64,000 bases of DNA. Origin: Pseudonocardia ammonioxydans (GTDB lineage Bacteria > Actinomycetota > Actinomycetes > Mycobacteriales > Pseudonocardiaceae). The DNA lies in assembly GCF_900115005.1 (NCBI RefSeq), contig NZ_FOUY01000030.1, forward strand, positions 1 through 64,000, given 5' to 3'. The translations under genes and the position numbers were made by a program. How positions within the stretch are numbered: position 1 is the stretch's first letter; the number at the start of each line of letters is the position of its first letter. Below the pieces are notes generated by a model. It saw nothing but the letters and a program-made list of their open reading frames with translations, was not told the DNA's origin and ran no database searches. This document shows, in pieces, positions 1 through 64,000 of the stretch.

Positions 1-20
1 GCCGGCGTTGGCGCGCCGGC
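1..20. repeat. Short GC-rich inverted repeat at window edge
   Basis: A 7-bp inverted repeat (GCCGGCG and CGCCGGC around a 6-nt loop). It could be the tail of a terminator from a gene outside the window. Confidence 0.35.
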
Positions 21-43
21 CTTGCTTGAGGACCGTCAAGATC

Positions 44-70
44 ACCGGGAGGGTACGACCCCTCCCCGGT
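44..70. terminator. Possible hairpin terminator
   Basis: The left arm ACCGGGAGGG (44-53) pairs with CCCTCCCCGGT (60-70), leaving one bulged base and a 6-nt loop. No U-tract follows. It may end a transcript entering from the left; this rests on base pairing alone. Confidence 0.35.
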
Positions 71-254
71 CATCCACAGGTCTCAAGCATTGCTCACTCC
101 GCGAACTGGTAGGGCGTAGGTCGCAGTCGGCGTCCGGACCGCGGCGAGGATCCGGAGGCGCCTTCGCGCCGAAGGTGTGTCCTCGACACGGCCGGGCAGC
201 CGAGGAACTGGTGTGGCGGGAGCGTCGCGGACGCGGTCGTGAGTGGGTCTGAGC

Positions 255-542
255 ATGCGATGGTTAGGTAGTGCAGTGAACTCGGCGATCGTCGCGTCGG
301 CCAGAGCAGTGGACCAGGCCGGCACGATCGCGGCGACGATGACCGGTGTAGCGGCGGCACGCCGGCGGGCGGCCGACACGTTCCGGTCGCTGGCAGGCCA
401 ACGATGCGGTGCCGAGCGCGAGCGTCTGTGGGGACTTGCCGATGGGTTCACACACTCGGCCGAGCGGGCCGAGCAGTTCGCCGCTGCCGAGCGTTCGCTC
501 CACAGCGAACGTCCGGAACCTCGTGAGCTCCCGCAGATCTGA
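255..542 (+). CDS. Hypothetical small Ala/Arg-rich protein
   Basis: A possible 95-residue protein from ATG 255; a GTG at 243 is in frame. I recognise no family. The composition (Ala-rich, charged helices with AERERLW and AERAEQFAAAERSL) looks like a short helical protein, and third codon positions are mostly G or C but less so than in genes further along. There is no good Shine-Dalgarno sequence and no clear partner gene. It may be real or a chance ORF. Confidence 0.35.
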   Translation: MRWLGSAVNSAIVASARAVDQAGTIAATMTGVAAARRRAADTFRSLAGQRCGAERERLWGLADGFTHSAERAEQFAAAERSLHSERPEPRELPQI

Positions 543-971
543 GCCCACCCGCCCACTACGGAGCCCACCGGAAGTGTTGTCAGGCGCAGACGGGCGGAGT
601 AGAACCATTGCCACGGGCCCGGTGCCCGGCCAGGGCCGGATCGGAGGAGAAGATCCCGCCTCCCGTGCAGCGGACCCCAGCCCGAGTCACGGCACCCACG
701 CGGCGCACGCCGCGACGAGGCTGTCTGCCATGGGTCTGCCTCGACGGCCGAACCGCGGTTGCCGAGGCCGAGACCGGTCTACATGGCGACCTGCGCACGC
801 ATGGTCACCGCGGGCTCGAGCTGTCGGACGCCGCCCGTCCACCGAGCGGCGTCCGACCCTTGTCCGGGGTTCGTGCCAGGAGACGAGTTCGGAGCAGACG
901 CCCGCCCGACCCACCGGGGGACACCTCCCTCGTGCGAGCCACCAGCCCGTCGTCACCGTAGAGCGTGACGA
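543..971. other. Gene-free stretch, no feature recognised
   Basis: About 430 bases between the small plus-strand ORF and the end of the minus-strand response regulator. Open frames exist on both strands, but none has a convincing start, ribosome site or protein-like composition. I see no RNA gene. Confidence 0.4.
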
Positions 972-1793
972 TCACGGCCCGGAACGGTGCTGCCGGGAGT
1001 AGAGGGCGACGGCCTCGAGCTGGGAGTTCACCCCGAGCTTGGTGAGCACGCCCCGGATCTGGGTGCGCACGGTGGCCACCGACACGACATAGGTCTCGGC
1101 GATGGCCTGTGCGCGGCGGCCGGCGGCCATGTGTTCGAGGATCTCGCGTTCCCGGACGGTGAGAGCGGCGACGGCTTCGTGCAGGTCGCGGTGGTCGCGC
1201 CGGTGACGCCGGTGGTGTTCGATCAGCTCTCGGCGTTGCGCCTCGGGAACGACCGGTCGGTCGGCGAGGGTATTGCGCAGGGCGGTCAGCAGAGTGGCGA
1301 AGGGGGCGGCTTTGGGGACCGCGCCGGCGGCGCCGGCGGCCAGGGCGGCGCCGATCCGCTCGGGTGCGGTGTTGTCGCTCAACGCCAGCACGCGCCAACC
1401 GGCGTCCCGCAGCGGCGCCACCAGTGCGACACCGTCGATCCGGCCACCCGTGTGATCGTGGCCGAGTTCGAGATCGAGCAGCACCAGTCCGGTCCGGACG
1501 ATCCATCCGATGGTGGCGAGCAGTTCCGGGATCGAACGGATCGGGAGATGGCGGGTGTCGTGGTAACCGGCCGCGCGCAGGCCGGCCGCCAGTGAGGAGG
1601 CCACCAGCTGGTGGTCATCGACGACCCGGATCGGCGCGGCAGCCCGCCGCACGGGCGGCGGGACCTCTCCGCGGGCACGGGCCGGCCGGTCGGGTGCACG
1701 GCCGGTGCCCGACGTCGGTGGTGGAGCGGTGTGTGCGGCCCGCAGGTGGACCGCAGGCGCGGCGGGGCGGAATCGGGTCCGGTGGTCGGGCAC
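972..1793 (-). CDS. NarL/LuxR-type response regulator
   Basis: A 273-residue two-component-type response regulator expected to bind DNA after phosphorylation. After a Pro/Arg-rich leader of about 55 residues comes a receiver domain with the acidic pair in VVDDHQ, the likely phospho-acceptor Asp in LLDLEL and the conserved Lys in PKAAPF. The C-terminal 65 residues are a LuxR helix-turn-helix (LTVREREILEHMAAG, then VATVRTQIRGVLTKLGV). It starts at GTG 1793, just after the stop of the small gene 1803-2051, so the two are probably co-transcribed. No histidine kinase lies nearby. The long unconserved leader means the true start could be further in. Confidence 0.85.
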   Translation of the reverse strand: MPDHRTRFRPAAPAVHLRAAHTAPPPTSGTGRAPDRPARARGEVPPPVRRAAAPIRVVDDHQLVASSLAAGLRAAGYHDTRHLPIRSIPELLATIGWIVRTGLVLLDLELGHDHTGGRIDGVALVAPLRDAGWRVLALSDNTAPERIGAALAAGAAGAVPKAAPFATLLTALRNTLADRPVVPEAQRRELIEHHRRHRRDHRDLHEAVAALTVREREILEHMAAGRRAQAIAETYVVSVATVRTQIRGVLTKLGVNSQLEAVALYSRQHRSGP

Positions 1794-1802
1794 GTCGGCC
1801 TC

Positions 1803-2051
1803 TCACCAGCCGGTCGTCCACAACGCTTCGCACCACGGCCGCCGGTCACGCAGTGCGAGTGCGGTGTCGGACACGGCCGTCTCGCTGAGCTCGGACCCGA
1901 ACTCGCGGCGCCAGGCGTGTGCGATCAGCGGCCGGATCTGCTCGACCGGCCATCCGGCGCAGCGGACCGCGAGCGGGTCGAGGACCACGCTGATCTGGAT
2001 CGAGATGTCCTCGAGGTGACCGGCGGTGTGGTCGCGGACAGATGGGGTCAA
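1803..2051 (-). CDS. Small hypothetical protein upstream of response regulator
   Basis: An 82-residue protein. The TTG at 2051 is chosen because a GGAGGA Shine-Dalgarno sequence sits about 7 nt before it; longer in-frame starts run into Pro/Arg-rich, non-protein-like sequence. The protein ends with amphipathic helices and a Trp-rich tail (PWCEALWTTGW). I do not recognise the family. It lies directly before the response regulator with about 10 nt between stop and start, which suggests one transcript and perhaps a regulatory partner. Function unknown. Confidence 0.55.
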   Translation of the reverse strand: MTPSVRDHTAGHLEDISIQISVVLDPLAVRCAGWPVEQIRPLIAHAWRREFGSELSETAVSDTALALRDRRPWCEALWTTGW

Positions 2052-2614
2052 CGGGGATCCTCCGGCATCTGCGTAGGTGACACGGGATGACGATCGGGGG
2101 AGCGGTCCACCGACGCGCGGCGACGCTGCGCGACAGCCGGGCGCGCTCCGGGGAGGGCCGGGCCGGCACTGCATCGGGTGGAGCGGTCTCGAGGACGATT
2201 GCTCCGAGGACGCCGGCTCCGAGGTCGGTGGCTCCGGGGTCGGGGCACTGCCGGTACAGGTGCTCGGGACACGAACGTCCCCTCCCCACCCGGGGCGCCC
2301 GCTGAAGCCGGACCCCGGGCATCGAGTGACAGGAATCGACGCCCGCCGGGGTCTGGAGCGGTCCCACACTGGTACACACCCGGGTGCGGCTCCGTCGACC
2401 GCCGAACGGACCATGCCGTCGGTGATCCACCAGGTGGCGCGACCTGATCGCCTCCGGCCGTACGCCGGTCACGCCGACCGGTCGGCCGGATCGGGATCGC
2501 CCGAGGGCTCGACGCCGGTGATGTGGATCACTTAGCCTGGTGCTGCTCGGATGTCACTCCAGTCCCCGGTGACCCACGATCACTGTTGGCGCACATGCCG
2601 GGGAGGCCTGCCGG
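2052..2614. other. Gene-free stretch with short GC repeats
   Basis: About 560 bases between the minus-strand regulator pair and the plus-strand STAS gene. It should hold both promoters. Around 2195-2245 there is degenerate repetition of GCTCCGAGG-like units. Overlapping open frames on both strands are Arg/Pro/Gly-rich and unconvincing. A Shine-Dalgarno-like GGGGAGG lies at the right end before ATG 2615. Confidence 0.4.
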
Positions 2615-3238
2615 ATGGACAACCGGTTCACGGGAGCATCGGGACAGGTGGGCGAGCGGACCACCTGCTTCATCGGCTCGATCCTCGATACTCCGGGAGA
2701 GGGGCTGATCGTGCTGCGCGGCGAGCTCGATGCCGCCGCGGTCGATCGCCTGCGCGAGCACATCGACGCGTTCCTGGCGGGGACCACCCGCCATCTGGTG
2801 CTCGACGCGCGGGCGGTGCAACGCTTCCATCCCGCCCTGCCGGGCCTGCTCGGAGGCACCCAGCGCCGACTCGCGGTCCGGCGCGGAATGCTGCAGGTCC
2901 GTGGTCTGGCCCCGGCCGCCATCGCCCCGGACGACACGGCCTCGGACGGGCCCGCCTCGGACTACGCCGTCCCGGACTACGCCGCCGCGGACGGGCCCGC
3001 CTCGGACTACGCCGTTCCGGACGCCGCCGCCGCGGAGGGTGCCGGGCCGGGCAGCATCGCTCCCGCATCCGTGCCCACCCCGGCCGCCCTGCTCGACGTG
3101 ACGGCCGAGGCCCCGCGTGCGGGCGAGAGAGGTGCGGCCGTCACCGGCTCGCCGAGGCCGGGGCGGTCGCCACCGGCCACCGGCCGTGACGGCCACACAC
3201 CACCGGGGACGGGCAGTCGTGGGGCCGGCGGGACGTAA
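2615..3238 (+). CDS. STAS-domain-like protein with repetitive acidic linker
   Basis: A 207-residue protein. Residues about 28-100 (GLIVLRGELDAAAVDRLREHI ... HLVLDARAVQRFHPALPGLL) resemble a STAS domain, the fold of anti-sigma factor antagonists and related sensors. The usual phosphorylatable Ser in the DSSG motif is absent (HPALPG instead), so classical SpoIIAA-type switching is doubtful. Residues about 105-145 are a tandem repeat of GPASDYAVPD units, then a disordered Pro/Gly/Arg tail. Start ATG 2615 has a GGGAGG ribosome site 8 nt upstream. No kinase or sigma factor partner is adjacent. Confidence 0.65.
   Translation: MDNRFTGASGQVGERTTCFIGSILDTPGEGLIVLRGELDAAAVDRLREHIDAFLAGTTRHLVLDARAVQRFHPALPGLLGGTQRRLAVRRGMLQVRGLAPAAIAPDDTASDGPASDYAVPDYAAADGPASDYAVPDAAAAEGAGPGSIAPASVPTPAALLDVTAEAPRAGERGAAVTGSPRPGRSPPATGRDGHTPPGTGSRGAGGT
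2943..3022 (+). repeat. 45-bp in-frame tandem duplication
   Basis: Two 35-base blocks (2943-2977 and 2988-3022) differ at one base and repeat with a 45-base period inside the STAS-like gene. They encode the 15-residue unit containing DGPASDYAVPD. This is a recent in-frame duplication in a probably disordered linker. Confidence 0.8.
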
Positions 3239-3269
3239 CCCTGGGCACTGTTCCGGCGAGGACGCCGGT

Positions 3270-3395
3270 GTGTCGATGCAAGAGCTGCCGCCCTCGTACC
3301 CGGTCCTGATCGAGAGCTTCGGATGGGTCGTCGAGCCGGGGCTGATCGTTCTGGCCGTGCTCACCGTCCTCGGCCTCGGTGGTCTCCCGGGCTGA
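3270..3395 (+). CDS. Possible 41-residue single-pass membrane peptide
   Basis: A short ORF from GTG 3270 (ATG 3276 is also in frame), ending at TGA 3393-3395. The peptide begins MSMQELPPSYPVLIESFGW and continues with a hydrophobic segment (GLIVLAVLTVLGLGG) long enough to cross a membrane. A weak GCGAGGA sequence precedes the GTG. It sits about 30 nt after the STAS-like gene. No family recognised; membrane-like composition is the only support. Confidence 0.3.
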   Translation: MSMQELPPSYPVLIESFGWVVEPGLIVLAVLTVLGLGGLPG

Positions 3396-3450
3396 GAGCC
3401 GCCGTGCCTGCGCTCCCGCCGCCGGTGGGGCGGTCGGAGCGGGCAGGGCA

Positions 3451-4392
3451 TCAGGCCCGCGTCGGGTCGGCCAGGGCGACGAGCACCTCGCGCGGCCCCT
3501 CATAGGGGTCGCGGCCGTGGGCCGTGCGAATGTTGTCGACGACGAGCAGGTCCCCGCTCTGCCAGGGCTCACGGATGGTGTTGTCGGCGTACGCCTGCCG
3601 GATCCGGGACACGAGATCCCACCCGATGGGGGTGCCGTCGCCGAAACACGTGGTGACGGGGAGCCCCTCGGGCCCCAGCATGTCGCACAGCTCGGCGTGC
3701 GCCTCGGGGCCCAGGCTCCATTCGCTGTAGTGCGCGATCTCGTTGAACCAGCAGCGGGCACCTGTCGTCGGGTGGCGGACCACGGCCCGGCGGCGTTGCC
3801 GGGTGCGGAGCCGGCCGCCGGGGCACCACTCGACGTCGATGGCGTGTGCGCGGCAGTAGTCCTCGACACCGTGCCGGTCGCCGGTGCCGAAGGCGTCCGA
3901 CCAGGACGGGCCGATGTCACCGTTGTAGGTCCGCACCAGGAGCCATCCGTCCCGCGCGCACCGTGACACCAGGCTCGCCGGCAGCGCCTCGAGCACGGTC
4001 GAGGAGTCGACGAGCACCGTGGCCCCGCCGAGGACGGGTGGGGTCAGACAGACGAACATCATCAGGCCGGGGAACCGGTCGCGGTAGGACAACTCGTGGT
4101 GCGGGCACAGGGGCAGCCCCGGGGGCCAGCGGGTGGCGGAGTAGACACGGTCGGTGTAGGACCCCCGTGGGGCGAAGGCCTCCCGCTCGGGCATCAGCTC
4201 GTCGGCGAGCATCCGGATGACGTCGCCGGCCAGGATCGGGTCGTACAGGCCCAGGCCACGGACCAGTACCGCCCCGTACCCGACCGCCGCCGTCCGCACG
4301 GTCCGCCGTTCTTCGTGGGCCCAGCGCAACGGGTCCTCGGGATCGACGCGGAGCAGCGCCGGGGCACCGGCGTGGCGTTCCAGGGTGCTCAT
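3451..4392 (-). CDS. Clavaminate-synthase-like Fe(II)/2-oxoglutarate dioxygenase (TauD family)
   Basis: A 313-residue non-haem iron oxygenase. The metal-binding HxE appears in PHHELSYRDRFPG (TauD itself has HxD; HxE is typical of clavaminate-synthase and amino-acid hydroxylases), and the distal His and 2-oxoglutarate-binding Arg lie in NIRTAHGRDPYEGPREVL near the C-terminus. Such enzymes hydroxylate or desaturate free or carrier-bound amino acids. ATG 4392 overlaps the stop of the upstream NRPS-like gene as ATGA, so translation is coupled and the natural hypothesis is oxidation of a substrate held on, or supplied to, that protein. Length fits the family. The substrate cannot be read from sequence. 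Confidence 0.85.
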   Translation of the reverse strand: MSTLERHAGAPALLRVDPEDPLRWAHEERRTVRTAAVGYGAVLVRGLGLYDPILAGDVIRMLADELMPEREAFAPRGSYTDRVYSATRWPPGLPLCPHHELSYRDRFPGLMMFVCLTPPVLGGATVLVDSSTVLEALPASLVSRCARDGWLLVRTYNGDIGPSWSDAFGTGDRHGVEDYCRAHAIDVEWCPGGRLRTRQRRRAVVRHPTTGARCWFNEIAHYSEWSLGPEAHAELCDMLGPEGLPVTTCFGDGTPIGWDLVSRIRQAYADNTIREPWQSGDLLVVDNIRTAHGRDPYEGPREVLVALADPTRA

Positions 4393-7300
4393 GCCGGGGC
4401 CGGGACGGACCTGACGGGCAGGTCCCGCGCGGGGTTGCCGCCCCACGTCGCGCCTTCGGGGACCTCCTCGCCCTTCATGACGAACGAGTCGGCTTCGATC
4501 GCGGCGTCGTCGCCGACGGTGATGCCGTAGAACACGAACGCCCCGGTGCCGACGCTGACCCTGGATCCGATGACGATGTCGTCGGACTTGAAGACGCTGT
4601 CCTCCTGGGAGTGGCTCTGGATGATGCTGCGCTCGTTGAGCATGCAGTCGTCGCCGAGGGACACGAACGACCGCTCGACGATGACGCAGCCGCCGTCGTA
4701 GAGCCGGGCCCCGACCCGGACCCCGTTGAGCCGGTAGACCGGGCCCTTGAGCGGGGTCCCGTTGAACAGCGCCATGTGTGCCGGTGCGGGCACCTTCCAG
4801 AACCGCTCGTGCCCCCAGAACTCCGGTTCGTAGATCGAGCATCCGCTCGGGACCCGGAGCTGCAGGGGTCGAACGGCCTTGTCCACCAGAGCGAACCACA
4901 GCACGGTGAAGACGATGATCAGAACCTGCACGATGGCGATCTCCAACGCGCCCAGCGTCACCTCGAAGACCGCCATCGCCGGGATCAGCATCATGACCCC
5001 GCTCAGGTAGAGCCAGCGAACCCCCAGGTGCAGGAGCATGGTGAGCAGGTTGTGCCGGTTCTTGCCGCGCAGGGCCCGGTGCAGGGCGTCGCTGCCGAAC
5101 GCCAGTCGGGTGTCGCGGGCGACGGTGCGGGGGATCTCGAAGCTCGGTGAGCCGAGCAGGCCGGTGTCCGCTCGGACCGGTCCGTCGACGGGGACCATGA
5201 CCTTGGTACCGAGCAGGCAGTTGTCCCCGGTCCTGCCCTGTGACGGGTAGGTGATCCGGTTGCCGAGGAAGTTGCGTTCCCCGATCCGGGCCGGCGTCAC
5301 GCGGAACGAGGTGTGGGAGAACTCCGCGTTGACGATCGACAGCTCGTCGGCGACGACGGTGCCCGAACCGACCGCGGCCAGGTACGGGTTCTCGTGCTTG
5401 ACGCCCAGGCCGAAGTTGTTGCCCGTCTGCACCAACGGTGTCAGGTCGTAGCCCACCGCCCGCAGGTAGTGCGGGATCGCCGAGCTGTCACCGAACAAGC
5501 GGATGAACGCCGCGTTGTTGGTCATCGCCGCGACGGTTCCGTGGAGGAAGTAGTGCACACCGTAGAGCGGGTGGACCCGGCCCGGGCGCACCGCGCGGGC
5601 GAGCAACCGCGGGACGGTCGCGATGAGGACGAAGGCCAGGAGCAGGAAGCCGGCGATCAGGACGAGGGCGAGCCCGGCGATCTCGGCGTAGAAGTACCAG
5701 TGCACGAACGCCAGTGGTCCGGGGAACAGCAGCGCCCGCAGCTGCGGGACCTCGCGCAGGAGCAGGGTGAGGCCGCCGAACGAGAGCGGGGCGCCGATCC
5801 CCAGCAGCAGCGCCAGCTGCCACATCGAATAGAGGATCTTCCGGGCACGACCGCAGCGGGCGGGTGGGACGGTGCAGTAGTCCGCCGCGGCGGGCCGGGC
5901 GGGAGAACCGTGCCAGCGCTCGCCTGCCGGGACGGCCTGCCCGCTGAGCAGCGCGGAACTGTGTCCGAGCTGGCCGCCGTCGCCGATGCGGGTGTCGAGA
6001 TCGAGGATCGTGGCCTCCCCGACGAACACGTCGTCCCCCAGGGTGACCGGCCCGATGTCGATGAGCCCGTCCCGGGCCCGGTAGCCGGTCAGCATCGCAT
6101 CCTTGCGGACGACCGAGCGCTCACCGATGGACAGCAGGTCGGTACACACCGGAACGGACCGGGTGAACACCACCGAGTCACGACCGATCCGGGCGCCGAG
6201 CGCGCGCAGGTGGAACAGGTACAGCGGCGAGCCGCGGAACAGCACCAGCGGGCTCAGGCCCACGATCGTGCGGACGATCCAGAACCGGACGTAGCCGATG
6301 CTCCAGACCCGGATGGAGCGGGGCGTCCACCGGCCGATCAACAGCCACTTCACCACGATCGGGAACAGACACAGGAACACGAACACGCCCGCACCGACGA
6401 TCACGGCCCGGTCGTAGAGCTCGAGCAGGGTCGCCGACACGACCATCCACTCGTACCCCCAGAACAGCGGCAGGGCCATCAGGTAGGTCCAGCCCAGCAC
6501 GAAGCCGACCTGGAGCAGCCCGCACAGCACGTAGCCGGCGGTGCCCACCCGGCGGACCGGCGGCCCACGGCGCTCGACGACGACGGCGGGTTCCTCCGGC
6601 GGGCCGCCTGTCGTCGGGGGACCGGTGGGCGCCAGCGCGGAGGCCAGGAGCGCGAGGGTCGGATGGGCGTAGAGGTCCTGGATCGCCGGGGTCGGCAGCG
6701 CCGGGTCCGTGCGCAGGCGGGCGCAGAACTTCGCCATGGTGAGGGAATCGGCGCCCAGGTCGTCGAAGAAGTGCGCCTCGTCCGCGACCTCCTGCTCGAC
6801 CACCGCGGCCAGGACCGTCCGCAGCCGTTCCAGCAGCCCGGTCGTCGTCGGCGCGGACCGGTCGGGCGCGGGGGCCACCGCCGCCGCCAGGCCCGCCAGG
6901 GTCGGATGCCGGTAGATCTGTGGGATCGACAGGGTCGGGAGCACCGGGTCGGTGCGGACCCGTGCACAGAACTTCGCCATCGTCAGCGAGTCCGCACCGA
7001 GCTCGAACACGTTCGCCTGCGCCGGGACGCCGTCGAGCCCGAGCACCTCGGCCAGGACCTCGGTGAATCGTTCCTCGAGCACGTCCTGCGCCTGCCGCCC
7101 CGCACCGTCGTCCGGCACCGGGATCACGGTCGTCGGCGCGGCGGAGGTCGCCCCGTCCTGGATCCTGCCCCGGTACTCGACACTCCCGTCGGGCGTGATC
7201 CGGCCCAGGTCACCGGTGCGGAAGATCCGGTTCGACGGGTTCGCGGGAAGGCCCGGCGGAGCCGGGACGAACGCCTCCTGCTCCAGGTCGTCGCGGCCGA

Positions 7301-8576
7301 GATAGCCGCGGGCCAGTCCGGCCCCGACGATGCCGATCTCACCGGTCTCACCGCGCGGCAGGACCGTCGACGGGTCCCCGAGGTCCAGGACGACGATGCC
7401 GGCGGTCGGCAACGGGACCCCCAGCGACGACGGTCGTCCGGGGTCCAGTTCGGTCCAGGTGGTGATGACGGTCGCCTCGGGTGCACCGTAGGTCCCGATC
7501 AGCCGCCGCCCGGGACGGTGCCATCGCTCGATCACGTCGGCGGGGCACGATGCCGCGGACAACACCAACCGGACGGGGAGATGTCGCTCGTCGAGCACGG
7601 CCAGGGTCGCGGGGTCGCTGCGCAGCACGGTGACACCCCGTTCGCGCAGGAAGCCGCCCAGGGCCGCGTCGTCCAGGGCCGCCGCGTCCGGCGGTGCGAC
7701 CACCGTCGCCCCGGCCACCCAGGGCACCCAGGTCTGCTCGACCAGCAGGTCCGACGCCGGTGACTGTCCCTGGTACACCCGGTCCCGAGGTCCGATGCCG
7801 TACATCTCGACCGTGACACGGGCGACGTTGCAGACGGCACCGTGGTCGATCGCGACCCCGCACGGCCGCCCGTCGTCGTCCACGAGGTACACGATGTAGG
7901 CGACCGCGCCCGGCGCCCCGTGCTCGACGGCCGGCAGCCGTCGCGGACTCTGCTCGGCGACCGTCCGGGCGGCGAGATCGAGTGCGAGCACGGCCGTCCC
8001 GGCCCGGGAGTCGAGCCCCGGGAAGTCACCCGCGATCGACGAGGTGGTGAGCACCAGGGTGGCGCCCGCATCGTCGACGACGGCGCGCACCTGCTCGGGC
8101 GCGAGGCGGACGTCCAGCGGAACGTAGGTGGCACCGATCTTGGCCACCGCGAGCATCGCGGTACAGAGATCGGCCGGACGGTCGAGCAGGAGTGCGACCC
8201 GGTGCCCGGACCCGGCGTGGTGCAGCCGGAGGACGCGGGCCAGCCGGTTCGCCGCGGCATCCAGCTCCGGATAGGACAGGACTCCGTCCGCCGAGTCCAC
8301 GGCCGGGTGGTCGGCGCCGCCGAACCGGACCAGCCGGTCGCACTGTGCCTCGAACAGCGACTCCAGCCGCTCGGCCGCGCGGGCACGTCGGCCCTGCGAC
8401 ACGCGGTGGTCGATCAGGACACGACCGGAGGCGGGTGGCTCCGGGCCGGGGCCTGCGGCCACGTCATCGTCCCCGGCGCGGGCGGCACCGGTCGTCGTAC
8501 TGGGCTGTGGCCACATCGTCAGGGGAGAACCGGCGGGTGGAGCGCATGTTCTGTTTGTCGGATTCGCTGTGTCCAC
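4389..8576 (-). CDS. NRPS-like membrane protein: degenerate adenylation domain, two carrier domains, Pls/TIGR02353-type terminal region
   Basis: A 1395-residue protein from GTG 8576, chosen because AGGAGGT lies 6-7 nt before it; an ATG at 8603 is also in frame. Residues about 60-475 resemble an amino-acid adenylation domain with recognisable late motifs (TYGAPEATV, GEIGIVGAGLARGYLG, FRTGDLGRI). The ATP-binding loop is replaced (YLVDDDGRPCGVAI instead of a TSGSTGxPKG form), and the sequence stops at YRGRIQDG, so the C-terminal subdomain with the catalytic Lys is missing. Two carrier domains follow, each with GADSLTMAKFC (Ser about 530 and 611). Residues about 680-1395 alternate membrane segments with hexapeptide-repeat (left-handed beta-helix) blocks, as in the terminal domain of epsilon-poly-lysine synthetases. 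Its job may be to tether and process a substrate loaded in trans at the membrane. Confidence 0.8.
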   Translation of the reverse strand: MDTANPTNRTCAPPAGSPLTMWPQPSTTTGAARAGDDDVAAGPGPEPPASGRVLIDHRVSQGRRARAAERLESLFEAQCDRLVRFGGADHPAVDSADGVLSYPELDAAANRLARVLRLHHAGSGHRVALLLDRPADLCTAMLAVAKIGATYVPLDVRLAPEQVRAVVDDAGATLVLTTSSIAGDFPGLDSRAGTAVLALDLAARTVAEQSPRRLPAVEHGAPGAVAYIVYLVDDDGRPCGVAIDHGAVCNVARVTVEMYGIGPRDRVYQGQSPASDLLVEQTWVPWVAGATVVAPPDAAALDDAALGGFLRERGVTVLRSDPATLAVLDERHLPVRLVLSAASCPADVIERWHRPGRRLIGTYGAPEATVITTWTELDPGRPSSLGVPLPTAGIVVLDLGDPSTVLPRGETGEIGIVGAGLARGYLGRDDLEQEAFVPAPPGLPANPSNRIFRTGDLGRITPDGSVEYRGRIQDGATSAAPTTVIPVPDDGAGRQAQDVLEERFTEVLAEVLGLDGVPAQANVFELGADSLTMAKFCARVRTDPVLPTLSIPQIYRHPTLAGLAAAVAPAPDRSAPTTTGLLERLRTVLAAVVEQEVADEAHFFDDLGADSLTMAKFCARLRTDPALPTPAIQDLYAHPTLALLASALAPTGPPTTGGPPEEPAVVVERRGPPVRRVGTAGYVLCGLLQVGFVLGWTYLMALPLFWGYEWMVVSATLLELYDRAVIVGAGVFVFLCLFPIVVKWLLIGRWTPRSIRVWSIGYVRFWIVRTIVGLSPLVLFRGSPLYLFHLRALGARIGRDSVVFTRSVPVCTDLLSIGERSVVRKDAMLTGYRARDGLIDIGPVTLGDDVFVGEATILDLDTRIGDGGQLGHSSALLSGQAVPAGERWHGSPARPAAADYCTVPPARCGRARKILYSMWQLALLLGIGAPLSFGGLTLLLREVPQLRALLFPGPLAFVHWYFYAEIAGLALVLIAGFLLLAFVLIATVPRLLARAVRPGRVHPLYGVHYFLHGTVAAMTNNAAFIRLFGDSSAIPHYLRAVGYDLTPLVQTGNNFGLGVKHENPYLAAVGSGTVVADELSIVNAEFSHTSFRVTPARIGERNFLGNRITYPSQGRTGDNCLLGTKVMVPVDGPVRADTGLLGSPSFEIPRTVARDTRLAFGSDALHRALRGKNRHNLLTMLLHLGVRWLYLSGVMMLIPAMAVFEVTLGALEIAIVQVLIIVFTVLWFALVDKAVRPLQLRVPSGCSIYEPEFWGHERFWKVPAPAHMALFNGTPLKGPVYRLNGVRVGARLYDGGCVIVERSFVSLGDDCMLNERSIIQSHSQEDSVFKSDDIVIGSRVSVGTGAFVFYGITVGDDAAIEADSFVMKGEEVPEGATWGGNPARDLPVRSVPAPA

Positions 8577-8587
8577 GACCGGACCTC
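8567..8587 (-). promoter_or_regulatory. Ribosome binding site deciding the NRPS-like start
   Basis: On the minus strand AGGAGGT is followed by 6 bases and GTG 8576. The upstream in-frame ATG at 8603 has no comparable site, so the GTG is preferred. Confidence 0.6.
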
Positions 8588-9122
8588 CTGGGATCGCGAC
8601 CATTTCACTCTGAATTCACGGGGGCGGCACCGAACTCGTGCGGGGATTCCGGCGTGTTACGGGAAATCCGCACGCGTCGGGCAAGGGGACGGTAAAATGA
8701 TCAGCAGTAAAGCCAGGGGGCGGTTAACAGGGCGGTATGTCCTGAATGACCTGTGGTGGCGAACATCTTGCGGCGCAGGATCATACCTGTCGACCCGGGC
8801 CGGTCGCCGCTGTCGTCGTCGTCCGTTCTGAGGATTGTCGACCGGTCGGGTGCGGAGATCCGAAATCGCTCCGTAGTGGGCGGAGGGGTGTGGTGCGCGG
8901 GCGTTCGTGACATTCTCCGGTGGTCTGCACATCCGAATCGCGCAGTCGTTGTCCGGACCGAACTCGTCGTTTGCTGATGTGCTCGTCCCGATCCGGGGGA
9001 GGATTTCGCCCGGACCGTCCGTTCCTGACCGTTTCGCGGGTGGTGTCGCCGCGCCGACCGCTCGGTGTCGCGGTCCGCGGGCGGATCGGGACGAGCGGTG
9101 TCGGGAGCCGGCGGTCGGGCCG
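8577..9122. other. Long 5' region of the NRPS-like operon, no gene seen
   Basis: About 545 bases between two minus-strand genes. The stretch 8600-8760 is less GC-rich than the genes (for example GGTAAAATGATCAGCAGTAAAG near 8690-8712), as expected for a promoter and leader of the NRPS-like gene. A minus-strand frame spanning 8657-9163 is not protein-like. No riboswitch or RNA gene was recognised. Confidence 0.45.
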
Positions 9123-9860
9123 TCAGGGGCGGGGCAGGTCGTCACGGCCGGCGACCACGGCACGGGCGAGCTCGGTGAGGCGGTGGTTGTGGTCGCGGGC
9201 GTGCCCGCGCAGCAGCCGGAACGCCCGCTCCGGGTCGAGCCCGAACCGTTCCACGACGATCCCCTTGGCCTGTTCGATGACCACCCGGCTGCCCAGTGCG
9301 GTCTGCAGCTGTTCGATCACTGTGGCCTGGCCGAGGCGTTCGCGGTGCTGCAGGAGCCCGATCGTGGCGACGTCGGTCAACGCCTGGGCGATCCGTGCCG
9401 AGTCCGGTCCGAGTCGCCCCGGGCTCCGCCCGAGCAGGTTCATCGCCCCGATCGCGCGGTCGCCGTAGCGCATCGGCAACGCGTGGACCGCGGCGAACCC
9501 GGCCTGCCGGCACGCCGGGCTGAACCGGGGCCACCGGTCGACGTGCTCGGCCACGTCGTCGATCAGCATCATGGTGCCGGAGCGGTGGCACTCCAGGCAG
9601 GGGCCCTCCCCGGCCTGTAGCTGGTACAGCTCGAGCTGGCGGGCCTCGTGGGTGCTGGCCGCCATCACCTGCAGCCGGCCCTGCGGGTCGGCCAGCAGCA
9701 GCCCCACCGCGTCGACCTCCAGCAGTCGCACGCAGCGGTCGCAGAGCCGGAGCAGGAACTCCACCAGGTCGAATCCGGCCACCAGGGTGTCGGCGCACTC
9801 GACGAAGACCTCGGCCAGCTCGCCGGTCCGGTTCGGTGGCCACCCCGACTGCGTGTCCAT
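9123..9860 (-). CDS. GAF-ANTAR transcription antitermination regulator
   Basis: A 245-residue cytoplasmic sensor. Residues about 15-165 are a GAF domain (LLADPQGRLQVMAAST, ALPMRYGDRAIGAMNLLG), and the C-terminal about 60 residues are an ANTAR RNA-binding domain (LQTALGSRVVIEQAKGIVVERFGLDPERAFRLLRGHARDHN is the usual core, read here in two parts). ANTAR proteins bind paired hairpins in nascent RNA and prevent termination. ATG 9860 follows a GGGAGGG ribosome site. It stands alone, and its RNA targets are probably elsewhere in the genome. Length and domain order are typical. Confidence 0.9.
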   Translation of the reverse strand: MDTQSGWPPNRTGELAEVFVECADTLVAGFDLVEFLLRLCDRCVRLLEVDAVGLLLADPQGRLQVMAASTHEARQLELYQLQAGEGPCLECHRSGTMMLIDDVAEHVDRWPRFSPACRQAGFAAVHALPMRYGDRAIGAMNLLGRSPGRLGPDSARIAQALTDVATIGLLQHRERLGQATVIEQLQTALGSRVVIEQAKGIVVERFGLDPERAFRLLRGHARDHNHRLTELARAVVAGRDDLPRP

Positions 9861-9987
9861 GCGCCCTCCCGGGTCGGGTGACGCCCGGACAGCGCGTCAG
9901 GGTCGATGTGGGGAACACGAGAGTAGGACCCGCACGCAGCCGGCGCATGCGCCGACTGCGTGCCCGCTGCTCCGGACGTGCGGCCGG

Positions 9988-10809
9988 TCAGCCCGGGGCC
10001 TGGCGGCTCAGGTGCTCCCACGTCCGGTACTCCTCGGTGCGGGCCTGATCCATCTGCTGGACCAGGTCGTAGGAGGCGCCGCCGACGATCAGCCGCAGCG
10101 GTGGCTCGGTCAGGCGGGTCAGCTCCAGCACCACCGGGGCGGCGGTGCTCGGGTCGGGCCCTGCGTCGTCGCCCCACATCTCGGCCATCCGGGTGCGCAG
10201 CGGCTCGTACTCCGGGAGCGGCGCCGTGGTCGTGATGCCGCGGGTGAACAGGTCGGTGTCGTAGCCGCCGGGCTGCACGATGGTCACCGCGATGCCGAAC
10301 GGCGCCATCTCCATCGCCAGTGCCTGGCTCACGGAGTCGAGCGCGCTCTTGCTTGCCGCGTAGAACCCGGTGGAGGCGACGCCACCACCGGTGCCCATCG
10401 TGGTGACCTGCAGGATGTGCCCGTGCCCCTGCGCCCGCAGGTGCGGCACGACGGCCTGGGACACCCATACGGCGCCGAAGAAGTTGACGTCGAACTGGGC
10501 GCGGATCTGCTCCTCGGTCGCCTCCTCGACCATGCCGAGCAGCATCGTGCCGGCGTTGTTGACCACGATGTCGAGCCGGCCGAACGCGGCCGCGGCCCGG
10601 TCCACGACGACCTGCACGGCCGCGCGGTCGGTCACGTCCAGCTCCAGCCGGACGAGGTCGTCGGGGTGGGCCGCGGCCAGGTCGTCGAGCGGGCCGAGGT
10701 CGCGGGCGGCCGCCACCACCCGGTCCCCGGTGCCGAGTGCCGCCTCGGCGAAGGCCCGGCCCAGGCCTCGCGAGGCACCGGTGATGAACCAGACGCGGGC
10801 GGTCGTCAT
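9988..10809 (-). CDS. Short-chain dehydrogenase/reductase
   Basis: A 273-residue NAD(P)-dependent oxidoreductase of the classical SDR family. The nucleotide-binding motif TGASRGLG is near residue 10, NNAG near residue 85, and the catalytic YxxxK is in GFYAASKSALDSV. ATG 10809 is chosen for its AAGGAG ribosome site; an upstream in-frame start at 10866 adds non-conserved sequence. It is transcribed away from a TetR-type repressor gene, with a perfect 19-bp palindrome over its probable transcription start, so the two form a repressor-target pair. The substrate is unknown. Confidence 0.9.
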   Translation of the reverse strand: MTTARVWFITGASRGLGRAFAEAALGTGDRVVAAARDLGPLDDLAAAHPDDLVRLELDVTDRAAVQVVVDRAAAAFGRLDIVVNNAGTMLLGMVEEATEEQIRAQFDVNFFGAVWVSQAVVPHLRAQGHGHILQVTTMGTGGGVASTGFYAASKSALDSVSQALAMEMAPFGIAVTIVQPGGYDTDLFTRGITTTAPLPEYEPLRTRMAEMWGDDAGPDPSTAAPVVLELTRLTEPPLRLIVGGASYDLVQQMDQARTEEYRTWEHLSRQAPG

Positions 10810-10830
10810 GCGCGCTCCTTCGGGGTAGAG

Positions 10831-10849
10831 ACGAGACGGACCGTCTCGT
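10831..10849. promoter_or_regulatory. 19-bp palindromic operator (TetR type)
   Basis: A perfect palindrome, ACGAGACGG-A-CCGTCTCGT, between the divergent SDR and TetR genes. It lies just downstream of the SDR -10 box. A second partial site (GCGTCTCGTCTCG, 10893-10905) overlaps the repressor's own promoter. Most likely bound by the adjacent TetR protein. Confidence 0.7.
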
Positions 10850-10857
10850 TGACGACG

Positions 10858-10886
10858 AGTGTTCACTGCCGACGCGACACTGTCAA
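10858..10886 (-). promoter_or_regulatory. Predicted SDR promoter
   Basis: On the minus strand TTGACA (10886-10881) and AACACT (10863-10858) are separated by 17 bp. The -35 box is perfect and the -10 box is weak. The 19-bp palindrome begins about 9 bp downstream. Confidence 0.5.
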
Positions 10887-10920
10887 GACGATGCGTCTCG
10901 TCTCGTTTAGGCTGGCGGGC

Positions 10921-11514
10921 GTGTCCCGCACCGCGAAGCCGAACGCCGCCCGGCGCAGCGAACGTTCCCGGCAGGCCGTCCTCACCGCCGCGCGCGAGCT
11001 CGTCCCCGAGCTCGGCTACGCCAGGGTGACGATCGAGGCCATCGCCGCCCGGGCCGGCGTCGGCAAGCAGACGATCTACCGCTGGTGGCCGTCCAAGGGA
11101 GCGGTCATCCTCGACTCGATCCTCGCGCTGAGCGAGGGGGAGCAGGGGGTGCGGCTGCCCGACACCGGCGAGCTCGCCGCCGATCTCCGGGCCGTGATGC
11201 GGGCGACCGTGGCCGAGTTCGCCGATCCGGTGTTCGAGGCGCCGTTGCGGGCGCTGACGATCGAGATCGCCGCCGACCCCGACCTCGCCGCGATGTACCG
11301 CGAGCGCCTGGCGGGGCCGGTCGACGAGGCCAAGAAGGAGCGGCTGCGCAGTGCGCAGCGGGCCGGGCAGCTGCGTCCCGACGCCGATCTCGACCTGGTG
11401 CTGGAGGTGCTCTACGCGCCGCTGCAGCAGCGCTGGCTGCGCCGTTCCGGGCCGCTGACCGACGACTACGCCGACGCGCTCGTGGATCTCACCCTCCGCG
11501 CCTTCGCGCCCTGA
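10921..11514 (+). CDS. TetR-family transcriptional regulator
   Basis: A 197-residue repressor-type protein. The N-terminal helix-turn-helix reads RSRQAVLTAARELVPELGYARVTI then AIAARAGVGKQTIYRWW; the rest is a ligand-binding helical domain with the C-terminal pattern common in actinobacterial TetR proteins. GTG 10921 is preferred because a TAGGCT -10 box ends 7 nt before it, implying a leaderless mRNA; ATG 10891 is also in frame. It is divergent from the SDR gene, and the shared GAGACG/CGTCTC sites suggest it represses itself and the SDR. The inducer is unknown. Confidence 0.9.
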   Translation: MSRTAKPNAARRSERSRQAVLTAARELVPELGYARVTIEAIAARAGVGKQTIYRWWPSKGAVILDSILALSEGEQGVRLPDTGELAADLRAVMRATVAEFADPVFEAPLRALTIEIAADPDLAAMYRERLAGPVDEAKKERLRSAQRAGQLRPDADLDLVLEVLYAPLQQRWLRRSGPLTDDYADALVDLTLRAFAP

Positions 11515-11544
11515 CCGGCGGCGCGAACCGGTCGCCGGCCTCGA

Positions 11545-11573
11545 CAGCTACATTCCCCACCAGCTATATTCCC
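11545..11573 (+). promoter_or_regulatory. Direct repeat and -10 box of the ArsR gene
   Basis: CAGCTACATTCCC (11545-11557) and CAGCTATATTCCC (11561-11573) differ at one base and repeat every 16 bp. The second contains TATATT (11565-11570), 6 nt before GTG 11577, which indicates a leaderless transcript. The repeat is a plausible autoregulatory operator. Confidence 0.55.
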
Positions 11574-11576
11574 GCC

Positions 11577-11909
11577 GTGGCATCTACGTTCGAGGTGCTG
11601 GCCGAACCCCGGCGCCGGGAGATCCTCGATCTCCTGCGTGCGCGGGAGCGCCAGGTCGGGGAGCTGGTCGACGAGCTGGGGCTGGCCCAGCCGACCGTGT
11701 CGAAGCACCTCAGGGTGCTGCGCGAGGCGGGACTGGTGCAGGTGCGGCGGGACGCCCAGCGCCGCTGGTACCGGCTGCACGCCGCACCGCTGGCCGAGGT
11801 GGCCGCCTGGCTCGCGCCCTACCGCTGGTTCTGGGAGTCGCGGCTGGACGCCCTGGAACGACGCCTCGACGCGATGCCGGACGCACCGCCCGGGCGGGAC
11901 CCCGGATGA
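11577..11909 (+). CDS. ArsR-family regulator
   Basis: A 110-residue winged-helix repressor: FEVLAEPRRREILDLLRARE, then the recognition region LAQPTVSKHLRVLREAGLVQ, then the wing VRRDAQRRWYRLH. There is no obvious metal-binding cysteine cluster, as is usual for members paired with SRPBCC/AHSA1 proteins. GTG 11577 follows a TATATT -10 box by 6 nt. Its stop overlaps (ATGA) the start of a 30-codon repeat ORF, which in turn overlaps the SRPBCC gene, so all three are probably one operon. Confidence 0.9.
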   Translation: MASTFEVLAEPRRREILDLLRARERQVGELVDELGLAQPTVSKHLRVLREAGLVQVRRDAQRRWYRLHAAPLAEVAAWLAPYRWFWESRLDALERRLDAMPDAPPGRDPG

Positions 11910-11977
11910 CCGAGCAGCACCGCATGACCGAGCAGCACCGCATGAGCCGGCAGCACCGCATGAATAAGGAGCACGGC
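11906..11977 (+). repeat. Four tandem 18-bp repeats
   Basis: Units of 18 bp at 11906, 11924, 11942 and 11960. The first two are identical (ATGACCGAGCAGCACCGC); the third and fourth have drifted. A shorter related unit (11978-11994) carries the ribosome site CAGGAGA for the SRPBCC gene. Confidence 0.85.
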
Positions 11978-11998
11978 ATGAACAGGAGACCGGTATGA
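11906..11998 (+). CDS. 30-codon coupling ORF made of 18-bp repeats
   Basis: A small ORF reading as five Met-led units: MTEQHR, MTEQHR, MSRQHR, MNKEHG, MNRRPV. Its ATG overlaps the ArsR stop as ATGA (11906-11909) and its TGA overlaps the ATG of the SRPBCC gene as ATGA (11995-11998). Every repeat begins with ATG in the same frame. The arrangement suggests translational coupling or re-initiation between the regulator and its target rather than a functional peptide, although a peptide is possible. Too short for normal gene calling. Confidence 0.55.
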   Translation: MTEQHRMTEQHRMSRQHRMNKEHGMNRRPV

Positions 11999-13026
11999 AC
12001 GCGGATCTGGACATCGTCGACGGCCGGCCGGTGCTCCGGTTCGAGCGGGAACTGGCCCACCCGCCGCAGAAGGTGTGGCACGCCGTGACCGACCCCGGCG
12101 AGATGTCGCACTGGTTCCCGGCCGCGGTCAGCACCGAGCTGCGGATCGGGGCCCGGATGCGGTTCGACTTCGGTGAGCCCCCCGCCGGCGAGGCCGCTGC
12201 CGGTGGCGTGGAGGGGCCCGATGTCGCGGAGGGGCCCGATGCCGCGCCCTACGCCGACGGGGAGATCCTCGAGCTCGATCCGCCGCGGGTCTACGCGTTC
12301 CGGTGGACCGACGAGCTCTACCGGCTGGAGCTGCTCCCGCGCGGCGCGGGCTGCCTGCTCGTGTTCACCGTGACCCTGAGCGGAACCGGGACCGTGGGTG
12401 ACCTGCCGTCGGTGGCCCGCAACGCACCGGGCTGGGACGGGTGCCTCGACGCGCTCACCGCGAGGTTGGACGGGCAGCCGGTGCCGCAGCCGACACCGGC
12501 CTGGTTCCTCGCCCACGCCGAGCACTACGTCGACCGGTTCGGCCTCGGTGAGGGCACGGCGACGACCACGGCCGACGGGTACCTCCTGCGGTTCGAGCGC
12601 GACCTGATCCAGTCCGTGCCGCAGGTGTGGTCCTGCCTGACCGGCGACGCCGGCCCCCGGGCCGAACGGGTGCCGGGGAGCTGCACGCACGAGCACCTGG
12701 AGGCGGGCGCGATCACCGCCGTCGAGCCGCCGCACGCCCTCGCCTACGGCTGGTGCCACGACGGCGTGCCCGTGGGCACGGTCCGGTTCGCGCTGCGCGA
12801 GCAGGAGCCGATCGGCTGCCGCCTGGTCCTCACCCAGACCGTGCCCGCCGGCCTCGGCGGGCTGTGCGCGACCGCGCTCGCCGCCTGGCAGGCCCACCTC
12901 GAGGTCCTGTTCGCCACCCTCAACGGCGCGACCCGGTCCCCGGCGGAGGGCCGCACCGCGGCGCCGGCCGCCGGGTACGCGCGCCGCCTCATCGGACTGC
13001 AGCCGACCGGCCCGACGGGGGACTGA
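11995..13026 (+). CDS. Double SRPBCC (AHSA1-like) domain protein
   Basis: A 343-residue protein with two SRPBCC/Bet v1-like domains. The first (about 10-165) starts FERELAHPPQKVWHAVTDP and keeps MSHWFPA; the second (about 195-310) starts FERDLIQSVPQVWSCLTG. These domains form hydrophobic ligand-binding pockets; members next to ArsR regulators are common in actinobacteria but mostly uncharacterised. ATG 11995 has CAGGAGACC upstream and overlaps the repeat ORF stop. The 3' end overlaps the convergent hydrolase gene by 38 bp. The second domain is more divergent and may have lost one role. Confidence 0.8.
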   Translation: MNADLDIVDGRPVLRFERELAHPPQKVWHAVTDPGEMSHWFPAAVSTELRIGARMRFDFGEPPAGEAAAGGVEGPDVAEGPDAAPYADGEILELDPPRVYAFRWTDELYRLELLPRGAGCLLVFTVTLSGTGTVGDLPSVARNAPGWDGCLDALTARLDGQPVPQPTPAWFLAHAEHYVDRFGLGEGTATTTADGYLLRFERDLIQSVPQVWSCLTGDAGPRAERVPGSCTHEHLEAGAITAVEPPHALAYGWCHDGVPVGTVRFALREQEPIGCRLVLTQTVPAGLGGLCATALAAWQAHLEVLFATLNGATRSPAEGRTAAPAAGYARRLIGLQPTGPTGD

Positions 13027-13876
13027 GTCTCGGCGCGGTGTGGGCGAGGAGCTCGTCGGCGACGATGGGGACGGCGTGGGCCGGGAGCCGGTGCCCGACG
13101 CCGTCGAGCCGCACGAGGCGGGCGCCCGGGATCTCGGCGGCGAGCGCCTCGCCGTTGCCGATCGGGAAGAACGGGTCCTGCACCCCGTGCACCACGAGCG
13201 TGGGGGCGCTGATCTGCCCGAGCTGCTCGCGGCGGCGCGGGCCGTGGTCGGCGAAGGCGATGTTGCTCGTCGCGCACCGCACGTCGGCGGTGCGGTCGAC
13301 CTCGGCCTCGGCGTGCCGACGGGCGGCGGCCTCGTCGAACGTGCCCGCCCCGGCGAACGTCCTGGCCAGCAGCACGAGGTACTCGATGACGGCCCGCGGG
13401 TCGGACCAGTCCGGGTCCGGGGTCGTCCGGAGCACCTGCATGAGCGCCTCGTCGTGTTCGGGGAGGTCGGCGTCGACCGGGCCGGGGGTGTTCGGCCGGG
13501 CGGCGACGAGCGTCAGCGTCGCGACCCGGTCCGGATGGTCGAGGGCGAGCAGCTGGGCGATCCAGCCGCCGACCGACATCCCGACGACGTGCGCCGAGCC
13601 GGTCCCGGTCGCGTCGAGCACGCCGACGGCGTCATCGACGAGGTCGGCGAGGGAGTACCCGGGCTCGCCCGGCGGGTACGACTCCGAGCGGCCGGTGTCG
13701 CGGGCGTCGTACCGGATCACCCGGCGTCCACCGGCCACGAGGCGCTCGCACAGCTCCTCGGGCCAGCTCGGCATCGACGACCCGACCAGCAGCACGGCCG
13801 CGTCGTCGGTGCCGCCCTGCACCGCCACGCAGCTCGCCGCCCCATTGATCCTGATCACGCGCTCGCCCGTCGGCAC
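12989..13876 (-). CDS. Alpha/beta hydrolase
   Basis: A 295-residue alpha/beta-hydrolase-fold enzyme. The nucleophile elbow is GMSVGGW (Ser near residue 104), the oxyanion region is LLVGSSMPSWPE, the acid is in HGVQDPFFP and the catalytic His in GVGHRLP. It resembles tetracenomycin-esterase or epoxide-hydrolase-like proteins of actinobacteria. GTG 13876 has GGAGGAGGG about 9 nt upstream. It is convergent with, and overlaps, the SRPBCC gene. Substrate unknown. Confidence 0.88.
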   Translation of the reverse strand: MPTGERVIRINGAASCVAVQGGTDDAAVLLVGSSMPSWPEELCERLVAGGRRVIRYDARDTGRSESYPPGEPGYSLADLVDDAVGVLDATGTGSAHVVGMSVGGWIAQLLALDHPDRVATLTLVAARPNTPGPVDADLPEHDEALMQVLRTTPDPDWSDPRAVIEYLVLLARTFAGAGTFDEAAARRHAEAEVDRTADVRCATSNIAFADHGPRRREQLGQISAPTLVVHGVQDPFFPIGNGEALAAEIPGARLVRLDGVGHRLPAHAVPIVADELLAHTAPRLSPPSGRSAAVR

Positions 13877-13970
13877 GAGTCCGCCCTCCTCCCGGCCCGC
13901 CGCGCACGGACCTCTGCCGGGGCCGACCGGGCGGAGCGGCCGGACTCATCGGTGCACGTGACGGGTCGCG

Positions 13971-15245
13971 TCAGCCGCGGGCGGGGCCGAAGCGGAAGGC
14001 CGGGTGCGACCGCTGCGCCGCGACCCGGGGTGCGAGGCCGTCGAGGACGTGGTCGACCTCGCGCCGGGCGTCACCGGCGGGCACCGTGTCGGCGCCGAAC
14101 GGTGCCAGCGCGCTCACCAGGTAGCCGGCGTCGCGGCCGCGGACGGTGTCGGGCACCGATCCCGCCCGCCCGGCCGCGCCGCCGAGGTGCCGGAACCCGG
14201 TGACGGTCATCGGCCCGGTCCGGGTCGCGACCCGGTCCAGCCCGGCCGGTGCCGGGGTGTCGACGAGCACGCCGTTGCCCAGGTAGGCGTGCGGCATCTC
14301 CGGTTCGGCGTACACCCGGGCCGTGTCGCGCGGGTCGAGGGGCGCGACGGTGTCGTCGTCCCACCGGACGGCGGTACGCAGCGGCGCCAGCAGTGCATCG
14401 GCCCGCTCGGGTGTCCCGGTGACCGTGACGCCGACCCGCAGCACGCGCCGCCCACGCAGGTGCGGCGGCAGGAACGGCAGGTCGGGGTAGGGCACCACGG
14501 ACATCCCCGAGGTGATCTCGGTCGGCAGGTCCGCGGTCCAGGACACCCACTCGTGCAGCGGCGCCGGATCGCCCGGCTCGTCGGCCGGGCCCAGCACCCG
14601 CACCAGCCCGCCGCCGGTGAGCGGACCGGCCGGGAGCAGGCCGATCGTCACCGCGGTGACGACCTCGCCCGGCTCCGGCCCGGTGCCCCGCAGCCGGGCG
14701 AACCGTGCCCCGTCGGTGCTCGCGTCGACGGTCCGCACCGTGCCGTCGGCGTCGACCAGCTCGAACGAGCGCACGTGGTCGGCCGCCCAGCCGTCGGACC
14801 GGACGGCGAGCCCGAGCCCACCACCGAACAGGTACCCGGCGACACCGACCGAGGGGGCGCTGCCGCTCGGCGGGCGCAGCCCGTGCGGTGCCGCCGCCGC
14901 GATGACGCGGGCCCAGCTCGCGCCCGCCCCGACCCGGGCCGTGCGCGACCCGGCGTCGATCTCGACACCGGCGAGCCCCGCCAGGTCCAGCAGGACACCG
15001 CCCGCGGCGGGGACGCTCAGACCGTGCCCGGTGGCGTGCACGGTCAGCGGGGCGTCGTGCCGGGCGGCGATCTCCACGGCGGCGACGACGTCGGCGACAC
15101 CGCCCGGGACGACGGTCGCGTCGGGCGTGTGGGTCAGGCCGGTCTGGAAGCTCGCCGCCGGACCGTCGCCGGCCACCGGGACCCGGGCCGTGAGCGCGCG
15201 GAGCAGGGGACTGTCGGTCGTGCTGGTGTGCTGTGTCGTTGTCAT
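13971..15245 (-). CDS. FAD-binding oxidoreductase (berberine-bridge-enzyme-like)
   Basis: A 424-residue flavoprotein of the FAD_binding_4 family. The FAD domain shows PDATVVPGGVADVVAAVEIA, HATGHGLS and GGVLLDLAGL; GYLFGGGLG lies at the usual flavin-contacting position. BBE-type enzymes oxidise alcohols, sugars or amines, and some carry covalently bound FAD; the second attachment Cys is not obvious. The gene is divergent from a LysR regulator, the typical arrangement of a LysR-controlled enzyme. Confidence 0.85.
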   Translation of the reverse strand: MTTTQHTSTTDSPLLRALTARVPVAGDGPAASFQTGLTHTPDATVVPGGVADVVAAVEIAARHDAPLTVHATGHGLSVPAAGGVLLDLAGLAGVEIDAGSRTARVGAGASWARVIAAAAPHGLRPPSGSAPSVGVAGYLFGGGLGLAVRSDGWAADHVRSFELVDADGTVRTVDASTDGARFARLRGTGPEPGEVVTAVTIGLLPAGPLTGGGLVRVLGPADEPGDPAPLHEWVSWTADLPTEITSGMSVVPYPDLPFLPPHLRGRRVLRVGVTVTGTPERADALLAPLRTAVRWDDDTVAPLDPRDTARVYAEPEMPHAYLGNGVLVDTPAPAGLDRVATRTGPMTVTGFRHLGGAAGRAGSVPDTVRGRDAGYLVSALAPFGADTVPAGDARREVDHVLDGLAPRVAAQRSHPAFRFGPARG

Positions 15246-15288
15246 GACACCGAGCCTGCGCCGAGCCCGTCCAGAAGTCGAAGAGCTG

Positions 15289-15308
15289 GATCATCTGATC
15301 GCTAGCAT
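15289..15308 (+). promoter_or_regulatory. LysR promoter and palindrome
   Basis: The inverted repeat GATCA-TC-TGATC (15289-15300) lies immediately upstream of TAGCAT (15303-15308), a -10 box 8 nt before ATG 15317. The palindrome is a candidate LysR autoregulatory site in the divergent promoter region. Confidence 0.5.
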
Positions 15309-15316
15309 CCGTGGTT

Positions 15317-16210
15317 ATGGAACTGCGACACCTGCGCTACCTCGTGACCGTGGTCGACGAGGGCACGATCACCGCGGCCGCCGAGAAGCTGCACGTCGCG
15401 CAGCCCGGCGTGAGCGCGCAGCTGCGGCAGCTGGAGCGCGAGCTGGGGGTCCCGCTGCTCGAGCGGGGGCCCCGGGCGGTCGTGCCCACCGAGGCGGGAC
15501 GGGCGGTGCTGCCCTCCGCCCGTGCGGCCCTCGCCGCGGTGCAGGACGTCCGTGACGTCGTCGCCGAGCTCGCCGGGCTGTTGCGCGGGCGGGTCGCGGT
15601 CGGGATGTCCACGTCGCTGCCGGACACGGTGCTCGCCGACCCGGTCGGGGACTTCGCCGCCGCGCACCCGGGCGTCGATGTCGAGCTGGGGGAGGGCACG
15701 GCCGACGAGCTGGTCGCCCGGCTGCGTGCCGGCCGGCTCGACCTCGCCGTCGCCGGGTTCCCCGATGCCCCGCCCGACGGGCTCGACGGCCGGGTGCTGC
15801 TCGAGTCGCCGCTGGTCGCGGCCGTCGCCGCCGACGACGAGCTGGCCGGGCGGGCCGCGCTCGCCCCGGCCGAGCTGGTCCGGCGGCCGCTGATCTGCCT
15901 GCCCCGCGGGCACGGGCTGCGGGCCGCGCTGGACACCGCCCTCGCCGCGCACGGCCTGACCGCCCGGGTGGCGTTCGAGAGCGGCGCGATGAACCTGCTG
16001 CTGCGCCTGGCCGCCCGCGGTGCCGGCGTGGCCGTGGTCCCCGAACCCGCGTTGTCCGCCCCGGCGGTGCAAACGCTCGACCGGCCGCCGGTCGCGGTCC
16101 CGCTGGACCCGCCGGTGCGGACCCGGCTGCACCTGGTGTGGCGCTCCGGCGGCCCCGGCGGGCCGGCCGCCCGGGCACTGCTGGAACGGCTCCTGCCGGA
16201 CGCCCGGTAG
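15317..16210 (+). CDS. LysR-family transcriptional regulator
   Basis: A 297-residue LTTR. The N-terminal winged helix reads MELRHLRYLVTVVDEGTITAAA then LHVAQPGVSAQLRQLERELG; residues about 90-290 are the periplasmic-binding-like effector domain (VAVGMSTSLPDTVLADPV). ATG 15317 is preferred over GTG 15311 because of the TAGCAT box 8 nt upstream. It is divergent from the FAD oxidoreductase gene, its likely target. The effector is unknown. Confidence 0.9.
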   Translation: MELRHLRYLVTVVDEGTITAAAEKLHVAQPGVSAQLRQLERELGVPLLERGPRAVVPTEAGRAVLPSARAALAAVQDVRDVVAELAGLLRGRVAVGMSTSLPDTVLADPVGDFAAAHPGVDVELGEGTADELVARLRAGRLDLAVAGFPDAPPDGLDGRVLLESPLVAAVAADDELAGRAALAPAELVRRPLICLPRGHGLRAALDTALAAHGLTARVAFESGAMNLLLRLAARGAGVAVVPEPALSAPAVQTLDRPPVAVPLDPPVRTRLHLVWRSGGPGGPAARALLERLLPDAR

Positions 16211-16221
16211 CAGCCGTCCGT

Positions 16222-17028
16222 CTAGTTCCGGTGTTCGCTGCGCACCGACACCAGCACCCGCACCGCCTCGGCGACCGCCGCCCGCCGGGCCACCCGCACC
16301 GCGGTGGCGATCGGGCGCAACGCGTCCGAGCGGGCCACCGCGGCCGACGCCGACAGCGCGCCGCCCGGCTCGTCCCCGGCCGCGGCGGCCAGGATCGCGT
16401 CGACCTCGTCGGCCTGCTGCAGCACCCGCAGTGCCTGCGGCGGCATGCCGTCCGGCCACAGCGCCCGCGGCCGGCTGCGCAGCGAGGCGGCGATCTCCTC
16501 GCGCACCCCGGGCCGGTGCCGGGCCACGTTCAGGTCCGTCAGGGCCGCGGCGGCGTTGCGCACCTGCGCCCGCAGCTCCCGCTCGGCGTCGTTCAGCGGC
16601 ACGTACTCGGGCACCGGGCCGGGCTCGGGCACGGCGTGCACGGTCCAGCGGACGACGCCGTCGGCGATCGGGGACGGCACGACACCGAACCCGGCCTCGG
16701 GGAAGAGCACGCCCTCACCGGCCGTCGTCGCCTCCCGGGAGAACCGGCCCGGGCCGGGCAGCCCGCGGACGTCCCCGGCCGCCGGCAGCACCACCCGGGC
16801 GTGTCCGCGGGGCGCGGCGCGGCGCACGGCGGCCAGCAGCATCGCCGTCGAGGTCGGCGCGGACCCGGGTCCGGGCAGCTCGGTGAGCGCGGCGGTCCCG
16901 TCGTCGTCGGCCAGCACGTCGTGCGCCTCCGACCACGGCGCGAGCGCATCGAGCACGTCGTCGGGGGCGGCGACCCCGGCCAGCCAGGCCGAGGCCCACA
17001 CGGCGAGCGTCGCGGAGGCACTGGACAC
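16222..17028 (-). CDS. Conserved hypothetical actinobacterial protein
   Basis: A 268-residue protein that I do not assign to a named family. It starts ASATLAVWASAWLAG, is Ala/Pro/Asp-rich with a conserved-looking core (PSPIADGVVRWTVHAVPEP), and ends in basic helices (AVRVARRAAVAEAVRVLVSVRSEHRN). There is no clear signal peptide or membrane segment. GTG 17028 is chosen because TAGCCT lies 7 nt upstream on the minus strand, a leaderless signature; the frame extends further but with non-protein-like sequence. It is convergent with LysR and divergent from the DUF3097 gene. Confidence 0.65.
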   Translation of the reverse strand: MSSASATLAVWASAWLAGVAAPDDVLDALAPWSEAHDVLADDDGTAALTELPGPGSAPTSTAMLLAAVRRAAPRGHARVVLPAAGDVRGLPGPGRFSREATTAGEGVLFPEAGFGVVPSPIADGVVRWTVHAVPEPGPVPEYVPLNDAERELRAQVRNAAAALTDLNVARHRPGVREEIAASLRSRPRALWPDGMPPQALRVLQQADEVDAILAAAAGDEPGGALSASAAVARSDALRPIATAVRVARRAAVAEAVRVLVSVRSEHRN

Positions 17029-17035
17029 GGCGGAC

Positions 17036-17041
17036 AGGCTA
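17036..17041 (-). promoter_or_regulatory. -10 box (leaderless) of the hypothetical gene
   Basis: TAGCCT on the minus strand, 7 nt before GTG 17028. Confidence 0.45.
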
Positions 17042-17160
17042 ACGACCGGTCGGGCCGCGCACACCCCGCACGTGGGTGACGCTGCGTACGCAGCGGTCAG
17101 CGGCGTGTGACCACGACCGGGTGGGCGTGTCGTGCCCCGGTCACCGCGGGCGCCCGGGGC

Positions 17161-17166
17161 GATACT
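17161..17166 (+). promoter_or_regulatory. -10 box (leaderless) of the DUF3097 gene
   Basis: GATACT, 8 nt before ATG 17175, so transcription probably begins at or next to the start codon. Confidence 0.45.
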
Positions 17167-17174
17167 CGGGAACC

Positions 17175-18029
17175 ATGAGCCGGACCCACGACTACCGGGG
17201 CATGTTCGACGCAGGCGGCACCCGGGCCGCACGCCCCTCGGCGGTGCGCGAGGTCCCGGCCGAGCCGGGGCTCGTCGCGGAGGACCCCGCGAGCGGGTTC
17301 TGCGGCGCGGTCGTGGCGGTCACCGGCTCCGAGGTGACCCTCGAGGACCGGTTCGGCGGACGGCGGATCTTCCCGCTGCGCCCCGCCGCGTTCCTGTACG
17401 AGGGCGCGCCGGCCACGCTGGTCCGGCCGCAGGCGAAGCCGGCCGGGCGGACCTTCTCCGCGTCCGGTTCGGTGCAGGTGGCGAACCAGCGGGCCCGCAC
17501 GGCGCGCGCCGCGCGGATCTGGGTGGAGGGCCTGCACGACGCCGCCCTGCTCGAGCGGGTGTGGGGCCACGACCTGCGGGTGGAGGGCGTCGTCGTCGAA
17601 CCGCTGCACGGCGTCGACGACCTGGCCGCGGCCGTGCGCGAGTTCGACCCGGGCCCGCACCGCCGGCTCGGCATCCTGGTCGACCACCTCGTCGACGGCA
17701 CCAAGGAGACCCGCCAGGCCCGCGAGGCCTACCGCGCCACCCGGCAGGCCCAGCACCACGTGCTGGTCACCGGCCATCCCTACGTCGACGTGTGGCAGGC
17801 GGTGAAGCCGTCGGTGGTCGGCATCGAGGCCTGGCCGTCGATCCCGCGCGGGACCGACTGGAAGACCGGCATCTGCGACGCGCTCGGCTGGGGCGAGCCC
17901 GCCGACGGCGCGCGGCGGGTGCTCGGCGCGGTGCGCAACTACCGCGACCTGGAGGCGCCCATGATCGGCGCGGTCGAGCGGTTGATCGACTTCGTGACGG
18001 CGCTGGAGGAACCGGACGGCGGTGCCTGA
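17175..18029 (+). CDS. DUF3097 family protein
   Basis: A 284-residue cytoplasmic protein matching the actinobacterial DUF3097 family. Typical segments are LEDRFGGRRIFPLRPAAFL, RIWVEGLHDAALLERVWGHD, GILVDHLVDGTKE and HHVLVTGHPYVDVWQAVKP. The IWVEGxHDA and VDH motifs resemble a TOPRIM-like fold, which hints at nucleic-acid metabolism, but no reaction is established to my knowledge. ATG 17175 is supported by the GATACT -10 box; an upstream GTG at 17076 lacks support. Length is normal for the family. Confidence 0.9.
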   Translation: MSRTHDYRGMFDAGGTRAARPSAVREVPAEPGLVAEDPASGFCGAVVAVTGSEVTLEDRFGGRRIFPLRPAAFLYEGAPATLVRPQAKPAGRTFSASGSVQVANQRARTARAARIWVEGLHDAALLERVWGHDLRVEGVVVEPLHGVDDLAAAVREFDPGPHRRLGILVDHLVDGTKETRQAREAYRATRQAQHHVLVTGHPYVDVWQAVKPSVVGIEAWPSIPRGTDWKTGICDALGWGEPADGARRVLGAVRNYRDLEAPMIGAVERLIDFVTALEEPDGGA

Positions 18030-18122
18030 AACCCCTCGCGTGCAATAACGATCAGGCCACCAGGCGGGAAGTTCCCGGCGAATCGCCGTCAGAGGATTGT
18101 CCGATTCTGGCAGTCTGGGGCC

Positions 18123-18572
18123 ATGACACCGGCACTGATCTGGCTCCTGATCGGGGTGGTGCTGATCGGCGCCGAGTTCGTGTCCGGCGAGCTGTTCCTG
18201 GTGATGCTCGGCGGAGGCGCGCTCGCCGCGGCCGGCGGTGCCGCGCTCGGACTCGGCATGCTGCCGAGCGCGGGGCTGTTCGCGATCGTGTCCGTGCTGT
18301 TGCTGCTGGCCGCGCGGCCGGCCGCGAAACGGAAACTGCAGGAACGGATGGGCTCGCTGGAGCGGCACCAGGACAAGTTCGTCGGTGCCGCCGCCGAGGT
18401 CGTCGAGCGGGTGGACGGCAGCGGGGGCCAGGTGCGGATCGGCCGGGAGCTGTGGTCGGCGCGGTCGATGGACGGCCAGGAGGTCCTCGAACAGGGCTCC
18501 ACCGCCACGGTTCTGCAGGTGACCGGCGCGTCCGTGCTCGTCACCGGCCGGGGGGAACTGCCGTCGTCCTGA
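18123..18572 (+). CDS. NfeD-family membrane protein
   Basis: A 149-residue short NfeD protein. Three hydrophobic segments (ALIWLLIGVVLIGAEF, LFLVMLGGGALAAAGG, GLFAIVSVLLLLAA) are followed by a cytosolic OB-fold domain (residues about 88-145, VGAAAEVVERVDGSGGQVRIGRELWSA). Short NfeD proteins work with SPFH proteins in membrane microdomain organisation. The SPFH gene starts 79 nt downstream on the same strand, the usual pairing, so they are probably co-transcribed. Confidence 0.9.
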   Translation: MTPALIWLLIGVVLIGAEFVSGELFLVMLGGGALAAAGGAALGLGMLPSAGLFAIVSVLLLLAARPAAKRKLQERMGSLERHQDKFVGAAAEVVERVDGSGGQVRIGRELWSARSMDGQEVLEQGSTATVLQVTGASVLVTGRGELPSS

Positions 18573-18651
18573 GGGGCGCGGCCACCAGCCCCGGGGCCTC
18601 CGGGGTGGACGTGAGCGCCGGGACCACCGGCGCGCATCGAGGGGAGACCGG

Positions 18652-19878
18652 ATGGATGCCGGTGTGATCATCGCACTGGTCCTGCTGGTGCTGGTGGTGA
18701 CGATCGTCGCCAAGTCGATCGTCATCGTCCCGCAGGAGTGGGCGTACATCATCGAGCGGCTCGGCCGCTACCACAGCACCCGGGAGGGCGGCCCCGCCAT
18801 CCTGGTGCCGTTCGTGGACCGCACGCGCGAGCGGGTCGACCTGCGTGAGCAGGTCGTGTCCTTCCCGCCGCAGCCGGTCATCACGCAGGACAACCTGACC
18901 GTCAACATCGACACGGTCGTCTACTTCAAGGTCAACGACGCCAAGGCCGCGGTCTACGAGATCGCCAACTTCGTCGCGGGCGTCGAGCAGATCACGACCA
19001 CGACGCTGCGCAACGTCGTCGGTGGCATGACGCTGGAGCAGACCCTGACCTCGCGGGACCGGATCAACACCGCGCTGCGCGGCGAGCTCGACGAGGCCAC
19101 CGAGCGCTGGGGCATCCGGGTCGCCCGGGTCGAGATCAAGGCGATCGACCCGCCGCCGTCCATCCAGAACTCGATGGAACAGCAGATGAAGGCCGACCGC
19201 GAGAAGCGGGCCATGATCCTCACCGCGGAGGGCCAGCGGGAGTCGGCCATCCGCAGCGCGGAGGGGCAGAAGCAGTCCCAGATCCTCACCGCGGAGGGCG
19301 CCAAGCAGGCGGCCGTCCTGCAGGCCGAGGCGGACCGGCAGGGCGAGATCCTGCGGGCCCAGGGTCGCCGCGCCGCCCAGTACCTCGAGGCCCAGGGTGA
19401 GGCGAAGGCCATCGAGAAGCGGTTCGCCGCGATCAAGGCCGGCAAGCCGACCCCGGAGCTGCTCGCCTACCAGTACCTGCAGACGCTGCCCGAGATGGCG
19501 CAGGGCGAGGCCAGCAAGCTGTGGGTCGTCCCGTCCGACTTCGGCAAGGCCCTCGAGGGCTTCACCCGGATGCTCGGCGCCCCGGGTGAGGACGGCGTGT
19601 TCCGCTACACCCCCAGCCCGGACGACGGCACCGTCTCCAAGCCGGCCCAGGACGAGGAGGCGGTCGAGGACTGGTTCGACACCTCCACCGACCCGGAGAT
19701 CGCCCGTCAGGTCGCCGAGGCGACCGCCGCCGCGCAGGCGGAGGTGCCGCCGGTGGGGGACCGGACCCCGGCCGCGGGCAACGGCGGCGGGGTGTCCCCG
19801 GCGCAGCTCGAGGCCTCGCCCGAGGTCCCGGGCGGGGTGACCCACCCGAACGGCACCCAGGAGCAGCCGCGCGGCTGA
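18652..19878 (+). CDS. SPFH/Band-7 (stomatin-like, QmcA type) protein
   Basis: A 408-residue membrane-anchored scaffold. The N-terminal segment VIIALVLLVLVVTIVAKSIVIV is a membrane anchor, residues about 25-185 are the Band-7/SPFH domain (IERLGRYHSTREGGPAILVPFVD, QPVITQDNLTVNIDTVVYFKV), then a long Ala/Glu/Gln coiled coil (EGQRESAIRSAEGQKQSQIL, AEADRQGEILRAQGRRAAQYL). The last about 90 residues are a disordered Pro/Gly tail, longer than in minimal stomatin homologues. ATG 18652 follows AGGGGAGACCGG. It pairs with the NfeD gene just upstream. Confidence 0.92.
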   Translation: MDAGVIIALVLLVLVVTIVAKSIVIVPQEWAYIIERLGRYHSTREGGPAILVPFVDRTRERVDLREQVVSFPPQPVITQDNLTVNIDTVVYFKVNDAKAAVYEIANFVAGVEQITTTTLRNVVGGMTLEQTLTSRDRINTALRGELDEATERWGIRVARVEIKAIDPPPSIQNSMEQQMKADREKRAMILTAEGQRESAIRSAEGQKQSQILTAEGAKQAAVLQAEADRQGEILRAQGRRAAQYLEAQGEAKAIEKRFAAIKAGKPTPELLAYQYLQTLPEMAQGEASKLWVVPSDFGKALEGFTRMLGAPGEDGVFRYTPSPDDGTVSKPAQDEEAVEDWFDTSTDPEIARQVAEATAAAQAEVPPVGDRTPAAGNGGGVSPAQLEASPEVPGGVTHPNGTQEQPRG

Positions 19879-19901
19879 CCGCGCACCCGCGCGCACGACC
19901 C

Positions 19902-19936
19902 GAGGAGCTGTGGTCCGGTCCGGACCACAGCTCCTC
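19902..19936. terminator. Two-way terminator hairpin
   Basis: A perfect 17-bp inverted repeat around one central base (left arm starts GAGGAGCTGTGG) between the convergent SPFH and glycosyltransferase genes. No U-tract is present on either side. Confidence 0.75.
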
Positions 19937-19940
19937 GCCG

Positions 19941-19977
19941 TTCAGGGTTGTTCAGAGACGTTCAGGGTCGTTCGGAG
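19941..19977. repeat. Four direct repeats with 10-bp period
   Basis: TTCAGGG, TTCAGAG, TTCAGGG and TTCGGAG begin at 19941, 19951, 19961 and 19971, each one helical turn after the last, between the terminator hairpin and the glycosyltransferase stop codon. Role unknown. Confidence 0.7.
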
Positions 19978-19997
19978 AGGGGCTCAGGGCCGCCCGG

Positions 19998-20888
19998 TCA
20001 CCCGGAGGCCGCCTCCTGCTGCTCCGCGATGACCTTCTCGTCCTTGCGGGCGGCGAGGCGCGAGACCTTGAACAGGGCCCGGCGCCGGGCCCTGCCCAGC
20101 GGCATGGCCACCCGCCCGATGCGGACGTCCAGCGGCCGCACGTCGAACACCCCGGACCCGCCGAGCTCGTCGAGCAGCAGCTGCTGCTCGTCGGAGATCT
20201 GCTGCTCGTACTCCGAGGAGACCGAGCCACGGGCGATCCGGAACGCGGCCAGCGTCTCCGGGACACCGAGGAAGTCGCCGTACTGCAGCAGGCGCATCCA
20301 CAGGTCGAGGTCCATGATGAACCGGCGCTCCGGGCGCCAGCCGCCCGCGGTGACGAACTGCTCCTGGCGGAACAGCACGTTGCCCGGCTCGCCGATCGGG
20401 TTGGCGCCGTTGCGGATCACCCGCCGCGCGACCTCGCTGCCCGAGTGCAGCCCGACCAGCCCGCCGCCCAGCCCGCGCCGGGGCACCAGCACCCGGCTCT
20501 GCTCGTCGATCATGTGCCGGCGCGAGGCGACCAGGGCGAGCGCGGGGTCGTCGCGCATCGGCGGCACCTGCAGCTCGAGGCAGCGCGGATGCAGCAGGTC
20601 GTCGGCGCACACCAGCTTGACCAGCGGCGCCCGGCACAGCTGCACGGCCCGGTTCCAGTTGTCGCCCTGCGGCAGGGTCTCCCGGTTGCGCTCGAGCCGG
20701 ATCCGCGGGTCGCGGAACGAGGTCGCGATCTGCCAGCTGGCATCCGAGCTGTTGTTCTCGAGGATGACCAGCTCGAAGTCGCGCCAGCTCTGCGCCAGGA
20801 CGCTGCGGATGGTCTCCGCGAGATAGGTCTCGCCGTTGTAGACCGGGATGCAGACGGACACGCTGGGCAGGAAGCCGCCGGGCCTCAT
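19998..20888 (-). CDS. Family 2 glycosyltransferase
   Basis: A 296-residue GT-A-fold glycosyltransferase. The N-terminal donor-binding region is VSVCIPVYNGETYLAETIRS with LVILENNSSD; the DxD-equivalent is CADD in LVKLVCADDLLHP, and RFIMDLDLWMRL matches the later acceptor-side motif. There is no membrane segment, so it is a cytoplasmic enzyme likely to extend a lipid-linked sugar. ATG 20888 is the first start that gives a typical GT2 N-terminus. It is divergent from a second GT2 gene with a flippase operon, so it probably belongs to the same surface glycan system. Confidence 0.9.
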   Translation of the reverse strand: MRPGGFLPSVSVCIPVYNGETYLAETIRSVLAQSWRDFELVILENNSSDASWQIATSFRDPRIRLERNRETLPQGDNWNRAVQLCRAPLVKLVCADDLLHPRCLELQVPPMRDDPALALVASRRHMIDEQSRVLVPRRGLGGGLVGLHSGSEVARRVIRNGANPIGEPGNVLFRQEQFVTAGGWRPERRFIMDLDLWMRLLQYGDFLGVPETLAAFRIARGSVSSEYEQQISDEQQLLLDELGGSGVFDVRPLDVRIGRVAMPLGRARRRALFKVSRLAARKDEKVIAEQQEAASG

Positions 20889-21445
20889 CGGGTACCTCGC
20901 GGGGTCGGGAACGGGCTGGCGGCGCCTGACGCTACCCCTCGGCGTCCCGGGCCCGGACGGCACGGCGGTGCAACACCGGCAGCCGCGACCGTGCACACGA
21001 CCGTGGTCGACGACTCGCTCGACGAAGGTCGACCGGAACACTCCGAAGGTCGACGGGTGACCGTCCGTTCGTCGTGACCGGCTGGCCGCTCGTCGGTCAT
21101 TCGGTGCACGACGCCTCATCGAAGGCCGTGCGGACGGTCCCGGACGCCACCGAACGGCGCACCGTCCGTAGACTGCGGCGCTGTGTCCGCGTGGTCGGTA
21201 CGCCCCGGGGCAGCCGTCGTCCCGGGGGGAATGGGCCGATCGGGTGGCACTCGGAGCGGTACGGGTCACGTAACGCGAGCGACGACGGCGGAGATAAGCC
21301 GTATGCCCCCCGTTGTGGGGGAGATCCACCCGGTGGTGTCGGCGTCGTACGCGTCCTCGTCGGCGCAGAGCGTCGTCGTCGCCACCGGACACAGCCAGCT
21401 CGCCGCCAGCGCGCGCCCAGACCGATCGATTCGGGGGAGAGACCG
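20889..21445. other. Divergent promoter region of the glycan genes
   Basis: About 557 bases with no convincing gene. It contains two 14-bp direct repeats (CGAAGGTCGACCGG at 21023 and CGAAGGTCGACGGG at 21044, 21 bp apart), an inverted pair CGGACGGT/ACCGTCCG (about 21131-21168) and a CCCCC-GGGGG hairpin (21306-21321). These are candidates for control of the two divergent glycosyltransferase units. Confidence 0.5.
21023..21057. repeat. Pair of 14-bp direct repeats, 21-bp spacing
   Basis: CGAAGGTCGACCGG (21023-21036) and CGAAGGTCGACGGG (21044-21057) differ at one base and sit two helical turns apart in the divergent promoter region. Possible binding sites for an unknown regulator. Confidence 0.6.
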
Positions 21446-22537
21446 GTGAATCAGCGCCCTGACCACGGACCGCACCGACCGAGTGAACCGAGGGTGTCGG
21501 TGATCGTGCCGACCCGCAACGAGGCACGGAACCTGGAGGTCGTCCTCCCGGCCGTCGCCGCCGTCCGCCCCGCCGTGCACGAGGTCGTCGTCGTCGACGG
21601 CGACTCGAAGGACGGCACCGTCGAGACCGCCCGCCGCGTCCTGCCGGGCGTGCGGATCGTGCGCCAGACCCGCAAGGGCAAGGGCAACGCGATGGCCTGC
21701 GGTTTCGCCGCCGCGACCGGCGACGTGCTGGTCATGTTCGACGCCGACGGGTCGGCCGACCCGGCCGAGATCCCGCGGTTCGTCCAGGCGCTGATCGACG
21801 GCGCGGACTTCGCCAAGGGCAGCCGCTTCACCAAGGGGGGTGGCAGCGACGACATCACGTTGCTGCGCAAGAGCGGCAACGCCGGGCTGAACCTGGTCGC
21901 GAACACGCTGTTCGGCACCCGTTACACCGACCTGTGCTACGGCTACAACGCGTTCTGGGCGGACATCCTGCCGCTGCTCGAGCTGCCGCCGGTCGACCTG
22001 CCGCCGCACCCGGACGAGGGAATGTACTGGGGCGACGGGTTCGAGATCGAGACCGTCCTCAACTGCCGGGTCGCCGCGGCCGGGCTCACCATCAGCGAGG
22101 TGCCCTCGGTGGAGAAGGAGCGCATGTTCGGCGAGACGAACCTGCGCACCTTCGCCGACGGCACCCGGGTGCTGCGCACGCTGGCGTCCGAGCGCCGCCG
22201 CGCCGCCCGCGAGGACCAGGCACCCGCTGCGGACCGGGCGAAGGCCGCGAACCCGGCGCCGCCCGCCGCGGTGGGCGTGCCGCCCGTCGTTCCGTCGGAG
22301 CACCGGCGGCCCGCCCCGCGCCCCGCCGGCGTCGACGCGCCGACCCTGCCGGCGCACCGCGGCCGGCCCGCGCCGCAGCCCGCGCTGCGGGATCGCCGTG
22401 GTCAGGACGTCGACGACGTCCAGGGGGCCGGGGTCGCCGGTACCGCCGGCCGGGCCGCGGCCGGCGCGGCACACGAGGGGACCGGACGGCCCGAGCAGAC
22501 CCGCGTGCGGTACGCATGGCGGGAGGAGGCGTCCTGA
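21446..22537 (+). CDS. Family 2 glycosyltransferase (dolichol-phosphate-mannose-synthase-like)
   Basis: A 363-residue enzyme. The catalytic domain occupies residues about 15-250: VSVIVPTRNEARNLEVVLPA, VVVVDGDSKDGTVETA, GKGNAMACGFAAATGDVLVMFDADGS (the DADG metal motif), then GYNAFWADILP. The last about 110 residues are disordered and rich in Pro, Ala and Arg. It probably makes a polyprenyl-phosphate or diphosphate-linked sugar. GTG 21446 follows GGGGGAGAG. It heads a plus-strand run with a flippase and membrane proteins. Confidence 0.92.
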   Translation: MNQRPDHGPHRPSEPRVSVIVPTRNEARNLEVVLPAVAAVRPAVHEVVVVDGDSKDGTVETARRVLPGVRIVRQTRKGKGNAMACGFAAATGDVLVMFDADGSADPAEIPRFVQALIDGADFAKGSRFTKGGGSDDITLLRKSGNAGLNLVANTLFGTRYTDLCYGYNAFWADILPLLELPPVDLPPHPDEGMYWGDGFEIETVLNCRVAAAGLTISEVPSVEKERMFGETNLRTFADGTRVLRTLASERRRAAREDQAPAADRAKAANPAPPAAVGVPPVVPSEHRRPAPRPAGVDAPTLPAHRGRPAPQPALRDRRGQDVDDVQGAGVAGTAGRAAAGAAHEGTGRPEQTRVRYAWREEAS

Positions 22538-22583
22538 CGGACGCAGCCCGACGGCCCGTGAACGCGCGGGCCCACGACGACAC

Positions 22584-22617
22584 CACCGGCGCCCGTCCGA
22601 TCGGACGGGCGCCGGTG
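22584..22617 (+). terminator. 34-bp perfect palindrome inside the glycan operon
   Basis: Each arm is 17 bp (starting CACCGGCGCCCG). It follows the GT2 stop by 46 bp and precedes the next gene's ribosome site. It could attenuate transcription or protect the upstream mRNA. No U-tract. Confidence 0.6.
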
Positions 22618-22640
22618 ATCGGAGGAAGGTGAGTGCCGCG

Positions 22641-23018
22641 GTGAGCGTGCCCTCCGCAGCAGAGCTGACCCGGGCGAGGACCGCGCGTCGTTACGTGGCG
22701 ATCCTGCTCGTGGTCGCGGGCGTCGTGGCCTGCGGGCTCAACCTCGCGAACGTCACCGGGGGCGCGCTCGGCGAGTTCCGCCTCCTCGTGACGATCGGCT
22801 TCCTGCTGCTCGGACCCGGCTGGGCGGCCGCGGGCTTCCTGCGCCGCGCCCCCGCCGCACACGTGTGGCTGCTGACCCTCGGCGTCGGGACCGCCGTGAC
22901 CCTGATCGGCGGGCAGATCATGGTCAGCCTCGGGCTCTGGTACCCGAGCGTGGCCCTGTTCGTCGTCACCCTGCTGAGCATCCCGTTCCTGCTGCGGCAC
23001 GCGGTGGTCGCACAGTGA
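22641..23018 (+). CDS. Small four-helix membrane protein
   Basis: A 125-residue membrane protein with about four hydrophobic helices (YVAILLVVAGVVACGLNLA, FRLLVTIGFLLLGPGWAAAGF, HVWLLTLGVGTAVTLIGG, SVALFVVTLLSIPFLL). No catalytic motif or named family recognised. GTG 22641 is chosen with GGTGA about 8 nt upstream; GTG 22629 is also possible. Its stop overlaps the flippase start as GTGA, so it belongs to the glycan operon and may be an accessory subunit for glycan export. Confidence 0.7.
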   Translation: MSVPSAAELTRARTARRYVAILLVVAGVVACGLNLANVTGGALGEFRLLVTIGFLLLGPGWAAAGFLRRAPAAHVWLLTLGVGTAVTLIGGQIMVSLGLWYPSVALFVVTLLSIPFLLRHAVVAQ

Positions 23019-24577
23019 GTCCGGTCGGGCCGGCGCATCCCCCGCGTGACGCGGGTGGCCCCGGTCCCGGCCCGGTCTCCGGCACACCCCACCCGGTCCC
23101 CGTGAACAACGCTGCCTCCGTGAACGACGCCGACGCACCGACCGAACGGCTCGAGGTCGCCCGCGCCCGGGCCCGTTCGCGCGTGAACGCCGAGCAGCGG
23201 ACCGAGTACCTGCCGGCGATCGGCCTGCGCGGGCCGGGGGAGAACCCGCCCCCACCACCCCGGGACGACCACGCGGGGGACGCGGCGGAGGAGCCCGAGC
23301 GGCACCCCGGCAACGGCGGGATCGGCGACGGCCTGGCCCTGTCGCTGTGCTCGGCGTTCGGCTCGGTCGCCGGCCTGCTCGGGGTGCTGATCGCGGCGCG
23401 GATCATGCCGCAGGCCGAGGTCGGCCGGGCCTCGGAGTTCCAGTCGGCGTTCATGCTGATCGGCGGGATCGCCCAGCTCAACCTCGGCGTCGGCCTCATG
23501 CGCTGGCTGCCCGGGGCGGGCCGGAAGTCGGTCCGGCTGGTGTTCGCCTCGCTGCTGCTGATCATGCCGCTGTCCGGGCTGATCGGCCTGGTCTACGGCG
23601 TCCTCGTGCCCAGCATCGCCGAGACCGCGGGCGGGGACCGGTCCTACGGGCTCGGCCTGCTGCTGCTCGTGCTGACCTGCGCCGGCTGGGGCGTGTTCGT
23701 GGTGCACGACTTCGTCATGGTCGCCATCGGGCGCCCGTGGACGGCGGTGTGGCGGAACGGGACGTTCGCGGTCGTCCGGATCGTGCTCCTGCTGGCGCTC
23801 GGCGGGTCGCTGGCCTCCGAGGCGCTGGTGCTGTCCTGGGCGATCCCGGTCGTGCTGTGGGTGGCCGCGGGTACCGCGATGCTCTGGTACATGACGCGGC
23901 GCTTCGCCGCCCGCGGCGGGGAGGGGACCCTTCCCAGCCGCGCCGAGGCCGCCGCGTTCCTGGCCCCGACGGCGCTGGCCCAGGCCGGTAACGCGCTGCT
24001 CTACAACCAGGTGCCGCTGTTCGCGAACCTGCGGATGGGCAACGAGGTCGGCGCGGTCTTCTTCATCTGCTGGCAGGCCGTGACCGTCGTCGACATGGCC
24101 GCGACGTTCTTCACGAACTCGCTGGCCGTGCAGACCGCCCGGGAGCCGCACCGGGCCGAGGAGCTGGCCCGGCTCGCGCGGCGCCGGATGCTCATCCTGT
24201 TCGTGCCCGTGCTCGGGCTCGGCGCCCTGCTCGGCTACCCGGTGCTGTCGCTGCTCGGCGAGGGGTACTCCGAGGGCGCCCCGGCGCTCGCGGTCCTGAT
24301 GGTCGGCCTGCTGTTCCGGCTGATCGTGGTGTTCGAGCTGGCCCGGCGCCAGGCAGACGGCGACGGGATGGGCTACGCCAAGATCCAGCTCGCGAACACC
24401 GGCCTCGTCGTGCTCCTCGCCGGGCTGATCCCGCTGCCGGACCCGGCGACCACGTCCGTCAGCATGGTCATGCTGCCGATGGTCCTCGCGTACGTCGGTG
24501 CGCAGCTGCTCTGCGCCCTGGCGCTCAAGTTCGTCCCGGCCTGGAAGCGCCGGACCCCCACGGAGGTGAAGTCGTGA
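23015..24577 (+). CDS. Oligosaccharide flippase (Wzx/MATE-like)
   Basis: A 520-residue protein. After a disordered Pro/Arg-rich cytoplasmic leader of about 100 residues there are about 12-14 hydrophobic helices beginning GDGLALSLCSAFGSVAGLLGVLIAARIMP, with the typical FQSAFMLIGGIAQLNLGVGLM pattern of polysaccharide flippases (MOP superfamily). It should move a lipid-linked oligosaccharide across the membrane. GTG 23015 overlaps the upstream stop and its own stop overlaps the next start (both GTGA), showing tight coupling. Confidence 0.88.
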   Translation: MSPVGPAHPPRDAGGPGPGPVSGTPHPVPVNNAASVNDADAPTERLEVARARARSRVNAEQRTEYLPAIGLRGPGENPPPPPRDDHAGDAAEEPERHPGNGGIGDGLALSLCSAFGSVAGLLGVLIAARIMPQAEVGRASEFQSAFMLIGGIAQLNLGVGLMRWLPGAGRKSVRLVFASLLLIMPLSGLIGLVYGVLVPSIAETAGGDRSYGLGLLLLVLTCAGWGVFVVHDFVMVAIGRPWTAVWRNGTFAVVRIVLLLALGGSLASEALVLSWAIPVVLWVAAGTAMLWYMTRRFAARGGEGTLPSRAEAAAFLAPTALAQAGNALLYNQVPLFANLRMGNEVGAVFFICWQAVTVVDMAATFFTNSLAVQTAREPHRAEELARLARRRMLILFVPVLGLGALLGYPVLSLLGEGYSEGAPALAVLMVGLLFRLIVVFELARRQADGDGMGYAKIQLANTGLVVLLAGLIPLPDPATTSVSMVMLPMVLAYVGAQLLCALALKFVPAWKRRTPTEVKS

Positions 24578-26625
24578 CGTCGGAGACCCGCCGGACGGGC
24601 GGACCCGACCCGGTGGAGGCCGGTGCCGGCGAACGGACGCAGTACATGCAGCCTCCCGGACCGGACTCGCCGACGTCCGCGGTCCGCGGACCCGTCCCGC
24701 GCCCGGCCGGGCCGGACGGGCCCCCGCCGCCACCCCCGGGACCACCCGCGCCGCTGTCCCCGCTGTGGGTCTGGGGCGCGCCGGTGCTCGCCGTGCTGGC
24801 GGTGCTGCTGCTGCCGCTGGCCGCCGCGACCTCGGACCTGTCCGACATGGGTGGCTGGGGCCTGGCGCCCGCGCTGAGCCCGCTCGCCTGGGTCGCGCTG
24901 GCGCTGGCCATCGCCTGCTGCGTGGTGGAGCTGTGGTCACCGCGCCCGCGCATCCCGATGCTGGGCGCCGCCACCACCGTCCTGATCCTCTGCTCGACGG
25001 GGATGCCGTCGGTGGTCCAGCCGCAGGCCCGGTTCACCACCGCCTGGCTGATCTCCGGCTTCGTCGACGCGGTCGCCGGCAACGGCGTGCCGCCCACCGG
25101 CGTGGACGCCCGGTTCTACTGGCCCGGCTTCTTCGCCCAGTGGGCCTGGTTCCGCGACGCCGCCGGGGCCGACCAGCTGGATACGATCCTGCGCTGGTAC
25201 CCGCCGGCGGTCGTCGCGGTGTGGGCGATCGGCGTCTACGCCCTGGCCCGCTCGATGCTGGGCGGCACCCGGGCCCCGTGGGTCGCGGCGTGGCTGTTCG
25301 TCGGGCTGAACTGGATCGAGCAGGACTACTTCTCGCCGCAGGCGACGGCGATCGTGCTGCTGCTGACCGTGCTGACCTTCGCGCTCGGCCCGCTGGCCAC
25401 CCGCCGGGTGGACAACGCCGGCGTCCCCGGCTGGCCACGGCCGCACCGCGGCGCACCACCGTTGCCGCGCTGGCGCCGCTGGCTGATCAGTGCCCTGACC
25501 CCGCCGAACCAGCCGACGCTGCCCGCCCGGCAGCTGCTGCTGATCTACTTCTGCGCGGCGCTGTGCCTGATCGCGCTCGCCCCGACCCACCAGCTGACCC
25601 CGTTCGCGATCATCGGCCAGCTCGTCGTGCTGGCGATCGTGGGCCGGTTCCGCGGTCGCGGCCTGGTGATCGTCGCGACGCTCACGGTCGTGGTGTTCAT
25701 CCTGATCGGCGCCCGGGACTTCTGGATGACCCAGATCAGCATGATCACCGGTGGGTCCGACGAGGGCGGCGCGATCGAGGCCGGGTTCTTCGACCGGCTC
25801 GAGGGCGACACCGGCCAGCTCGTGGTGAAGCTGCTGCGGGTGCTCATGCCCGGCCTGACCTGGCTGCTGGCCATCGCCGGTGCCTGGGTGTACTGGAAGC
25901 GGCGCCGCGACCTGGTGCCGATCGCGCTGGCCGGCATCCCGATGGGGATGGCCGTGGTCCAGAGCTACGGCGGCGAGCTGCTGCTGCGGGTGCTGCTGTT
26001 CGGCCTGCCCATCCTGACGATCCTGGCGGTCGACGCGTTGCGGGCGTTCGTCCGGGTCGACCGCAAGCGCGAACGCCTGATGGCGGGCGCGATGGTGGTG
26101 CTGTTCCTGCTGCTGATCGTGATCCGCGGCGGCAACGACGCCTATCTCGACGTCACCACCGAGGACGTGCAGATGACCCGGCAGGCCTACGACCAGGCCC
26201 CGCCGGGGGCGACCGTCCAGCCGCTGGCGACGGTCGGCCCGTACGCGCTCGAGGGCGTGGGCGACCACAACAACATGGCCTCCGGCGGCGACGGCTGCGG
26301 GATCCTCGCGAGCGACCCGTTCCGCTGCATCGACCTGGTCCAGCCGCAGACGCTGCTGTTCTACAAGTCGATGGAGAAGCAGGGGGTCGTGCTGAACGGC
26401 GAGCAGCCGGGCTGGACGGTGGCGATCCGCGAGCAGCTCATCGCTTCCGGTCAGTACCGGGCGACCTACGAGAACGGCTTCAACGCCGTGCTGGTGCGCA
26501 ACGAGCCGCTCCCGCAGCCCGGCGTCCCGGCTCCGGACGCCGCAGCCCCCGACGCCGTGGCTCCTGAGGGCGCAGCTCCCGCGGCTCCGGCACCGGACGC
26601 TCCGGCCCAGGGAGGGACCCCGTGA
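24574..26625 (+). CDS. Large polytopic membrane protein, possible glycan polymerase or GT-C transferase
   Basis: A 683-residue protein with a short disordered N-terminus, about 13 hydrophobic helices (for example LWVWGAPVLAVLAVLLLPLAA, LLIYFCAALCLIALAP, GLVIVATLTVVVFILIGA) and an outside domain of about 130 residues with two Cys (GDGCGILASDPFRC) that may form a disulfide, then a Pro/Ala tail. The layout resembles O-antigen polymerases or GT-C glycosyltransferases, but I see no decisive catalytic motif. Coupled at both ends by GTGA overlaps within the glycan operon. Confidence 0.7.
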   Translation: MTSETRRTGGPDPVEAGAGERTQYMQPPGPDSPTSAVRGPVPRPAGPDGPPPPPPGPPAPLSPLWVWGAPVLAVLAVLLLPLAAATSDLSDMGGWGLAPALSPLAWVALALAIACCVVELWSPRPRIPMLGAATTVLILCSTGMPSVVQPQARFTTAWLISGFVDAVAGNGVPPTGVDARFYWPGFFAQWAWFRDAAGADQLDTILRWYPPAVVAVWAIGVYALARSMLGGTRAPWVAAWLFVGLNWIEQDYFSPQATAIVLLLTVLTFALGPLATRRVDNAGVPGWPRPHRGAPPLPRWRRWLISALTPPNQPTLPARQLLLIYFCAALCLIALAPTHQLTPFAIIGQLVVLAIVGRFRGRGLVIVATLTVVVFILIGARDFWMTQISMITGGSDEGGAIEAGFFDRLEGDTGQLVVKLLRVLMPGLTWLLAIAGAWVYWKRRRDLVPIALAGIPMGMAVVQSYGGELLLRVLLFGLPILTILAVDALRAFVRVDRKRERLMAGAMVVLFLLLIVIRGGNDAYLDVTTEDVQMTRQAYDQAPPGATVQPLATVGPYALEGVGDHNNMASGGDGCGILASDPFRCIDLVQPQTLLFYKSMEKQGVVLNGEQPGWTVAIREQLIASGQYRATYENGFNAVLVRNEPLPQPGVPAPDAAAPDAVAPEGAAPAAPAPDAPAQGGTP

Positions 26626-26942
26626 CCGGATTCGCGCTGACCTGGATCGTGTTCCTGCTGGTCCTGGCCGTGTTCGCGGCCCGGGCCTGGGTGGTGGAGA
26701 CCAACCGCGGCCGGCTGTCGACGGCCGGATCGGCCCAGCGCGGCCTGACCGTCGCGGCCGTCGGCTCGGTCGTGCTGCTGGTCGTGATGCTGACCGCCAA
26801 CGGCGGGATCGAGCTGGTCGACCTGCTGATCAACGGCGAGGCCACGGTGACGGCGCCGTCCGACCAGGCGGCGACCGGCGGGCAGCAGCCCGGCGAGGCC
26901 CCGCCCGCCCCGGCACCGCCGCCCGCCGACCCGGCGAACTGA
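26622..26942 (+). CDS. Small two-helix membrane protein
   Basis: A 106-residue protein with two hydrophobic helices (FALTWIVFLLVLAVFAARAW and GLTVAAVGSVVLLVVMLTA) and a Pro/Ala-rich tail. No family recognised. It starts within the stop of the preceding gene (GTGA) and is the last gene of the glycan operon, followed by a hairpin terminator. An accessory role in the same complex is likely but inferred from position only. Confidence 0.7.
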   Translation: MTGFALTWIVFLLVLAVFAARAWVVETNRGRLSTAGSAQRGLTVAAVGSVVLLVVMLTANGGIELVDLLINGEATVTAPSDQAATGGQQPGEAPPAPAPPPADPAN

Positions 26943-27002
26943 CCGCCGCTCTCCGCCCAGGTCCCGCCGCACAGGTTCCGGGGAACCCGCACAGGGTCGC
27001 GG

Positions 27003-27037
27003 CCCGCCGCACAGGCCGCCCGGACCTGTGCGGCGGG
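27003..27037. terminator. Two-way terminator hairpin
   Basis: CCCGCCGCACAGG (27003-27015) pairs perfectly with CCTGTGCGGCGGG (27025-27037) across a 9-nt loop, between the convergent glycan operon and the aldehyde dehydrogenase gene. CCGCACAGG-like words recur at 26968-27055, allowing alternative hairpins. Confidence 0.7.
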
Positions 27038-27078
27038 GTCCGGACCTGTGCGACGCGGGGCGTGCCCGAGGGGCGCGC

Positions 27079-28551
27079 TCAGCCGGCGAAGCCGATGGCG
27101 ACGTACTTGGTCTCGAGGAACTCGTCGATCCCGACGTTGCCGCCCTCGCGGCCCAGGCCGGACTCCTTGACCCCGCCGAACGGGGCGGCCGGGTTCGACA
27201 CCAGACCGGTGTTGAGCCCGATCATGCCGCTCTCCAGGTTCTCCGCGATCCGCAGCGCCCGGTTGATCTCCCGGGTGTAGACGTAGTTGACCAGGCCGAA
27301 CTCGGTCGCGTTGGCCGCGTCGAGCGCCTCCTGCTCGGAGTCGACGACGGTGATCGGTGCGACCGGCCCGAAGATCTCCTCGTGGTTGAGCCGCGAGTTC
27401 GCCGGGACGTCGGTGAGCACGGTCGGCGGGTAGAAGTAGCCCGGCCCGTCCTGGGCCTGCCCGCCGATCGCGACGCTCGCGCCGTTGGCGACGGCGTCCG
27501 CGACCAGGTCGGTGACCTTGCCCAGGCCCTTGGCGTCGATCAGCGGGCCGACGTTCACGCCGTCCTCGGTGCCGCGCCCGACCTTGAGCGCACCCATCCG
27601 CTCGGCGAGCTTGCGGGTGAACTCCTCGACGACGCCGCGCTGCACGTAGAACCGGTTCGCCGCGGTGCAGGCCTCGCCCATGTTGCGCATCTTGGCGACC
27701 ATCGCGCCCTCCACCGCGGCGTCGACGTCGGCGTCGTCGAGCACGATGAACGAGGCGTTCCCGCCCAGTTCCAGCGAGCTGCGCAGCACCTTGTCCGAGG
27801 CCTGTTCCAGCAGCTTCTTGCCGACCGGGGTGGACCCGGTGAAGGAGATCTTGCGGGCCCGGCCGTCGCGGATGATCGGCTCCATGACGGCGCCCGCGTC
27901 GGTCGCGTTGATGACGTTGAGGCCGCCGTCGGGCAGCCCGGCGTCCGCGAGGACCTGCGCGAAGGCCAGCATCGTCAGCGGCGTCTGGGGTGCCGGCTTG
28001 ATCAGCGACGCGCACCCGGCCGCGATCGCCGGCGCGATCTTGCGGGTGCCCATCGCGAGGGGGAAGTTCCACGGCGTCACGAACACGCAGACCCCGACGG
28101 GCTGGCGGATCGTCAGGAACCGGGTCTGGCCGTTGGGCGCGACCTGGTAGCCGCCGTCGATCCGGACGGCCTCCTCGGCGAACCAGCGCAGGAACTCGCT
28201 CGCGTAGACGACCTCGCCGCGGGCCTCGGCGACCGGCTTGCCCATCTCCAGCGTCATCAGCAGGGCCAGGTCGTCGGCCCGCTCGTGCAGCAGCTGGTAG
28301 GCCCGGTAGAGGATCTCGCTGCGCTCCCGCGGCGGCAGCGCGGCGATCGTGGGCTGCGCGGTGTGCGCGGCGGCCAGCGCGTCCATCCCGTCGGCCGGGG
28401 ACGCGTCCGCGACCTCGGTCAGCACCTCGCCGGTGGCCGGATCCTCGACCTTGGCGGTGGCGCCGTTCGCGGCGGCACGCCACTGCCCACCGATGAACAG
28501 CCCGGTCGGGACGGCCTCCAGGACCCTGCGCTCGTCAGCATTGGTGCTCAT
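27079..28551 (-). CDS. gabD: NAD(P)-dependent succinate-semialdehyde dehydrogenase
   Basis: A 490-residue aldehyde dehydrogenase of the SSADH type. The cofactor-binding region is VFVTPWNFPLAMGTRKIAPAIAAG, the general-base Glu is in LELGGNA, the catalytic Cys in NMGEACTAANRF, and FGGVKESGLGREGG is the conserved C-terminal motif typical of GabD. It would oxidise succinate semialdehyde to succinate (GABA shunt); related aldehydes are possible. ATG 28551 lies 6 nt after a TACGTT -10 box, a leaderless arrangement. It is divergent from two acyl-CoA dehydrogenases. Confidence 0.88.
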   Translation of the reverse strand: MSTNADERRVLEAVPTGLFIGGQWRAAANGATAKVEDPATGEVLTEVADASPADGMDALAAAHTAQPTIAALPPRERSEILYRAYQLLHERADDLALLMTLEMGKPVAEARGEVVYASEFLRWFAEEAVRIDGGYQVAPNGQTRFLTIRQPVGVCVFVTPWNFPLAMGTRKIAPAIAAGCASLIKPAPQTPLTMLAFAQVLADAGLPDGGLNVINATDAGAVMEPIIRDGRARKISFTGSTPVGKKLLEQASDKVLRSSLELGGNASFIVLDDADVDAAVEGAMVAKMRNMGEACTAANRFYVQRGVVEEFTRKLAERMGALKVGRGTEDGVNVGPLIDAKGLGKVTDLVADAVANGASVAIGGQAQDGPGYFYPPTVLTDVPANSRLNHEEIFGPVAPITVVDSEQEALDAANATEFGLVNYVYTREINRALRIAENLESGMIGLNTGLVSNPAAPFGGVKESGLGREGGNVGIDEFLETKYVAIGFAG

Positions 28552-28557
28552 GGGCGC

Positions 28558-28610
28558 AACGTACCGTGGTGAGTCACCCCATAGACAGGAGCGGGCGATC
28601 GGGTGACCCG
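28558..28610. promoter_or_regulatory. Divergent promoter with two odd palindromes
   Basis: TACGTT on the minus strand (28563-28558) is the gabD -10 box. GGTGA-G-TCACC (28568-28578) lies just upstream of it, and CGGGT-G-ACCCG (28600-28610) sits directly before the acyl-CoA dehydrogenase ATG. Both are candidate repressor sites controlling the divergent genes. Confidence 0.5.
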
Positions 28611-28612
28611 CC

Positions 28613-29821
28613 ATGATGACGACCGTGGCAGGAGCATCAACGACGCTGACCGGACTGCCGGAGCTCGTCCCCGAACCCGTGGAGCTACCCGGACACCTGG
28701 CCGCACTGCGTGCCGAGGTCCGCGCCTTCCTGGACGCCGAACGCGCGTCCGGGGCGTGGACGCCGCGGGCCGACGTGTGGCTGTCCGGCTGGGACGAGGG
28801 TTTCTCCCGGCGGCTCGCGGAGCGCGGCTGGCTGGGCATGACCATCCCGGTCGAGTACGGCGGGCACGGCCGCGGCGCGCTGGAGCGCTACGTGGTGACC
28901 GAGGAGCTGCTCGCCGCCGGGGCACCGGTGGCCGCGCACTGGGTCGCCGACCGGCAGATCGGGCCGTCGCTGCTGCGCCACGGCACCGAGGAGCAGCGCC
29001 GCGCGTTCCTGCCCGGGATCGCCCGCGGCGAGGTCTACTTCGGCATCGGGATGTCCGAACCGGACTCCGGGTCGGACCTGGCGTCGGTGCGGACCCGGGC
29101 CGAGCGGGTGGACGGCGGCTGGGAGCTGTCCGGCACGAAGGTGTGGACGTCCGGGGCGCACCACGCACACGCGTTCTTCGCGCTCGTGCGCACCGCCCCC
29201 AAGGACGACGCCCACCGGCACGCCGGACTGTCCCAGTTCCTGGTCGAGCTGGACCGGCCCGGCGTCGAGATCCGCCCGATCCCGCTGCTCACCGGTGCCC
29301 ACCACTTCAACGAGGTCCGGTTCGACCGGGTCTTCATCCCCGACGAGCGGGTCTTCGGCGAGCTCGGCAACGGCTGGGCCCAGGTCACCGGCGAGCTCGC
29401 GTTCGAGCGGTCCGGTCCGGAGCGCTTCCTGTCGACCTACCCGCTGCTCGCGGCCCTGGTCGGGGAGCTCCGGGCGACGGGCTCCGGCGGGGTCGACGCC
29501 GGGACCCGCCGGCGGATCGGCTCGCTGGTCTCGCGGGTCTGGACGCTGCGGACCATGTCGCTGGCCGTCGCCGGGGCGCTGGAGTCCGGGCAGGCGCCGG
29601 AGCTGGCCGCCGCGCTGGTGAAGGACCTGGGCACCCGGTACGAGAACGAGATCGTCGACGCCGCCCGGCTGCTGGTCGAGATCCCGCCGGACCCCGGCGC
29701 CGAGGGCGGGTTCGCCCGGCTGCTGGCCGACGCGGTGCTGCACGCGCCCGGGTTCACGCTGCGGGGCGGTACGAACGAGGTTCTGCGCGGCATCGTCGCG
29801 CGGGGGATGGGGCTGCGCTGA
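28613..29821 (+). CDS. Acyl-CoA dehydrogenase
   Basis: A 402-residue flavoenzyme with the full ACAD layout: N-terminal helical domain (FSRRLAERGWLGMTIPVEYGG), middle domain (GIGMSEPDSGSDLASVRTRAE, LSGTKVWTSGAHHA) and C-terminal helices ending LRGGTNEVLRGIVARGMG. It should introduce a double bond into an acyl-CoA. The catalytic acid is not assignable by eye. ATG 28613 (a second ATG follows at once). Its stop overlaps the next ACAD gene start by one base (TGATG), so the two probably form a heteromeric enzyme. Confidence 0.9.
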   Translation: MMTTVAGASTTLTGLPELVPEPVELPGHLAALRAEVRAFLDAERASGAWTPRADVWLSGWDEGFSRRLAERGWLGMTIPVEYGGHGRGALERYVVTEELLAAGAPVAAHWVADRQIGPSLLRHGTEEQRRAFLPGIARGEVYFGIGMSEPDSGSDLASVRTRAERVDGGWELSGTKVWTSGAHHAHAFFALVRTAPKDDAHRHAGLSQFLVELDRPGVEIRPIPLLTGAHHFNEVRFDRVFIPDERVFGELGNGWAQVTGELAFERSGPERFLSTYPLLAALVGELRATGSGGVDAGTRRRIGSLVSRVWTLRTMSLAVAGALESGQAPELAAALVKDLGTRYENEIVDAARLLVEIPPDPGAEGGFARLLADAVLHAPGFTLRGGTNEVLRGIVARGMGLR

Positions 29822-30876
29822 TGGGGCGCAACACGGAGCTGGCCGAGCTGGCCGAGTCGATCTTCGGCGACACCTACGACCGGGACGCCACCGGCCTGGA
29901 CCGGGCGGCGTGGAAGGCGTGCGAGGAGTCCGGCCTGACCGCGCTGACCGCGCCGGACACCGGCGGGACGCTGGACGACGCCGGTGTGCTGCTGGAGGCG
30001 GCGGGCGCCTGGGCCGCGCGGGTGCCGCTGGCCGAGACCGACCTGCTGGCGGGCTGGCTGGCCCGGGCCGCCGGGGTCGAGGTACCGGCCGGCCCGCTGG
30101 CCGCGGTCGCGCTCGGCCCCGGGGTCGCAGCGGGCTCGCCCGGCGGGACGCTGACCACTGCGGGCACTGCGGTCTCGGGGACGCTCACCCGGGTCCCGTG
30201 GGGCCGCTCGCTCGCCGCGGTGGTCGTCGTGGAGGAGGGCGGCCCTGACGGGGAGCGGGTGCTCGTGCTCGACGCCGCGACCGCGACGGTCACCGAGGCC
30301 GCCAACGTGGCCGAGGAACCGCGCGACGACCTGACGTTCGCCGGGGCGACGCCGCTCGCCACCGGTACCGCACCGGCCGGGGCGGCCGCCGAGCTGGGGT
30401 TGCGTGCCGCGCTGGCCCGCTCGCTGCTGCTCGCCGGGGCCGCCCGCGGCGCGCTGGCCCGCTCGATCGGCTACGCGGGCGAGCGGGTGCAGTTCGGCCG
30501 GCCGATCGGGAAGTTCCAGGCCGTGCAGCAGATGCTCGCCGAGGCGGGCTCGGAGGTCGCCGCCGCGGCGGCCGCGTCCGCTGCCGCCGCGCGCACCGCG
30601 CAGGGTGCCGGGTTCGCCGCGGCGGAGACGGCGTTCGCGGTCGCGGCGGCCAAGGCCCGCTGCGGGGAGGCCGCCACCGCGGTCGCCCGGATCGCACACC
30701 AGGTGCACGGCGCGATCGGGTTCACCCGCGAGCACGACCTGCGGCTGGTGACCACCCGGCTGTGGGCCTGGCGCGACGAGGACGGCAACGACGCCCACTG
30801 GAACGACCGGGTCGGGGCCGCGGCCCTCGACGCCGGCCCGGACGGGCTCTGGCCGCTGGTGACCGGCCGGCCCTGA
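29821..30876 (+). CDS. Acyl-CoA dehydrogenase, second (shorter) subunit
   Basis: A 351-residue ACAD-like protein. The N-terminal half is reduced and Ala/Gly-rich, whereas the C-terminal half keeps typical motifs (RSIGYAGERVQFGRPIGKFQAVQQMLAE, HQVHGAIGFTREHDLRLVTTRLWAW). Paired ACADs in which one chain is degenerate form alpha2beta2 enzymes in actinobacterial steroid and branched acyl-CoA catabolism; that assignment is inference from pairing. ATG 29821 overlaps the upstream stop. A long palindromic terminator follows. Confidence 0.88.
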   Translation: MGRNTELAELAESIFGDTYDRDATGLDRAAWKACEESGLTALTAPDTGGTLDDAGVLLEAAGAWAARVPLAETDLLAGWLARAAGVEVPAGPLAAVALGPGVAAGSPGGTLTTAGTAVSGTLTRVPWGRSLAAVVVVEEGGPDGERVLVLDAATATVTEAANVAEEPRDDLTFAGATPLATGTAPAGAAAELGLRAALARSLLLAGAARGALARSIGYAGERVQFGRPIGKFQAVQQMLAEAGSEVAAAAAASAAAARTAQGAGFAAAETAFAVAAAKARCGEAATAVARIAHQVHGAIGFTREHDLRLVTTRLWAWRDEDGNDAHWNDRVGAAALDAGPDGLWPLVTGRP

Positions 30877-30902
30877 GCCGCCGGTCACCTGTGATCGGGG
30901 CT

Positions 30903-30944
30903 TCGTGGCGGTCCGGTGCCGGATCCGGCACCGGACCGCCACGA
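30903..30944. terminator. 42-bp perfect palindrome, two-way terminator
   Basis: Two 21-bp arms (left arm begins TCGTGGCGGTCC, centre GGATCC) between the convergent acyl-CoA dehydrogenase and oxidoreductase genes. No U-tract. It is the longest perfect palindrome I noticed in the window. Confidence 0.75.
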
Positions 30945-30987
30945 GCCGCTGATCAACGCCCGGGGCGCGGGGCCTGCGGTCCGGGGC

Positions 30988-31467
30988 TCAGCCCTGGGCG
31001 ATCTTGCGGAAGTCCCAGCTGGTGATCTTCTCCGGGCGCAGCCGCAGCCAGGCGTGCCGCCCGTCGATCAGCACGTGCCCGCCGCTGTAGCGGTCGGCGA
31101 ACGCCTGCTCGACGCGCTCCAGCTCGGGGTGCGGTTCCCCGGTGCGCGGCACCTCGCCGACGATCTCGACCGAGCCGCGCAGCTCCACGCCGCGCAGCTC
31201 GCCGTAGTCGTGACCGGCGTCCACGACGACCGCGATCCGGGGGTCGCGTTCCAGGTCGGCCCAGCGCTGCGAGCGCGACAACGAGGTCAGCCAGAGCGCC
31301 CCGGTGTCCCCCGAGGGTTCCCAGAGGTACCAGAGCGGGGTCGCGTGCGGGCCGTTCGTGCCGTTGGTGGCGACCCGGCAGGTGCGCTCCGCGTCCAGGA
31401 ACGCGGCGACCTCCTCCGGGGTCATCGCGATCTTCCGGGCGCGGCGTTGCGGCTTCGGTGCGGTCAC
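30988..31467 (-). CDS. Pyridoxamine-5'-phosphate-oxidase-fold protein (FMN/F420 type)
   Basis: A 159-residue split-barrel flavin- or F420-binding protein. Characteristic stretches are MTPEEVAAFLDAERTCRVAT, PHATPLWYLWEP, SLSRSQRWADLERDPRIAVVVD and VELRGSVEIVG. These enzymes reduce or bind small substrates; many mycobacterial-type members use F420. GTG 31467 is preferred because TACGGT lies 6 nt upstream (leaderless); ATG 31491 is also in frame. It is divergent from the polyamine operon. Confidence 0.85.
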   Translation of the reverse strand: MTAPKPQRRARKIAMTPEEVAAFLDAERTCRVATNGTNGPHATPLWYLWEPSGDTGALWLTSLSRSQRWADLERDPRIAVVVDAGHDYGELRGVELRGSVEIVGEVPRTGEPHPELERVEQAFADRYSGGHVLIDGRHAWLRLRPEKITSWDFRKIAQG

Positions 31468-31473
31468 CGCCCC

Positions 31474-31479
31474 ACCGTA
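31474..31479 (-). promoter_or_regulatory. -10 box (leaderless) of the oxidoreductase
   Basis: TACGGT on the minus strand, 6 nt before GTG 31467. Confidence 0.45.
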
Positions 31480-31507
31480 GATCAGGATCATGGGGGAGCA
31501 TCGGTGT

Positions 31508-32647
31508 GTGCTCTCACCCGGACTGGAGAAGGTCCTCGCCGAGGACCGCCCGACACCCTTCCTCGCACTGGACCCGCAGGTCGTGCGGGAGCGCTACCGG
31601 GAACTGGCCGCCGCGTTCGGTGACGCGCGGATCCTCTACGCGGTCAAGGCGTGCCCGGAGCAGGCGGTGCTGCGCGCCCTGGTCGAGGAGGGCGCCGGGT
31701 TCGACGTCGCCTCCCAGCAGGAGATCACCCTGTGCCTGGCCGCCGGGGCCGATCCGGCGTCGCTGCAGCACGGCAACCCGGTGCGCGGGCCCGGGGCGGC
31801 GGCGCGGGCGGCCGCGGCCGGGGTGCGCCGGTTCGTCACCGACAGCGCCGAGGACGTCGACGCGCTGGCCGCCGAGGTCCCCGGCGCGCGGGTGCAGGTG
31901 CGGCTCTCGGTCGACGACACCGGTTCCGCCACCCCGTTCCACGGCAAGTTCGGGGCCCTGCCGGAGGTGGCGGTGTCCCTGCTGCGCCGGGCGGCGTGCC
32001 ACGGCCTGGACCCGGCGGGCGTCACCTTCCACGCCGGGTCCCAGCAGACCCGGCCGCAGACCTACGCCGCGGCGGTCGCCGTCGCCCTGCGGGTGGCCGG
32101 GCGCGCCGGGCTCGCCCGGCCGGAGCTGGACCTGGGCGGGGGCTGGCCGGTGGCCTACCGGTCCGCGGTCGCCGGGCCCGGGGAGTTCGCCGCGGCCGTC
32201 CGCGACGCCGTCGCCGGTGCGGTGGCGGCCGGGCACGTCGACGGTGCCGACCTGCTGCTCGAGCCCGGACGCGCGCTGGCCGGGCCGGCCGGGGTGCTGC
32301 GGACGGGGGTGCTGCGGGTGTCGCGGCGCCCCGGGATCGACCACCGCCGCTGGGTCTACCTCGACGTCGGCCGCTACCAGGGTCTCGCCGAGACCGAGGG
32401 GGAGGCGATCGGCTACCCCGTCCGGGCCCCCGGCCGCACCGGCGCGCCGGCGCCCGTCGTGCTGGCCGGGCCGACCTGCGACGGCGACGACGTGATCTAC
32501 CGGCGGACGCCCGTCGCCCTGCCGTGCGACCTCGCCGCGGGCGACGTGCTCGACCTGCTCCACACCGGCGCCTACACCTCGAGCTACGCCTCGGTCGGGT
32601 TCAACGGCTTCGGCCCGCTGGACGTCGTCGTCGCCGACCCGGCATGA
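31508..32647 (+). CDS. PLP-dependent ornithine/lysine-type decarboxylase (alanine-racemase fold)
   Basis: A 379-residue group IV decarboxylase. The PLP Lys is in ILYAVKACPEQAV (early, as expected), FDVASQQEI and FHAGSQQTRP match substrate and PLP contact loops, ELDLGGGWP binds the phosphate, and GPTCDGDDV carries the active-site Cys and Asp typical of ornithine decarboxylases. It should make putrescine or another diamine. GTG 31508 has GGGGGAG 9 nt upstream; ATG 31490 is also in frame. Its stop overlaps the next gene start (ATGA), giving a two-gene polyamine operon. Confidence 0.88.
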   Translation: MLSPGLEKVLAEDRPTPFLALDPQVVRERYRELAAAFGDARILYAVKACPEQAVLRALVEEGAGFDVASQQEITLCLAAGADPASLQHGNPVRGPGAAARAAAAGVRRFVTDSAEDVDALAAEVPGARVQVRLSVDDTGSATPFHGKFGALPEVAVSLLRRAACHGLDPAGVTFHAGSQQTRPQTYAAAVAVALRVAGRAGLARPELDLGGGWPVAYRSAVAGPGEFAAAVRDAVAGAVAAGHVDGADLLLEPGRALAGPAGVLRTGVLRVSRRPGIDHRRWVYLDVGRYQGLAETEGEAIGYPVRAPGRTGAPAPVVLAGPTCDGDDVIYRRTPVALPCDLAAGDVLDLLHTGAYTSSYASVGFNGFGPLDVVVADPA

Positions 32648-34032
32648 GGCGCGCCACGACGTCGGGTATGCGGCACGACAAGCACCTCACGGGACGTTTA
32701 CCGTGTCCGGACGTGTCATCCTCCACCTCGCTGAACCCGCCCGTGCCGTCCGAGGGCGCCGGGGAGCTCCATCCGGGCTTCGGGCTCACCGGGCCGGACT
32801 CGCCGGCGCTGCCGAGCACGTCCTCCCCGGTCGGCAGGCACGTCCTCGCCGAGCTCGGCGGCATCGACGCCGCCATCCTGGACGACGACCAACGGTTGCG
32901 GACCGACCTGGCCGCGGCGCTGACCGAGTCCGGTGCGCAGGTCCGGCAGGTCGTCACCGAGCGGTTCGAGCCGCAGGGCGCGACGGTGGTCGCGGTGCTG
33001 GCCGAGTCGCACGCCTCGATCCACACCTGGCCGGAGCACGGTGGCATGCACGTCGACGTGTTCACCTGCGGGGACAGCGCGGACCCGGTCGCGGCCGTGC
33101 GCAACCTCGCCGAGCGGGTCGGGGCCACCGACACCGCCCTGCAGGTCGTCGACCGCGGTGGCGCCCCGCGTACGGTCACCGAGCCGATCTCGGAGGACCT
33201 GAGCCGGCGCTGGCGGCTCGGCCGCGTGCACCACGTGGCCCACACCGGGTTCCAGAAGGTGGTCGTCGCCGACACCGCGCACGGCGTCACCCTGTTCTGC
33301 GACGACGAGCGTCAGTCCACCGAGCACACCCAGCTCACCTACCACGAGGCGCTGGTCTGGCCGGGCGCGCTGCTGGCCCGCCGGCTGGAGCGGGTCCTGA
33401 TCGTCGGGTCCTCGGAGGGCGTCGCCTCGGAGATGGCGGTCGCCGCCGGCGCGACGCACGTCGACCACGTCGACATCGACACCGAGGCCGTGCGGATCTG
33501 CGCCGAGTACCTGCCCTACGGCTACACCCCGCAGAGCCTCGCGGCGGCCGAGCGCGGGGACGGCCCGGTGAGGCTGCACTACGCCGACGGCGGGCAGTAC
33601 GTGCTGGACAGCACCGAGCACTGGGACCTGATCATCGTCGACCTGCCCGACGAGCGCCCCGACGAGCCGGAGGCCCAGATCAACCGGCTCTACGAGGAGG
33701 ACTTCGTCCGGTCCTGCGCCGACCGGCTCACCGAGGGCGGCGTGCTGGTGTTCCAGGCGGGCAGCCCCGCGGTGTGGCGCGACGCGACGCTCAAGGCGGC
33801 CTGGCAGCGGTTCACCTCGGTGTTCGGCGAGACCGGTGGCCGCGGTGTCTACATCGGGTGCGAGGAGCACGAGTGGGCGTTCCTGGCCGGGGTCCGCGAG
33901 CCGATGGACGACCCCGGTGAGGTCGCCGCCTCCCGGCTGGCCGCGATGCCGCACCGGCCGCAGATGTGGGACGAGGTGTCCCTGCGGCACCGGCTGGTGG
34001 CGCCGCTGTCGCTGCGCCGGCTAACCGGCTGA
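32644..34032 (+). CDS. Fused S-adenosylmethionine decarboxylase - spermidine-synthase-like protein
   Basis: A 462-residue two-domain protein. Residues about 60-175 are a bacterial class 1b AdoMet decarboxylase (GRHVLAELGGID; the self-cleaving Ser is in AESHASIHTWPE, followed by VDVFTCG with the active-site Cys). Residues about 185-445 resemble spermidine synthase (DDERQSTEHTQLTYHEALVWP, HVDHVDIDTEAVRICAEYL), but the AdoMet loop is VGSSEG rather than GGGDG, and the catalytic region is VDLPDERPDEPEAQ. Together with the upstream decarboxylase it could make an aminopropylated polyamine. ATG 32644 overlaps the upstream stop; the first about 55 residues are probably disordered, so a later start is possible. 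Confidence 0.85.
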   Translation: MRRATTSGMRHDKHLTGRLPCPDVSSSTSLNPPVPSEGAGELHPGFGLTGPDSPALPSTSSPVGRHVLAELGGIDAAILDDDQRLRTDLAAALTESGAQVRQVVTERFEPQGATVVAVLAESHASIHTWPEHGGMHVDVFTCGDSADPVAAVRNLAERVGATDTALQVVDRGGAPRTVTEPISEDLSRRWRLGRVHHVAHTGFQKVVVADTAHGVTLFCDDERQSTEHTQLTYHEALVWPGALLARRLERVLIVGSSEGVASEMAVAAGATHVDHVDIDTEAVRICAEYLPYGYTPQSLAAAERGDGPVRLHYADGGQYVLDSTEHWDLIIVDLPDERPDEPEAQINRLYEEDFVRSCADRLTEGGVLVFQAGSPAVWRDATLKAAWQRFTSVFGETGGRGVYIGCEEHEWAFLAGVREPMDDPGEVAASRLAAMPHRPQMWDEVSLRHRLVAPLSLRRLTG

Positions 34033-34124
34033 ACCGGGGCGTAACCGCGGGTGATGATGATCGTTGGGCGGGGCAGGGCCGGTGAGCTGGTCACCGGCCG
34101 CCCCGACCGGAGGTCCCAGAGCCC

Positions 34125-35117
34125 GTGCGCCGTCCCCGCCCCTCCCGCTGGCTGGCCGTGGCCACCATGACCGTTCTGACCTCGGCGGGTATGGGCGCGC
34201 TCGCGCCCGCACAGGCGGAGGCGCCGACCACGTTCACCGGGACCACACTGTCGGCGCGCAACCTCGACACCACCGCGGCCGGGCGCTACGTCGCGCTCGG
34301 CGACTCCTACGCGGCCGGACCGCTGGTGCCGCTGCAGACCGGGCTCCCGGCCGGCTGCCTGCGGTCGAACGACAACTACCCGGCGGTGCTCGCCCGCTCG
34401 GCCGGGTTCGGCGACTTCACCGACGTCTCCTGCAGCGGTGCGACGACCGAGGACATGACCGCGCCGCAGCAGGTCGACCTCGGGCCGAACGCGCCCCAGC
34501 TCGACGCCCTCGACGGGACGGAGTCGCTGGTCACGGTCACCATCGGCGGCAACGACATCGGGTTCGGCGAGATCATCCAGGAGTGCGCGACCCGGTCCTC
34601 GGCCGACCTGCTGGGTGCGGCCTGCCGGGACTTCTACACCGACGGCGGCGACGACGAGCTGACCGAGCGGATCGAGGACGCCTCGTCGAAGGTGGCCGAC
34701 ACGCTCTCCGCGATCCGGGACCGGTCGCCGGCCGCGCGGGTGGCCGTCGTCGGGTACCCGACGATCCTGCCCGACGAGGGCCCGGGCTGCTACCCGGTCG
34801 CGCCGTTCAGCGCTGGGGACACCGCGTACCTGCGCGAGGTCGAGAAGCAGCTGAACGGGATGCTCGCCGCCGAGGCGGCCGAGGCCGGTGTGGACTACGT
34901 CGACACCTACACGCCGACCATCGGCCACGACATCTGCACGCTGCCCGGGCAGAAGTGGGTCGAGGGCCTGGTCCCGACGGCGCCGGCCGCGCCGGTGCAC
35001 CCGAACGCGCAGGGCATGCGCGCCATGGCCGCGGCCACCGGCGCGGTGCTCGGGGTGCCGGTGGCGGCGCCGTCGTCGCAGCCGGCCCGGGCCGAGGCCG
35101 CGCCGGCAGGCAACTGA
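34125..35117 (+). CDS. Secreted SGNH/GDSL hydrolase
   Basis: A 330-residue exported esterase or lipase. Residues 1-32 are a signal peptide (RRPRPSRW, hydrophobic AVATMTVLTSAGMGALA, AQA cleavage). Block I is YVALGDSYAAGPLVPLQ (Ser nucleophile), block III VTIGGNDIGF (oxyanion Asn), and block V VHPNAQGMRAMA (catalytic His). Paired Cys residues suggest disulfides, as in Streptomyces SGNH lipases. GTG 34125 follows CGGAGGTC. It stands alone and is followed by a palindromic terminator. Confidence 0.92.
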   Translation: MRRPRPSRWLAVATMTVLTSAGMGALAPAQAEAPTTFTGTTLSARNLDTTAAGRYVALGDSYAAGPLVPLQTGLPAGCLRSNDNYPAVLARSAGFGDFTDVSCSGATTEDMTAPQQVDLGPNAPQLDALDGTESLVTVTIGGNDIGFGEIIQECATRSSADLLGAACRDFYTDGGDDELTERIEDASSKVADTLSAIRDRSPAARVAVVGYPTILPDEGPGCYPVAPFSAGDTAYLREVEKQLNGMLAAEAAEAGVDYVDTYTPTIGHDICTLPGQKWVEGLVPTAPAAPVHPNAQGMRAMAAATGAVLGVPVAAPSSQPARAEAAPAGN

Positions 35118-35141
35118 CCCCCCGCCGACACGCCCCGCGCC

Positions 35142-35165
35142 CGTTGCGGGCCCGGGCCCGCAACG
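35142..35165 (+). terminator. 24-bp palindromic terminator
   Basis: A perfect inverted repeat (CGTTGCGGGCCC and its complement), 25 bp after the hydrolase stop and about 50 bp before the FUSC gene. Confidence 0.65.
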
Positions 35166-35214
35166 TGGCGTGCGTGCCAGACTCGCGGCCGTGACCGGCG
35201 TGGTGGGGGAGCGA

Positions 35215-37968
35215 GTGACCGGCTGGTGGGCCGAGGTGCGGTCGCGGGCCGCCGCGGTGGACCCGGGACGCATCCGGCTGCACATGGCCACGGTCGCGAC
35301 CGCCGCGATGATGTCGGCGGCCCTGCTGGCCACCGGGCTGCGCGCGCTGACCGGCGCCCCGGTCACGATCGTGCTGTTCTCCGTCGTCCTGGCGATGATC
35401 AGCAACCTGGCCGTCAACGAGCCCCAGCTGTCCCGTCGCCGGATCACCACCGCGCTCATGCTGCTGCCCGCGGCCGGGTCGGCGACCCTGAGCTCGCTGC
35501 TGTCCGGGCACCGGATCGCCGCGGACGCCGTGTTCGTGCTGGTCATGGTGGTGGCCGTGGCGGTGCGGCGGTTCGGCCCGCGGGGCAGCGCCCTGGGCAT
35601 GGCCGCGTTCTCGCCGTACTTCCTCGTGCAGTTCCTGCAGGCCGGTCCGGCGCTGCTGCCGCTGCTGCTGGCCGCGGTGGTGATCGGCATCGGGAGCACG
35701 TTCGTGCTGCGCTGCGTGGTCCTCGTGCGCCGGGTCGAGACGGTGCTGGAGATGCTGGTGCGCGCGTTCCAGGCCCGGCTGCACGCCGTGCTGCTCGCCG
35801 CGTCGGACGTGGTGGACGCGCACGGCGGGCCCGCGACGCCGGACCTGGGCCCGCTGCTGCGGGCGCAGGCCCGGCTGAACGAGACGGCACTGCTGGTGGC
35901 CGACCGCCTCGACGACGCCGACGACGACCCGGCGACCCGCCGGCCCGCCGTGCTGCCCGGGGGTCTGCGCCCGGGCGGGCCGGAGGAGGCGGAGAGCGAG
36001 ATCGCCGGCCTGCGGCAGTGGATCGTCGACTCGGAGCTGGCCGCCGAACGCGTCGCGATGTCGGTGCGCCGGTCGGTCGAGCACCACGACACGATCACCC
36101 CCGACGACCGGGACGCGCTCGGCGCGGGCATCCGGGCGCTGGCCGCGGCGACCGCGGTGGGCACCCCGGGTGCGATCGCGGCCGGTCTCTACCAGTCGGC
36201 GCGCGACGCGGTCGCCGACATCGTCGCCCGGTCCGGAGGTCGCGGCGCCGACGCCCGGGAGCAGCGGATCGGGTTCGCCGTGCTCCGGCTGGCCGACGCG
36301 ATGCAGACCACCGTCGAGGAGGCCCACCGGCGGATCGCCGAGCGCCGCGAGGCCGACGAGGAACCGGCCGAGGCCGGACCCGACCGGCCCGAGGAGGACA
36401 AGCAGGAGGGCCTGAAGCTGCACACCCGCCAGGCGGTGCAGGTGGGTGTCGCGAGCAGCCTCGCGATCGTCGTCGGGGAGATGATCTCGCCGGACCGCTG
36501 GTACTGGGCGGTGATCGCGGCGTTCGTCGTGTTCGCCGGCACCGCCAGCCGCGGTGACGTGCTCAGCCGTGGCTGGGCCCGGGCCGTCGGTACCGCGGGC
36601 GGGGTGATCGCCGGGATGCTGCTCGCGGTGCTGGTCGCGGGGAACGTGCTCGCCAGCCTGGTGCTGCTGTTCGTGTGCGTGTTCCTCGCGCTGTACCTGG
36701 TGCGGATCTCGCAGACGATGATGGCGTTCTGGATCACCGCGGTGCTCGCGCTGCTCTACGGGGTGATCGGGCAGTTCAGCTTCGAGACGATGCTGCTGCG
36801 GGTGGAGGAGACCATCGCCGGCGGGGCGCTCGGCATGCTCGCCGCCTACCTGATCCTGCCGACCCGCTCGCGCACCGCCTTCGCCGACGCCCTCGACGAG
36901 GCGCTCGTCGCGGTCGACGTCTCGCTGCATACCTCGGTCGACGCCGCGCTGGGCCGGACGGGCATCGAGGACCCGCTGGAAAAGGCCCGCGAGGTGGGCG
37001 AGAAGGTCGCGACGGTCCGGCAGCGGGCCCGGCCGCTGGAGCACCCGATCGCCCGCCGCCCGATGCGGCGCGGGGTGCACCACACGGTCCGGGTCGTCGG
37101 CGCGCTGGACCACTACACCCGGCTGCTGGCCGCGCAGGCGGCCGTGGCCCACGTCCCCGGCTGGGCGGGGACCCTGGACCCGGCGTCGGTGCGGGTGCGG
37201 GAGAACGTCGAGGGCCTGCGCCGGATCCTCAACGACGGCTGGGGGCCCGCGGAGCGGCGCGAGCACGGACCCGGTGCCGTGCCCGCCGACTACGGCGTCG
37301 CCTCGGCCGAGGACCTGATCGACGCCGCCGAGACCGACGCCGCGGCGCAGCCGGGGGAGCAGGCGTGGGACCAGGGGGCATCGGCCGCCGACCGGAGCGC
37401 TCCTGCCGATCGGGCTGCGCTCGCGGAGGGAGCTGCTGCCGACCGGCCGGGCCGCGCGGACGGTGCCGATCCCGCAGGTCGGGCCGCTCCCGCAGGCCGC
37501 GCCGCTGATGCCGACCGGGCGGCCCGCGCGAACGGGGCCGCTCTCGCAGGCCGGGGCGCTGCGGCCGACCGGTCGGACGGGGCCGTTCCCGCGGACCCGG
37601 CTGCTCCCGCAGACCGGACCGCTCCTGCCGACCGCCCGGCCCGCGCGAACGGGGCCGATCACGCAGGCCCGGCTGCTCCCGCGGGCCGGGGAACGGGCGT
37701 CCGGCCCGGCCCGGTCGCCGGGCCCCCGGACGCCGGCGTCACCGACACCGCGGGCTGGCCGGCGCCGACCCACCCGTCGGTGCGCAACGCCGCCGCGGGG
37801 ACACCGCCCGGGCACCGGCTGCGGCGGCTGGCGGCCGCGCGGCTGCTGCGCCGGGTCGACCAGCTCGCCGTCGGCCTGGCCCGCGAGCTCTGCGGCGGGA
37901 CCTGGAACGAGCAGCCCGAGTCCGAGCGCCGGGCCGGGGCCCAGAAGGCCGTCCGCGACGGGGGTTAG
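35215..37968 (+). CDS. FUSC-family (aromatic acid exporter-like) membrane protein
   Basis: A 917-residue transporter-like protein with two membrane blocks: residues about 25-180 (MATVATAAMMSAALLATGLRAL, VTIVLFSVVLAMISNLAV) and about 410-560 (LHTRQAVQVGVASSLAIVVGEM, YWAVIAAFVVFAGTASRGDVL), joined by a helical cytoplasmic region, as in FUSC/YccS efflux proteins. The C-terminal region about 710-830 is a low-complexity Ala/Asp/Pro/Arg tract. GTG 35215 is favoured by GGGGGAG just upstream; GTG 35191 is an alternative. The substrate is unknown; aromatic acids or lipids are family precedents. Confidence 0.85.
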   Translation: MTGWWAEVRSRAAAVDPGRIRLHMATVATAAMMSAALLATGLRALTGAPVTIVLFSVVLAMISNLAVNEPQLSRRRITTALMLLPAAGSATLSSLLSGHRIAADAVFVLVMVVAVAVRRFGPRGSALGMAAFSPYFLVQFLQAGPALLPLLLAAVVIGIGSTFVLRCVVLVRRVETVLEMLVRAFQARLHAVLLAASDVVDAHGGPATPDLGPLLRAQARLNETALLVADRLDDADDDPATRRPAVLPGGLRPGGPEEAESEIAGLRQWIVDSELAAERVAMSVRRSVEHHDTITPDDRDALGAGIRALAAATAVGTPGAIAAGLYQSARDAVADIVARSGGRGADAREQRIGFAVLRLADAMQTTVEEAHRRIAERREADEEPAEAGPDRPEEDKQEGLKLHTRQAVQVGVASSLAIVVGEMISPDRWYWAVIAAFVVFAGTASRGDVLSRGWARAVGTAGGVIAGMLLAVLVAGNVLASLVLLFVCVFLALYLVRISQTMMAFWITAVLALLYGVIGQFSFETMLLRVEETIAGGALGMLAAYLILPTRSRTAFADALDEALVAVDVSLHTSVDAALGRTGIEDPLEKAREVGEKVATVRQRARPLEHPIARRPMRRGVHHTVRVVGALDHYTRLLAAQAAVAHVPGWAGTLDPASVRVRENVEGLRRILNDGWGPAERREHGPGAVPADYGVASAEDLIDAAETDAAAQPGEQAWDQGASAADRSAPADRAALAEGAAADRPGRADGADPAGRAAPAGRAADADRAARANGAALAGRGAAADRSDGAVPADPAAPADRTAPADRPARANGADHAGPAAPAGRGTGVRPGPVAGPPDAGVTDTAGWPAPTHPSVRNAAAGTPPGHRLRRLAAARLLRRVDQLAVGLARELCGGTWNEQPESERRAGAQKAVRDGG
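37376..37700 (+). repeat. Degenerate Ala-Asp-Arg repeat tract in the FUSC gene
   Basis: Irregular repeats encoding PADRAA, GRAAPAG and ARANGA-like units over about 110 residues near the C-terminus. Probably a disordered, fast-evolving linker. Confidence 0.65.
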
Positions 37969-37971
37969 GCT
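37966..37971 (+). promoter_or_regulatory. -10 box built on the FUSC stop codon
   Basis: TAGGCT includes the TAG stop of the FUSC gene (37966-37968) and lies 6 nt before GTG 37978, so the enoyl-CoA hydratase gene probably has its own leaderless promoter. Confidence 0.5.
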
Positions 37972-37977
37972 CCGACG

Positions 37978-38718
37978 GTGATCACCGTGAGCACCACCGA
38001 CGGGGTCGGTCTGATCGAGCTGAACCGTCCCGAGCGCCGCAACGCCCTCGACATCGCCACCTGCCGGGAGTTGGTGGAGGCCGCCGCGTCCGTCCGGGCC
38101 GACGGGGCCCGGGCCGTGGTCGTGGCCGGCAACGGTCCGGCGTTCTGCTCCGGGGCCGACTTCGGCGAGGTCTACGGCGCGGACTTCCTCGACGCGCTCT
38201 ACACCGCCCTGCACGCGGTCGCCGATCTGCCGATGCCGGTGGTCGCGGCGGTCACCGGCCCGGCGATCGGCGCCGGCCTGCAGCTGTCGCTGGCCTGTGA
38301 CCTGCGGGTCGCCGCACCGGAGGCGGTGTTCGGGCTGCCGACCGCGCGGCTCGGGCTCGCCGTCGACCCGTGGACGATCGAGCGGCTGGTCCAGATCGCC
38401 GGTGGCGGCACCGCGCGGAGCCTGTTGCTGGCGTGCGCCACGGTCGACGCACCGACCGCGCACGCCCGCGGGCTCGCCGACACCCTCGGGGACCGTGACG
38501 CCGCCGTCGCCCTGGCCACCGACATCGCGACGATGGCGCCGCTGACCCTGGCCTACAACAAGCGCGCCGCGAACACCTACGGCCGCGGTGGGCACACCGG
38601 CGACGACGTCGTCGGTGCGTTGCAGGAGGAGTTCGCCGCCTGCTGGCGCGCCGAGGACATCGCGGAGGGCCGCGCGGCCCGTGCGGAGAAGCGCACCCCG
38701 GTCTTCCAGGGCCGCTGA
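37978..38718 (+). CDS. Enoyl-CoA hydratase/isomerase family protein
   Basis: A 246-residue crotonase-fold protein. ELNRPERRNALD, the oxyanion-forming FCSGADFGEVYG and PVVAAVTGPAIGAGLQLSLACDLRVA are typical. At the second catalytic Glu position of classical hydratases the sequence reads GLPTARLGLAVD, so hydratase activity is uncertain; isomerase or hydrolase chemistry is possible. GTG 37978 follows a TAGGCT box. No neighbouring beta-oxidation gene fixes the pathway. Confidence 0.85.
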   Translation: MITVSTTDGVGLIELNRPERRNALDIATCRELVEAAASVRADGARAVVVAGNGPAFCSGADFGEVYGADFLDALYTALHAVADLPMPVVAAVTGPAIGAGLQLSLACDLRVAAPEAVFGLPTARLGLAVDPWTIERLVQIAGGGTARSLLLACATVDAPTAHARGLADTLGDRDAAVALATDIATMAPLTLAYNKRAANTYGRGGHTGDDVVGALQEEFAACWRAEDIAEGRAARAEKRTPVFQGR

Positions 38719-38747
38719 TCCTCCCGGCCCACTGATCCTCCCGGCCC
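38716..38747. repeat. 15-bp tandem direct repeat at the hydratase stop
   Basis: TGATCCTCCCGGCCC occurs at 38716-38730 and 38733-38747; the first copy contains the TGA stop codon of the enoyl-CoA hydratase gene. Confidence 0.7.
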
Positions 38748-38859
38748 GCCGGGACCTTCCCGTCGGGCACCGTCCTCCGGCTCACCCTCCGACCGGTTCA
38801 AGATCGGCTTCAGCTACTGTCCGGGTGCGGGCGACCGCGGTGGGTAGGGAGGTGGGTCG

Positions 38860-39363
38860 ATGCGGCGAGCAACGCGACGGGTCGGGATGCTGGCCGGTGC
38901 GCTGGCCCTGGTCGGTGCGGTCACCGCGGGTGTCGCGGTCGCACAACCTCCCGAGCAGGGCGAACCGCCGTCGGGGACCACCGCCCCGCAGGTCGCGAGC
39001 GGCCCCCTCGTCGAGGGCACCCCGTGCACGTCGTCCGCGCGCGCCTGCGTCGACCTGGCCACCAGCCGGACCTGGCTGCTCGAGAACGGCCGGGTCGTCG
39101 CCGGGCCGGTGCCGATGAGCCCCGGCGCCCCCTCCGACCCCACCCCGCGTGGGGTGTTCGGGGTGCAGTGGAAGGCCGAGCAGTGGACCAGCCGGGAGAG
39201 CTACACCCAGATGCCCTACTCGGTGTTCTTCGCCGCCGGGGGCGTCGCCTTCCACCAGGGGGCGATGGACACGCCGTCCGCGGGCTGCGTCAAACTGGAC
39301 GAGGCGAACGCCAAGCTCTGGTTCGACACCCTGCAGGTCGGCGACCAGGTGCAGGTTCTGTGA
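38860..39363 (+). CDS. Secreted L,D-transpeptidase (YkuD type)
   Basis: A 167-residue exported protein: signal peptide about residues 1-29 (RRATRRVGMLAGALALVGAVTAGVAVAQ), a short Pro/Gly linker, then a YkuD domain (ACVDLATSRTWLLENGRVV, SPGAPSDPTPRGVF). The catalytic site reads FHQGAMDTPSAGCVKL, with the nucleophile Cys; the usual SHGCVR His is replaced by Ala here. These enzymes form 3-3 peptidoglycan crosslinks. ATG 38860 follows GGGAGGTGGG. A BlaI regulator and an M56 protease lie just downstream on the same strand. Confidence 0.88.
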   Translation: MRRATRRVGMLAGALALVGAVTAGVAVAQPPEQGEPPSGTTAPQVASGPLVEGTPCTSSARACVDLATSRTWLLENGRVVAGPVPMSPGAPSDPTPRGVFGVQWKAEQWTSRESYTQMPYSVFFAAGGVAFHQGAMDTPSAGCVKLDEANAKLWFDTLQVGDQVQVL

Positions 39364-39380
39364 CGCTTCTCCCGCGAGGC

Positions 39381-39397
39381 TTCTACGTTTTGTAGAA
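39381..39397. promoter_or_regulatory. Palindromic operator of the BlaI-type gene
   Basis: TTCTAC-GTTTT-GTAGAA, 14 nt before ATG 39411. BlaI/MecI repressors bind short palindromes with TAC/GTA arms, so autoregulation is likely. Confidence 0.65.
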
Positions 39398-39410
39398 AGG
39401 ATCGCGTAGG

Positions 39411-39761
39411 ATGAGCGGCGTGACGAGTCTGGGGGAGCTGGAGCGGGCGGTCATGAACGTCCTGTGGGAGACCGACCGGGACATGACCGCGCGCGAGGTG
39501 CAGGACCAGCTCGCCGACCGCGACCTGGCAACGACGACGGTGCTGACCGTACTGGGCCGGTTGGAGCGCAAGCAGCTGGTGCACCGCATCCGCGACGGTC
39601 GCGCCCACCACTACCGCCCGGTCGCCAGCCGCGAGGACCACGTCGCGGAGCTCATGAGCGACGCCCTCGACGACGCCTCCGACCGCGGTGCGGCCCTGGC
39701 CCGCTTCCTGGGCACCATGTCCGACGAGGAACGCTCCCGGCTGCGCGACCTGCTCGGCTGA
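39411..39761 (+). CDS. BlaI/MecI/CopY-family repressor
   Basis: A 116-residue winged-helix repressor. LGELERAVMNVLWETDRDMTAREVQDQL and TTTVLTVLGRLERKQLVHRIRDGRAHHYRPV are the DNA-binding domain; the C-terminal helices are the dimerisation part that is cleaved in BlaI. ATG 39411 has AAAGGA 9 nt upstream; GTG 39420 is an alternative. An M56 metalloprotease gene follows about 100 nt downstream, the usual sensor-repressor pairing, and an L,D-transpeptidase gene precedes it. Confidence 0.92.
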   Translation: MSGVTSLGELERAVMNVLWETDRDMTAREVQDQLADRDLATTTVLTVLGRLERKQLVHRIRDGRAHHYRPVASREDHVAELMSDALDDASDRGAALARFLGTMSDEERSRLRDLLG

Positions 39762-39862
39762 CCCGTGAGTGGTTACCGCGGCTCTGACCGCGATAGCCGC
39801 GCACGGGTGGATTGGAGGGGTCGTGCGGCGACGCCGGGCCGGTTCGGCCACGATGTGAAGCG

Positions 39863-40768
39863 ATGGAGCTGACCGCGCTGGGACTCGGGCTGCTCGGTGT
39901 GGCACTCGCCGAGCCGGCCAGTCGCATGCTCGCCGCGGCCCGCTGGCCGGGACGCGACCCGGTCGTCGCCCTGTTGCTGTGGCAGGCCGTCGGGCTCGGC
40001 GGCGGCATCTCGCTGTTCGGCGCCGGCCTGGCCTACGGGCTGTCCCCGATGGGCGACAGCCTCCCGTCCGCGACCGCGGCGTTCGCGGTCTCGGTCGCGA
40101 ACGGCGTCTGGCCGCCGGTGATGGACCCGCTGCACGTGGGCGCGCTGCTGATCGCGCTGGGCGTGCTGATCCGGCTGCTGTCGGTCCTGGTGATCACCAC
40201 GATGCGGACGCTGCGTGCCCGCCGCCGGCACCGCGACCTGCTCGACGTGCTCGCGACCCCGTGGCCACACGCGTCCGGAACCCGGGTGCTCGACCATCCG
40301 GTGCCGGTGGCCTACTGCCTGCCGGGGCGCAGCTCGCGGCTGGTGGTCTCGGCCGGGGTGCTGGACACGCTCGACACCGCCGGGGTCGTCGCCGTCCTCG
40401 CCCACGAGCGGGCCCACCTGCGCGAGCGGCACGACCTCGTCGTGCTCCCGTTCGTCGCGTGGGGCGCGACGGCGCCGTTCGTGCGGGGGATGGTCTGCGC
40501 CCAGCTGGCCGTCGCCCGGCTGATCGAGATGCGGGCCGACGACGTCGCCCGCAAGCTCTGCGACCCGACCGAGCTGGCCACCGCGCTCAAGGAGGTCGGC
40601 GGGTCGGCACCGGCGGCGGCGCTGTCGTCGTTCACCGACGCCCTCGAGGCCCGGATCGACCGGATCACCGCACCGCCGGCGCCGCTGCCGGTCGTGGTGC
40701 GCTGGCTGGTCCGGCTGGTCGCGCTCGCCCTCGTCGTCGTGCCGCTGGCGCTGCTCCTCGTCCACTGA
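39863..40768 (+). CDS. M56-family membrane metalloprotease (BlaR1-like, no sensor domain)
   Basis: A 301-residue integral membrane protease. The zinc motif is HERAH in VVAVLAHERAHLRERHD, with downstream RLIEMRADDVA as the third-ligand region; about four hydrophobic helices flank it, and the last one is at the C-terminus. Unlike BlaR1 or MecR1 it lacks an extracellular penicillin-binding sensor, so the signal it senses is unknown. It would be expected to cleave or trigger cleavage of the adjacent BlaI-type repressor. Confidence 0.88.
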   Translation: MELTALGLGLLGVALAEPASRMLAAARWPGRDPVVALLLWQAVGLGGGISLFGAGLAYGLSPMGDSLPSATAAFAVSVANGVWPPVMDPLHVGALLIALGVLIRLLSVLVITTMRTLRARRRHRDLLDVLATPWPHASGTRVLDHPVPVAYCLPGRSSRLVVSAGVLDTLDTAGVVAVLAHERAHLRERHDLVVLPFVAWGATAPFVRGMVCAQLAVARLIEMRADDVARKLCDPTELATALKEVGGSAPAAALSSFTDALEARIDRITAPPAPLPVVVRWLVRLVALALVVVPLALLLVH

Positions 40769-40799
40769 CCGGCCGGGGAGCGCAGCCCGAGCCGGTCAG
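40765..40799. terminator. Hairpin spanning both convergent stop codons
   Basis: CTGACCGGC (40765-40773) pairs with GCCGGTCAG (40791-40799). The arms contain the TGA stops of both convergent genes (M56 at 40766-40768, MpaB-type at 40798-40796). Confidence 0.55.
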
Positions 40800-41983
40800 C
40801 GGTGAACCGGGTCCGGCGTGTCCGGCCGGTGGCTCTGGAACAGGGCCGGGCCGTCGGCGTCGTCGGCGAGCAGCGCCCGGGTGGCGGCGACGTTGCGGAC
40901 CCGGGCCGCCTCGAGCGCGTCCGGGTCGCGCCGCATCCGGGCCCGGCGCCACCGGATCACGTGCGCGGCGGCTCCGATGCCGGCGTCGAGCGGTGCGCAC
41001 CGGCGCAGTCCCAGCGCGTCGCCGGTCGCCGGGCCGTGGAAGCGCCGCCCCAGTACCTGCAGCAGCACCCGCCCCGCCGGGCGCGGGAGCCGCAGCGACT
41101 CGACGAGCAGTGCGGCGATCGCGTCGACCTGCGCCGCGGCGAGCCGGCGGGACTCGGGTGCCAGCGGCCCGGTGACGGCGGTGACCAGGGCGTCGAGCCG
41201 CTCGGCGGCGGCGTGCCCGGTGACCCCGCCGACCAGCTCCGGATCGATCCCGAGCTGGTGGGCCAGCACGTGCCAGTAGGCGTAGACCTCGCCGACCTCG
41301 GCCGGGGTCAGGCCGAACCCGATCGTCTCCTCGGCCCGCATCGACACGAGCGTGAAGTCCAGCCAGGTGCGGGCCAGGTCGATCTGGTTGATCGCGACAC
41401 CGTGCACCGCCTCGTCGTAGCCGCGGGTGCGGGCGAGCTCGCGCATGTGTGCGTGCAGCATCCGGACCTGCAGCGTGGCGATGTAGCCGGGGCCACCGGG
41501 GCGCAGCCCGCCGGGCAGGGTCGCGGACAGCAGCCATCGGCCGGTGTCGGTGAGCCGCCGTTCCGCACCCTCGACGAGCCGGCCGGTGGTACCGAGCAGC
41601 ACCGCGATCGAGGGGGACACGTAGGTGCGCAGCAGCGCACCGGCCGAGAGCGAGAGCGTGTGCACCGGTGTCGGTGAGGTGAACGTCGGCCGGGCGCCGG
41701 AGTCGAGCAGGGCCGGGTCGGTGCCCGCGGGCAGCGACTCGGCGGAGGACAGCAGGGCCGCGACCGCGGGCGGCGGGTCGTCGAGCGAGGCCAGCCCGTG
41801 GCGGATGCCGAGGTCGAGCCGGGCCCGGACCTCGCGCCCGCCCGAGCGGATCTCGGCGACGACGGCGTCGGCGAGCGGGTCGCCGGTGCGCAGGGCCCGC
41901 CCGGCCAGCTCGGCCGTCTCGGTGCCGAACCGGGCGGCGAGGTCGGCGGCGGCGACGCGGCCGGTGGGCCAGGAAGTGCTCAC
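40796..41983 (-). CDS. MpaB/rubber-oxygenase-like (DUF2236) protein
   Basis: A 395-residue alpha-helical protein of the DUF2236 family, which includes latex-clearing (rubber) oxygenases that bind haem b. Typical stretches are MLHAHMRELARTRGYDEAVHGVAINQIDLARTW (shown in part), FGLTPAEVGEVYAYWHVLAHQLGI and the internal Arg/His positions. The reaction here is unknown; family precedents are oxidative cleavage or oxidation of hydrophobic substrates. GTG 41983 overlaps the TetR stop (GTGA) and follows AGGAGGAG, so it is co-translated with its probable regulator. Confidence 0.82.
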   Translation of the reverse strand: MSTSWPTGRVAAADLAARFGTETAELAGRALRTGDPLADAVVAEIRSGGREVRARLDLGIRHGLASLDDPPPAVAALLSSAESLPAGTDPALLDSGARPTFTSPTPVHTLSLSAGALLRTYVSPSIAVLLGTTGRLVEGAERRLTDTGRWLLSATLPGGLRPGGPGYIATLQVRMLHAHMRELARTRGYDEAVHGVAINQIDLARTWLDFTLVSMRAEETIGFGLTPAEVGEVYAYWHVLAHQLGIDPELVGGVTGHAAAERLDALVTAVTGPLAPESRRLAAAQVDAIAALLVESLRLPRPAGRVLLQVLGRRFHGPATGDALGLRRCAPLDAGIGAAAHVIRWRRARMRRDPDALEAARVRNVAATRALLADDADGPALFQSHRPDTPDPVHR

Positions 41984-42633
41984 GGGTGTTCTCCTCCTGC
42001 GGTCGTCCCGCGTTCTGTGGCGTCTGCGGCCTCGCCGGTGCTGCGCTCTGCCGGCTCGGTGGGCAGGCCGAACCCGGCGAGCAGGCGGGCCATCCGGGCC
42101 CGGATCCGCGCCGGGTCCGGCGGGGCCGGGTCGAGTGCGCCGAGGGTGGCCAGGCCGACGACCGCGGAGAACAGCTCCGCGGCCCGCTCCCGGTTGCCGA
42201 CGTGGTCCTGGATGAGGTCGACGACGACGGCGTCCTGCCCGGCGGGCGGTGCGACCCGATCCGGGTCGCGCGCGGCCCGGATCCGGAGTTCGAGCATCGT
42301 CAGATACGCCCGCCGCCCCGGCCCGAGCAGGTCGACCAGGTAGGTGGTGCAGGCGTCGAGCAGGCTGAGCTCGCCCGCCCGGCTGCGCCGTGTCAGGTCG
42401 GTCAGCCGCTGGGTCGACCGCAGCTCGAGCTCCTCGACGACGGCGGCGAGCAGGTCGGCCACGGTGCCGAAGTGATAGGTCGCCGAGGCGGGCGACACCC
42501 CGGCCCGCCCCGCCACCTCGCGCAGGGTCAGCCGGTCGAAGCCACTGGTGGTGACGACGTCGACGGCCGCCTGCACCAGCGTCCGCCGGGTGTCGGCGCC
42601 GCGTTGCCGGCGTCCGTCGCGGGTGCTCCCCAT
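41980..42633 (-). CDS. TetR-family regulator
   Basis: A 217-residue repressor. The helix-turn-helix is TRRTLVQAAVDVVTTSGFDRLTLREVAGRAGVSPASATYHFG in sense, here seen as FDRLTLREVAGRAGVSPAS and TYHF; the rest is a ligand-binding domain. ATG 42633 is chosen for GGAGGAG just upstream; GTG 42645 is in frame. It overlaps the MpaB-type gene and probably controls it. An imperfect palindrome lies upstream. Confidence 0.88.
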   Translation of the reverse strand: MGSTRDGRRQRGADTRRTLVQAAVDVVTTSGFDRLTLREVAGRAGVSPASATYHFGTVADLLAAVVEELELRSTQRLTDLTRRSRAGELSLLDACTTYLVDLLGPGRRAYLTMLELRIRAARDPDRVAPPAGQDAVVVDLIQDHVGNRERAAELFSAVVGLATLGALDPAPPDPARIRARMARLLAGFGLPTEPAERSTGEAADATERGTTAGGEHP

Positions 42634-42647
42634 CGGCTCCTCCACAA

Positions 42648-42669
42648 ACTATCTGTACAGCCAAACAGT
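42648..42669. promoter_or_regulatory. Imperfect palindrome upstream of the TetR gene
   Basis: ACTATCTGT and the inverted ACTGTTTGG flank a short centre. AT-rich and directly upstream of the TetR ribosome site; on the minus strand GATAGT may be the -10 box. Probable autoregulatory operator. Confidence 0.45.
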
Positions 42670-42765
42670 AAGTTGAGCGGTCGCCGGCCGCAGCGTGGCC
42701 GTCGTCACCGCTGCCGCCGGGTCGGCCCGCATCCGTGATCTTGGGCCGCGAGCGGCGACCGGGCG

Positions 42766-42771
42766 TAGCGT
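42766..42771 (+). promoter_or_regulatory. -10 box (leaderless) of the MoxR gene
   Basis: TAGCGT, 7 nt before GTG 42779. Confidence 0.45.
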
Positions 42772-42778
42772 GGGGATC

Positions 42779-44173
42779 GTGCCCGTCACACCTGACCTTC
42801 CCCGTACCGTCGGCGCGCTCCGGGCATCGGGCCACGAGCTCCGGGGCGTGAAGCACGAGATCCGTGACAACCTGCTCGCCGCGCTGCGCGAGGGCCGTGA
42901 TCCCTGGCCCGGGATCCTCGGCTTCTCCGACACCGTGATCCCGCAGCTCGAGCGGGCCCTGATCGCCGGCCACGACGTGGTCCTGCTCGGCGAGCGCGGC
43001 CAGGGCAAGACCCGGCTGCTCCGCGCGCTGGCCGGGCTGCTCGACGAGTGGGCGCCCGTCATCGAGGGCTCCGAGATCGGTGAGCACCCCTACGAGCCGA
43101 TCGCGCCTGCCTCGGTCCGGCGCGCCGCCGAGCTCGGCGACGACCTGCCCGTGACCTGGGTGCACCGCTCGCTGCGCTACACCGAGAAGCTCGCCACGCC
43201 GGACACGGCGGTCGCCGACCTCATCGGTGACGTCGACCCGGTCAAGGTCGCCGAGGGCCGGTCCCTGGGCGACCCGGAGACCATCCACTTCGGTCTGGTC
43301 CCGCGGGCGCACCGCGGGATCGTCGCGATCAACGAGCTGCCCGACCTGGCCGAGCGGATCCAGGTCGCGCTGCTCAACGTGATGGAGGAGCGCGACATCC
43401 AGGTCCGCGGCTACACGCTGCGGCTCCCGCTCGACGTCCTGCTGGTCGCCAGCGCCAACCCGGAGGACTACACCAACCGCGGGCGGATCATCACCCCGCT
43501 CAAGGACCGGTTCGGTGCCGAGGTCCGCACCCACTACCCGCTCGAGCTCGCCGCCGAGATCGATCTGATCGGGCAGGAGGCCGAGCTCGCCGCCGAGGTC
43601 CCGCGGCACCTGCTGGAGGTCGTCGCCCGGTTCACCCGTCACCTGCGGGAGTCCTCGGCGATCGACCAGGGCTCCGGGGTCTCGGCCCGGTTCTCGGTCG
43701 CCGCGGCGGAGACCGTCGCCGCGGCGGCGCTCCGCCGGGCGGCGCTGGTCGGCGAGGACCGCGCCTACGCCCGCCCGGTCGACCTCGAGTCGGTTCCCAC
43801 GGTGCTGCGCGGGAAGCTGGAGTTCGCCGCGGGCGAGGAGGGCCGCGAGGACGACGTGCTGGAGCACCTGCTGCGCCGGGCCACCGCCGACACCGCCCGG
43901 TTCGCGCTGCGCGGGGTCGACCTGGACGAGATGGCCTCCGAGGTCTCCACCCGGCCGGTCCGCACCGGTGAGCGGATCGCGGCCCGCGACGTCGTCGCGG
44001 CCCTGCCGCAGGTGGCGGCGCTGACCGCGATCGCGGACAAGCTGGGTGCCGCCGGGACCGAGGACCCGGGCCCGATGGCATCGGCGGCGGAGCTGGCCCT
44101 GGAATACCTGTTCCTGACCCGCAAGCTCGCCAAGGACGAGTCCGACGACGGGGACACGGTGTCCTATGGCTGA
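42779..44173 (+). CDS. MoxR-type AAA+ ATPase
   Basis: A 464-residue AAA+ protein of the MoxR/magnesium-chelatase-like group. Walker A is GERGQGKTRLL (about residue 78), Walker B GIVAINELPDL, sensor 1 LLVASANPEDYTNRG, and the arginine finger region is LKDRFGAEVRTHYP. Partner VWA genes usually follow, and here the VWA gene starts 8 nt before its end, so the two are translationally coupled. MoxR-VWA pairs act as chaperones or metal-insertion machines; the client is unknown. GTG 42779 is supported by the TAGCGT box. Confidence 0.9.
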   Translation: MPVTPDLPRTVGALRASGHELRGVKHEIRDNLLAALREGRDPWPGILGFSDTVIPQLERALIAGHDVVLLGERGQGKTRLLRALAGLLDEWAPVIEGSEIGEHPYEPIAPASVRRAAELGDDLPVTWVHRSLRYTEKLATPDTAVADLIGDVDPVKVAEGRSLGDPETIHFGLVPRAHRGIVAINELPDLAERIQVALLNVMEERDIQVRGYTLRLPLDVLLVASANPEDYTNRGRIITPLKDRFGAEVRTHYPLELAAEIDLIGQEAELAAEVPRHLLEVVARFTRHLRESSAIDQGSGVSARFSVAAAETVAAAALRRAALVGEDRAYARPVDLESVPTVLRGKLEFAAGEEGREDDVLEHLLRRATADTARFALRGVDLDEMASEVSTRPVRTGERIAARDVVAALPQVAALTAIADKLGAAGTEDPGPMASAAELALEYLFLTRKLAKDESDDGDTVSYG

Positions 44174-46139
44174 GGGCCGGGCCGGGCGCGGGCACTACCG
44201 CCGGCGGCGCTACGCGTACGGGCCCTACAGCGGTGGGCCCGACCCGCTCGCCCCGCCGTACGACATCCGCTCCGCAATGGACCGGATCGGGCGCGACGTC
44301 ATGGAGGGCTCCTCGCCCCGGCAGGCGCTGCAGGAACTGATGCGGCAGGGCCTCGACGGCCGCCGAGGGCTCGACGACCTGACCCGCCGGGTCTGGGAGC
44401 GCCGGCGCGAGCTGCAGCGCGACAACCGGATCGACGGGACGTTGCAGCAGGTCCGCGAGCTGCTGCAGCGTGCGCTCGACGCCGAGCGGCAGTCGCTGGG
44501 CAACGAGGACTCCGACGACGCCCGGTTCCGGGAGATGCAGCTCGACGCGCTGCCGGACGACACCGGCGGCGCCGTGCGGGAGCTGGGGGAGTACGACTGG
44601 CGCTCGTCCGACGCCCGCGAGGCCTACGACGAGATCCGCGACCTGCTCGGCCGGGAACTGCTCGACCAGCGGTTCCAGGGCATGAAACAGGCCATGGAGG
44701 GCGCCACGCCGGAGGACGTCGAGCGGATCAACCAGATGCTCGACGACCTCAACGACCTCCTGGACCACCACGCCCGCGGCGAGGACACGACCGAGCGGTT
44801 CGCCGAGTTCATGCGCCGCCACGGCGACCACTTCCCGGAGAACCCGCAGAACACCGAGGAGCTGATCGATGCGCTGGCCGCCCGGTCCGCGGCCGCCCAG
44901 CGGATGCTGAACTCGATGTCGGCCGAGCAGCGTGCCGAGCTCGCCGAGCTGGCCCAGCAGGCGTTCGGCGACCCGCGCCTGGCGCAGTCGCTGTCCCGGC
45001 TGGACGCGCAGCTGCAGGGGCTGCGACCGGGGGAGGACTGGACCGGGCAGGGCCGGTTCAGCGGTGACAACCCGATGGGGATGGGCGAGGCGACGCGCGC
45101 GCTGGAGGAGCTGGGCCGGCTCGACGCGCTCGCCGAGCAGCTCTCGCAGGGCTACCCGGGTGCGCGGATGGAGGACATCGACCTCGACGCGCTCACCGAG
45201 GCACTCGGTCCCGAGGCCGCCGCCGACGCCCGCACCCTCGCCGAGCTCGAACGCGAGCTGCAGCGCCAGGACCTGTTCCGGCGTGCCCCGGACGGGTCGC
45301 TGCTGCTCTCGCCGAAGGCTCTGCGCACGCTGGGGCAGTCGGTACTGCGCGACGTCGCCGACCGGGTCGCCGGTCGGCAGGGACAGCGCGAGACCCGCCG
45401 GGCCGGTGCGGCGGGGGAGGCGACCGGGGCGACCCGGCCCTGGGCGTTCGGCGACACCGAGGCCTGGTCGGTGCCCCGCACGCTGCTGAACGCGCAGCTG
45501 CGCCGGGCGGGTGGTGACGAGCGTTCCCTGGACGTGTCCGACGTCGAGATCGTCGAGACCGAGCAGCGCACCCGGGCCGCGGTCGCGCTGCTGGTCGACA
45601 CCTCCTGGTCGATGGTCGCCGAGGGCCGGTGGGTGCCGATGAAGCGCACCGCGCTGGCCCTGCACCAGCTGATCTCGACCCGGTTCCGGGGCGACGACCT
45701 GTCGCTGATCACGTTCGGCCGGCACGCGCAGACCGTGGAGCTCGGCGAGCTCGTCGGGATGGAGGGCGTGTACATGCAGGGCACCAACCTGCACCACGCC
45801 CTGCTGCTGGCCCGCGAGCGGCTGGCCCGGCAGCCGGATGCGACCCCGGTCGTGCTCGTCGTGACCGACGGCGAACCGACCGCGCACCTGGAACGCGACG
45901 GCGAGGCGTTCTTCGACTACCCGCCCAGCCCGCACACGCTCCGTGCGACCGTCGACGGGCTGGACCGGTTGATCGGGATGGACGCGCGGTTCACGTTCTT
46001 CGTGCTCGGCGACGATCCCGGGCTGGCCGCGTTCACCGACCGGTTGGCCCGCCGCGCGGGCGGTCGCGTGGTGCACCCCGACCTGGACGGCCTGGGCGCC
46101 GAGGTCGTGTCGGACTACCTGCGCAAGCGCCACGGCTGA
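44166..46139 (+). CDS. VWA-domain protein, MoxR partner
   Basis: A 657-residue protein. Residues 1-460 are highly charged and helical (ERRRELQRDN, LLGRELLDQRFQGMKQAMEG); residues about 475-655 are a von Willebrand A domain with an intact MIDAS (DTSWSM, the Thr in MQGTNLHHAL, and VTDGEPT). No signal peptide, so cytosolic. ATG 44166 overlaps the MoxR gene. The pair matches a conserved actinobacterial layout of unknown client. Confidence 0.9.
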   Translation: MAEGRAGRGHYRRRRYAYGPYSGGPDPLAPPYDIRSAMDRIGRDVMEGSSPRQALQELMRQGLDGRRGLDDLTRRVWERRRELQRDNRIDGTLQQVRELLQRALDAERQSLGNEDSDDARFREMQLDALPDDTGGAVRELGEYDWRSSDAREAYDEIRDLLGRELLDQRFQGMKQAMEGATPEDVERINQMLDDLNDLLDHHARGEDTTERFAEFMRRHGDHFPENPQNTEELIDALAARSAAAQRMLNSMSAEQRAELAELAQQAFGDPRLAQSLSRLDAQLQGLRPGEDWTGQGRFSGDNPMGMGEATRALEELGRLDALAEQLSQGYPGARMEDIDLDALTEALGPEAAADARTLAELERELQRQDLFRRAPDGSLLLSPKALRTLGQSVLRDVADRVAGRQGQRETRRAGAAGEATGATRPWAFGDTEAWSVPRTLLNAQLRRAGGDERSLDVSDVEIVETEQRTRAAVALLVDTSWSMVAEGRWVPMKRTALALHQLISTRFRGDDLSLITFGRHAQTVELGELVGMEGVYMQGTNLHHALLLARERLARQPDATPVVLVVTDGEPTAHLERDGEAFFDYPPSPHTLRATVDGLDRLIGMDARFTFFVLGDDPGLAAFTDRLARRAGGRVVHPDLDGLGAEVVSDYLRKRHG

Positions 46140-46156
46140 GCCGCCGGTGCCGGGGC

Positions 46157-47041
46157 TCATCGGTGCGGGCCCGGTGACCGGTACAGGTGTTCGGCCGCCC
46201 AGGACCGGAGGGTGGTCGGGGTGGTGGTCGTCGCGTCCCGGGGCTGTTCGGGGACGTGGCCGTCGGTCAGCCCGGCCGCCATCCCGGCGATCGCGTCGAC
46301 CTCGGGCGGGCTCAGCCCGGCGCCGGCCAGGGCCGCACGGAAGTCCGCGTCGGGCACGTGCACCGCGCGCACCGGCCGGTCGGCGAGCTCGCCCAGTACC
46401 GCCGCGACCTGCGTGAACGTCAGGTCCTCCGGGCCGTGCACCGCCTGCACGGCGCGCCCGTCCCAGGCCGGGCCGAGCAACCTGGCCGCGGCCACGTCGC
46501 CGATGTCACGCGGATCCACCCAGGGCAGCGGGTGCTCCAGCGGCCACGGCGTGGGAAGGCTCCCGCCGCGCACGTCGTCGGCCGACATCAGCAGGTTCGT
46601 CATGAAATAGCCGCAGCGCAGGTGCAGCACCGCCGCGCCGGTCGCGTCGAGCGCCGTCTCGGTCGCGGCCAGGCCGTCGATGTCGCCGGCCCCACCGCGC
46701 TTCTCGGCGCCGCCGCTGCTCTGGAACACGGTCGCGGCGATGTCGTTCGCGCGCACCGCGCCGGACACCACCCGGGCGCACACCGCCTGGTGGGCGAGCG
46801 GGTCCGCCCCGGACGGCGCTGGCGGGTTCACCCAGTACAGCCGGTCGGCTCCGGCGGTCGCACGCAGCACCGCGTCGTCGTCGGTCTGGTCGGCCCGCAC
46901 CGTCTCCACCAGGCCGGACAGGTCGGGCGGCAGCCGTGCCGGGTCGCGCAGCAGGGCGACCGGGCGCACCCCGGCCTGCACCAGCAGGCGCAGCACCCGG
47001 GAGCCGACGTTGCCGGTCGGTGTCGTCACCACGATCCGCAT
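46157..47041 (-). CDS. NmrA-like NAD(P)-binding protein
   Basis: A 294-residue atypical SDR/NmrA protein. The dinucleotide-binding motif is VVTTPTGNVGSRVLRLL, followed by PVALLRDPARLP and a downstream VFQSSGGAEKRGG. No catalytic YxxxK. Members sense NADP(H) or act as quinone or azo reductases. ATG 47041. Convergent with the VWA gene with a 17-bp gap. Substrate unknown. Confidence 0.85.
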   Translation of the reverse strand: MRIVVTTPTGNVGSRVLRLLVQAGVRPVALLRDPARLPPDLSGLVETVRADQTDDDAVLRATAGADRLYWVNPPAPSGADPLAHQAVCARVVSGAVRANDIAATVFQSSGGAEKRGGAGDIDGLAATETALDATGAAVLHLRCGYFMTNLLMSADDVRGGSLPTPWPLEHPLPWVDPRDIGDVAAARLLGPAWDGRAVQAVHGPEDLTFTQVAAVLGELADRPVRAVHVPDADFRAALAGAGLSPPEVDAIAGMAAGLTDGHVPEQPRDATTTTPTTLRSWAAEHLYRSPGPHR

Positions 47042-47104
47042 GCCGCAACCGTGGCACGGGCCACCGACAAGAACCGGTTCCCGGAGCGGCTCCCGCCGGT
47101 GGGA

Positions 47105-47896
47105 TCAGCCGAGCCAGGGCTCCGCGAACCCATCCCAGGTGCCGTCGGTCCGCGCCGTCCGGAGCCAGGTGTTCACCCGCTCGGTGAAGGCCGGGTCCCC
47201 GGCCTGGGTCAGGTAGGCCTTCTCGGAGTCGGTGAACGGATCCTCCGGGTGCACCGAGCAGAGCTCCCCGGGCCGCTGGGCCGCCTGCCAGCGGGTCTCG
47301 ATCGCGTCGGTGACCATGAGGTCGGCACCACCGTCGGCGACCACGTCGAAGATCGTGTTGTTGTCCGGGTGCGGCACGATCGTCGCCTCGTGCAGGTGCT
47401 CCCGGACGAACCGCTCGTTGGTCCCGCCGGGGTTCACCACGGCCCGGACACCCGGGCGGTCGATGTCGGCGACGGTCCGGTACCGCTCGACGTCCGGACA
47501 GCGGACCACCGGCGTCTTGCCGTCGCGCAGGTACGGGATCGTGAACGCCGCCCGCTGCGCCCGGTCCTCGGTGATCGACACGCCGCCGACGGCGATGTCG
47601 CACTTCCCGGCGACGACGTCGTCGAGCAGTCCGGACCAGGTCGTCTCCACCATCGTCGGGCGTGCACCCAGCTCGCCCGCCAGATCACCGGCCATGTCGA
47701 CGTCGATGCCGGACCAGCCGCCGTCCGGCTCCCGGTAGGTCAGGGGCCGGTAGTCGCCCGTCGAGCACACCCGGAGCTCCCCGGACTCTGCTATTCGCGC
47801 CAGCGTGGGTGACGCCTCCTGGTCCTGTGTGCTACACCCGGCCAGCAGAGCCACGATGAGCAGAACGGCGTACAGCAACCCCCGTTGACGGTGCAC
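47105..47896 (-). CDS. PheC-like (cyclohexadienyl dehydratase / solute-binding-fold) lipoprotein
   Basis: A 263-residue exported lipoprotein. Residues 1-21 are a signal peptide with lipobox LLAGC (Cys 21). The mature part closely follows periplasmic cyclohexadienyl dehydratase: GELRVCSTGDYRPLTYREPDG, GIDVDMAGDLAGELGA, IPYLRDGKTPVVRC, AVVNPGGTNERFVREHL, VTDAIETRWQA. PheC turns prephenate or arogenate into phenylpyruvate or phenylalanine; the fold is that of amino-acid-binding proteins, so a binding role is the alternative. No ABC transporter genes are adjacent. GTG 47896 lies 8 nt after TAGGGT. Confidence 0.82.
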   Translation of the reverse strand: MHRQRGLLYAVLLIVALLAGCSTQDQEASPTLARIAESGELRVCSTGDYRPLTYREPDGGWSGIDVDMAGDLAGELGARPTMVETTWSGLLDDVVAGKCDIAVGGVSITEDRAQRAAFTIPYLRDGKTPVVRCPDVERYRTVADIDRPGVRAVVNPGGTNERFVREHLHEATIVPHPDNNTIFDVVADGGADLMVTDAIETRWQAAQRPGELCSVHPEDPFTDSEKAYLTQAGDPAFTERVNTWLRTARTDGTWDGFAEPWLG

Positions 47897-47904
47897 GGTC
47901 GGGG

Positions 47905-47910
47905 ACCCTA
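47905..47910 (-). promoter_or_regulatory. -10 box (leaderless) of the PheC-like gene
   Basis: TAGGGT on the minus strand, 8 nt before GTG 47896. Confidence 0.4.
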
Positions 47911-48000
47911 GGCGACCGCTGGGACGCCGGGAAGTGTGCCGTCGGCGACGTGTTCCCCATGGTCTCGACGGGCCCGCCGCGGCGGGGCACCATCACGGAG

Positions 48001-48186
48001 GTGACCGAGGGGACCCCGGCCTGCCGGCTCTGTGGGACGCCGCGCCCGCCGAGCCCGGGTGCGGCGTGTGTGGCCGGCTGGGTGGCCGAGCGGGACGAGC
48101 GCGGCCGGGACGGATGGCTGTGCCCCGGGTGCGCACGCCTGCACGTCCGCGACATCGAGTCCAAGTTGGACGTCGAATGGTGGTGA
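48001..48186 (+). CDS. Small zinc-ribbon-like protein
   Basis: A 61-residue protein with two CxxC knuckles (CRLCGTP and CPGCARLH) and a third Cys between them (GAACVAG), suggesting a single zinc site. It ends IESKLDVEWW. No family recognised; such proteins often bind DNA, RNA or another protein. GTG 48001 is taken as start because it gives a compact domain; in-frame upstream starts at 47950 and 47959 are possible. Its 3' end is 7 nt from the convergent LLM gene. Confidence 0.6.
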   Translation: MTEGTPACRLCGTPRPPSPGAACVAGWVAERDERGRDGWLCPGCARLHVRDIESKLDVEWW

Positions 48187-48193
48187 CGCCGGC

Positions 48194-49009
48194 TCACTGC
48201 CCGCTCAGCCGTTCGACGACCGGGGCCAGGGTCTCGGCGAAGTTCTCGGCGACCGCGAAGTAGCTGATCCCGAACTCGTCGCGGCGACGACACAGCTCCG
48301 CGGCCATCTGCGCGGGCGTCCCGCGCAGGCGAGCGAGGGTGTCCGGTTCGTCCATCGTCGCTGCGGCGTCCGGCCCCGCCCAGCGCAGAGCATCCGGTGG
48401 GATCTCGTCCCCGACGACGAACAGGTTCATCCCGACCTCCGGTTCCCGGCCGGCCGATCGCAGGTCGGCGGTCATCCGGGCGGCCTCGGAGCGACCGGCC
48501 GTCGGGCGGGCGGCCAGGAACACCGTGTCGGCGTCTGCGGCCGCGACGGCGAGCGCCCGAGGTCCGGACGCCGCCATGACGACCGGGGTCGCCGGCCCGT
48601 CGCCGTCGCGCTCGCGCAGCGCGGCGATCGCCGCCCGGATCCCGGCCAGCCGGTCGGCTGCGGTGCCCCACGGCATGCCGAGCGCCGCCGCCTCAGCACG
48701 GGCGTCCGGGCGCCCGGTCCCGATACCCAGCTCGAACCGCCCACCGGTGAGCACGGCGAGCGAGTGCGCCTCCCACGCCGTGGTCTGCGGCGACCGCAGC
48801 GGTCCGGCCAGGACGAACGGGCAGACCCGCAGATCCGGAACGGCGGTGGCGGCGACGGCCAGCGCATGCAGCGGTGCGTGGGTGTGCAGGTTGTCCGGGG
48901 TCAGCAGGGTCGAGTAGCCGAGCTCGGTCACCCGTCGCGCCCGGGCGGTCCAGGCGTCCCCGGGACCGTGGGCCGCCGCGACCACGCCGAACCGGAACGG
49001 CCGGCTCAC
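48194..49009 (-). CDS. LLM-class (F420/FMN-dependent) oxidoreductase
   Basis: A 271-residue luciferase-like TIM-barrel protein: FGVVAAAHGPGDAWTARARRVTELGYSTLLTPDN, LTGGRFELGIGTGRPDARAEAAALG, TPVVMAASGPRALAVAA (fragments listed separately). Actinobacterial members usually use F420 or FMN. GTG 49009 overlaps the upstream membrane protein stop (GTGA), so the two are translationally coupled. A MarR regulator is divergent from the pair. Substrate unknown. Confidence 0.88.
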   Translation of the reverse strand: MSRPFRFGVVAAAHGPGDAWTARARRVTELGYSTLLTPDNLHTHAPLHALAVAATAVPDLRVCPFVLAGPLRSPQTTAWEAHSLAVLTGGRFELGIGTGRPDARAEAAALGMPWGTAADRLAGIRAAIAALRERDGDGPATPVVMAASGPRALAVAAADADTVFLAARPTAGRSEAARMTADLRSAGREPEVGMNLFVVGDEIPPDALRWAGPDAAATMDEPDTLARLRGTPAQMAAELCRRRDEFGISYFAVAENFAETLAPVVERLSGQ

Positions 49010-49671
49010 CGGTCCACCCGCGCGTCCCGGCCCGTCGGCAGGGCGACGGCGAAGGCCAGCAGCGTCAGCAGGCCGCCGAAACGCCCGACCGGGATCAGCG
49101 GGTACAGCAGGTCGGTGGCCAGGGCGAACGTGCTGAGCAGGGCCAGGACGCCGATCACGAGCCCGGCGACCGCGAGCCACCGGGGGACCAGCCGCCCGAC
49201 CAGCGCGGGCACGGAGATCCCCAGGACCAGGAGCCCGAGCGGTGCCACGAACCCGACACCACCGGCGCCGAACCAGACCCACGCCAGCATCCGGGCCAGC
49301 CCGGCGTCACCGAGTGGTGCGGTCTGCGCGGCCGTCCAGGAGGCGAGGGCGCTGACCGACAGCGCCGTCCCGGCAAGGACCGCGCCGGCGAATCCCATCA
49401 GCGGCCCCGGCGCGCCGATCCCGAGCAGCTCGATCCGGCGGACGGCCGTGGCCGCGTACACGACGAGTGGGAACGCCGACCCGAACAGCAACGCGGCGCC
49501 GATCCCGAGGGCGAGCGGATGGGCGAGGTCGTAGGCGAGCACCGCGGCCGGCGCGGTGTCCGGGCGCGGTCCGGCCCGGCCAAGGACCGCGCCGGCGACG
49601 GTGAGCAGGGCGAATGCGGCGGCGGGGACCACCAGCGGCGGCCCGCCCCGGACGTCGACGGTGACAGACAT
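49006..49671 (-). CDS. Six-helix membrane protein (DUF4386-like)
   Basis: A 221-residue membrane protein with about six hydrophobic segments (LVVPAAAFALLTVAGAVLG, LALGIGAALLFGSAFPLVVY, VGFVAPLGLLVLGISVPALVG, WLAVAGLVIGVLALLSTFALA). The pattern resembles DUF4386-type proteins; no catalytic residues stand out. ATG 49671 follows GAGGAGGG. Coupled to the LLM oxidoreductase and divergent from MarR, so probably induced when MarR releases the shared promoter. Confidence 0.75.
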   Translation of the reverse strand: MSVTVDVRGGPPLVVPAAAFALLTVAGAVLGRAGPRPDTAPAAVLAYDLAHPLALGIGAALLFGSAFPLVVYAATAVRRIELLGIGAPGPLMGFAGAVLAGTALSVSALASWTAAQTAPLGDAGLARMLAWVWFGAGGVGFVAPLGLLVLGISVPALVGRLVPRWLAVAGLVIGVLALLSTFALATDLLYPLIPVGRFGGLLTLLAFAVALPTGRDARVDR

Positions 49672-49679
49672 CGTGCCCT

Positions 49680-49742
49680 CCTCAATTCATTACAAAACTG
49701 AACGATTATCTGTGTACACCGTTTGTCAAGTGATACGGTTCC
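49680..49742. promoter_or_regulatory. AT-rich divergent MarR promoter region
   Basis: This is clearly less GC-rich than the flanking genes. It holds the palindrome GTGTACAC (49712-49719), TTGACA on the minus strand (49730-49725), TGTAAT on the minus strand (49694-49689) and TACGGT (49734-49739), a -10 box 6 nt before GTG 49746. Probable MarR operator region. Confidence 0.6.
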
Positions 49743-49745
49743 GTG

Positions 49746-50207
49746 GTGATCTCGACTTCGCGGGGCGGATCCGCGTTCCTGCTGGCCCAGCTCGGTGCGC
49801 ACGCTGCGACCCGGTTCGGGGAGCGGGTCGCCGAGCTCGACCTGACCCTGCCGCAGACCGGGCTGCTGCGTGCCGTCGCGACGGAGCCAGGGCGCTCGCA
49901 GCAGGCGCTCGCCGGGCGTCTCGGGATGCCCGCCAGCAGGTTGGTCGCCCTGGTCGACGGACTGGCCGAGCGGGGACTGCTGGAACGACGCCGCAATCCC
50001 GACGACCGCAGGTTGCACGCCCTGCACCTCACGGCGACGGGGGAGGAGATGTACGGCCGGATCGCGGAGGCGGCCCGGGCGCACGAGAACGACCTGCTGG
50101 AGGGACTCGACGACGCCGAGCGAGGGGTCCTGCAGTCGTTGCTCGGTCGGATCGCGGAGCGGCAGGGGATGACGCCGGGGGTACATCCTGGCTACAAGCG
50201 GGCCTGA
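49746..50207 (+). CDS. MarR-family regulator
   Basis: A 153-residue winged-helix repressor: LTLPQTGLLRAVATEPGRSQQALAGRLGMPASRLVALVD (core read in parts), wing RRNPDDRRLHALHLTATGEE. GTG 49746 is preferred over 49743 because TACGGT ends 6 nt upstream. Divergent from the membrane protein/LLM oxidoreductase pair across an AT-rich region; likely represses them and itself. Confidence 0.9.
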   Translation: MISTSRGGSAFLLAQLGAHAATRFGERVAELDLTLPQTGLLRAVATEPGRSQQALAGRLGMPASRLVALVDGLAERGLLERRRNPDDRRLHALHLTATGEEMYGRIAEAARAHENDLLEGLDDAERGVLQSLLGRIAERQGMTPGVHPGYKRA

Positions 50208-50505
50208 GGGTCTCGGGAGCCAGCGGGGGACGCCGCGTTCGAGCTGCCCTGGCTGTCAGTCTTCGCGCCGGGAGTTCCGGTTCGGCTCCGGGGCTCGGTT
50301 CGCAGCGGGGTCGTGGTCACCGGCCGGCTCCCGTTCCTATGCCCGGCGGCCCGCTGGGCGCGTCTTCCGGGTCGCGGTGTCGTTGTTGTTCGCGCTGCCG
50401 TACCTGCTCAGGGTTGCGGCCGAACGGGTGATTTCACGCTCGTCGGGCGCACTGAAGTGTCTTTCGGTCGCTCCTGGCCGGTCGGGGCACCGACATTGTC
50501 GGGGG
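50208..50505. other. Gene-free stretch before the HNH gene
   Basis: About 300 bases with no convincing gene or RNA. The last part carries CCGACA (50490-50495), a candidate -35 box for the HNH gene. Confidence 0.4.
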
Positions 50506-50521
50506 TCGAGCGTATGTTCGA
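50506..50521 (+). promoter_or_regulatory. SOS-box-like LexA site overlapping a leaderless -10
   Basis: TCGAGC-GTAT-GTTCGA matches the actinobacterial LexA consensus TCGAAC-N4-GTTCGA with one mismatch. TATGTT (50513-50518) within it is a -10 box 6 nt before ATG 50525, with CCGACA 17 bp upstream. LexA binding here would block transcription. Confidence 0.65.
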
Positions 50522-50524
50522 ACT

Positions 50525-53074
50525 ATGGAGTTGGGGCAGGCGATCCCGGAGGGGCTGGCGGCGATGCCGCCGGGCCCCGGCCTGGGCGCTGTCCTGGCCG
50601 GGATCGATCTGGCGCGGGTGTGCAACGACGACATCGACGAGGTGATGCTCGCCCACTCCCGGCAGCTGTCGCATCAGCAGGCGCACATGTTCGCCGCGAT
50701 CTCCGAGGTCGTGCACCGCCGCCCCTTCGCCGGGAATATGGAGATCCGCCGCGGGGCGCTCCCCGACCAGTACGGGTCGGATGAGATCCGGTTCGCGCTG
50801 GCGTGGAACCGTCGTGCTGCCGAGTACGAGATGGGCCTCGCGGTCACCCTGGTGTCTGATCTTCCGCAGGTGCAGGCCTCCCTGTGTCAGGGCCGGATCG
50901 ATCGGACGAAGGCGCGGGTGTTCGCCCAGCACCTCGCCGACCTCCCGGAGGCGCAGCGCGCCGCGATCTGTGAGGCCGTGTTGCCGCAGGCACCGAAGTT
51001 GACGACCGGGCAGATCGGGGAGCGGATCAAGCGGCTGATCCTGGAACTCGATCCGGCCTACTACGAGCGGCGTTACCGCAAGGCGATCCGGGATCGGCTG
51101 GTGGTGGCGTATCTGACCGAGACCGGCACCGCCGTCATCTCCGCCGAGGGCTTGCCTGCTGAGGAGGCGGCCGCCGCGTGGGAACGCCTCGACGCGCTGG
51201 CGAAGGCGGCCCGACGGGACGGGCATCCGGGATCGATCGACCAGATCCGCGCCGACCTCGTCCTCGGTCTGCTCGACGGGTCGCTGCACGGCCTGGATCG
51301 GGCGGGGATCCTGCGGGCGTTGATGGCGCGTTTCGCCGGGCACGCCGACGGGCCCACTGCGGGCAGCGAGGTCGACAAGCCCGCGGCCGGTAGCCCGGCC
51401 GCCGGCAGCGCCGCCGCCGACAGCGCCACCCCCTGCGGCACCGGCTCCGGCAGTCCCGCCGCCGACAGCGCCGCCCCCGGCGGCTCCACAACCGACCGCC
51501 CGGCGCCCGGCGCTCCCGAGCCCGATGCACCTGCCCCGGCTACACCGACGCCGGACGGACCCGCGCCCGGCGGCCCCGACACAGGTGGGCTCACACCGAA
51601 CGGCTCGGCGTGCGACAGCGCCGCTACCGGTGCACCCGCCACCCGCGACTCGGATGCCCCCGCCCCGGGCGACTCCGGCACGCACAGCCCCGTTGCTGAC
51701 GGTGTCGAGCCCGCCACGCCGAACGCGGATGCCCCTGACTCGGGTGGCCCCGGATCCGGTGAGCCCGGCGCAGGCAGCCCCGATACCGGTGGCCCGGGAC
51801 CCGGCGGCCGCGGACCCGAAACTTCCGGCTCCGATGGCTCCGGCGCGAACTCGGGCTCGAGCGGCGCCGGCTCCGAGTCGAACCCGGACTCGGCCCGGGA
51901 CTCCGACTCGGACTCGGACTCGGACTCGGAGGATCCTGACTCCGATGACCAGGGACCGGGCGGCCCCGGACCCGGCGGCCCCGGACCGGGACCGGGACCG
52001 GGACCGGGCCCCTCCGGCCCCAGGCTCGGCGGCCCGAACGGCGGTGGCGCACCCACACCACCCCCGGGACCCGACCCCGCAACACCGATCACCGTCCCGC
52101 CACCACGCAGCAACCGCGCCGGGGCCGGGAAGACCGCCGGTGTCGGGAGGCCCGCTGGTGTCGGGACCGAGGTCCGCGTCCCCTTGAGCACCCTGCTCGG
52201 CCTCGACCAGCGCGCCGGCGAACTCCCCGGCTGGGGACCGGTCCCCGCCAGCGCCGCGCGACGCCTCGTCGCCCGCCAGCACCGCGCCCAATGGCGCTGG
52301 GTCGTCGTCGACGACCACGGTCACCTGCTCGCCGAAGGCATCACCCGACACCGCCCCGTCCCGCGCAACCGCAACGGGCCACCCGGCGGGATCGTCGAAC
52401 TCCACATCCCGAAAGATCAACTCGCTACCCTGGCTGCCGAGGCCGCCGAGCACGGCGGGTGGGCGAAAGTGATCACCGACATCGCCGAGCAGTACCGGCA
52501 CCACACCGCACAGAACGACCCCGACGCCGCCCTCGACAACCGCCCCGATGCCCGGTTCCCGCACGCGGCGCTGCGTCGCCATACCGAGGTGCGTGATCGC
52601 ACCTGTGTCGGACCGGGCTGCCGGACGTCGTCGCGGCGCTGCGACCAGGACCACACGATCGACCACCACCACGGCGGCCCGACCGTGCGGGCCGGGTTGG
52701 GGCCGCTGTGCCGCCACGACCACCTGTTGAAGACCGAGGGCCACTGGCGCCTCGAACAGCCGGAGCCGGGGCGGTTCGTCTGGACCAGCCCGTTGAAGCG
52801 CCGGTACCGGGTCGAGCCGGAGCCGATCCTGCCGCCACCGATCACACCGGTGCCACGCGCGGACGACCCGCGCTTCGACGAGCCTGCACCGGGGCCGGTC
52901 TACGCCGAGGGCGAACAGCCCGACCTGCACCCTCCGGACCGCGGCCCGCCCGAACGCGACGACGCACTGCCCTCCGAAGGCACACGCCGCAACGGTGTGC
53001 TGAAGAAGAACGGTGTGCCGGACACCGAGGCCGCGGCCGGTAACGGCCTGGATGAGGACCCGCCTCCGTTCTGA
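50525..53074 (+). CDS. DUF222 / HNH endonuclease-domain protein (13E12-repeat-like)
   Basis: An 849-residue protein. Residues about 1-275 are a DUF222 helical domain (LAWNRRAAEYEMGLAVTLVSDLPQVQASL in sense, ERIKRLILELDPAYYERRYRKAIRD); about 280-550 is a low-complexity Pro/Gly/Ala/Asp tract with a run of DSDSDSDSD; residues about 560-750 resume the family and end in an HNH zinc-nuclease motif (RTCVGPGCRTSSRRCDQDHTIDH ... GPLCRHDHLLK). Family members in mycobacteria are called 13E12 repeats and some are DNA-damage induced. The insert makes this protein much longer than the usual 400-550 residues. ATG 50525 lies 3 nt after the SOS-like box. Confidence 0.88.
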   Translation: MELGQAIPEGLAAMPPGPGLGAVLAGIDLARVCNDDIDEVMLAHSRQLSHQQAHMFAAISEVVHRRPFAGNMEIRRGALPDQYGSDEIRFALAWNRRAAEYEMGLAVTLVSDLPQVQASLCQGRIDRTKARVFAQHLADLPEAQRAAICEAVLPQAPKLTTGQIGERIKRLILELDPAYYERRYRKAIRDRLVVAYLTETGTAVISAEGLPAEEAAAAWERLDALAKAARRDGHPGSIDQIRADLVLGLLDGSLHGLDRAGILRALMARFAGHADGPTAGSEVDKPAAGSPAAGSAAADSATPCGTGSGSPAADSAAPGGSTTDRPAPGAPEPDAPAPATPTPDGPAPGGPDTGGLTPNGSACDSAATGAPATRDSDAPAPGDSGTHSPVADGVEPATPNADAPDSGGPGSGEPGAGSPDTGGPGPGGRGPETSGSDGSGANSGSSGAGSESNPDSARDSDSDSDSDSEDPDSDDQGPGGPGPGGPGPGPGPGPGPSGPRLGGPNGGGAPTPPPGPDPATPITVPPPRSNRAGAGKTAGVGRPAGVGTEVRVPLSTLLGLDQRAGELPGWGPVPASAARRLVARQHRAQWRWVVVDDHGHLLAEGITRHRPVPRNRNGPPGGIVELHIPKDQLATLAAEAAEHGGWAKVITDIAEQYRHHTAQNDPDAALDNRPDARFPHAALRRHTEVRDRTCVGPGCRTSSRRCDQDHTIDHHHGGPTVRAGLGPLCRHDHLLKTEGHWRLEQPEPGRFVWTSPLKRRYRVEPEPILPPPITPVPRADDPRFDEPAPGPVYAEGEQPDLHPPDRGPPERDDALPSEGTRRNGVLKKNGVPDTEAAAGNGLDEDPPPF
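51360..52160 (+). repeat. Low-complexity insert in the HNH gene
   Basis: About 800 bases encoding Ala/Pro/Gly/Asp-rich sequence, including a GACTCG run (about 51900-51935, DSDSDSDSD) and GGACCGGGACCG repeats (51980-52010, PGPGPGPGPG). Probably expanded by slippage. Confidence 0.75.
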
Positions 53075-53390
53075 CCCCGACGAACTGCGGCCCCGTCACC
53101 GACGGCCCGGTCGCGTACCGCGACGGCGACCCGGGCTGGCCTCCGAGGTGTGTCCCGGGGCCAGTTCGGAACGCTTAGGAACGAGAGGGGCTGCCCGGCT
53201 GTGCTCCCCGGCAGGAGTAGTGATCAACGGTGCGTGCCGGTCCCGTGCGGGAGAGCACCCCGCGGCAGGAGGCCCGCCGCCGAGCCGACGCCCGCCGAGG
53301 TGAGCCTCATCGACACCGGCGACGACCCCGCGTCCGCGGTCGGACCCGGACGAGGTTCCGGCCGCCCCGATGTCGGCACGTCCACACTGG
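53075..53390. other. Gene-free stretch between HNH gene and nagA
   Basis: About 316 bases between convergent genes. No gene, tRNA or clear hairpin terminator recognised. Confidence 0.4.
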
Positions 53391-54536
53391 TCAACCGGAT
53401 GCCGGGCCGCCGGGAGGTACGACGACCCCGGCGCGCAGGACGGTCTCGATCCCGAGGTCGGCGTCGAGCAGCACCACATCGGCTCGGGAGCCGGGCTGCA
53501 GCCGGCCGATGTCCTCCCGGCCCAGCAGCGCCGCCGGGGTCGTCGAGGTCCAGGCCACGGCCCGGTCGAGCGCCTCCGGACGCGAGCCCGGGTGGGCGGC
53601 GATCACGTTGCGGAACAGGACGTCGGCCGTGGCGGTGGACCCGGCGATCGTCCCGTCGGGCAGCCGGGCGACACCGTCGGTCACCTGCACATCGAGATCA
53701 CCGAGCCGGTAGCCGCCGTCCGGCATCCCGGCCGCCGCCATCGCATCGGTGACCGCCGCGACCCGGTCCGCCGCGGCCCGGCCGACGATGTCCCACAGCG
53801 CCGGGTGCACGTGCACGCCGTCGGTGATCAGCTCGACGACGGTCCGCGGGTCCGCGAGCAGCGCCGCGACCGGGCCGGGGTCGCGGTGGTGCACCGGGCC
53901 CATCGCGTTGAACAGGTGGGTGCCTGCGCGGGCGCCGGCGTCGAGCGCGCGGCGGGTGAGGTCGTACCCGGCAGCGGTGTGGCCGACCGCGGCGACCGCG
54001 CCGGACGCGGCGACCCGGCTGATCGCGTCGAGCCCGCCCGGCAGTTCCGGCGCGAGCGTCACCATGGCGATCGTCCCGGTCCGGAGCAGCGGGTCGATCT
54101 CGGCCGGGTCCGGATCGCGGAGCAGCCCGGGGTCGTGGGCGCCGCACCGCGACGCGGCCAGCCACGGCCCCTCCAGATGCACCCCGGCGACCACCCCGTC
54201 GTCGACCAGCGGACCCAGCGCCCGCACTGCGCCGGCCAGGTCGTCCGGCGAGCGGGTGACCAGGGAGGCGAGCACCGTCGTGCTGCCGTGTGCGGCGTGG
54301 AACGCGGCGGCCCGGGCCGAGGCGTCGGGGGCGGCGCCGAACGAGGCGCCGCCCCCGCCGTGACAGTGGACGTCCACGAACCCGGGCACGACGACGGCAG
54401 CCAGCCGGTCCGGCTCGCGCGGCGGGTTCCCGGTGCCGGTGCCGGTGACCCGGCCGCCGGCGAACTCGACCCAGCCCGGCCCGGCCGGTGTGCCGGTGCC
54501 GGTCACGACGAGGTCGGCGGCGACCAGCCCGTTCAC
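53391..54536 (-). CDS. nagA: N-acetylglucosamine-6-phosphate deacetylase
   Basis: A 381-residue amidohydrolase that converts GlcNAc-6-P to GlcN-6-P and acetate. Metal and catalytic motifs: PGFVDVHCHGGGGASF, GVHLEGPWLAASRCGAHD, VGHTAAGYD, GTHLFNAMGPVHHRDPG, and the catalytic Asp in AVTDAMAAAGMPDG. Length is normal. GTG 54536 overlaps the SIS gene stop (GTGA), so it is co-translated with the probable deaminase that uses its product. Confidence 0.95.
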   Translation of the reverse strand: MNGLVAADLVVTGTGTPAGPGWVEFAGGRVTGTGTGNPPREPDRLAAVVVPGFVDVHCHGGGGASFGAAPDASARAAAFHAAHGSTTVLASLVTRSPDDLAGAVRALGPLVDDGVVAGVHLEGPWLAASRCGAHDPGLLRDPDPAEIDPLLRTGTIAMVTLAPELPGGLDAISRVAASGAVAAVGHTAAGYDLTRRALDAGARAGTHLFNAMGPVHHRDPGPVAALLADPRTVVELITDGVHVHPALWDIVGRAAADRVAAVTDAMAAAGMPDGGYRLGDLDVQVTDGVARLPDGTIAGSTATADVLFRNVIAAHPGSRPEALDRAVAWTSTTPAALLGREDIGRLQPGSRADVVLLDADLGIETVLRAGVVVPPGGPASG

Positions 54537-55570
54537 AGCGTCTCCGTGATCTTGTGCAGCCCCCGCGGCGCGTCCGGGTCGATGCTGCGGGCCACCGCCA
54601 TCTCCCGGGCCAGCAGCTGCAGCGGAAGGATCTCCAGCAGCGGTCCGAACTCCTCGGCGGGGGCCGCCGGGAGCGTGATCCCCGGGCCGTCACCCCCGAT
54701 CTGCAGGACGTCGGCGTGCCGGGCGGCGAGCGCGTCCAGTACCGGCGCCATCGCCGCGCCGCCGGCGCCGGGGGAGACCACCGCGAGCACCGGCACGAGC
54801 GCGTCGACCAGCGCGAGTGGCCCGTGCAGCAGGTCCGCCCCGGAGAACGACTGGGCCGAGACGTACGCGGTCTCCATCAGCTTCAACGCGGCCTCGCGGG
54901 CCGTCGGGTACGAGTAGCCCCGTCCCGTGGTGACCATCCGCTGGGCGAACCGGTAGCGCGTGGCGAGCTCGGTGACCGCGTCCGCGCCGGCGAGCACCTC
55001 GGCCCCCAGGCCGGGCAGCGCCCGGGCCGGGGCGGGGTCGTCACCCGGCACCGCCGTGATCAGCAGGTACAGCGCCAGGAGCTGAGCGGTGTAGGTCTTG
55101 GTCGCGGCCACCGACCGCTCCGGCCCGGCGAGGACGTCGACGTGCGCGTCCGCAGCGCCGGCCAGCGGGGAGCCGGCGTCGTTGGTGACCGCGATCGTCA
55201 GCGCGCCCTGCGAGCCGGCGACCTCGACGCAGCGCCGCAGGTCCGGGGACCCACCTGACTGGCTGACCGCGACCAGCACCACGTCCCGCAGGTCCGGGCG
55301 CGCGGCGTACGCCGTGACCGTCGAGGGCGACACCGTGCCGACCGGCACGCCGAGCCGGATCTCGGTCAGGTACTTGGCGTACAGCGCGGCGTGGCTGCTG
55401 GACCCGCGCGCGGCGAACAGCACGAACCGTGGCCGGCGGGCGCGGACCAGCGCCGCGGCACGGTCCACACCGGACCCTCCGTCGGGGCCGGTGGCGGCCA
55501 GCAGCGCGTCCCAGACCGCGGGTTGCTCGGCGATCTCGGCGGCCATCAGGCAGCCGGGGCTGTCGGACAC
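54533..55570 (-). CDS. SIS-domain sugar-phosphate aminotransferase/deaminase-like protein
   Basis: A 345-residue double-SIS protein (GlmS isomerase half / AgaS / NagB-II type). SIS 1: RFVLFAARGSSSHAALYAKYL, VLVAVSQSGGSPDLRRCVEVA; SIS 2: MVTTGRGYSYPTAREAALKLMETAYVSAQSFSGADLLHGPLALVD (in part). There is no glutaminase domain, so deamination of GlcN-6-P to fructose-6-P is the likely role in this pathway. GTG 55570 follows GGAGTCCT. Coupled to nagA and divergent from GntR. Confidence 0.88.
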   Translation of the reverse strand: MSDSPGCLMAAEIAEQPAVWDALLAATGPDGGSGVDRAAALVRARRPRFVLFAARGSSSHAALYAKYLTEIRLGVPVGTVSPSTVTAYAARPDLRDVVLVAVSQSGGSPDLRRCVEVAGSQGALTIAVTNDAGSPLAGAADAHVDVLAGPERSVAATKTYTAQLLALYLLITAVPGDDPAPARALPGLGAEVLAGADAVTELATRYRFAQRMVTTGRGYSYPTAREAALKLMETAYVSAQSFSGADLLHGPLALVDALVPVLAVVSPGAGGAAMAPVLDALAARHADVLQIGGDGPGITLPAAPAEEFGPLLEILPLQLLAREMAVARSIDPDAPRGLHKITETL

Positions 55571-55645
55571 AGGACTCCTCGCGGTCGGACGGCCGTCGTC
55601 GGGCGGGCACCGCAGGTGGACCGGACCAGTCGGTGCGTCCGGCAG

Positions 55646-55704
55646 CGGACCAGTGGTCCGGCGCCACCCTTGCATTTCGCCGGGCAAAACTGTACCACTG
55701 GTCC
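55646..55704. promoter_or_regulatory. Probable GntR operators and promoter
   Basis: GGACCA-G-TGGTCC (55647-55659; extends one base each side) and the related TACCACTGGTCC (55693-55704) flank TTGCAT (55670-55675), a weak -35 box 17 bp before TACCAC. These lie between the divergent SIS and GntR genes. ACTGGTC-type half-sites resemble those of DasR/NagR-family regulators. Confidence 0.6.
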
Positions 55705-55721
55705 ATCTTTTGGGAGGGACG

Positions 55722-56435
55722 ATGAAGTACCGGCGGCTGCACGACGAGCTGCGCGAGCGGGTGGACGCGATGGCGGCGGGTGAGCCCCTGCCGCCCGAGC
55801 GCGAGCTCGCCCGCGAGGTCGGCGTCTCGCGCACCACGCTGCGCCGGGCCGTCGACGAGCTGGTCGCGGCCGGTCGCCTGCGTCGCAGGCAGGGCGCGGG
55901 CGTGTTCGCCGTCGGGCCGCGGATCGCGCACGCGCTCACCGCCACGTCGTTCTCCGCCGACATGCGGGCCCGCGGCCTGGAGCCGGCCACCCGGATCGTG
56001 GAGTTCGAGAGTGGTCCGGCCGGTCCCCGGCTGGGGCGCAGGCTGGAGGTCTCGCCGGACGCGACCGTCGTCCGGGCGCTGCGCCTGCGCCTCGCCGATG
56101 CCGAGCCGATGGCCCTGGAGACCCTGCACGTCCCGGCCGACCTCGTGCCCGGGCTGGACGAGGAGGCGCTGGCCGCGTCGTCGTACTACGAGTTGCTGGC
56201 CCGGCACGGCCACGCCGTGGCGGGCGGCCGGCAGTCCATCGAGCCGACCGTCACCGACGGGCCCGAGTCCACGCTGCTCGGGGTGCCGGTGCACAGCCCC
56301 GCGCTGCTGTTCGAACGGGTCACCCGGGACAGCGGCGGACGGGTGCTCGAGTTCGTCCGGGCGGTCTACCGCGGCGACCGCTACCGCATCGAGACCGAGA
56401 TCGCGCCGGTCGCGGTCCCGGCGGTGACGCCGTGA
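55722..56435 (+). CDS. GntR/HutC-family regulator of amino-sugar genes
   Basis: A 237-residue repressor: N-terminal winged helix (LPPERELAREVGVSRTTLRRAVDELVAAGRL in parts) and a C-terminal UTRA ligand domain (LRLRLADAEPMALETLHVPADLVPG, VRAVYRGDRYRIETEI). DasR and NagR, in the same subfamily, respond to glucosamine-6-P or GlcNAc-6-P. ATG 55722 follows GGGAGGG. Placed between nagA-SIS and the kinase/murQ genes, with GGACCA/TGGTCC sites upstream, so it probably controls both arms. Confidence 0.92.
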   Translation: MKYRRLHDELRERVDAMAAGEPLPPERELAREVGVSRTTLRRAVDELVAAGRLRRRQGAGVFAVGPRIAHALTATSFSADMRARGLEPATRIVEFESGPAGPRLGRRLEVSPDATVVRALRLRLADAEPMALETLHVPADLVPGLDEEALAASSYYELLARHGHAVAGGRQSIEPTVTDGPESTLLGVPVHSPALLFERVTRDSGGRVLEFVRAVYRGDRYRIETEIAPVAVPAVTP

Positions 56436-57481
56436 CCCGGCTGCTGACGCTCGACGTCGGCAAGACCGGCTGCCGCGCGGCGCTGGTGGAGCACGGTGTG
56501 CGGGTCGCGACCGGCGCGTGGGCCGGGGCGGCCGGGGTGGCCGACCGCGACGGGGTCGCCCGCGCCCTCACCGCCGTCGCCGGTGCCACCGGCGGCTGGC
56601 CCGCACCGGACGCCGTCGGTGCGGGACTGGCCGGGCTGGCGTCCGCCCCGCAGCGGGCCTCCGCGCTGGCCGACGGCCTGCGCGCCCGGTTCGGCCCGGC
56701 CGTGCGGGTGCTGCTGACCAGCGACATGACGACCTGGCACGCGGGCGCGCTGGGCGGTGCGCCCGGTGTGGTGCTGGCCGCGGGCACCGGGACGGTGGCG
56801 CTGGGGATCGACGACGGCGGTCGGTGCGCCCGGGTGGACGGCTGGGGCCACCTGCTCGGCGACGACGGCGGCGGCTACGCCATCGGCCGGGCCGGCCTGG
56901 CTGCGGCGCTGCGGTCGCACGACGGGCGGCCCGGCGGATCCGCGGCGCTGCTCGCGCTGCTGCGCGAACGCTACGGCGATCCGGAGGGGCTGCCCGGCCG
57001 CGTCCACGGCTCGGACAACCCGCCCCGGGAGATCGCGGCCTTCGCCCCCGACGTCCTGGCGGCCGCCGACGACGGCAACCCGGTCGCCACGACGATCGTC
57101 GCCCGGGCCGCCACGGCCCTCGCCGACGCCGCAGCCGCAGCGCGGGACCGGCTCGCGGGGGACCGGACCGGCGGATCGGAGGAGGCGCGGGTCGGCGGGG
57201 CGCCCACCCGGAGCCCGAGCGGCGCTGCACCCTCCGGCGGACCGCGCCGGGACCGGCACCGCGGCACCCCCGGCGCCGGTACCTGCGCGGTCGCGTGCGG
57301 TGGCGGCCTCCTCGCCGCCGGTGGGGCCCTGACCGGGCACCTCGACACGGCGCTCGCCGCCCGTTCGCTGTCCCGTACCCGCCCGCTCGGTGACGCCCTC
57401 GACGGTGCCCGTCTGATCCTGGAGGACCCGACCGTGCCGCACCACGCCCTGCTCGTGCAGACGACCGGAGACGCCCGGTGA
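56432..57481 (+). CDS. N-acetylglucosamine kinase-type BadF/BcrAD ATPase
   Basis: A 349-residue sugar kinase of the ASKHA superfamily: LLTLDVGKTGCRAALVE (phosphate 1), VLAAGTGTVALGIDDGG, GWGHLLGDDGGGYAIGRAGL (phosphate 2 region), VACGGGLLAAGG. It should phosphorylate GlcNAc, or MurNAc or GlcN, for entry into the pathway. A Pro/Arg/Gly-rich insert (about residues 240-285) is not part of the fold. GTG 56432 and the end at 57481 both overlap neighbours (GTGA), showing tight coupling with GntR and murQ. Confidence 0.85.
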   Translation: MTRLLTLDVGKTGCRAALVEHGVRVATGAWAGAAGVADRDGVARALTAVAGATGGWPAPDAVGAGLAGLASAPQRASALADGLRARFGPAVRVLLTSDMTTWHAGALGGAPGVVLAAGTGTVALGIDDGGRCARVDGWGHLLGDDGGGYAIGRAGLAAALRSHDGRPGGSAALLALLRERYGDPEGLPGRVHGSDNPPREIAAFAPDVLAAADDGNPVATTIVARAATALADAAAAARDRLAGDRTGGSEEARVGGAPTRSPSGAAPSGGPRRDRHRGTPGAGTCAVACGGGLLAAGGALTGHLDTALAARSLSRTRPLGDALDGARLILEDPTVPHHALLVQTTGDAR

Positions 57482-58455
57482 CCGGGGAGCTGCCGACCGG
57501 GGACCTGCCGGCCGCGGACCCGCCGGCCGAGGATCTGCCGGCCGAGAACCTGGGCGCGCTCGCCACCGAGCGCTCCCGTCCCGATCTCACCGACCTGGAC
57601 CAGTGGTCCACCCGCCGGCTCGTCGAGCTGATCACCGGGGAGGACGTCGCGGTGGCCGGTGCGGTGCACGCCGAGGCGGACCGGATCGCCGCGGTCGCCG
57701 AGCTCGCCGTCGGATGCCTGGACCGCGGCGGCCGGATGATCTACGGCGGCGCCGGGACCGCCGGCCGGCTCGCAGTCCTCGACGCCACCGAGCTCGCCCC
57801 CACCTACGGCGTCGGCGCCGACCGGGTCGTCGCGCTGCTGGCGGGTGGCCCCGCGGCGATGACCGCGGCGGTCGAGGGCGCCGAGGACGACACCGCCGCC
57901 GCGGCGGCCGACCTGGCCGCGCTGGACCCCGGCCCGGACGACCTGGTGATCGCGGTGAGCGCGTCCGGCCGCACCCCGTACGCCTGCGCGCTGCTCGTCG
58001 CCGCCCGCGCGGCCGGGGCCGCGACGGCCTCGGTCGCGAACAACCCGGGCAGCCGGCTCGCCGCGCTCGCCGACGTCGCGATCATCCTCGACACCGGCCC
58101 GGAGATCGTCGCCGGCTCGACCCGGATGAAGGCCGGGACCAGCCAGAAGATGCTGCTCACCGCGCTGTCGACGGCCGTGATGGTGCGGCTGGGCAAGGTG
58201 CACCGCAACCTGATGGTCGACGTGGCCGCCACCAACGTGAAGCTGCGGGTGCGGGCCGAGCGGATCGTCGGCGAGGCCACCGGGGCGGAGCCGGACGCGG
58301 TCCGGTCCGCCCTCGACGACGCCGGCGGACACGCCAAGACCGCGATCGTCGCCCTGCTCGCGGGTGTCGACGCCCGGCGCGCGGCCGCGGCGCTGAGCGC
58401 TGCCGGGGGCCGGGTCGCCCGCGCGCTCACGGTCGCCGCCGGGAGCACCCGGTGA
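57478..58455 (+). CDS. murQ: N-acetylmuramic acid 6-phosphate etherase
   Basis: A 325-residue SIS-fold lyase that cleaves the D-lactyl ether of MurNAc-6-P to give GlcNAc-6-P. RMIYGGAGTAGRLAVLDATELAPTYG, VIAVSASGRTPYACALL, the active-site Glu in GPEIVAGSTRMKAGTSQKM, and KVHRNLMVDVAATNVKLR are family signatures. An N-terminal extension of about 25 residues (LPTGDLPAADPPAEDLPAEN) is repetitive. GTG 57478 overlaps the kinase gene. A 15-bp GntR-like palindrome lies inside the 5' part of the gene (57596-57610). Confidence 0.95.
   Translation: MTGELPTGDLPAADPPAEDLPAENLGALATERSRPDLTDLDQWSTRRLVELITGEDVAVAGAVHAEADRIAAVAELAVGCLDRGGRMIYGGAGTAGRLAVLDATELAPTYGVGADRVVALLAGGPAAMTAAVEGAEDDTAAAAADLAALDPGPDDLVIAVSASGRTPYACALLVAARAAGAATASVANNPGSRLAALADVAIILDTGPEIVAGSTRMKAGTSQKMLLTALSTAVMVRLGKVHRNLMVDVAATNVKLRVRAERIVGEATGAEPDAVRSALDDAGGHAKTAIVALLAGVDARRAAAALSAAGGRVARALTVAAGSTR
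57596..57610. promoter_or_regulatory. Intragenic copy of the GntR-type palindrome
   Basis: TGGACCAGTGGTCCA, a perfect 15-bp palindrome whose 13-bp core is identical to the site at 55647-55659 upstream of the GntR gene. It is coding sequence for murQ, so it may be a roadblock operator or chance. Confidence 0.45.
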
Positions 58456-59642
58456 TCGTCGTCGGGCTGTCCTCGGGCACCTCGGTCGACGGCATCGACG
58501 TCGCCGCGGCCGAGCTGGAGCTCACCGGCGACACCGTCGTTTTCACCCCGCTGGGGCATCTGGAGGTGCCGTTCGCACCGGAGCTGCGCACGGCCGTCCT
58601 GGACGCCCTGCCGCCCGCCCCGACCACGCTCGACGCCGTCGCCCGGATCGACACCGGGCTCGGCCGGGCATTCGCCACGGCCGCGCTGCGCGGCATCGAC
58701 GACCTCGCCGGTGGGCGCGCCGACCTCGTCGCCTCCCACGGCCAGACGCTGTTCCACTGGGTCGAGGGCGACCGGGTGCACGGGACCCTGCAGCTCGGCC
58801 AGCCGGCCTGGATCGCCGAGGCCACCGGCCTGCCCGTGGTGTCGGACCTGCGCGCCCGCGACGTCGCCGCGGGCGGGCACGGCGCGCCGCTCGCCTCCGT
58901 CCTCGACGTGCTGCTGCTCGGCGACCGCGCCGCGCGGGCGGGGGGACCGGTGGCCGCGCTGAACCTGGGCGGGATCGCCAACGTGACCGTGGTCGGCCCG
59001 GCGGGAGCGACCACAGCCTTCGACACCGGCCCGGCCAACGCGCTGCTCGACGCCGCCGTGCGGGCCGCGACCGGCGAGCACCGCGACACCGACGGCCGGC
59101 GCGCCGCCCGCGGCACCGTCGACGAGCACGCGCTGGCCCGGCTGCAGGCCGAGCCGTACTACGGGCTGCGCCCGCCGAAGAGCACCGGCAAGGAGCTGTT
59201 CGACACCGGCTACGTCGACCGGGTGCTGGGCGGGCGCGCGATCGCGCTCGACGACCTGCTCGCCACCCTCGTCGAGCTGACCGCGACCACCGTCGCCGAC
59301 GCGCTGCGCCCGCACGGCGTGCGCGAGGTGCTGGTCTCCGGCGGCGGGGCGCGCAACCCCGCAATGGTCGCCGCGCTGGAGCGCCACCTCGCCCCGGCCC
59401 GGCTCGTCCCGATCTCGGAGACGGGCCTGCCCGGCGACGGGAAGGAGGCCCTGCTGTTCGCCCTGCTCGGGTTCCTGACCTGGCACGGCGTGCCCTCGAC
59501 CGTCCCGTCCTGCACCGGGGCCCGCGCCCCCACGATCGCCGGGCGGATCAGCCCCGGCGCCCACCCGTTGCGCCTGCCCGGGCCGGCGGAGCCACCTGCC
59601 CGGCTGCGGGTCGGCGCGGGAGCCGCCCCACCCGGGACCTGA
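58452..59642 (+). CDS. anmK: Anhydro-N-acetylmuramic acid kinase
   Basis: A 396-residue ASKHA kinase that opens 1,6-anhydro-MurNAc and phosphorylates it to MurNAc-6-P, the substrate of MurQ. VVGLSSGTSVDGIDVAAAEL, LVASHGQTLFHW, LNLGGIANVTVV, FDTGPANALLDA, STGKELFDTGYVDRVL and LVSGGGARNPAMV match the family. GTG 58452 overlaps the murQ end (GTGA). The last about 45 residues are Pro/Ala-rich and not part of the core. It shows that cell-wall fragments, not only free GlcNAc, are used. Confidence 0.95.
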   Translation: MIVVGLSSGTSVDGIDVAAAELELTGDTVVFTPLGHLEVPFAPELRTAVLDALPPAPTTLDAVARIDTGLGRAFATAALRGIDDLAGGRADLVASHGQTLFHWVEGDRVHGTLQLGQPAWIAEATGLPVVSDLRARDVAAGGHGAPLASVLDVLLLGDRAARAGGPVAALNLGGIANVTVVGPAGATTAFDTGPANALLDAAVRAATGEHRDTDGRRAARGTVDEHALARLQAEPYYGLRPPKSTGKELFDTGYVDRVLGGRAIALDDLLATLVELTATTVADALRPHGVREVLVSGGGARNPAMVAALERHLAPARLVPISETGLPGDGKEALLFALLGFLTWHGVPSTVPSCTGARAPTIAGRISPGAHPLRLPGPAEPPARLRVGAGAAPPGT

Positions 59643-59678
59643 GCCGGACCACCTGCCACCACCAGACCGGGAGCCGCG

Positions 59679-61172
59679 ATGCTGCGCACCCTCGACCTGA
59701 TCGTGATCGTCGCCTACCTGGTGCTCTCGCTGGGCATCGGGCTCTGGATGTCCGGGCGGCAACGGTCCAACGACGACTACTTCCTCGGCGGGCGGGAGCT
59801 GCCCTGGTGGGCGATCTCGCTGTCGGTCGTCGCGACCGAGACCTCGGCCCTGACGGTGATCAGCGTGCCGACGGTGGCCTACCTCGGGTCGCTGACCTAC
59901 CTGCAGCTGGCGCTGGGCTACCTGATCGGGCGGATCGTCGTCGCGTTCGTGCTGCTGCCGCGCTACGCCGCCGGGAAGCTCACCACCGCCTACGGCTACC
60001 TCGGGCAGCGGTTCGGCCGCGGCATGCAGGGCACCGCGTCGGTGGCGTTCCTGCTGACCCGGCTGCTCGCCGACGGCGTGCGGATGTTCGCCGCGGCCAT
60101 CCCGGTCAAGGTCATCCTGTCCGGGCTCGGCATCGACGTGTCGTTCTTCTGGATCATCGTGGTGCTGTCGCTGGTGACCGTCGCCTACACCTTCCTGGGC
60201 GGGATCCGGGCGGTGGTCTGGACCGACGTCATGCAGATGGCCCTCTACATGGTGGGCGGGATCGTCGCGCTGGCCGTGATCGGCCCGCAGCTGCCCGCCG
60301 GCTTCTGGGACGACGCGGTCGCCCAGGGCAAGACCCAGCTGCTCGACTTCGCCTCGAACCCGGTCTCCGAGCCGTACGCGTTCCTGACCGCGGTCGTCGG
60401 CGGCGCGCTGCTGTCGATGGCCAGCCACGGCGTCGACCAGATCATCGTGCAGCGGCTGCTGTCGTGCCGCACCGTGCGCGACGGGCAGAAGGCGCTGATC
60501 TTCTCCGCCGTGATCGTCGCGGTGCAGTTCGCGCTGTTCCTGGTCGTCGGCCTGTTCCTGTGGGGCTACTACCGCGGCGCGTCGCCGGCCCAGCTCGGCC
60601 TGCAGACCGGGGACGAGATCTTCCCGAGGTTCATCGTCGAGGGCCTGCCCACCGGGGTCTCCGGCCTGCTGCTCGCCGGGATCCTCGCCGCGGCGATGTC
60701 GACCCTGAGCTCGTCGCTGTCGGCGCTGTCGTCGTCGACGGTGATCGACCTGGTGCAGACGCTGTCCCGGCGCGAGCTGACCGCGCGGCAGGGCATCCGG
60801 CTGTCCCGGACGACGACGCTCGGCTGGGGCCTGGTCTTCATCGTGTTCGCGAACCTGTTCACCTCCACCGACGACCCGGTCGTCGAGCTGGGCCTGTCGG
60901 TGGCCGGGATCACCTACGGCGGGCTGCTGGGGGCGTTCGCGCTGGGCATGTTCGTCCCGCGGGCGCGCCAGGGTGATGCGATCGCCGGGTTCGCGGTCGC
61001 CGTCGCGGTGATGGGGTCGCTGTTCCTGTTCGCCCCGGACGCCGTCGGCTTCACCTGGTACACCGCGATCGGCCTGGTCATCACGATGGTCCTGGGGTCT
61101 CTGCTGGCGTTGCGCCACCGCACGGCGGTGCGGCGGGAATCCGCGGACGACGCCGCGCGTTCGGATGCGTGA
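59679..61172 (+). CDS. Sodium:solute symporter (SSS family)
   Basis: A 497-residue transporter with about 13 hydrophobic helices. The N-terminus is typical ([40 protein letters not shown] in parts, [17 protein letters not shown]), and later helices contain [24 protein letters not shown], the sodium-site serine/threonine region. It sits 36 nt after anmK on the same strand, so it probably imports an amino sugar or MurNAc-type product. ATG 59679 has GGGAGCCGCG upstream. Substrate inferred from position. Confidence 0.88.
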
Positions 61173-61190
61173 GCGCACCCGACACGCAGG

Positions 61191-61196
61191 TAGGTT
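61191..61196 (+). promoter_or_regulatory. -10 box (leaderless) of mshC
   Basis: TAGGTT, 7 nt before ATG 61204, so mshC probably has its own promoter separate from the symporter gene. Confidence 0.5.
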
Positions 61197-61203
61197 TGAC
61201 CGT

Positions 61204-62442
61204 ATGGACACCTGGGCCCCGACCGACGTCCCGGCACTGGAGGGCAGCGGACCACCGCTGCGGCTGCACGACACCGCCACCGGTCGGGTCCGACCGACCG
61301 CCCCGGGCCCGGTCGCGACGATGTACGTCTGCGGCATCACCCCCTACGACGCGACGCACCTGGGCCACGCGGCGACCTACCTGACGTTCGACCTGGTCAA
61401 CCGGCTGTGGCGCGACCTCGGGCACGAGGTGCACTACGTCCAGAACGTCACCGACATCGACGAGCCGCTGCTCGAGCGTGCCGAACGCGACCAGGACGAC
61501 TGGGTCGTGCTCGGCCTGCGCGAGACCGCGCTGTTCCGGGAGGACATGGAGGCGCTGCGGGTGCTGCCGCCGCGCCAGTTCGTCGGCGCGGTGGAGTCGA
61601 TCCCGGAGATCGCCGAGCTGGTCGAGAAGCTCGTCGCCTCCGGGGCGGCGTACCGGCTCGACGACCCCGAGTACCCGGACGTCTACCACGACGTCGAGGC
61701 GACCGGGCGGTTCGGCTACGAGTCGAACTACGACCTGGACACGATGCTGCGGTTCTCCGCGGAACGCGGCGGTGACCCGGACCGGCCCGGCAAGCGCAAC
61801 CCGCTCGACCCGCTGCTGTGGCGGATGGCCCGCCCCGGCGAGCCGTCCTGGGACTCCGGCCTCGGCCGGGGCCGCCCCGGCTGGCACGTCGAGTGCGCCG
61901 CGATCGGGCTGAACCGGCTCGGCCCGCAGATCGACCTCAACGGCGGCGGCTCGGACCTGATCTTCCCGCACCACGAGTGCGGGGCGCTGCACGCCGAGTC
62001 GCTGACCGGCGAGCACCCGTTCGCGCGGCACTACGTGCACACCGGGATGATCGGGCTGGACGGCGAGAAGATGTCGAAGTCCAAGGGGAACCTGGTCTTC
62101 GTGTCCAAGCTGCGCAACTCCGAGGTGGACCCGAACGTCATCCGGGTCGCGCTGCTCGACGGGCACTACCGCGTCGACCGCTCCTGGACCGACGACGTGC
62201 ACGCGCGCGGCGAGCAGCGGGTGGCCCGCTGGCGCGAGGCCGTGGAGCTCGAGGCGGGCCCGGACGCGTCCGAGCTGGTGACCAAGCTGCGCACGCACCT
62301 GGCCGACGACCTCGACACCCCCGGGGCGCTCGCGGCCGTCGACGCCTGGGCCGAGGAGGCGCTGACCCGCCGCGGCACCGACACCGGTGCGCCGCAGCTG
62401 GCCCGCACCGCCCTGGACGCCCTGCTCGGCGTGCGTCTCTGA
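61204..62442 (+). CDS. mshC: Cysteine--1-D-myo-inosityl 2-amino-2-deoxy-alpha-D-glucopyranoside ligase
   Basis: A 412-residue mycothiol biosynthesis ligase, homologous to cysteinyl-tRNA synthetase. [24 protein letters not shown] (read in parts) holds the zinc Cys and HIGH-like motif; [14 protein letters not shown] and [12 protein letters not shown] hold other zinc and Cys-binding residues; [13 protein letters not shown] is the KMSKS loop. It joins cysteine to GlcN-Ins using ATP. It lacks the tRNA anticodon-binding domain, as expected for MshC. Monocistronic by its own -10 box and following hairpin. Confidence 0.95.
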
Positions 62443-62445
62443 CGT

Positions 62446-62466
62446 CCCGGCCCGTCCGGGGCCGGG
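62446..62466 (+). terminator. Hairpin terminator after mshC
   Basis: CCCGGCCC (62446-62453) pairs with GGGCCGGG (62459-62466) across a short loop, a few bases after the mshC stop. Confidence 0.55.
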
Positions 62467-62497
62467 GACCGTCGGCGGGGCGTGGTCGAATGGCGGC

Positions 62498-62863
62498 ATG
62501 GCCCGCAACGTGCTCGGCGGCGAGCTGGCGACCTGCTCGACCGACCCGCTGACCGGTTTCTACCGCAACGGATGCTGCGACACCGGCGGTGACGACGCCG
62601 GTGTGCACACGGTCTGTGCCCGGGTGACCGCGGAGTTCCTGGACTTCTCCCGCGAGCAGGGCAACGACCTGTCCACCCCGCGCCCGGAGTTCGGCTTCGC
62701 CGGACTCGCTCCCGGCGACCGCTGGTGCCTGTGCGCGAGCCGCTGGGCCGAGGCGCTGCGCGAGGGCGCCGCGCCGCAGGTGGTCCTCGAGGCCACCCAC
62801 GCCCGCACGCTGGAGTGGGTCGACCTCGACGACCTGCGCGCGCACGCCGTCAGCCCCGGCTGA
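62498..62863 (+). CDS. DUF2237 family protein
   Basis: A 121-residue small protein of the DUF2237 family: ARNVLGGELATCSTDPLTGFYRNGCC, HTVCARVTAEFLDFSREQGNDLSTPRPEFGF (in parts), GDRWCLCASRWAEAL. The conserved Cys residues and the compact size match homologues in many bacteria. No function is established to my knowledge. ATG 62498. Its 3' end overlaps the convergent MFS gene by 14 bp. Confidence 0.9.
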   Translation: MARNVLGGELATCSTDPLTGFYRNGCCDTGGDDAGVHTVCARVTAEFLDFSREQGNDLSTPRPEFGFAGLAPGDRWCLCASRWAEALREGAAPQVVLEATHARTLEWVDLDDLRAHAVSPG

Positions 62864-63998
62864 CCCCCGGGTCCCGGTCGAGCGCCAGCACCGCGGGCAC
62901 CCCGGCCACCAGCAGGCCCGCGGGCACGAGGAACCCGGCCAGCGGGTCGGCGTGGTAGACCGGTGTCAGCGCCACCGGGGAGGCGGCGGTCCCCGCGAAA
63001 CGCACGGCCTGCACCACCGAGATCGCACCCGCGCTGTTCGGCAGGCCGGAGCCCAGCACCAGGGCGTTCACTCCGACCAGGATCAGCTGGCTGCACACCC
63101 CGCCCAGCGCCCAGCAGGCGACGACCGCGCCCAGCAGCGGCACGAACCCCATCAGCGCGACGAGCACGCCGCCGCCGACCGCGCCGGCCAGCACGCACCG
63201 GCGCGGTCCGAGCCGGTCCACCGCGCCGCCGATCAGCCGGGCGGTGAGGATCCCGGCGACCCCGAGCGCGGTGAGCACCAGCCCGCGTGGGCCCGCGCCG
63301 AGCCCGAAGTCCTCCTCGAGCCGGAGCGCGAGCAGGAAGTTCAGCCCGGCCAGGCAGCCCCAGCCCAGTCCGGCGACGAGACCGAGCCGCAGCACCGGTC
63401 GGGACCACGCCGACCGCAGCCGCGGCCGCGGGCCGCCGCGCGGCGCCGGTGCCGCGCCGCCCGGGATCCCGACCGCGGCGAGCAGCAGCGCCACCGCGGC
63501 CGCCCCGCCGAACGACAGCCGCCAGTCCACCTCGGCGGCCAGCCCGCCGAACAGCGGCGCCGAGGTCTGCCCGGCGGCCTGCAGCGAGCCGAACCAGCCC
63601 AGCGCCCGGCCGAGGCGGTCCGGCTCGACCGCCGCGGCGAGCGCGGCCAGCAGCAGGGGAGTGGTGAACGCGTTCGCCAGGCCCTGCAGGGCGCGCCCGG
63701 CCAGGAACACCGTCCAGGACGCCGCCAGCACGCAGGCCAGCGACGCGACGACGTAGAGCGCGTACCCGGCGACGACGGTGCGGGCCCGGCCCCACCGCTC
63801 GCCGAGCGTGCCGGACACCAGCATCGCGCCCGCGAACGGCAGCAGGTACGCCGTGATCGACACCGAGGCGGTCGCGGTGGGCACGCCGAAGTCGGCCCCC
63901 AGCTCGGGCAGCATCGCCGCGGTCAGCCCGCCGCCGAACGGCCCGAGGAAGGCGCCGGCGAACAGCGCGCCCCGCCGGAGCGCCGGAAGGGCCCCCAC
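62850..63998 (-). CDS. MFS transporter (possibly incomplete at window edge)
   Basis: At least 382 residues with about 12 hydrophobic helices. The conserved loop after helix 2 reads GTLGERWGRARTVVAGY and the second half has LTARLIGGAVDRLGPRRCVLAGA. It belongs to the major facilitator superfamily, probably a drug or metabolite exporter. GTG 63998 is the last start visible, 2 bases from the window end, so the true start may lie outside. Substrate unknown. Confidence 0.85.
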   Translation of the reverse strand: MGALPALRRGALFAGAFLGPFGGGLTAAMLPELGADFGVPTATASVSITAYLLPFAGAMLVSGTLGERWGRARTVVAGYALYVVASLACVLAASWTVFLAGRALQGLANAFTTPLLLAALAAAVEPDRLGRALGWFGSLQAAGQTSAPLFGGLAAEVDWRLSFGGAAAVALLLAAVGIPGGAAPAPRGGPRPRLRSAWSRPVLRLGLVAGLGWGCLAGLNFLLALRLEEDFGLGAGPRGLVLTALGVAGILTARLIGGAVDRLGPRRCVLAGAVGGGVLVALMGFVPLLGAVVACWALGGVCSQLILVGVNALVLGSGLPNSAGAISVVQAVRFAGTAASPVALTPVYHADPLAGFLVPAGLLVAGVPAVLALDRDPGVSRG

Positions 63999-64000
63999 CG

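Follow-up and report, generated by a model that had tools for sequence, protein, structure and literature searches.

Synthetases of the Pls/PosA family (TIGR02353), such as the epsilon-poly-lysine synthetase and PosA, are described as carrying activation, carrier and polymerase in one chain, which makes the membrane polymerase hard to study apart from activation. The terminal domain of PosA was modelled as six transmembrane helices together with three left-handed beta-helices (available text of PMC10522769). According to the accessible part of PMC4668381, the PDAP synthetase of Streptomyces albulus PD-1 activates L-2,3-diaminopropionate (L-Dap) by its own cis adenylation (A) domain, and Dap is made in this strain by a cysteine-synthase-like and an ornithine-cyclodeaminase-like enzyme. 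In the ramoplanin, enduracidin and albicidin NRPSs, inactive A domains are trans-complemented by stand-alone A-T proteins, as the available text of PMC8949500 reports. Our search of the open-licence PMC literature, with subscription papers mostly outside its scope, found no Pls-type synthetase loaded in trans.

The window analysed here, a stretch of 64,000 nucleotides from Pseudonocardia ammonioxydans, encodes on its minus strand a Pls/PosA-type synthetase with a degenerate A domain (4389..8603 with the stop codon counted; 1404 aa if read from the first ATG). A sequence-only reading had picked out the same gene with the span 4389-8576; the frame reaches 8603, at the first ATG, taken here as the putative start, and some 55 residues at the N-terminal end show no conservation. 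The degenerate A core (residues 88-485, 7149..8342, minus strand) matches PF00501 with 161.8 bits and is followed by a short linker (residues 483-505, 7089..7157, minus strand) and two carrier domains, the first at residues 512-576 (6876..7070, minus strand; PF00550; Ser539 present) and the second, of approximate boundaries, placed by another PF00550 stretch and by a motif serine near residue 620 (6624..6827, minus strand). Both carriers retain their serine within a GADSL motif. What had been called a membrane/hexapeptide region turned out to be a Pls/PosA polymerase (NRPS terminal) domain, an identity missed before (residues 694-1392, 4428..6524, minus strand): it covers positions 2-695 of the 695 of TIGR02353 with 630.3 bits (curated cut-off 423.1) and keeps 41 of 42 conserved columns. 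This full-length match implies a terminal domain with predicted membrane helices and three tandem beta-helix domains. The window protein thus resembles the described Pls/PosA synthetases in its predicted A-core fold, its carrier and its full terminal domain, but differs from them by the lack of the P-loop, A8 and A10 and by two carriers instead of the one described; its monomer must come from outside.

The late A motifs YGAPEATV, GLARGYLG and FRTGDLGRI are present in the window protein, as had been pointed out. At the former ATP-binding loop (A3; residues 239-249, 7857..7889, minus strand) motif comparison gives YLVDDDGRPCG where relatives read YTSGSTGRPKG, which bears out the replacement noticed earlier. 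The missing C-terminal subdomain is borne out too: the A domain ends around residue 482, soon after A7 (RTGDLGR, 462-468), the linker stands in place of the subdomain, and A8-A10 are absent. The TIGR01733 match runs no further than position 379 of the 409 in the profile, with a score below the cut-off (262.6 versus 317.4 bits), PF13193, the C-terminal A subdomain, is absent among the domain matches of the protein, and only the first 21 of 130 positions are covered of an HMM of this subdomain built from intact relatives. A functional cis A domain is a criterion of the Pls/PosA family; here A3, A8 and A10 have been lost, and sequence and gene context together support the view that the domain would be catalytically dead. 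A frameshift or assembly error as the cause was ruled out, because the frame is open throughout and the same state recurs in other assemblies, for instance in the P. parietis genes L061 and L062.

How often homologues share both losses had been posed as a check, and the answer was 24 of 138 frames, the window's included; 79 frames are intact and 35 have no A domain. Of the 103 frames with an A domain, 79 retain A3 together with the C-terminal subdomain, 24 lack the two, and none is mixed; each criterion taken alone is circular, since the intact class is defined by A3 plus a full subdomain, but their joint loss is not. The A10 lysine, which lies outside the sorting criteria, was kept in 76/76 intact rows, and the A3 lysine was seen in none of the 24 dead rows, two of which (L068 and L126) are unreadable there. 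The intact class includes L083, L035, L036, the second gene of L136, and 20 rows that fail the A8 pattern yet have a full C-terminal subdomain; the intact genes of a distant subtype (L160-L173) did not reach the row threshold and were counted in the genome census only. The 35 A-less frames comprise 29 firm ones and six that are cut or broken: L123, L143, L155 and L175 start at a contig edge, which leaves their A status uncertain, and L018 is a single gene split over two frames. Across these relatives, stages of A-domain decay can be followed from a partly kept A8 to total loss.

A tree of 116 rows was built without the L018 pair, L175 and 16 other A-less rows. A single clade in it (SH-aLRT 99), nested among intact rows, holds 23 dead rows together with 14 A-less ones, of which L123 is truncated by a contig edge; the tree shows two further losses. 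A mixture-model tree of 68 rows also required three changes.

The genes surrounding these synthetases follow the same division. A separate A-T protein with intact motifs adjoins 15/24 dead, 15/35 A-less and 0/79 intact rows, and in the same order the counts are given for nearby TauD (20/24, 16/35 and 0/79), SbnA (16/24, 11/35 and 1/79) and SbnB (12/24, 7/35 and 1/79), although Fisher values for the association overstate independence because the rows are related. The sole intact row near an SbnA gene, L025, has an A-less gene in its locus as well. When only the 29 firm A-less frames are counted, A-T lies near 12 and TauD near 15. A-T was not found in the examined flanks of 9/24 dead and 20/35 A-less rows, absences that weigh little since flank lengths differ between loci (at most about 9 kb, many of 4 kb, some ended by contig edges). 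Conversely, in a search seeded with the partner, 21 of 22 A-T matches (E 1e-150, 41 genomes) had a dead or A-less synthetase as neighbour at a distance of up to about 4 kb; one of these 21 neighbours, the G003 synthetase, is cut at its N-terminus. Distances between synthetases correlate with those between A-T proteins (Mantel r 0.67, 28 pairs, 0/2000 permutations as high), to which shared ancestry contributes.

The A3 motif is intact in all 29 distinct A-T proteins, including L176 of G030, a genome that encodes this A-T-like protein (51%) yet gave no match to TIGR02353 at E 1e-60, so that the A-T family also occurs without the polymerase. The specificity signature is near-invariant across the 29, and we tentatively read it as one for Dap. 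Together with the neighbouring genes, this signature would suggest Dap as the monomer. The A-T protein also bears an N-terminal extension of about 240 aa resembling the C-terminal lobe of a condensation domain.

Co-occurrence extends to whole genomes. Among 25 Pseudonocardia genomes, A-T and SbnA were both found in 15/15 classed with dead or A-less synthetases and in 0/10 others. Three of the 15 call for comment: G003 is not firm, its only such gene, L155, being cut at a contig edge; G019 owes its place to L018, which has SbnA so near on its upstream side that no A domain would fit between; and G015 counts through L024, its L162 having a full C-terminal subdomain. In G008 the A-T copy is cut by a contig edge and was missed at E 1e-150 but seen at a laxer threshold. 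The ten other genomes, searched at 1e-80, gave no A-T-type match (best 337 bits, 39%); the matches there fall in frames of 1039-8590 aa that resemble generic NRPSs.

A separate A-T enzyme thus probably feeds 2,3-diaminopropionate to many of these relatives. For the window protein itself, we consider it probable that it is the polymerase half of a split Dap polymer synthetase, loaded in trans, a reading in which we infer the monomer, the loading and the product. The A-T protein would activate L-Dap and load the aminoacyl group in trans onto the dead-A protein's carriers, after which the polymerase domain would join the units by isopeptide bonds. Trans loading, already proposed from the sequence, is the best-supported reading now that a loader family has been found, with the amendment that the loader would be encoded elsewhere in the genome and not beside the window gene.

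The window protein has the arrangement expected for trans-complementation, an A domain inactive by sequence with an intact carrier behind it. The ramoplanin, enduracidin and albicidin systems likewise combine an inactive A domain in the synthetase with a separate A-T protein, and the partner is N-terminally extended here too; in the available text of PMC8949500 the enduracidin and ramoplanin extension is given as having no substantial homology to known sequences, whereas ours is condensation-lobe-like. Those systems, as far as that source goes, are multimodular lines, whereas the partner would here feed a single polymerase domain. An A-T gene in the same cluster, as would be expected of such a system, is seen beside the 15 dead rows but not at the window locus. 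A separate A enzyme also acts in the beta-lysine oligomer pathway of streptothricin (PMC10522769, in its available text, citing Maruyama 2012), but that stand-alone A domain is itself said there to produce the polymer, unlike the A-T protein. As for the PDAP synthetase, the accessible account indicates a terminal domain of the type found in the window protein, and genomes with the split type encode an SbnA of the cysteine-synthase-like kind; the PDAP synthetase's own A domain is active in cis, unlike the dead one of the window protein.

Why a dead A core should persist is a separate matter. Its predicted fold matches PosA A-core crystal structures (TM-score 0.92 to 8g97_A), and the substrate-pocket residues Asp285 and Glu289 are retained (7737..7751, minus strand), which we equated with Asp217 and Glu221 of PosA (available text of PMC10522769) by motif position and not by structural alignment. 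Asp285 is kept in 23/23 readable dead rows and Glu289 in 16/23, and dN/dS remains below 1 in the dead cores (median 0.28, 13 pairs). All this would agree with a new role for the domain, in which it binds but does not activate a diamino acid or the chain end, as an acceptor site, gate or length gauge, a role compatible with trans loading. Intact A cores are nevertheless under stronger selection (median 0.16), Glu289 is replaced by Leu in 6/23 and by Gln in 1/23, and A-less members of the same clade have lost the domain altogether, so we regard such a role as possible but rather doubtful. Selection on the dead A core is relaxed, not gone, and the core may persist under this looser constraint as a structural or docking part; the scaffolding or gating role raised earlier may also apply.

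The window locus is reduced in its partners: no A-T, SbnA or SbnB lies beside the synthetase gene or beside those of its closest relatives (L041, L061 and L062), and only a TauD-family dioxygenase remains (3451..4392, minus strand; PF02668, 126.4 bits), whose motifs HHELSY and DNIRTAHGRD we take to hold the iron ligands. The window copy could then be an orphan duplicate becoming a pseudogene, its loader and precursor genes lost, that makes nothing. Its A core fits this view in keeping 67% of conserved columns (dead-row median 76%) and in its dN/dS, which at 0.38 (with L061) and 0.46 (with L041) ranks among the higher ones in the 13 dead pairs. However, the frame is open over 1404 codons, the terminal domain has a dN/dS of about 0.35 in the same pairs besides its 41 kept columns, both carriers have their serines, and TauD keeps close to the synthetase, with a 4-base overlap both here and in L041 and a position within 30 bases downstream in L061 and L062; we therefore hold decay to be improbable. 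The two genes are likely co-transcribed, and TauD may act by oxidising either the carrier-bound monomer or the product. Slightly less probable still is loading of the carriers by an intact Pls/PosA paralogue of the same cell in place of the A-T protein, for although this genome (G000) encodes two such paralogues (L029 and L060) and an A-less gene shares its locus with an intact one in L025 and L047, A-T and SbnA go with the dead or A-less class and not with the whole family, seven of the ten genomes that lack A-T and SbnA encode synthetases of the intact kind only, and G002, G018, G019 and G020 have dead or A-less genes with no intact paralogue in the census.

To return to trans loading by an A-T protein, the window locus holds only polymerase and TauD, so it would draw on the loader from two other loci of the genome: A-T matches (E 1e-90) occur on contigs C93 and C50 only, none on the window's contig C99, SbnA (TIGR03945) exceeds its cut-off at both, and SbnB-like stretches, recognised by similarity to L057, lie beside both. 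One may imagine, tentatively and with some doubt, that a single A-T enzyme loads Dap for several membrane polymerases at distant loci of one cell (here the window gene, C74 and C36, plus the two with a local loader), that orphans keep their own TauD, that the cell's products are a family of poly-diaminopropionate isopeptides oxidised to different extents or in different ways, and that loss of the cis A domain freed the monomer for modification on the loader's carrier before polymerisation.

A natural split version would let loading and polymerisation be tested separately, and the graded decay of the A domain would reveal which of its parts the polymerase needs. The split type also directs attention to polycationic polymers, perhaps oxidised ones, that are still unexplored in Pseudonocardia, Actinomycetospora and Streptomyces.

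The synthetase gene of the window lies on the minus strand at 4389-8603 and encodes 1404 aa from the first ATG; the sequence-only reading had located it at 4389-8576, but the frame is 27 bases longer. By Pfam and NCBIfam matches, an AMP-binding core (residues 97-435 by PF00501, 110-482 by TIGR01733, the TIGR01733 score being below cut-off) is separated by two carrier stretches from the Pls/PosA terminal domain (residues 694-1392, 630 bits for a cut-off of 423). The downstream gene, overlapping by 4 bases, encodes a TauD-family dioxygenase (3451-4392). A LuxR-type response regulator, a STAS protein, a GAF-ANTAR protein and a short-chain dehydrogenase, which are the remaining neighbours inspected, look unrelated to the synthetase; the GAF-ANTAR protein, encoded immediately upstream (9123-9860, minus strand), is likely an RNA-binding antiterminator.

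The motifs quoted in that reading are present in the protein, and we confirmed its claims that the ATP-binding loop (A3) is replaced, here by YLVDDDGRPCG, and that the C-terminal subdomain is missing, A8 and A10, the bearers of the catalytic lysine, being absent. Judged by these motifs, the adenylation (A) domain is dead. Relatives of the family (TIGR02353) were called intact when they had A3 and the full C-terminal subdomain, so that A3 counts among intact rows hold by construction, dead when both were lost, and A-less when there was no A domain. Both features were kept in 79 frames, lost in 24 and separated in none. The A10 lysine, which was not a sorting criterion, was kept in 76/76 intact rows, and A7 (TGD) was retained in all 24 dead rows. 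An A8 stump was left in some dead rows (L002, L012, L022, L055). Long proline-rich repeats (PVPQ-type, APTP-type) occupy the place of the lost subdomain in the A-carrier linker of L055 and L024.

As described for PosA, an Asp binds the substrate amine and a Glu the side-chain amine (PMC10522769); equated by motif position, this Asp was present in 23/23 readable dead rows and the Glu in 16 of 23. Residues 60-690 of the window protein were modelled (48 sequences, mean pLDDT 89.0), and the A core of the model matched PosA A-domain crystal structures as well as many other NRPS A domains; 8g97_A from PosA came at rank 36, with 28% identity and a TM-score of 0.92 normalised by target length. Because of the match to PosA A-domain crystal structures, the A core is predicted still to fold, without the parts for ATP binding and turnover.

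Using NG86 on hand-picked close pairs, some with a sequence in common, we obtained dN/dS values (rough because of saturation in GC-rich sequence) with an A-core median of 0.28 in dead pairs (13 pairs, range 0.13-0.46) versus 0.16 in intact pairs (15 pairs), and of 0.34 versus 0.26 for the terminal domain. The median ratio of amino-acid divergence between A core and terminal domain was 1.18 in dead pairs versus 0.68 in intact ones, the A core being slower in four dead pairs (L023/L003 and three among L042, L058 and L134). These values therefore place the dead core under weaker yet real constraint. At least 97% conservation among intact rows marked out 92 columns of the A core, which were kept at a median of 76% in 23 dead rows and at 67% in the window protein; for the 42 terminal-domain columns chosen likewise the median was 100% in dead and A-less rows, the window protein keeping 41. 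Activation thus appears lost and the polymerisation machinery kept.

A first sort yielded 118 distinct family frames (76 intact, 24 dead including the window gene, 18 A-less). The enlarged set, with further loci and a slightly lower threshold, held 138 (79 intact, 24 dead, 35 A-less), 29 of the A-less being firm since four begin at a contig edge and two are halves of one broken gene. In the terminal-domain tree of 116 rows, 23 dead and 14 A-less rows (one, L123, of unsure A status) formed a single clade (SH-aLRT 99) nested among intact ones, with two additional losses outside it, one in L027 (dead) and one in L039 together with L017 (A-less). A mixture-model tree of 68 rows, omitting the long branches flagged in the first, likewise required three changes, at least two of them forced by starred branches; both trees were quick searches with no bootstrap. 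The dead state is, on these phylogenies, recurrent and inherited. Five intact-A relatives (L046, L047, L048, L051, L076) have frames of 1718-2356 aa against the usual 1400, and TIGR02353 matches are expanded in two single Pseudonocardia genomes (15 in G008, mostly A-less, and 11 in G016).

Many dead and A-less genes adjoin a partner of ~840 aa with an intact A domain, a C-terminal subdomain and a carrier. Within flanks of at most 9 kb, often 4 kb and some ended by contig ends, the partner adjoined 15/24 dead, 15/35 A-less (12/29 firm) and 0/79 intact rows; TauD was nearby in 20, 16 (15 firm) and 0, SbnA in 16, 11 (9 firm) and 1, and SbnB in 12, 7 and 1, respectively. When 41 genomes were searched with the partner (E 1e-150 or better), 21 of 22 matches lay within ~4 kb of a dead/A-less-class synthetase (one of them, in G003, with its N-terminus cut off), as judged by comparing coordinates from separate partner and synthetase searches. 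The exception, G030, had no TIGR02353 match at E 1e-60; its locus L176 (G030:C6:34500-47500) encodes an A-T-like protein of 51% identity, close to frames resembling SbnA and TauD, and proteins of the partner family may also serve some other purpose.

The 40 partner frames reduced to 29 distinct ones, including the G030 protein; A3 was intact and FDIS[LVM]WQ present in 29/29, and N[AT]YG.TE.[SC]DD in 28/29, missing in the truncated frame L159. Among three N-terminal extensions tried against Pfam, those of L043 and L045 gave weak condensation-domain matches below cut-off (17.9 and 21.5 bits) and that of L039 none; a model of the extension (pLDDT 86.6) had condensation domains among its matches, for example 2jgp with a TM-score of 0.65 normalised by query length. 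The extension resembles a condensation domain reduced to its C-terminal lobe, with the catalytic half absent. A stand-alone adenylation protein of another type (L128, 13254-14984, 577 aa) adjoins an A-less synthetase and TauD, and is perhaps also a loader. A MoeA-like/PBP-like fusion lies past SbnA in L045 (9273-12080), L055 and L057, and a 2-phosphosulpholactate-phosphatase-like gene occurs in L045 and L057.

Among 25 Pseudonocardia genomes, 15 were classed as bearing dead or A-less genes, 14 of them firmly (in G003 the sole gene of this class is truncated at the end of a contig). SbnA exceeded its cut-off in 15/15 of these and in 0/10 others; the partner was found at E 1e-150 in 14/15, the fifteenth (G008) having a contig-edge copy with 63% identity across 285 residues, and the best match in the 10 others reached 337 bits and 39%. 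The Fisher value (p = 3e-7, G003 counted) is descriptive rather than a probability, the genomes being related. Since seven of these 10 genomes have intact synthetases (three have none at all), SbnA and the partner track A-domain loss, not the Pls/PosA family.

The genome holding the window has four dead genes, on C99 (the window gene), C74, C93 and C36, the last being cut by the contig and having its corresponding piece on C120. It also has an A-less gene on C50 and intact ones on C51 and C109; the partner adjoins only the genes of C93 and C50. The window gene, C74 and two P. parietis genes (L061, L062) form a subclade for which TauD was the sole partner gene found nearby; P. parietis also carries a full cluster elsewhere (L134). 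We favour the reading that a shared loader serves these orphan synthetases; the rival is that they are losing function.

The monomer may be 2,3-diaminopropionate (Dap). Synthetase neighbours match TIGR03945 (SbnA, 382 bits, over cut-off) and TIGR03944 (SbnB, 242 bits for a 185-aa fragment, below cut-off), both families of Dap biosynthesis. The partner's putative pocket signature is similar to that of serine-type pockets but has one more acidic residue, and would thus fit Dap, the amine analogue of serine. These neighbours and this signature are the reasons for the Dap reading. In Streptomyces albulus, enzymes similar to SbnA/SbnB are described as supplying the PDAP synthetase (PMC4668381).

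Assembly lines for ramoplanin, enduracidin and albicidin are described in which a stand-alone A-T protein complements an inactive A domain in trans; SyrB1 illustrates that such a detour permits modification of the loaded amino acid before use (PMC8949500). Pls, PosA and the PDAP synthetase are each reported to activate their own monomer (PMC10522769; PMC4668381). We infer that the window protein would combine the workings of a Pls/PosA polymerase with those of a trans-complemented NRPS, but at its locus it is not fully the one or the other. We did not find a Pls/PosA polymerase with a trans-complemented inactive A domain in the open-licence PMC literature searched.
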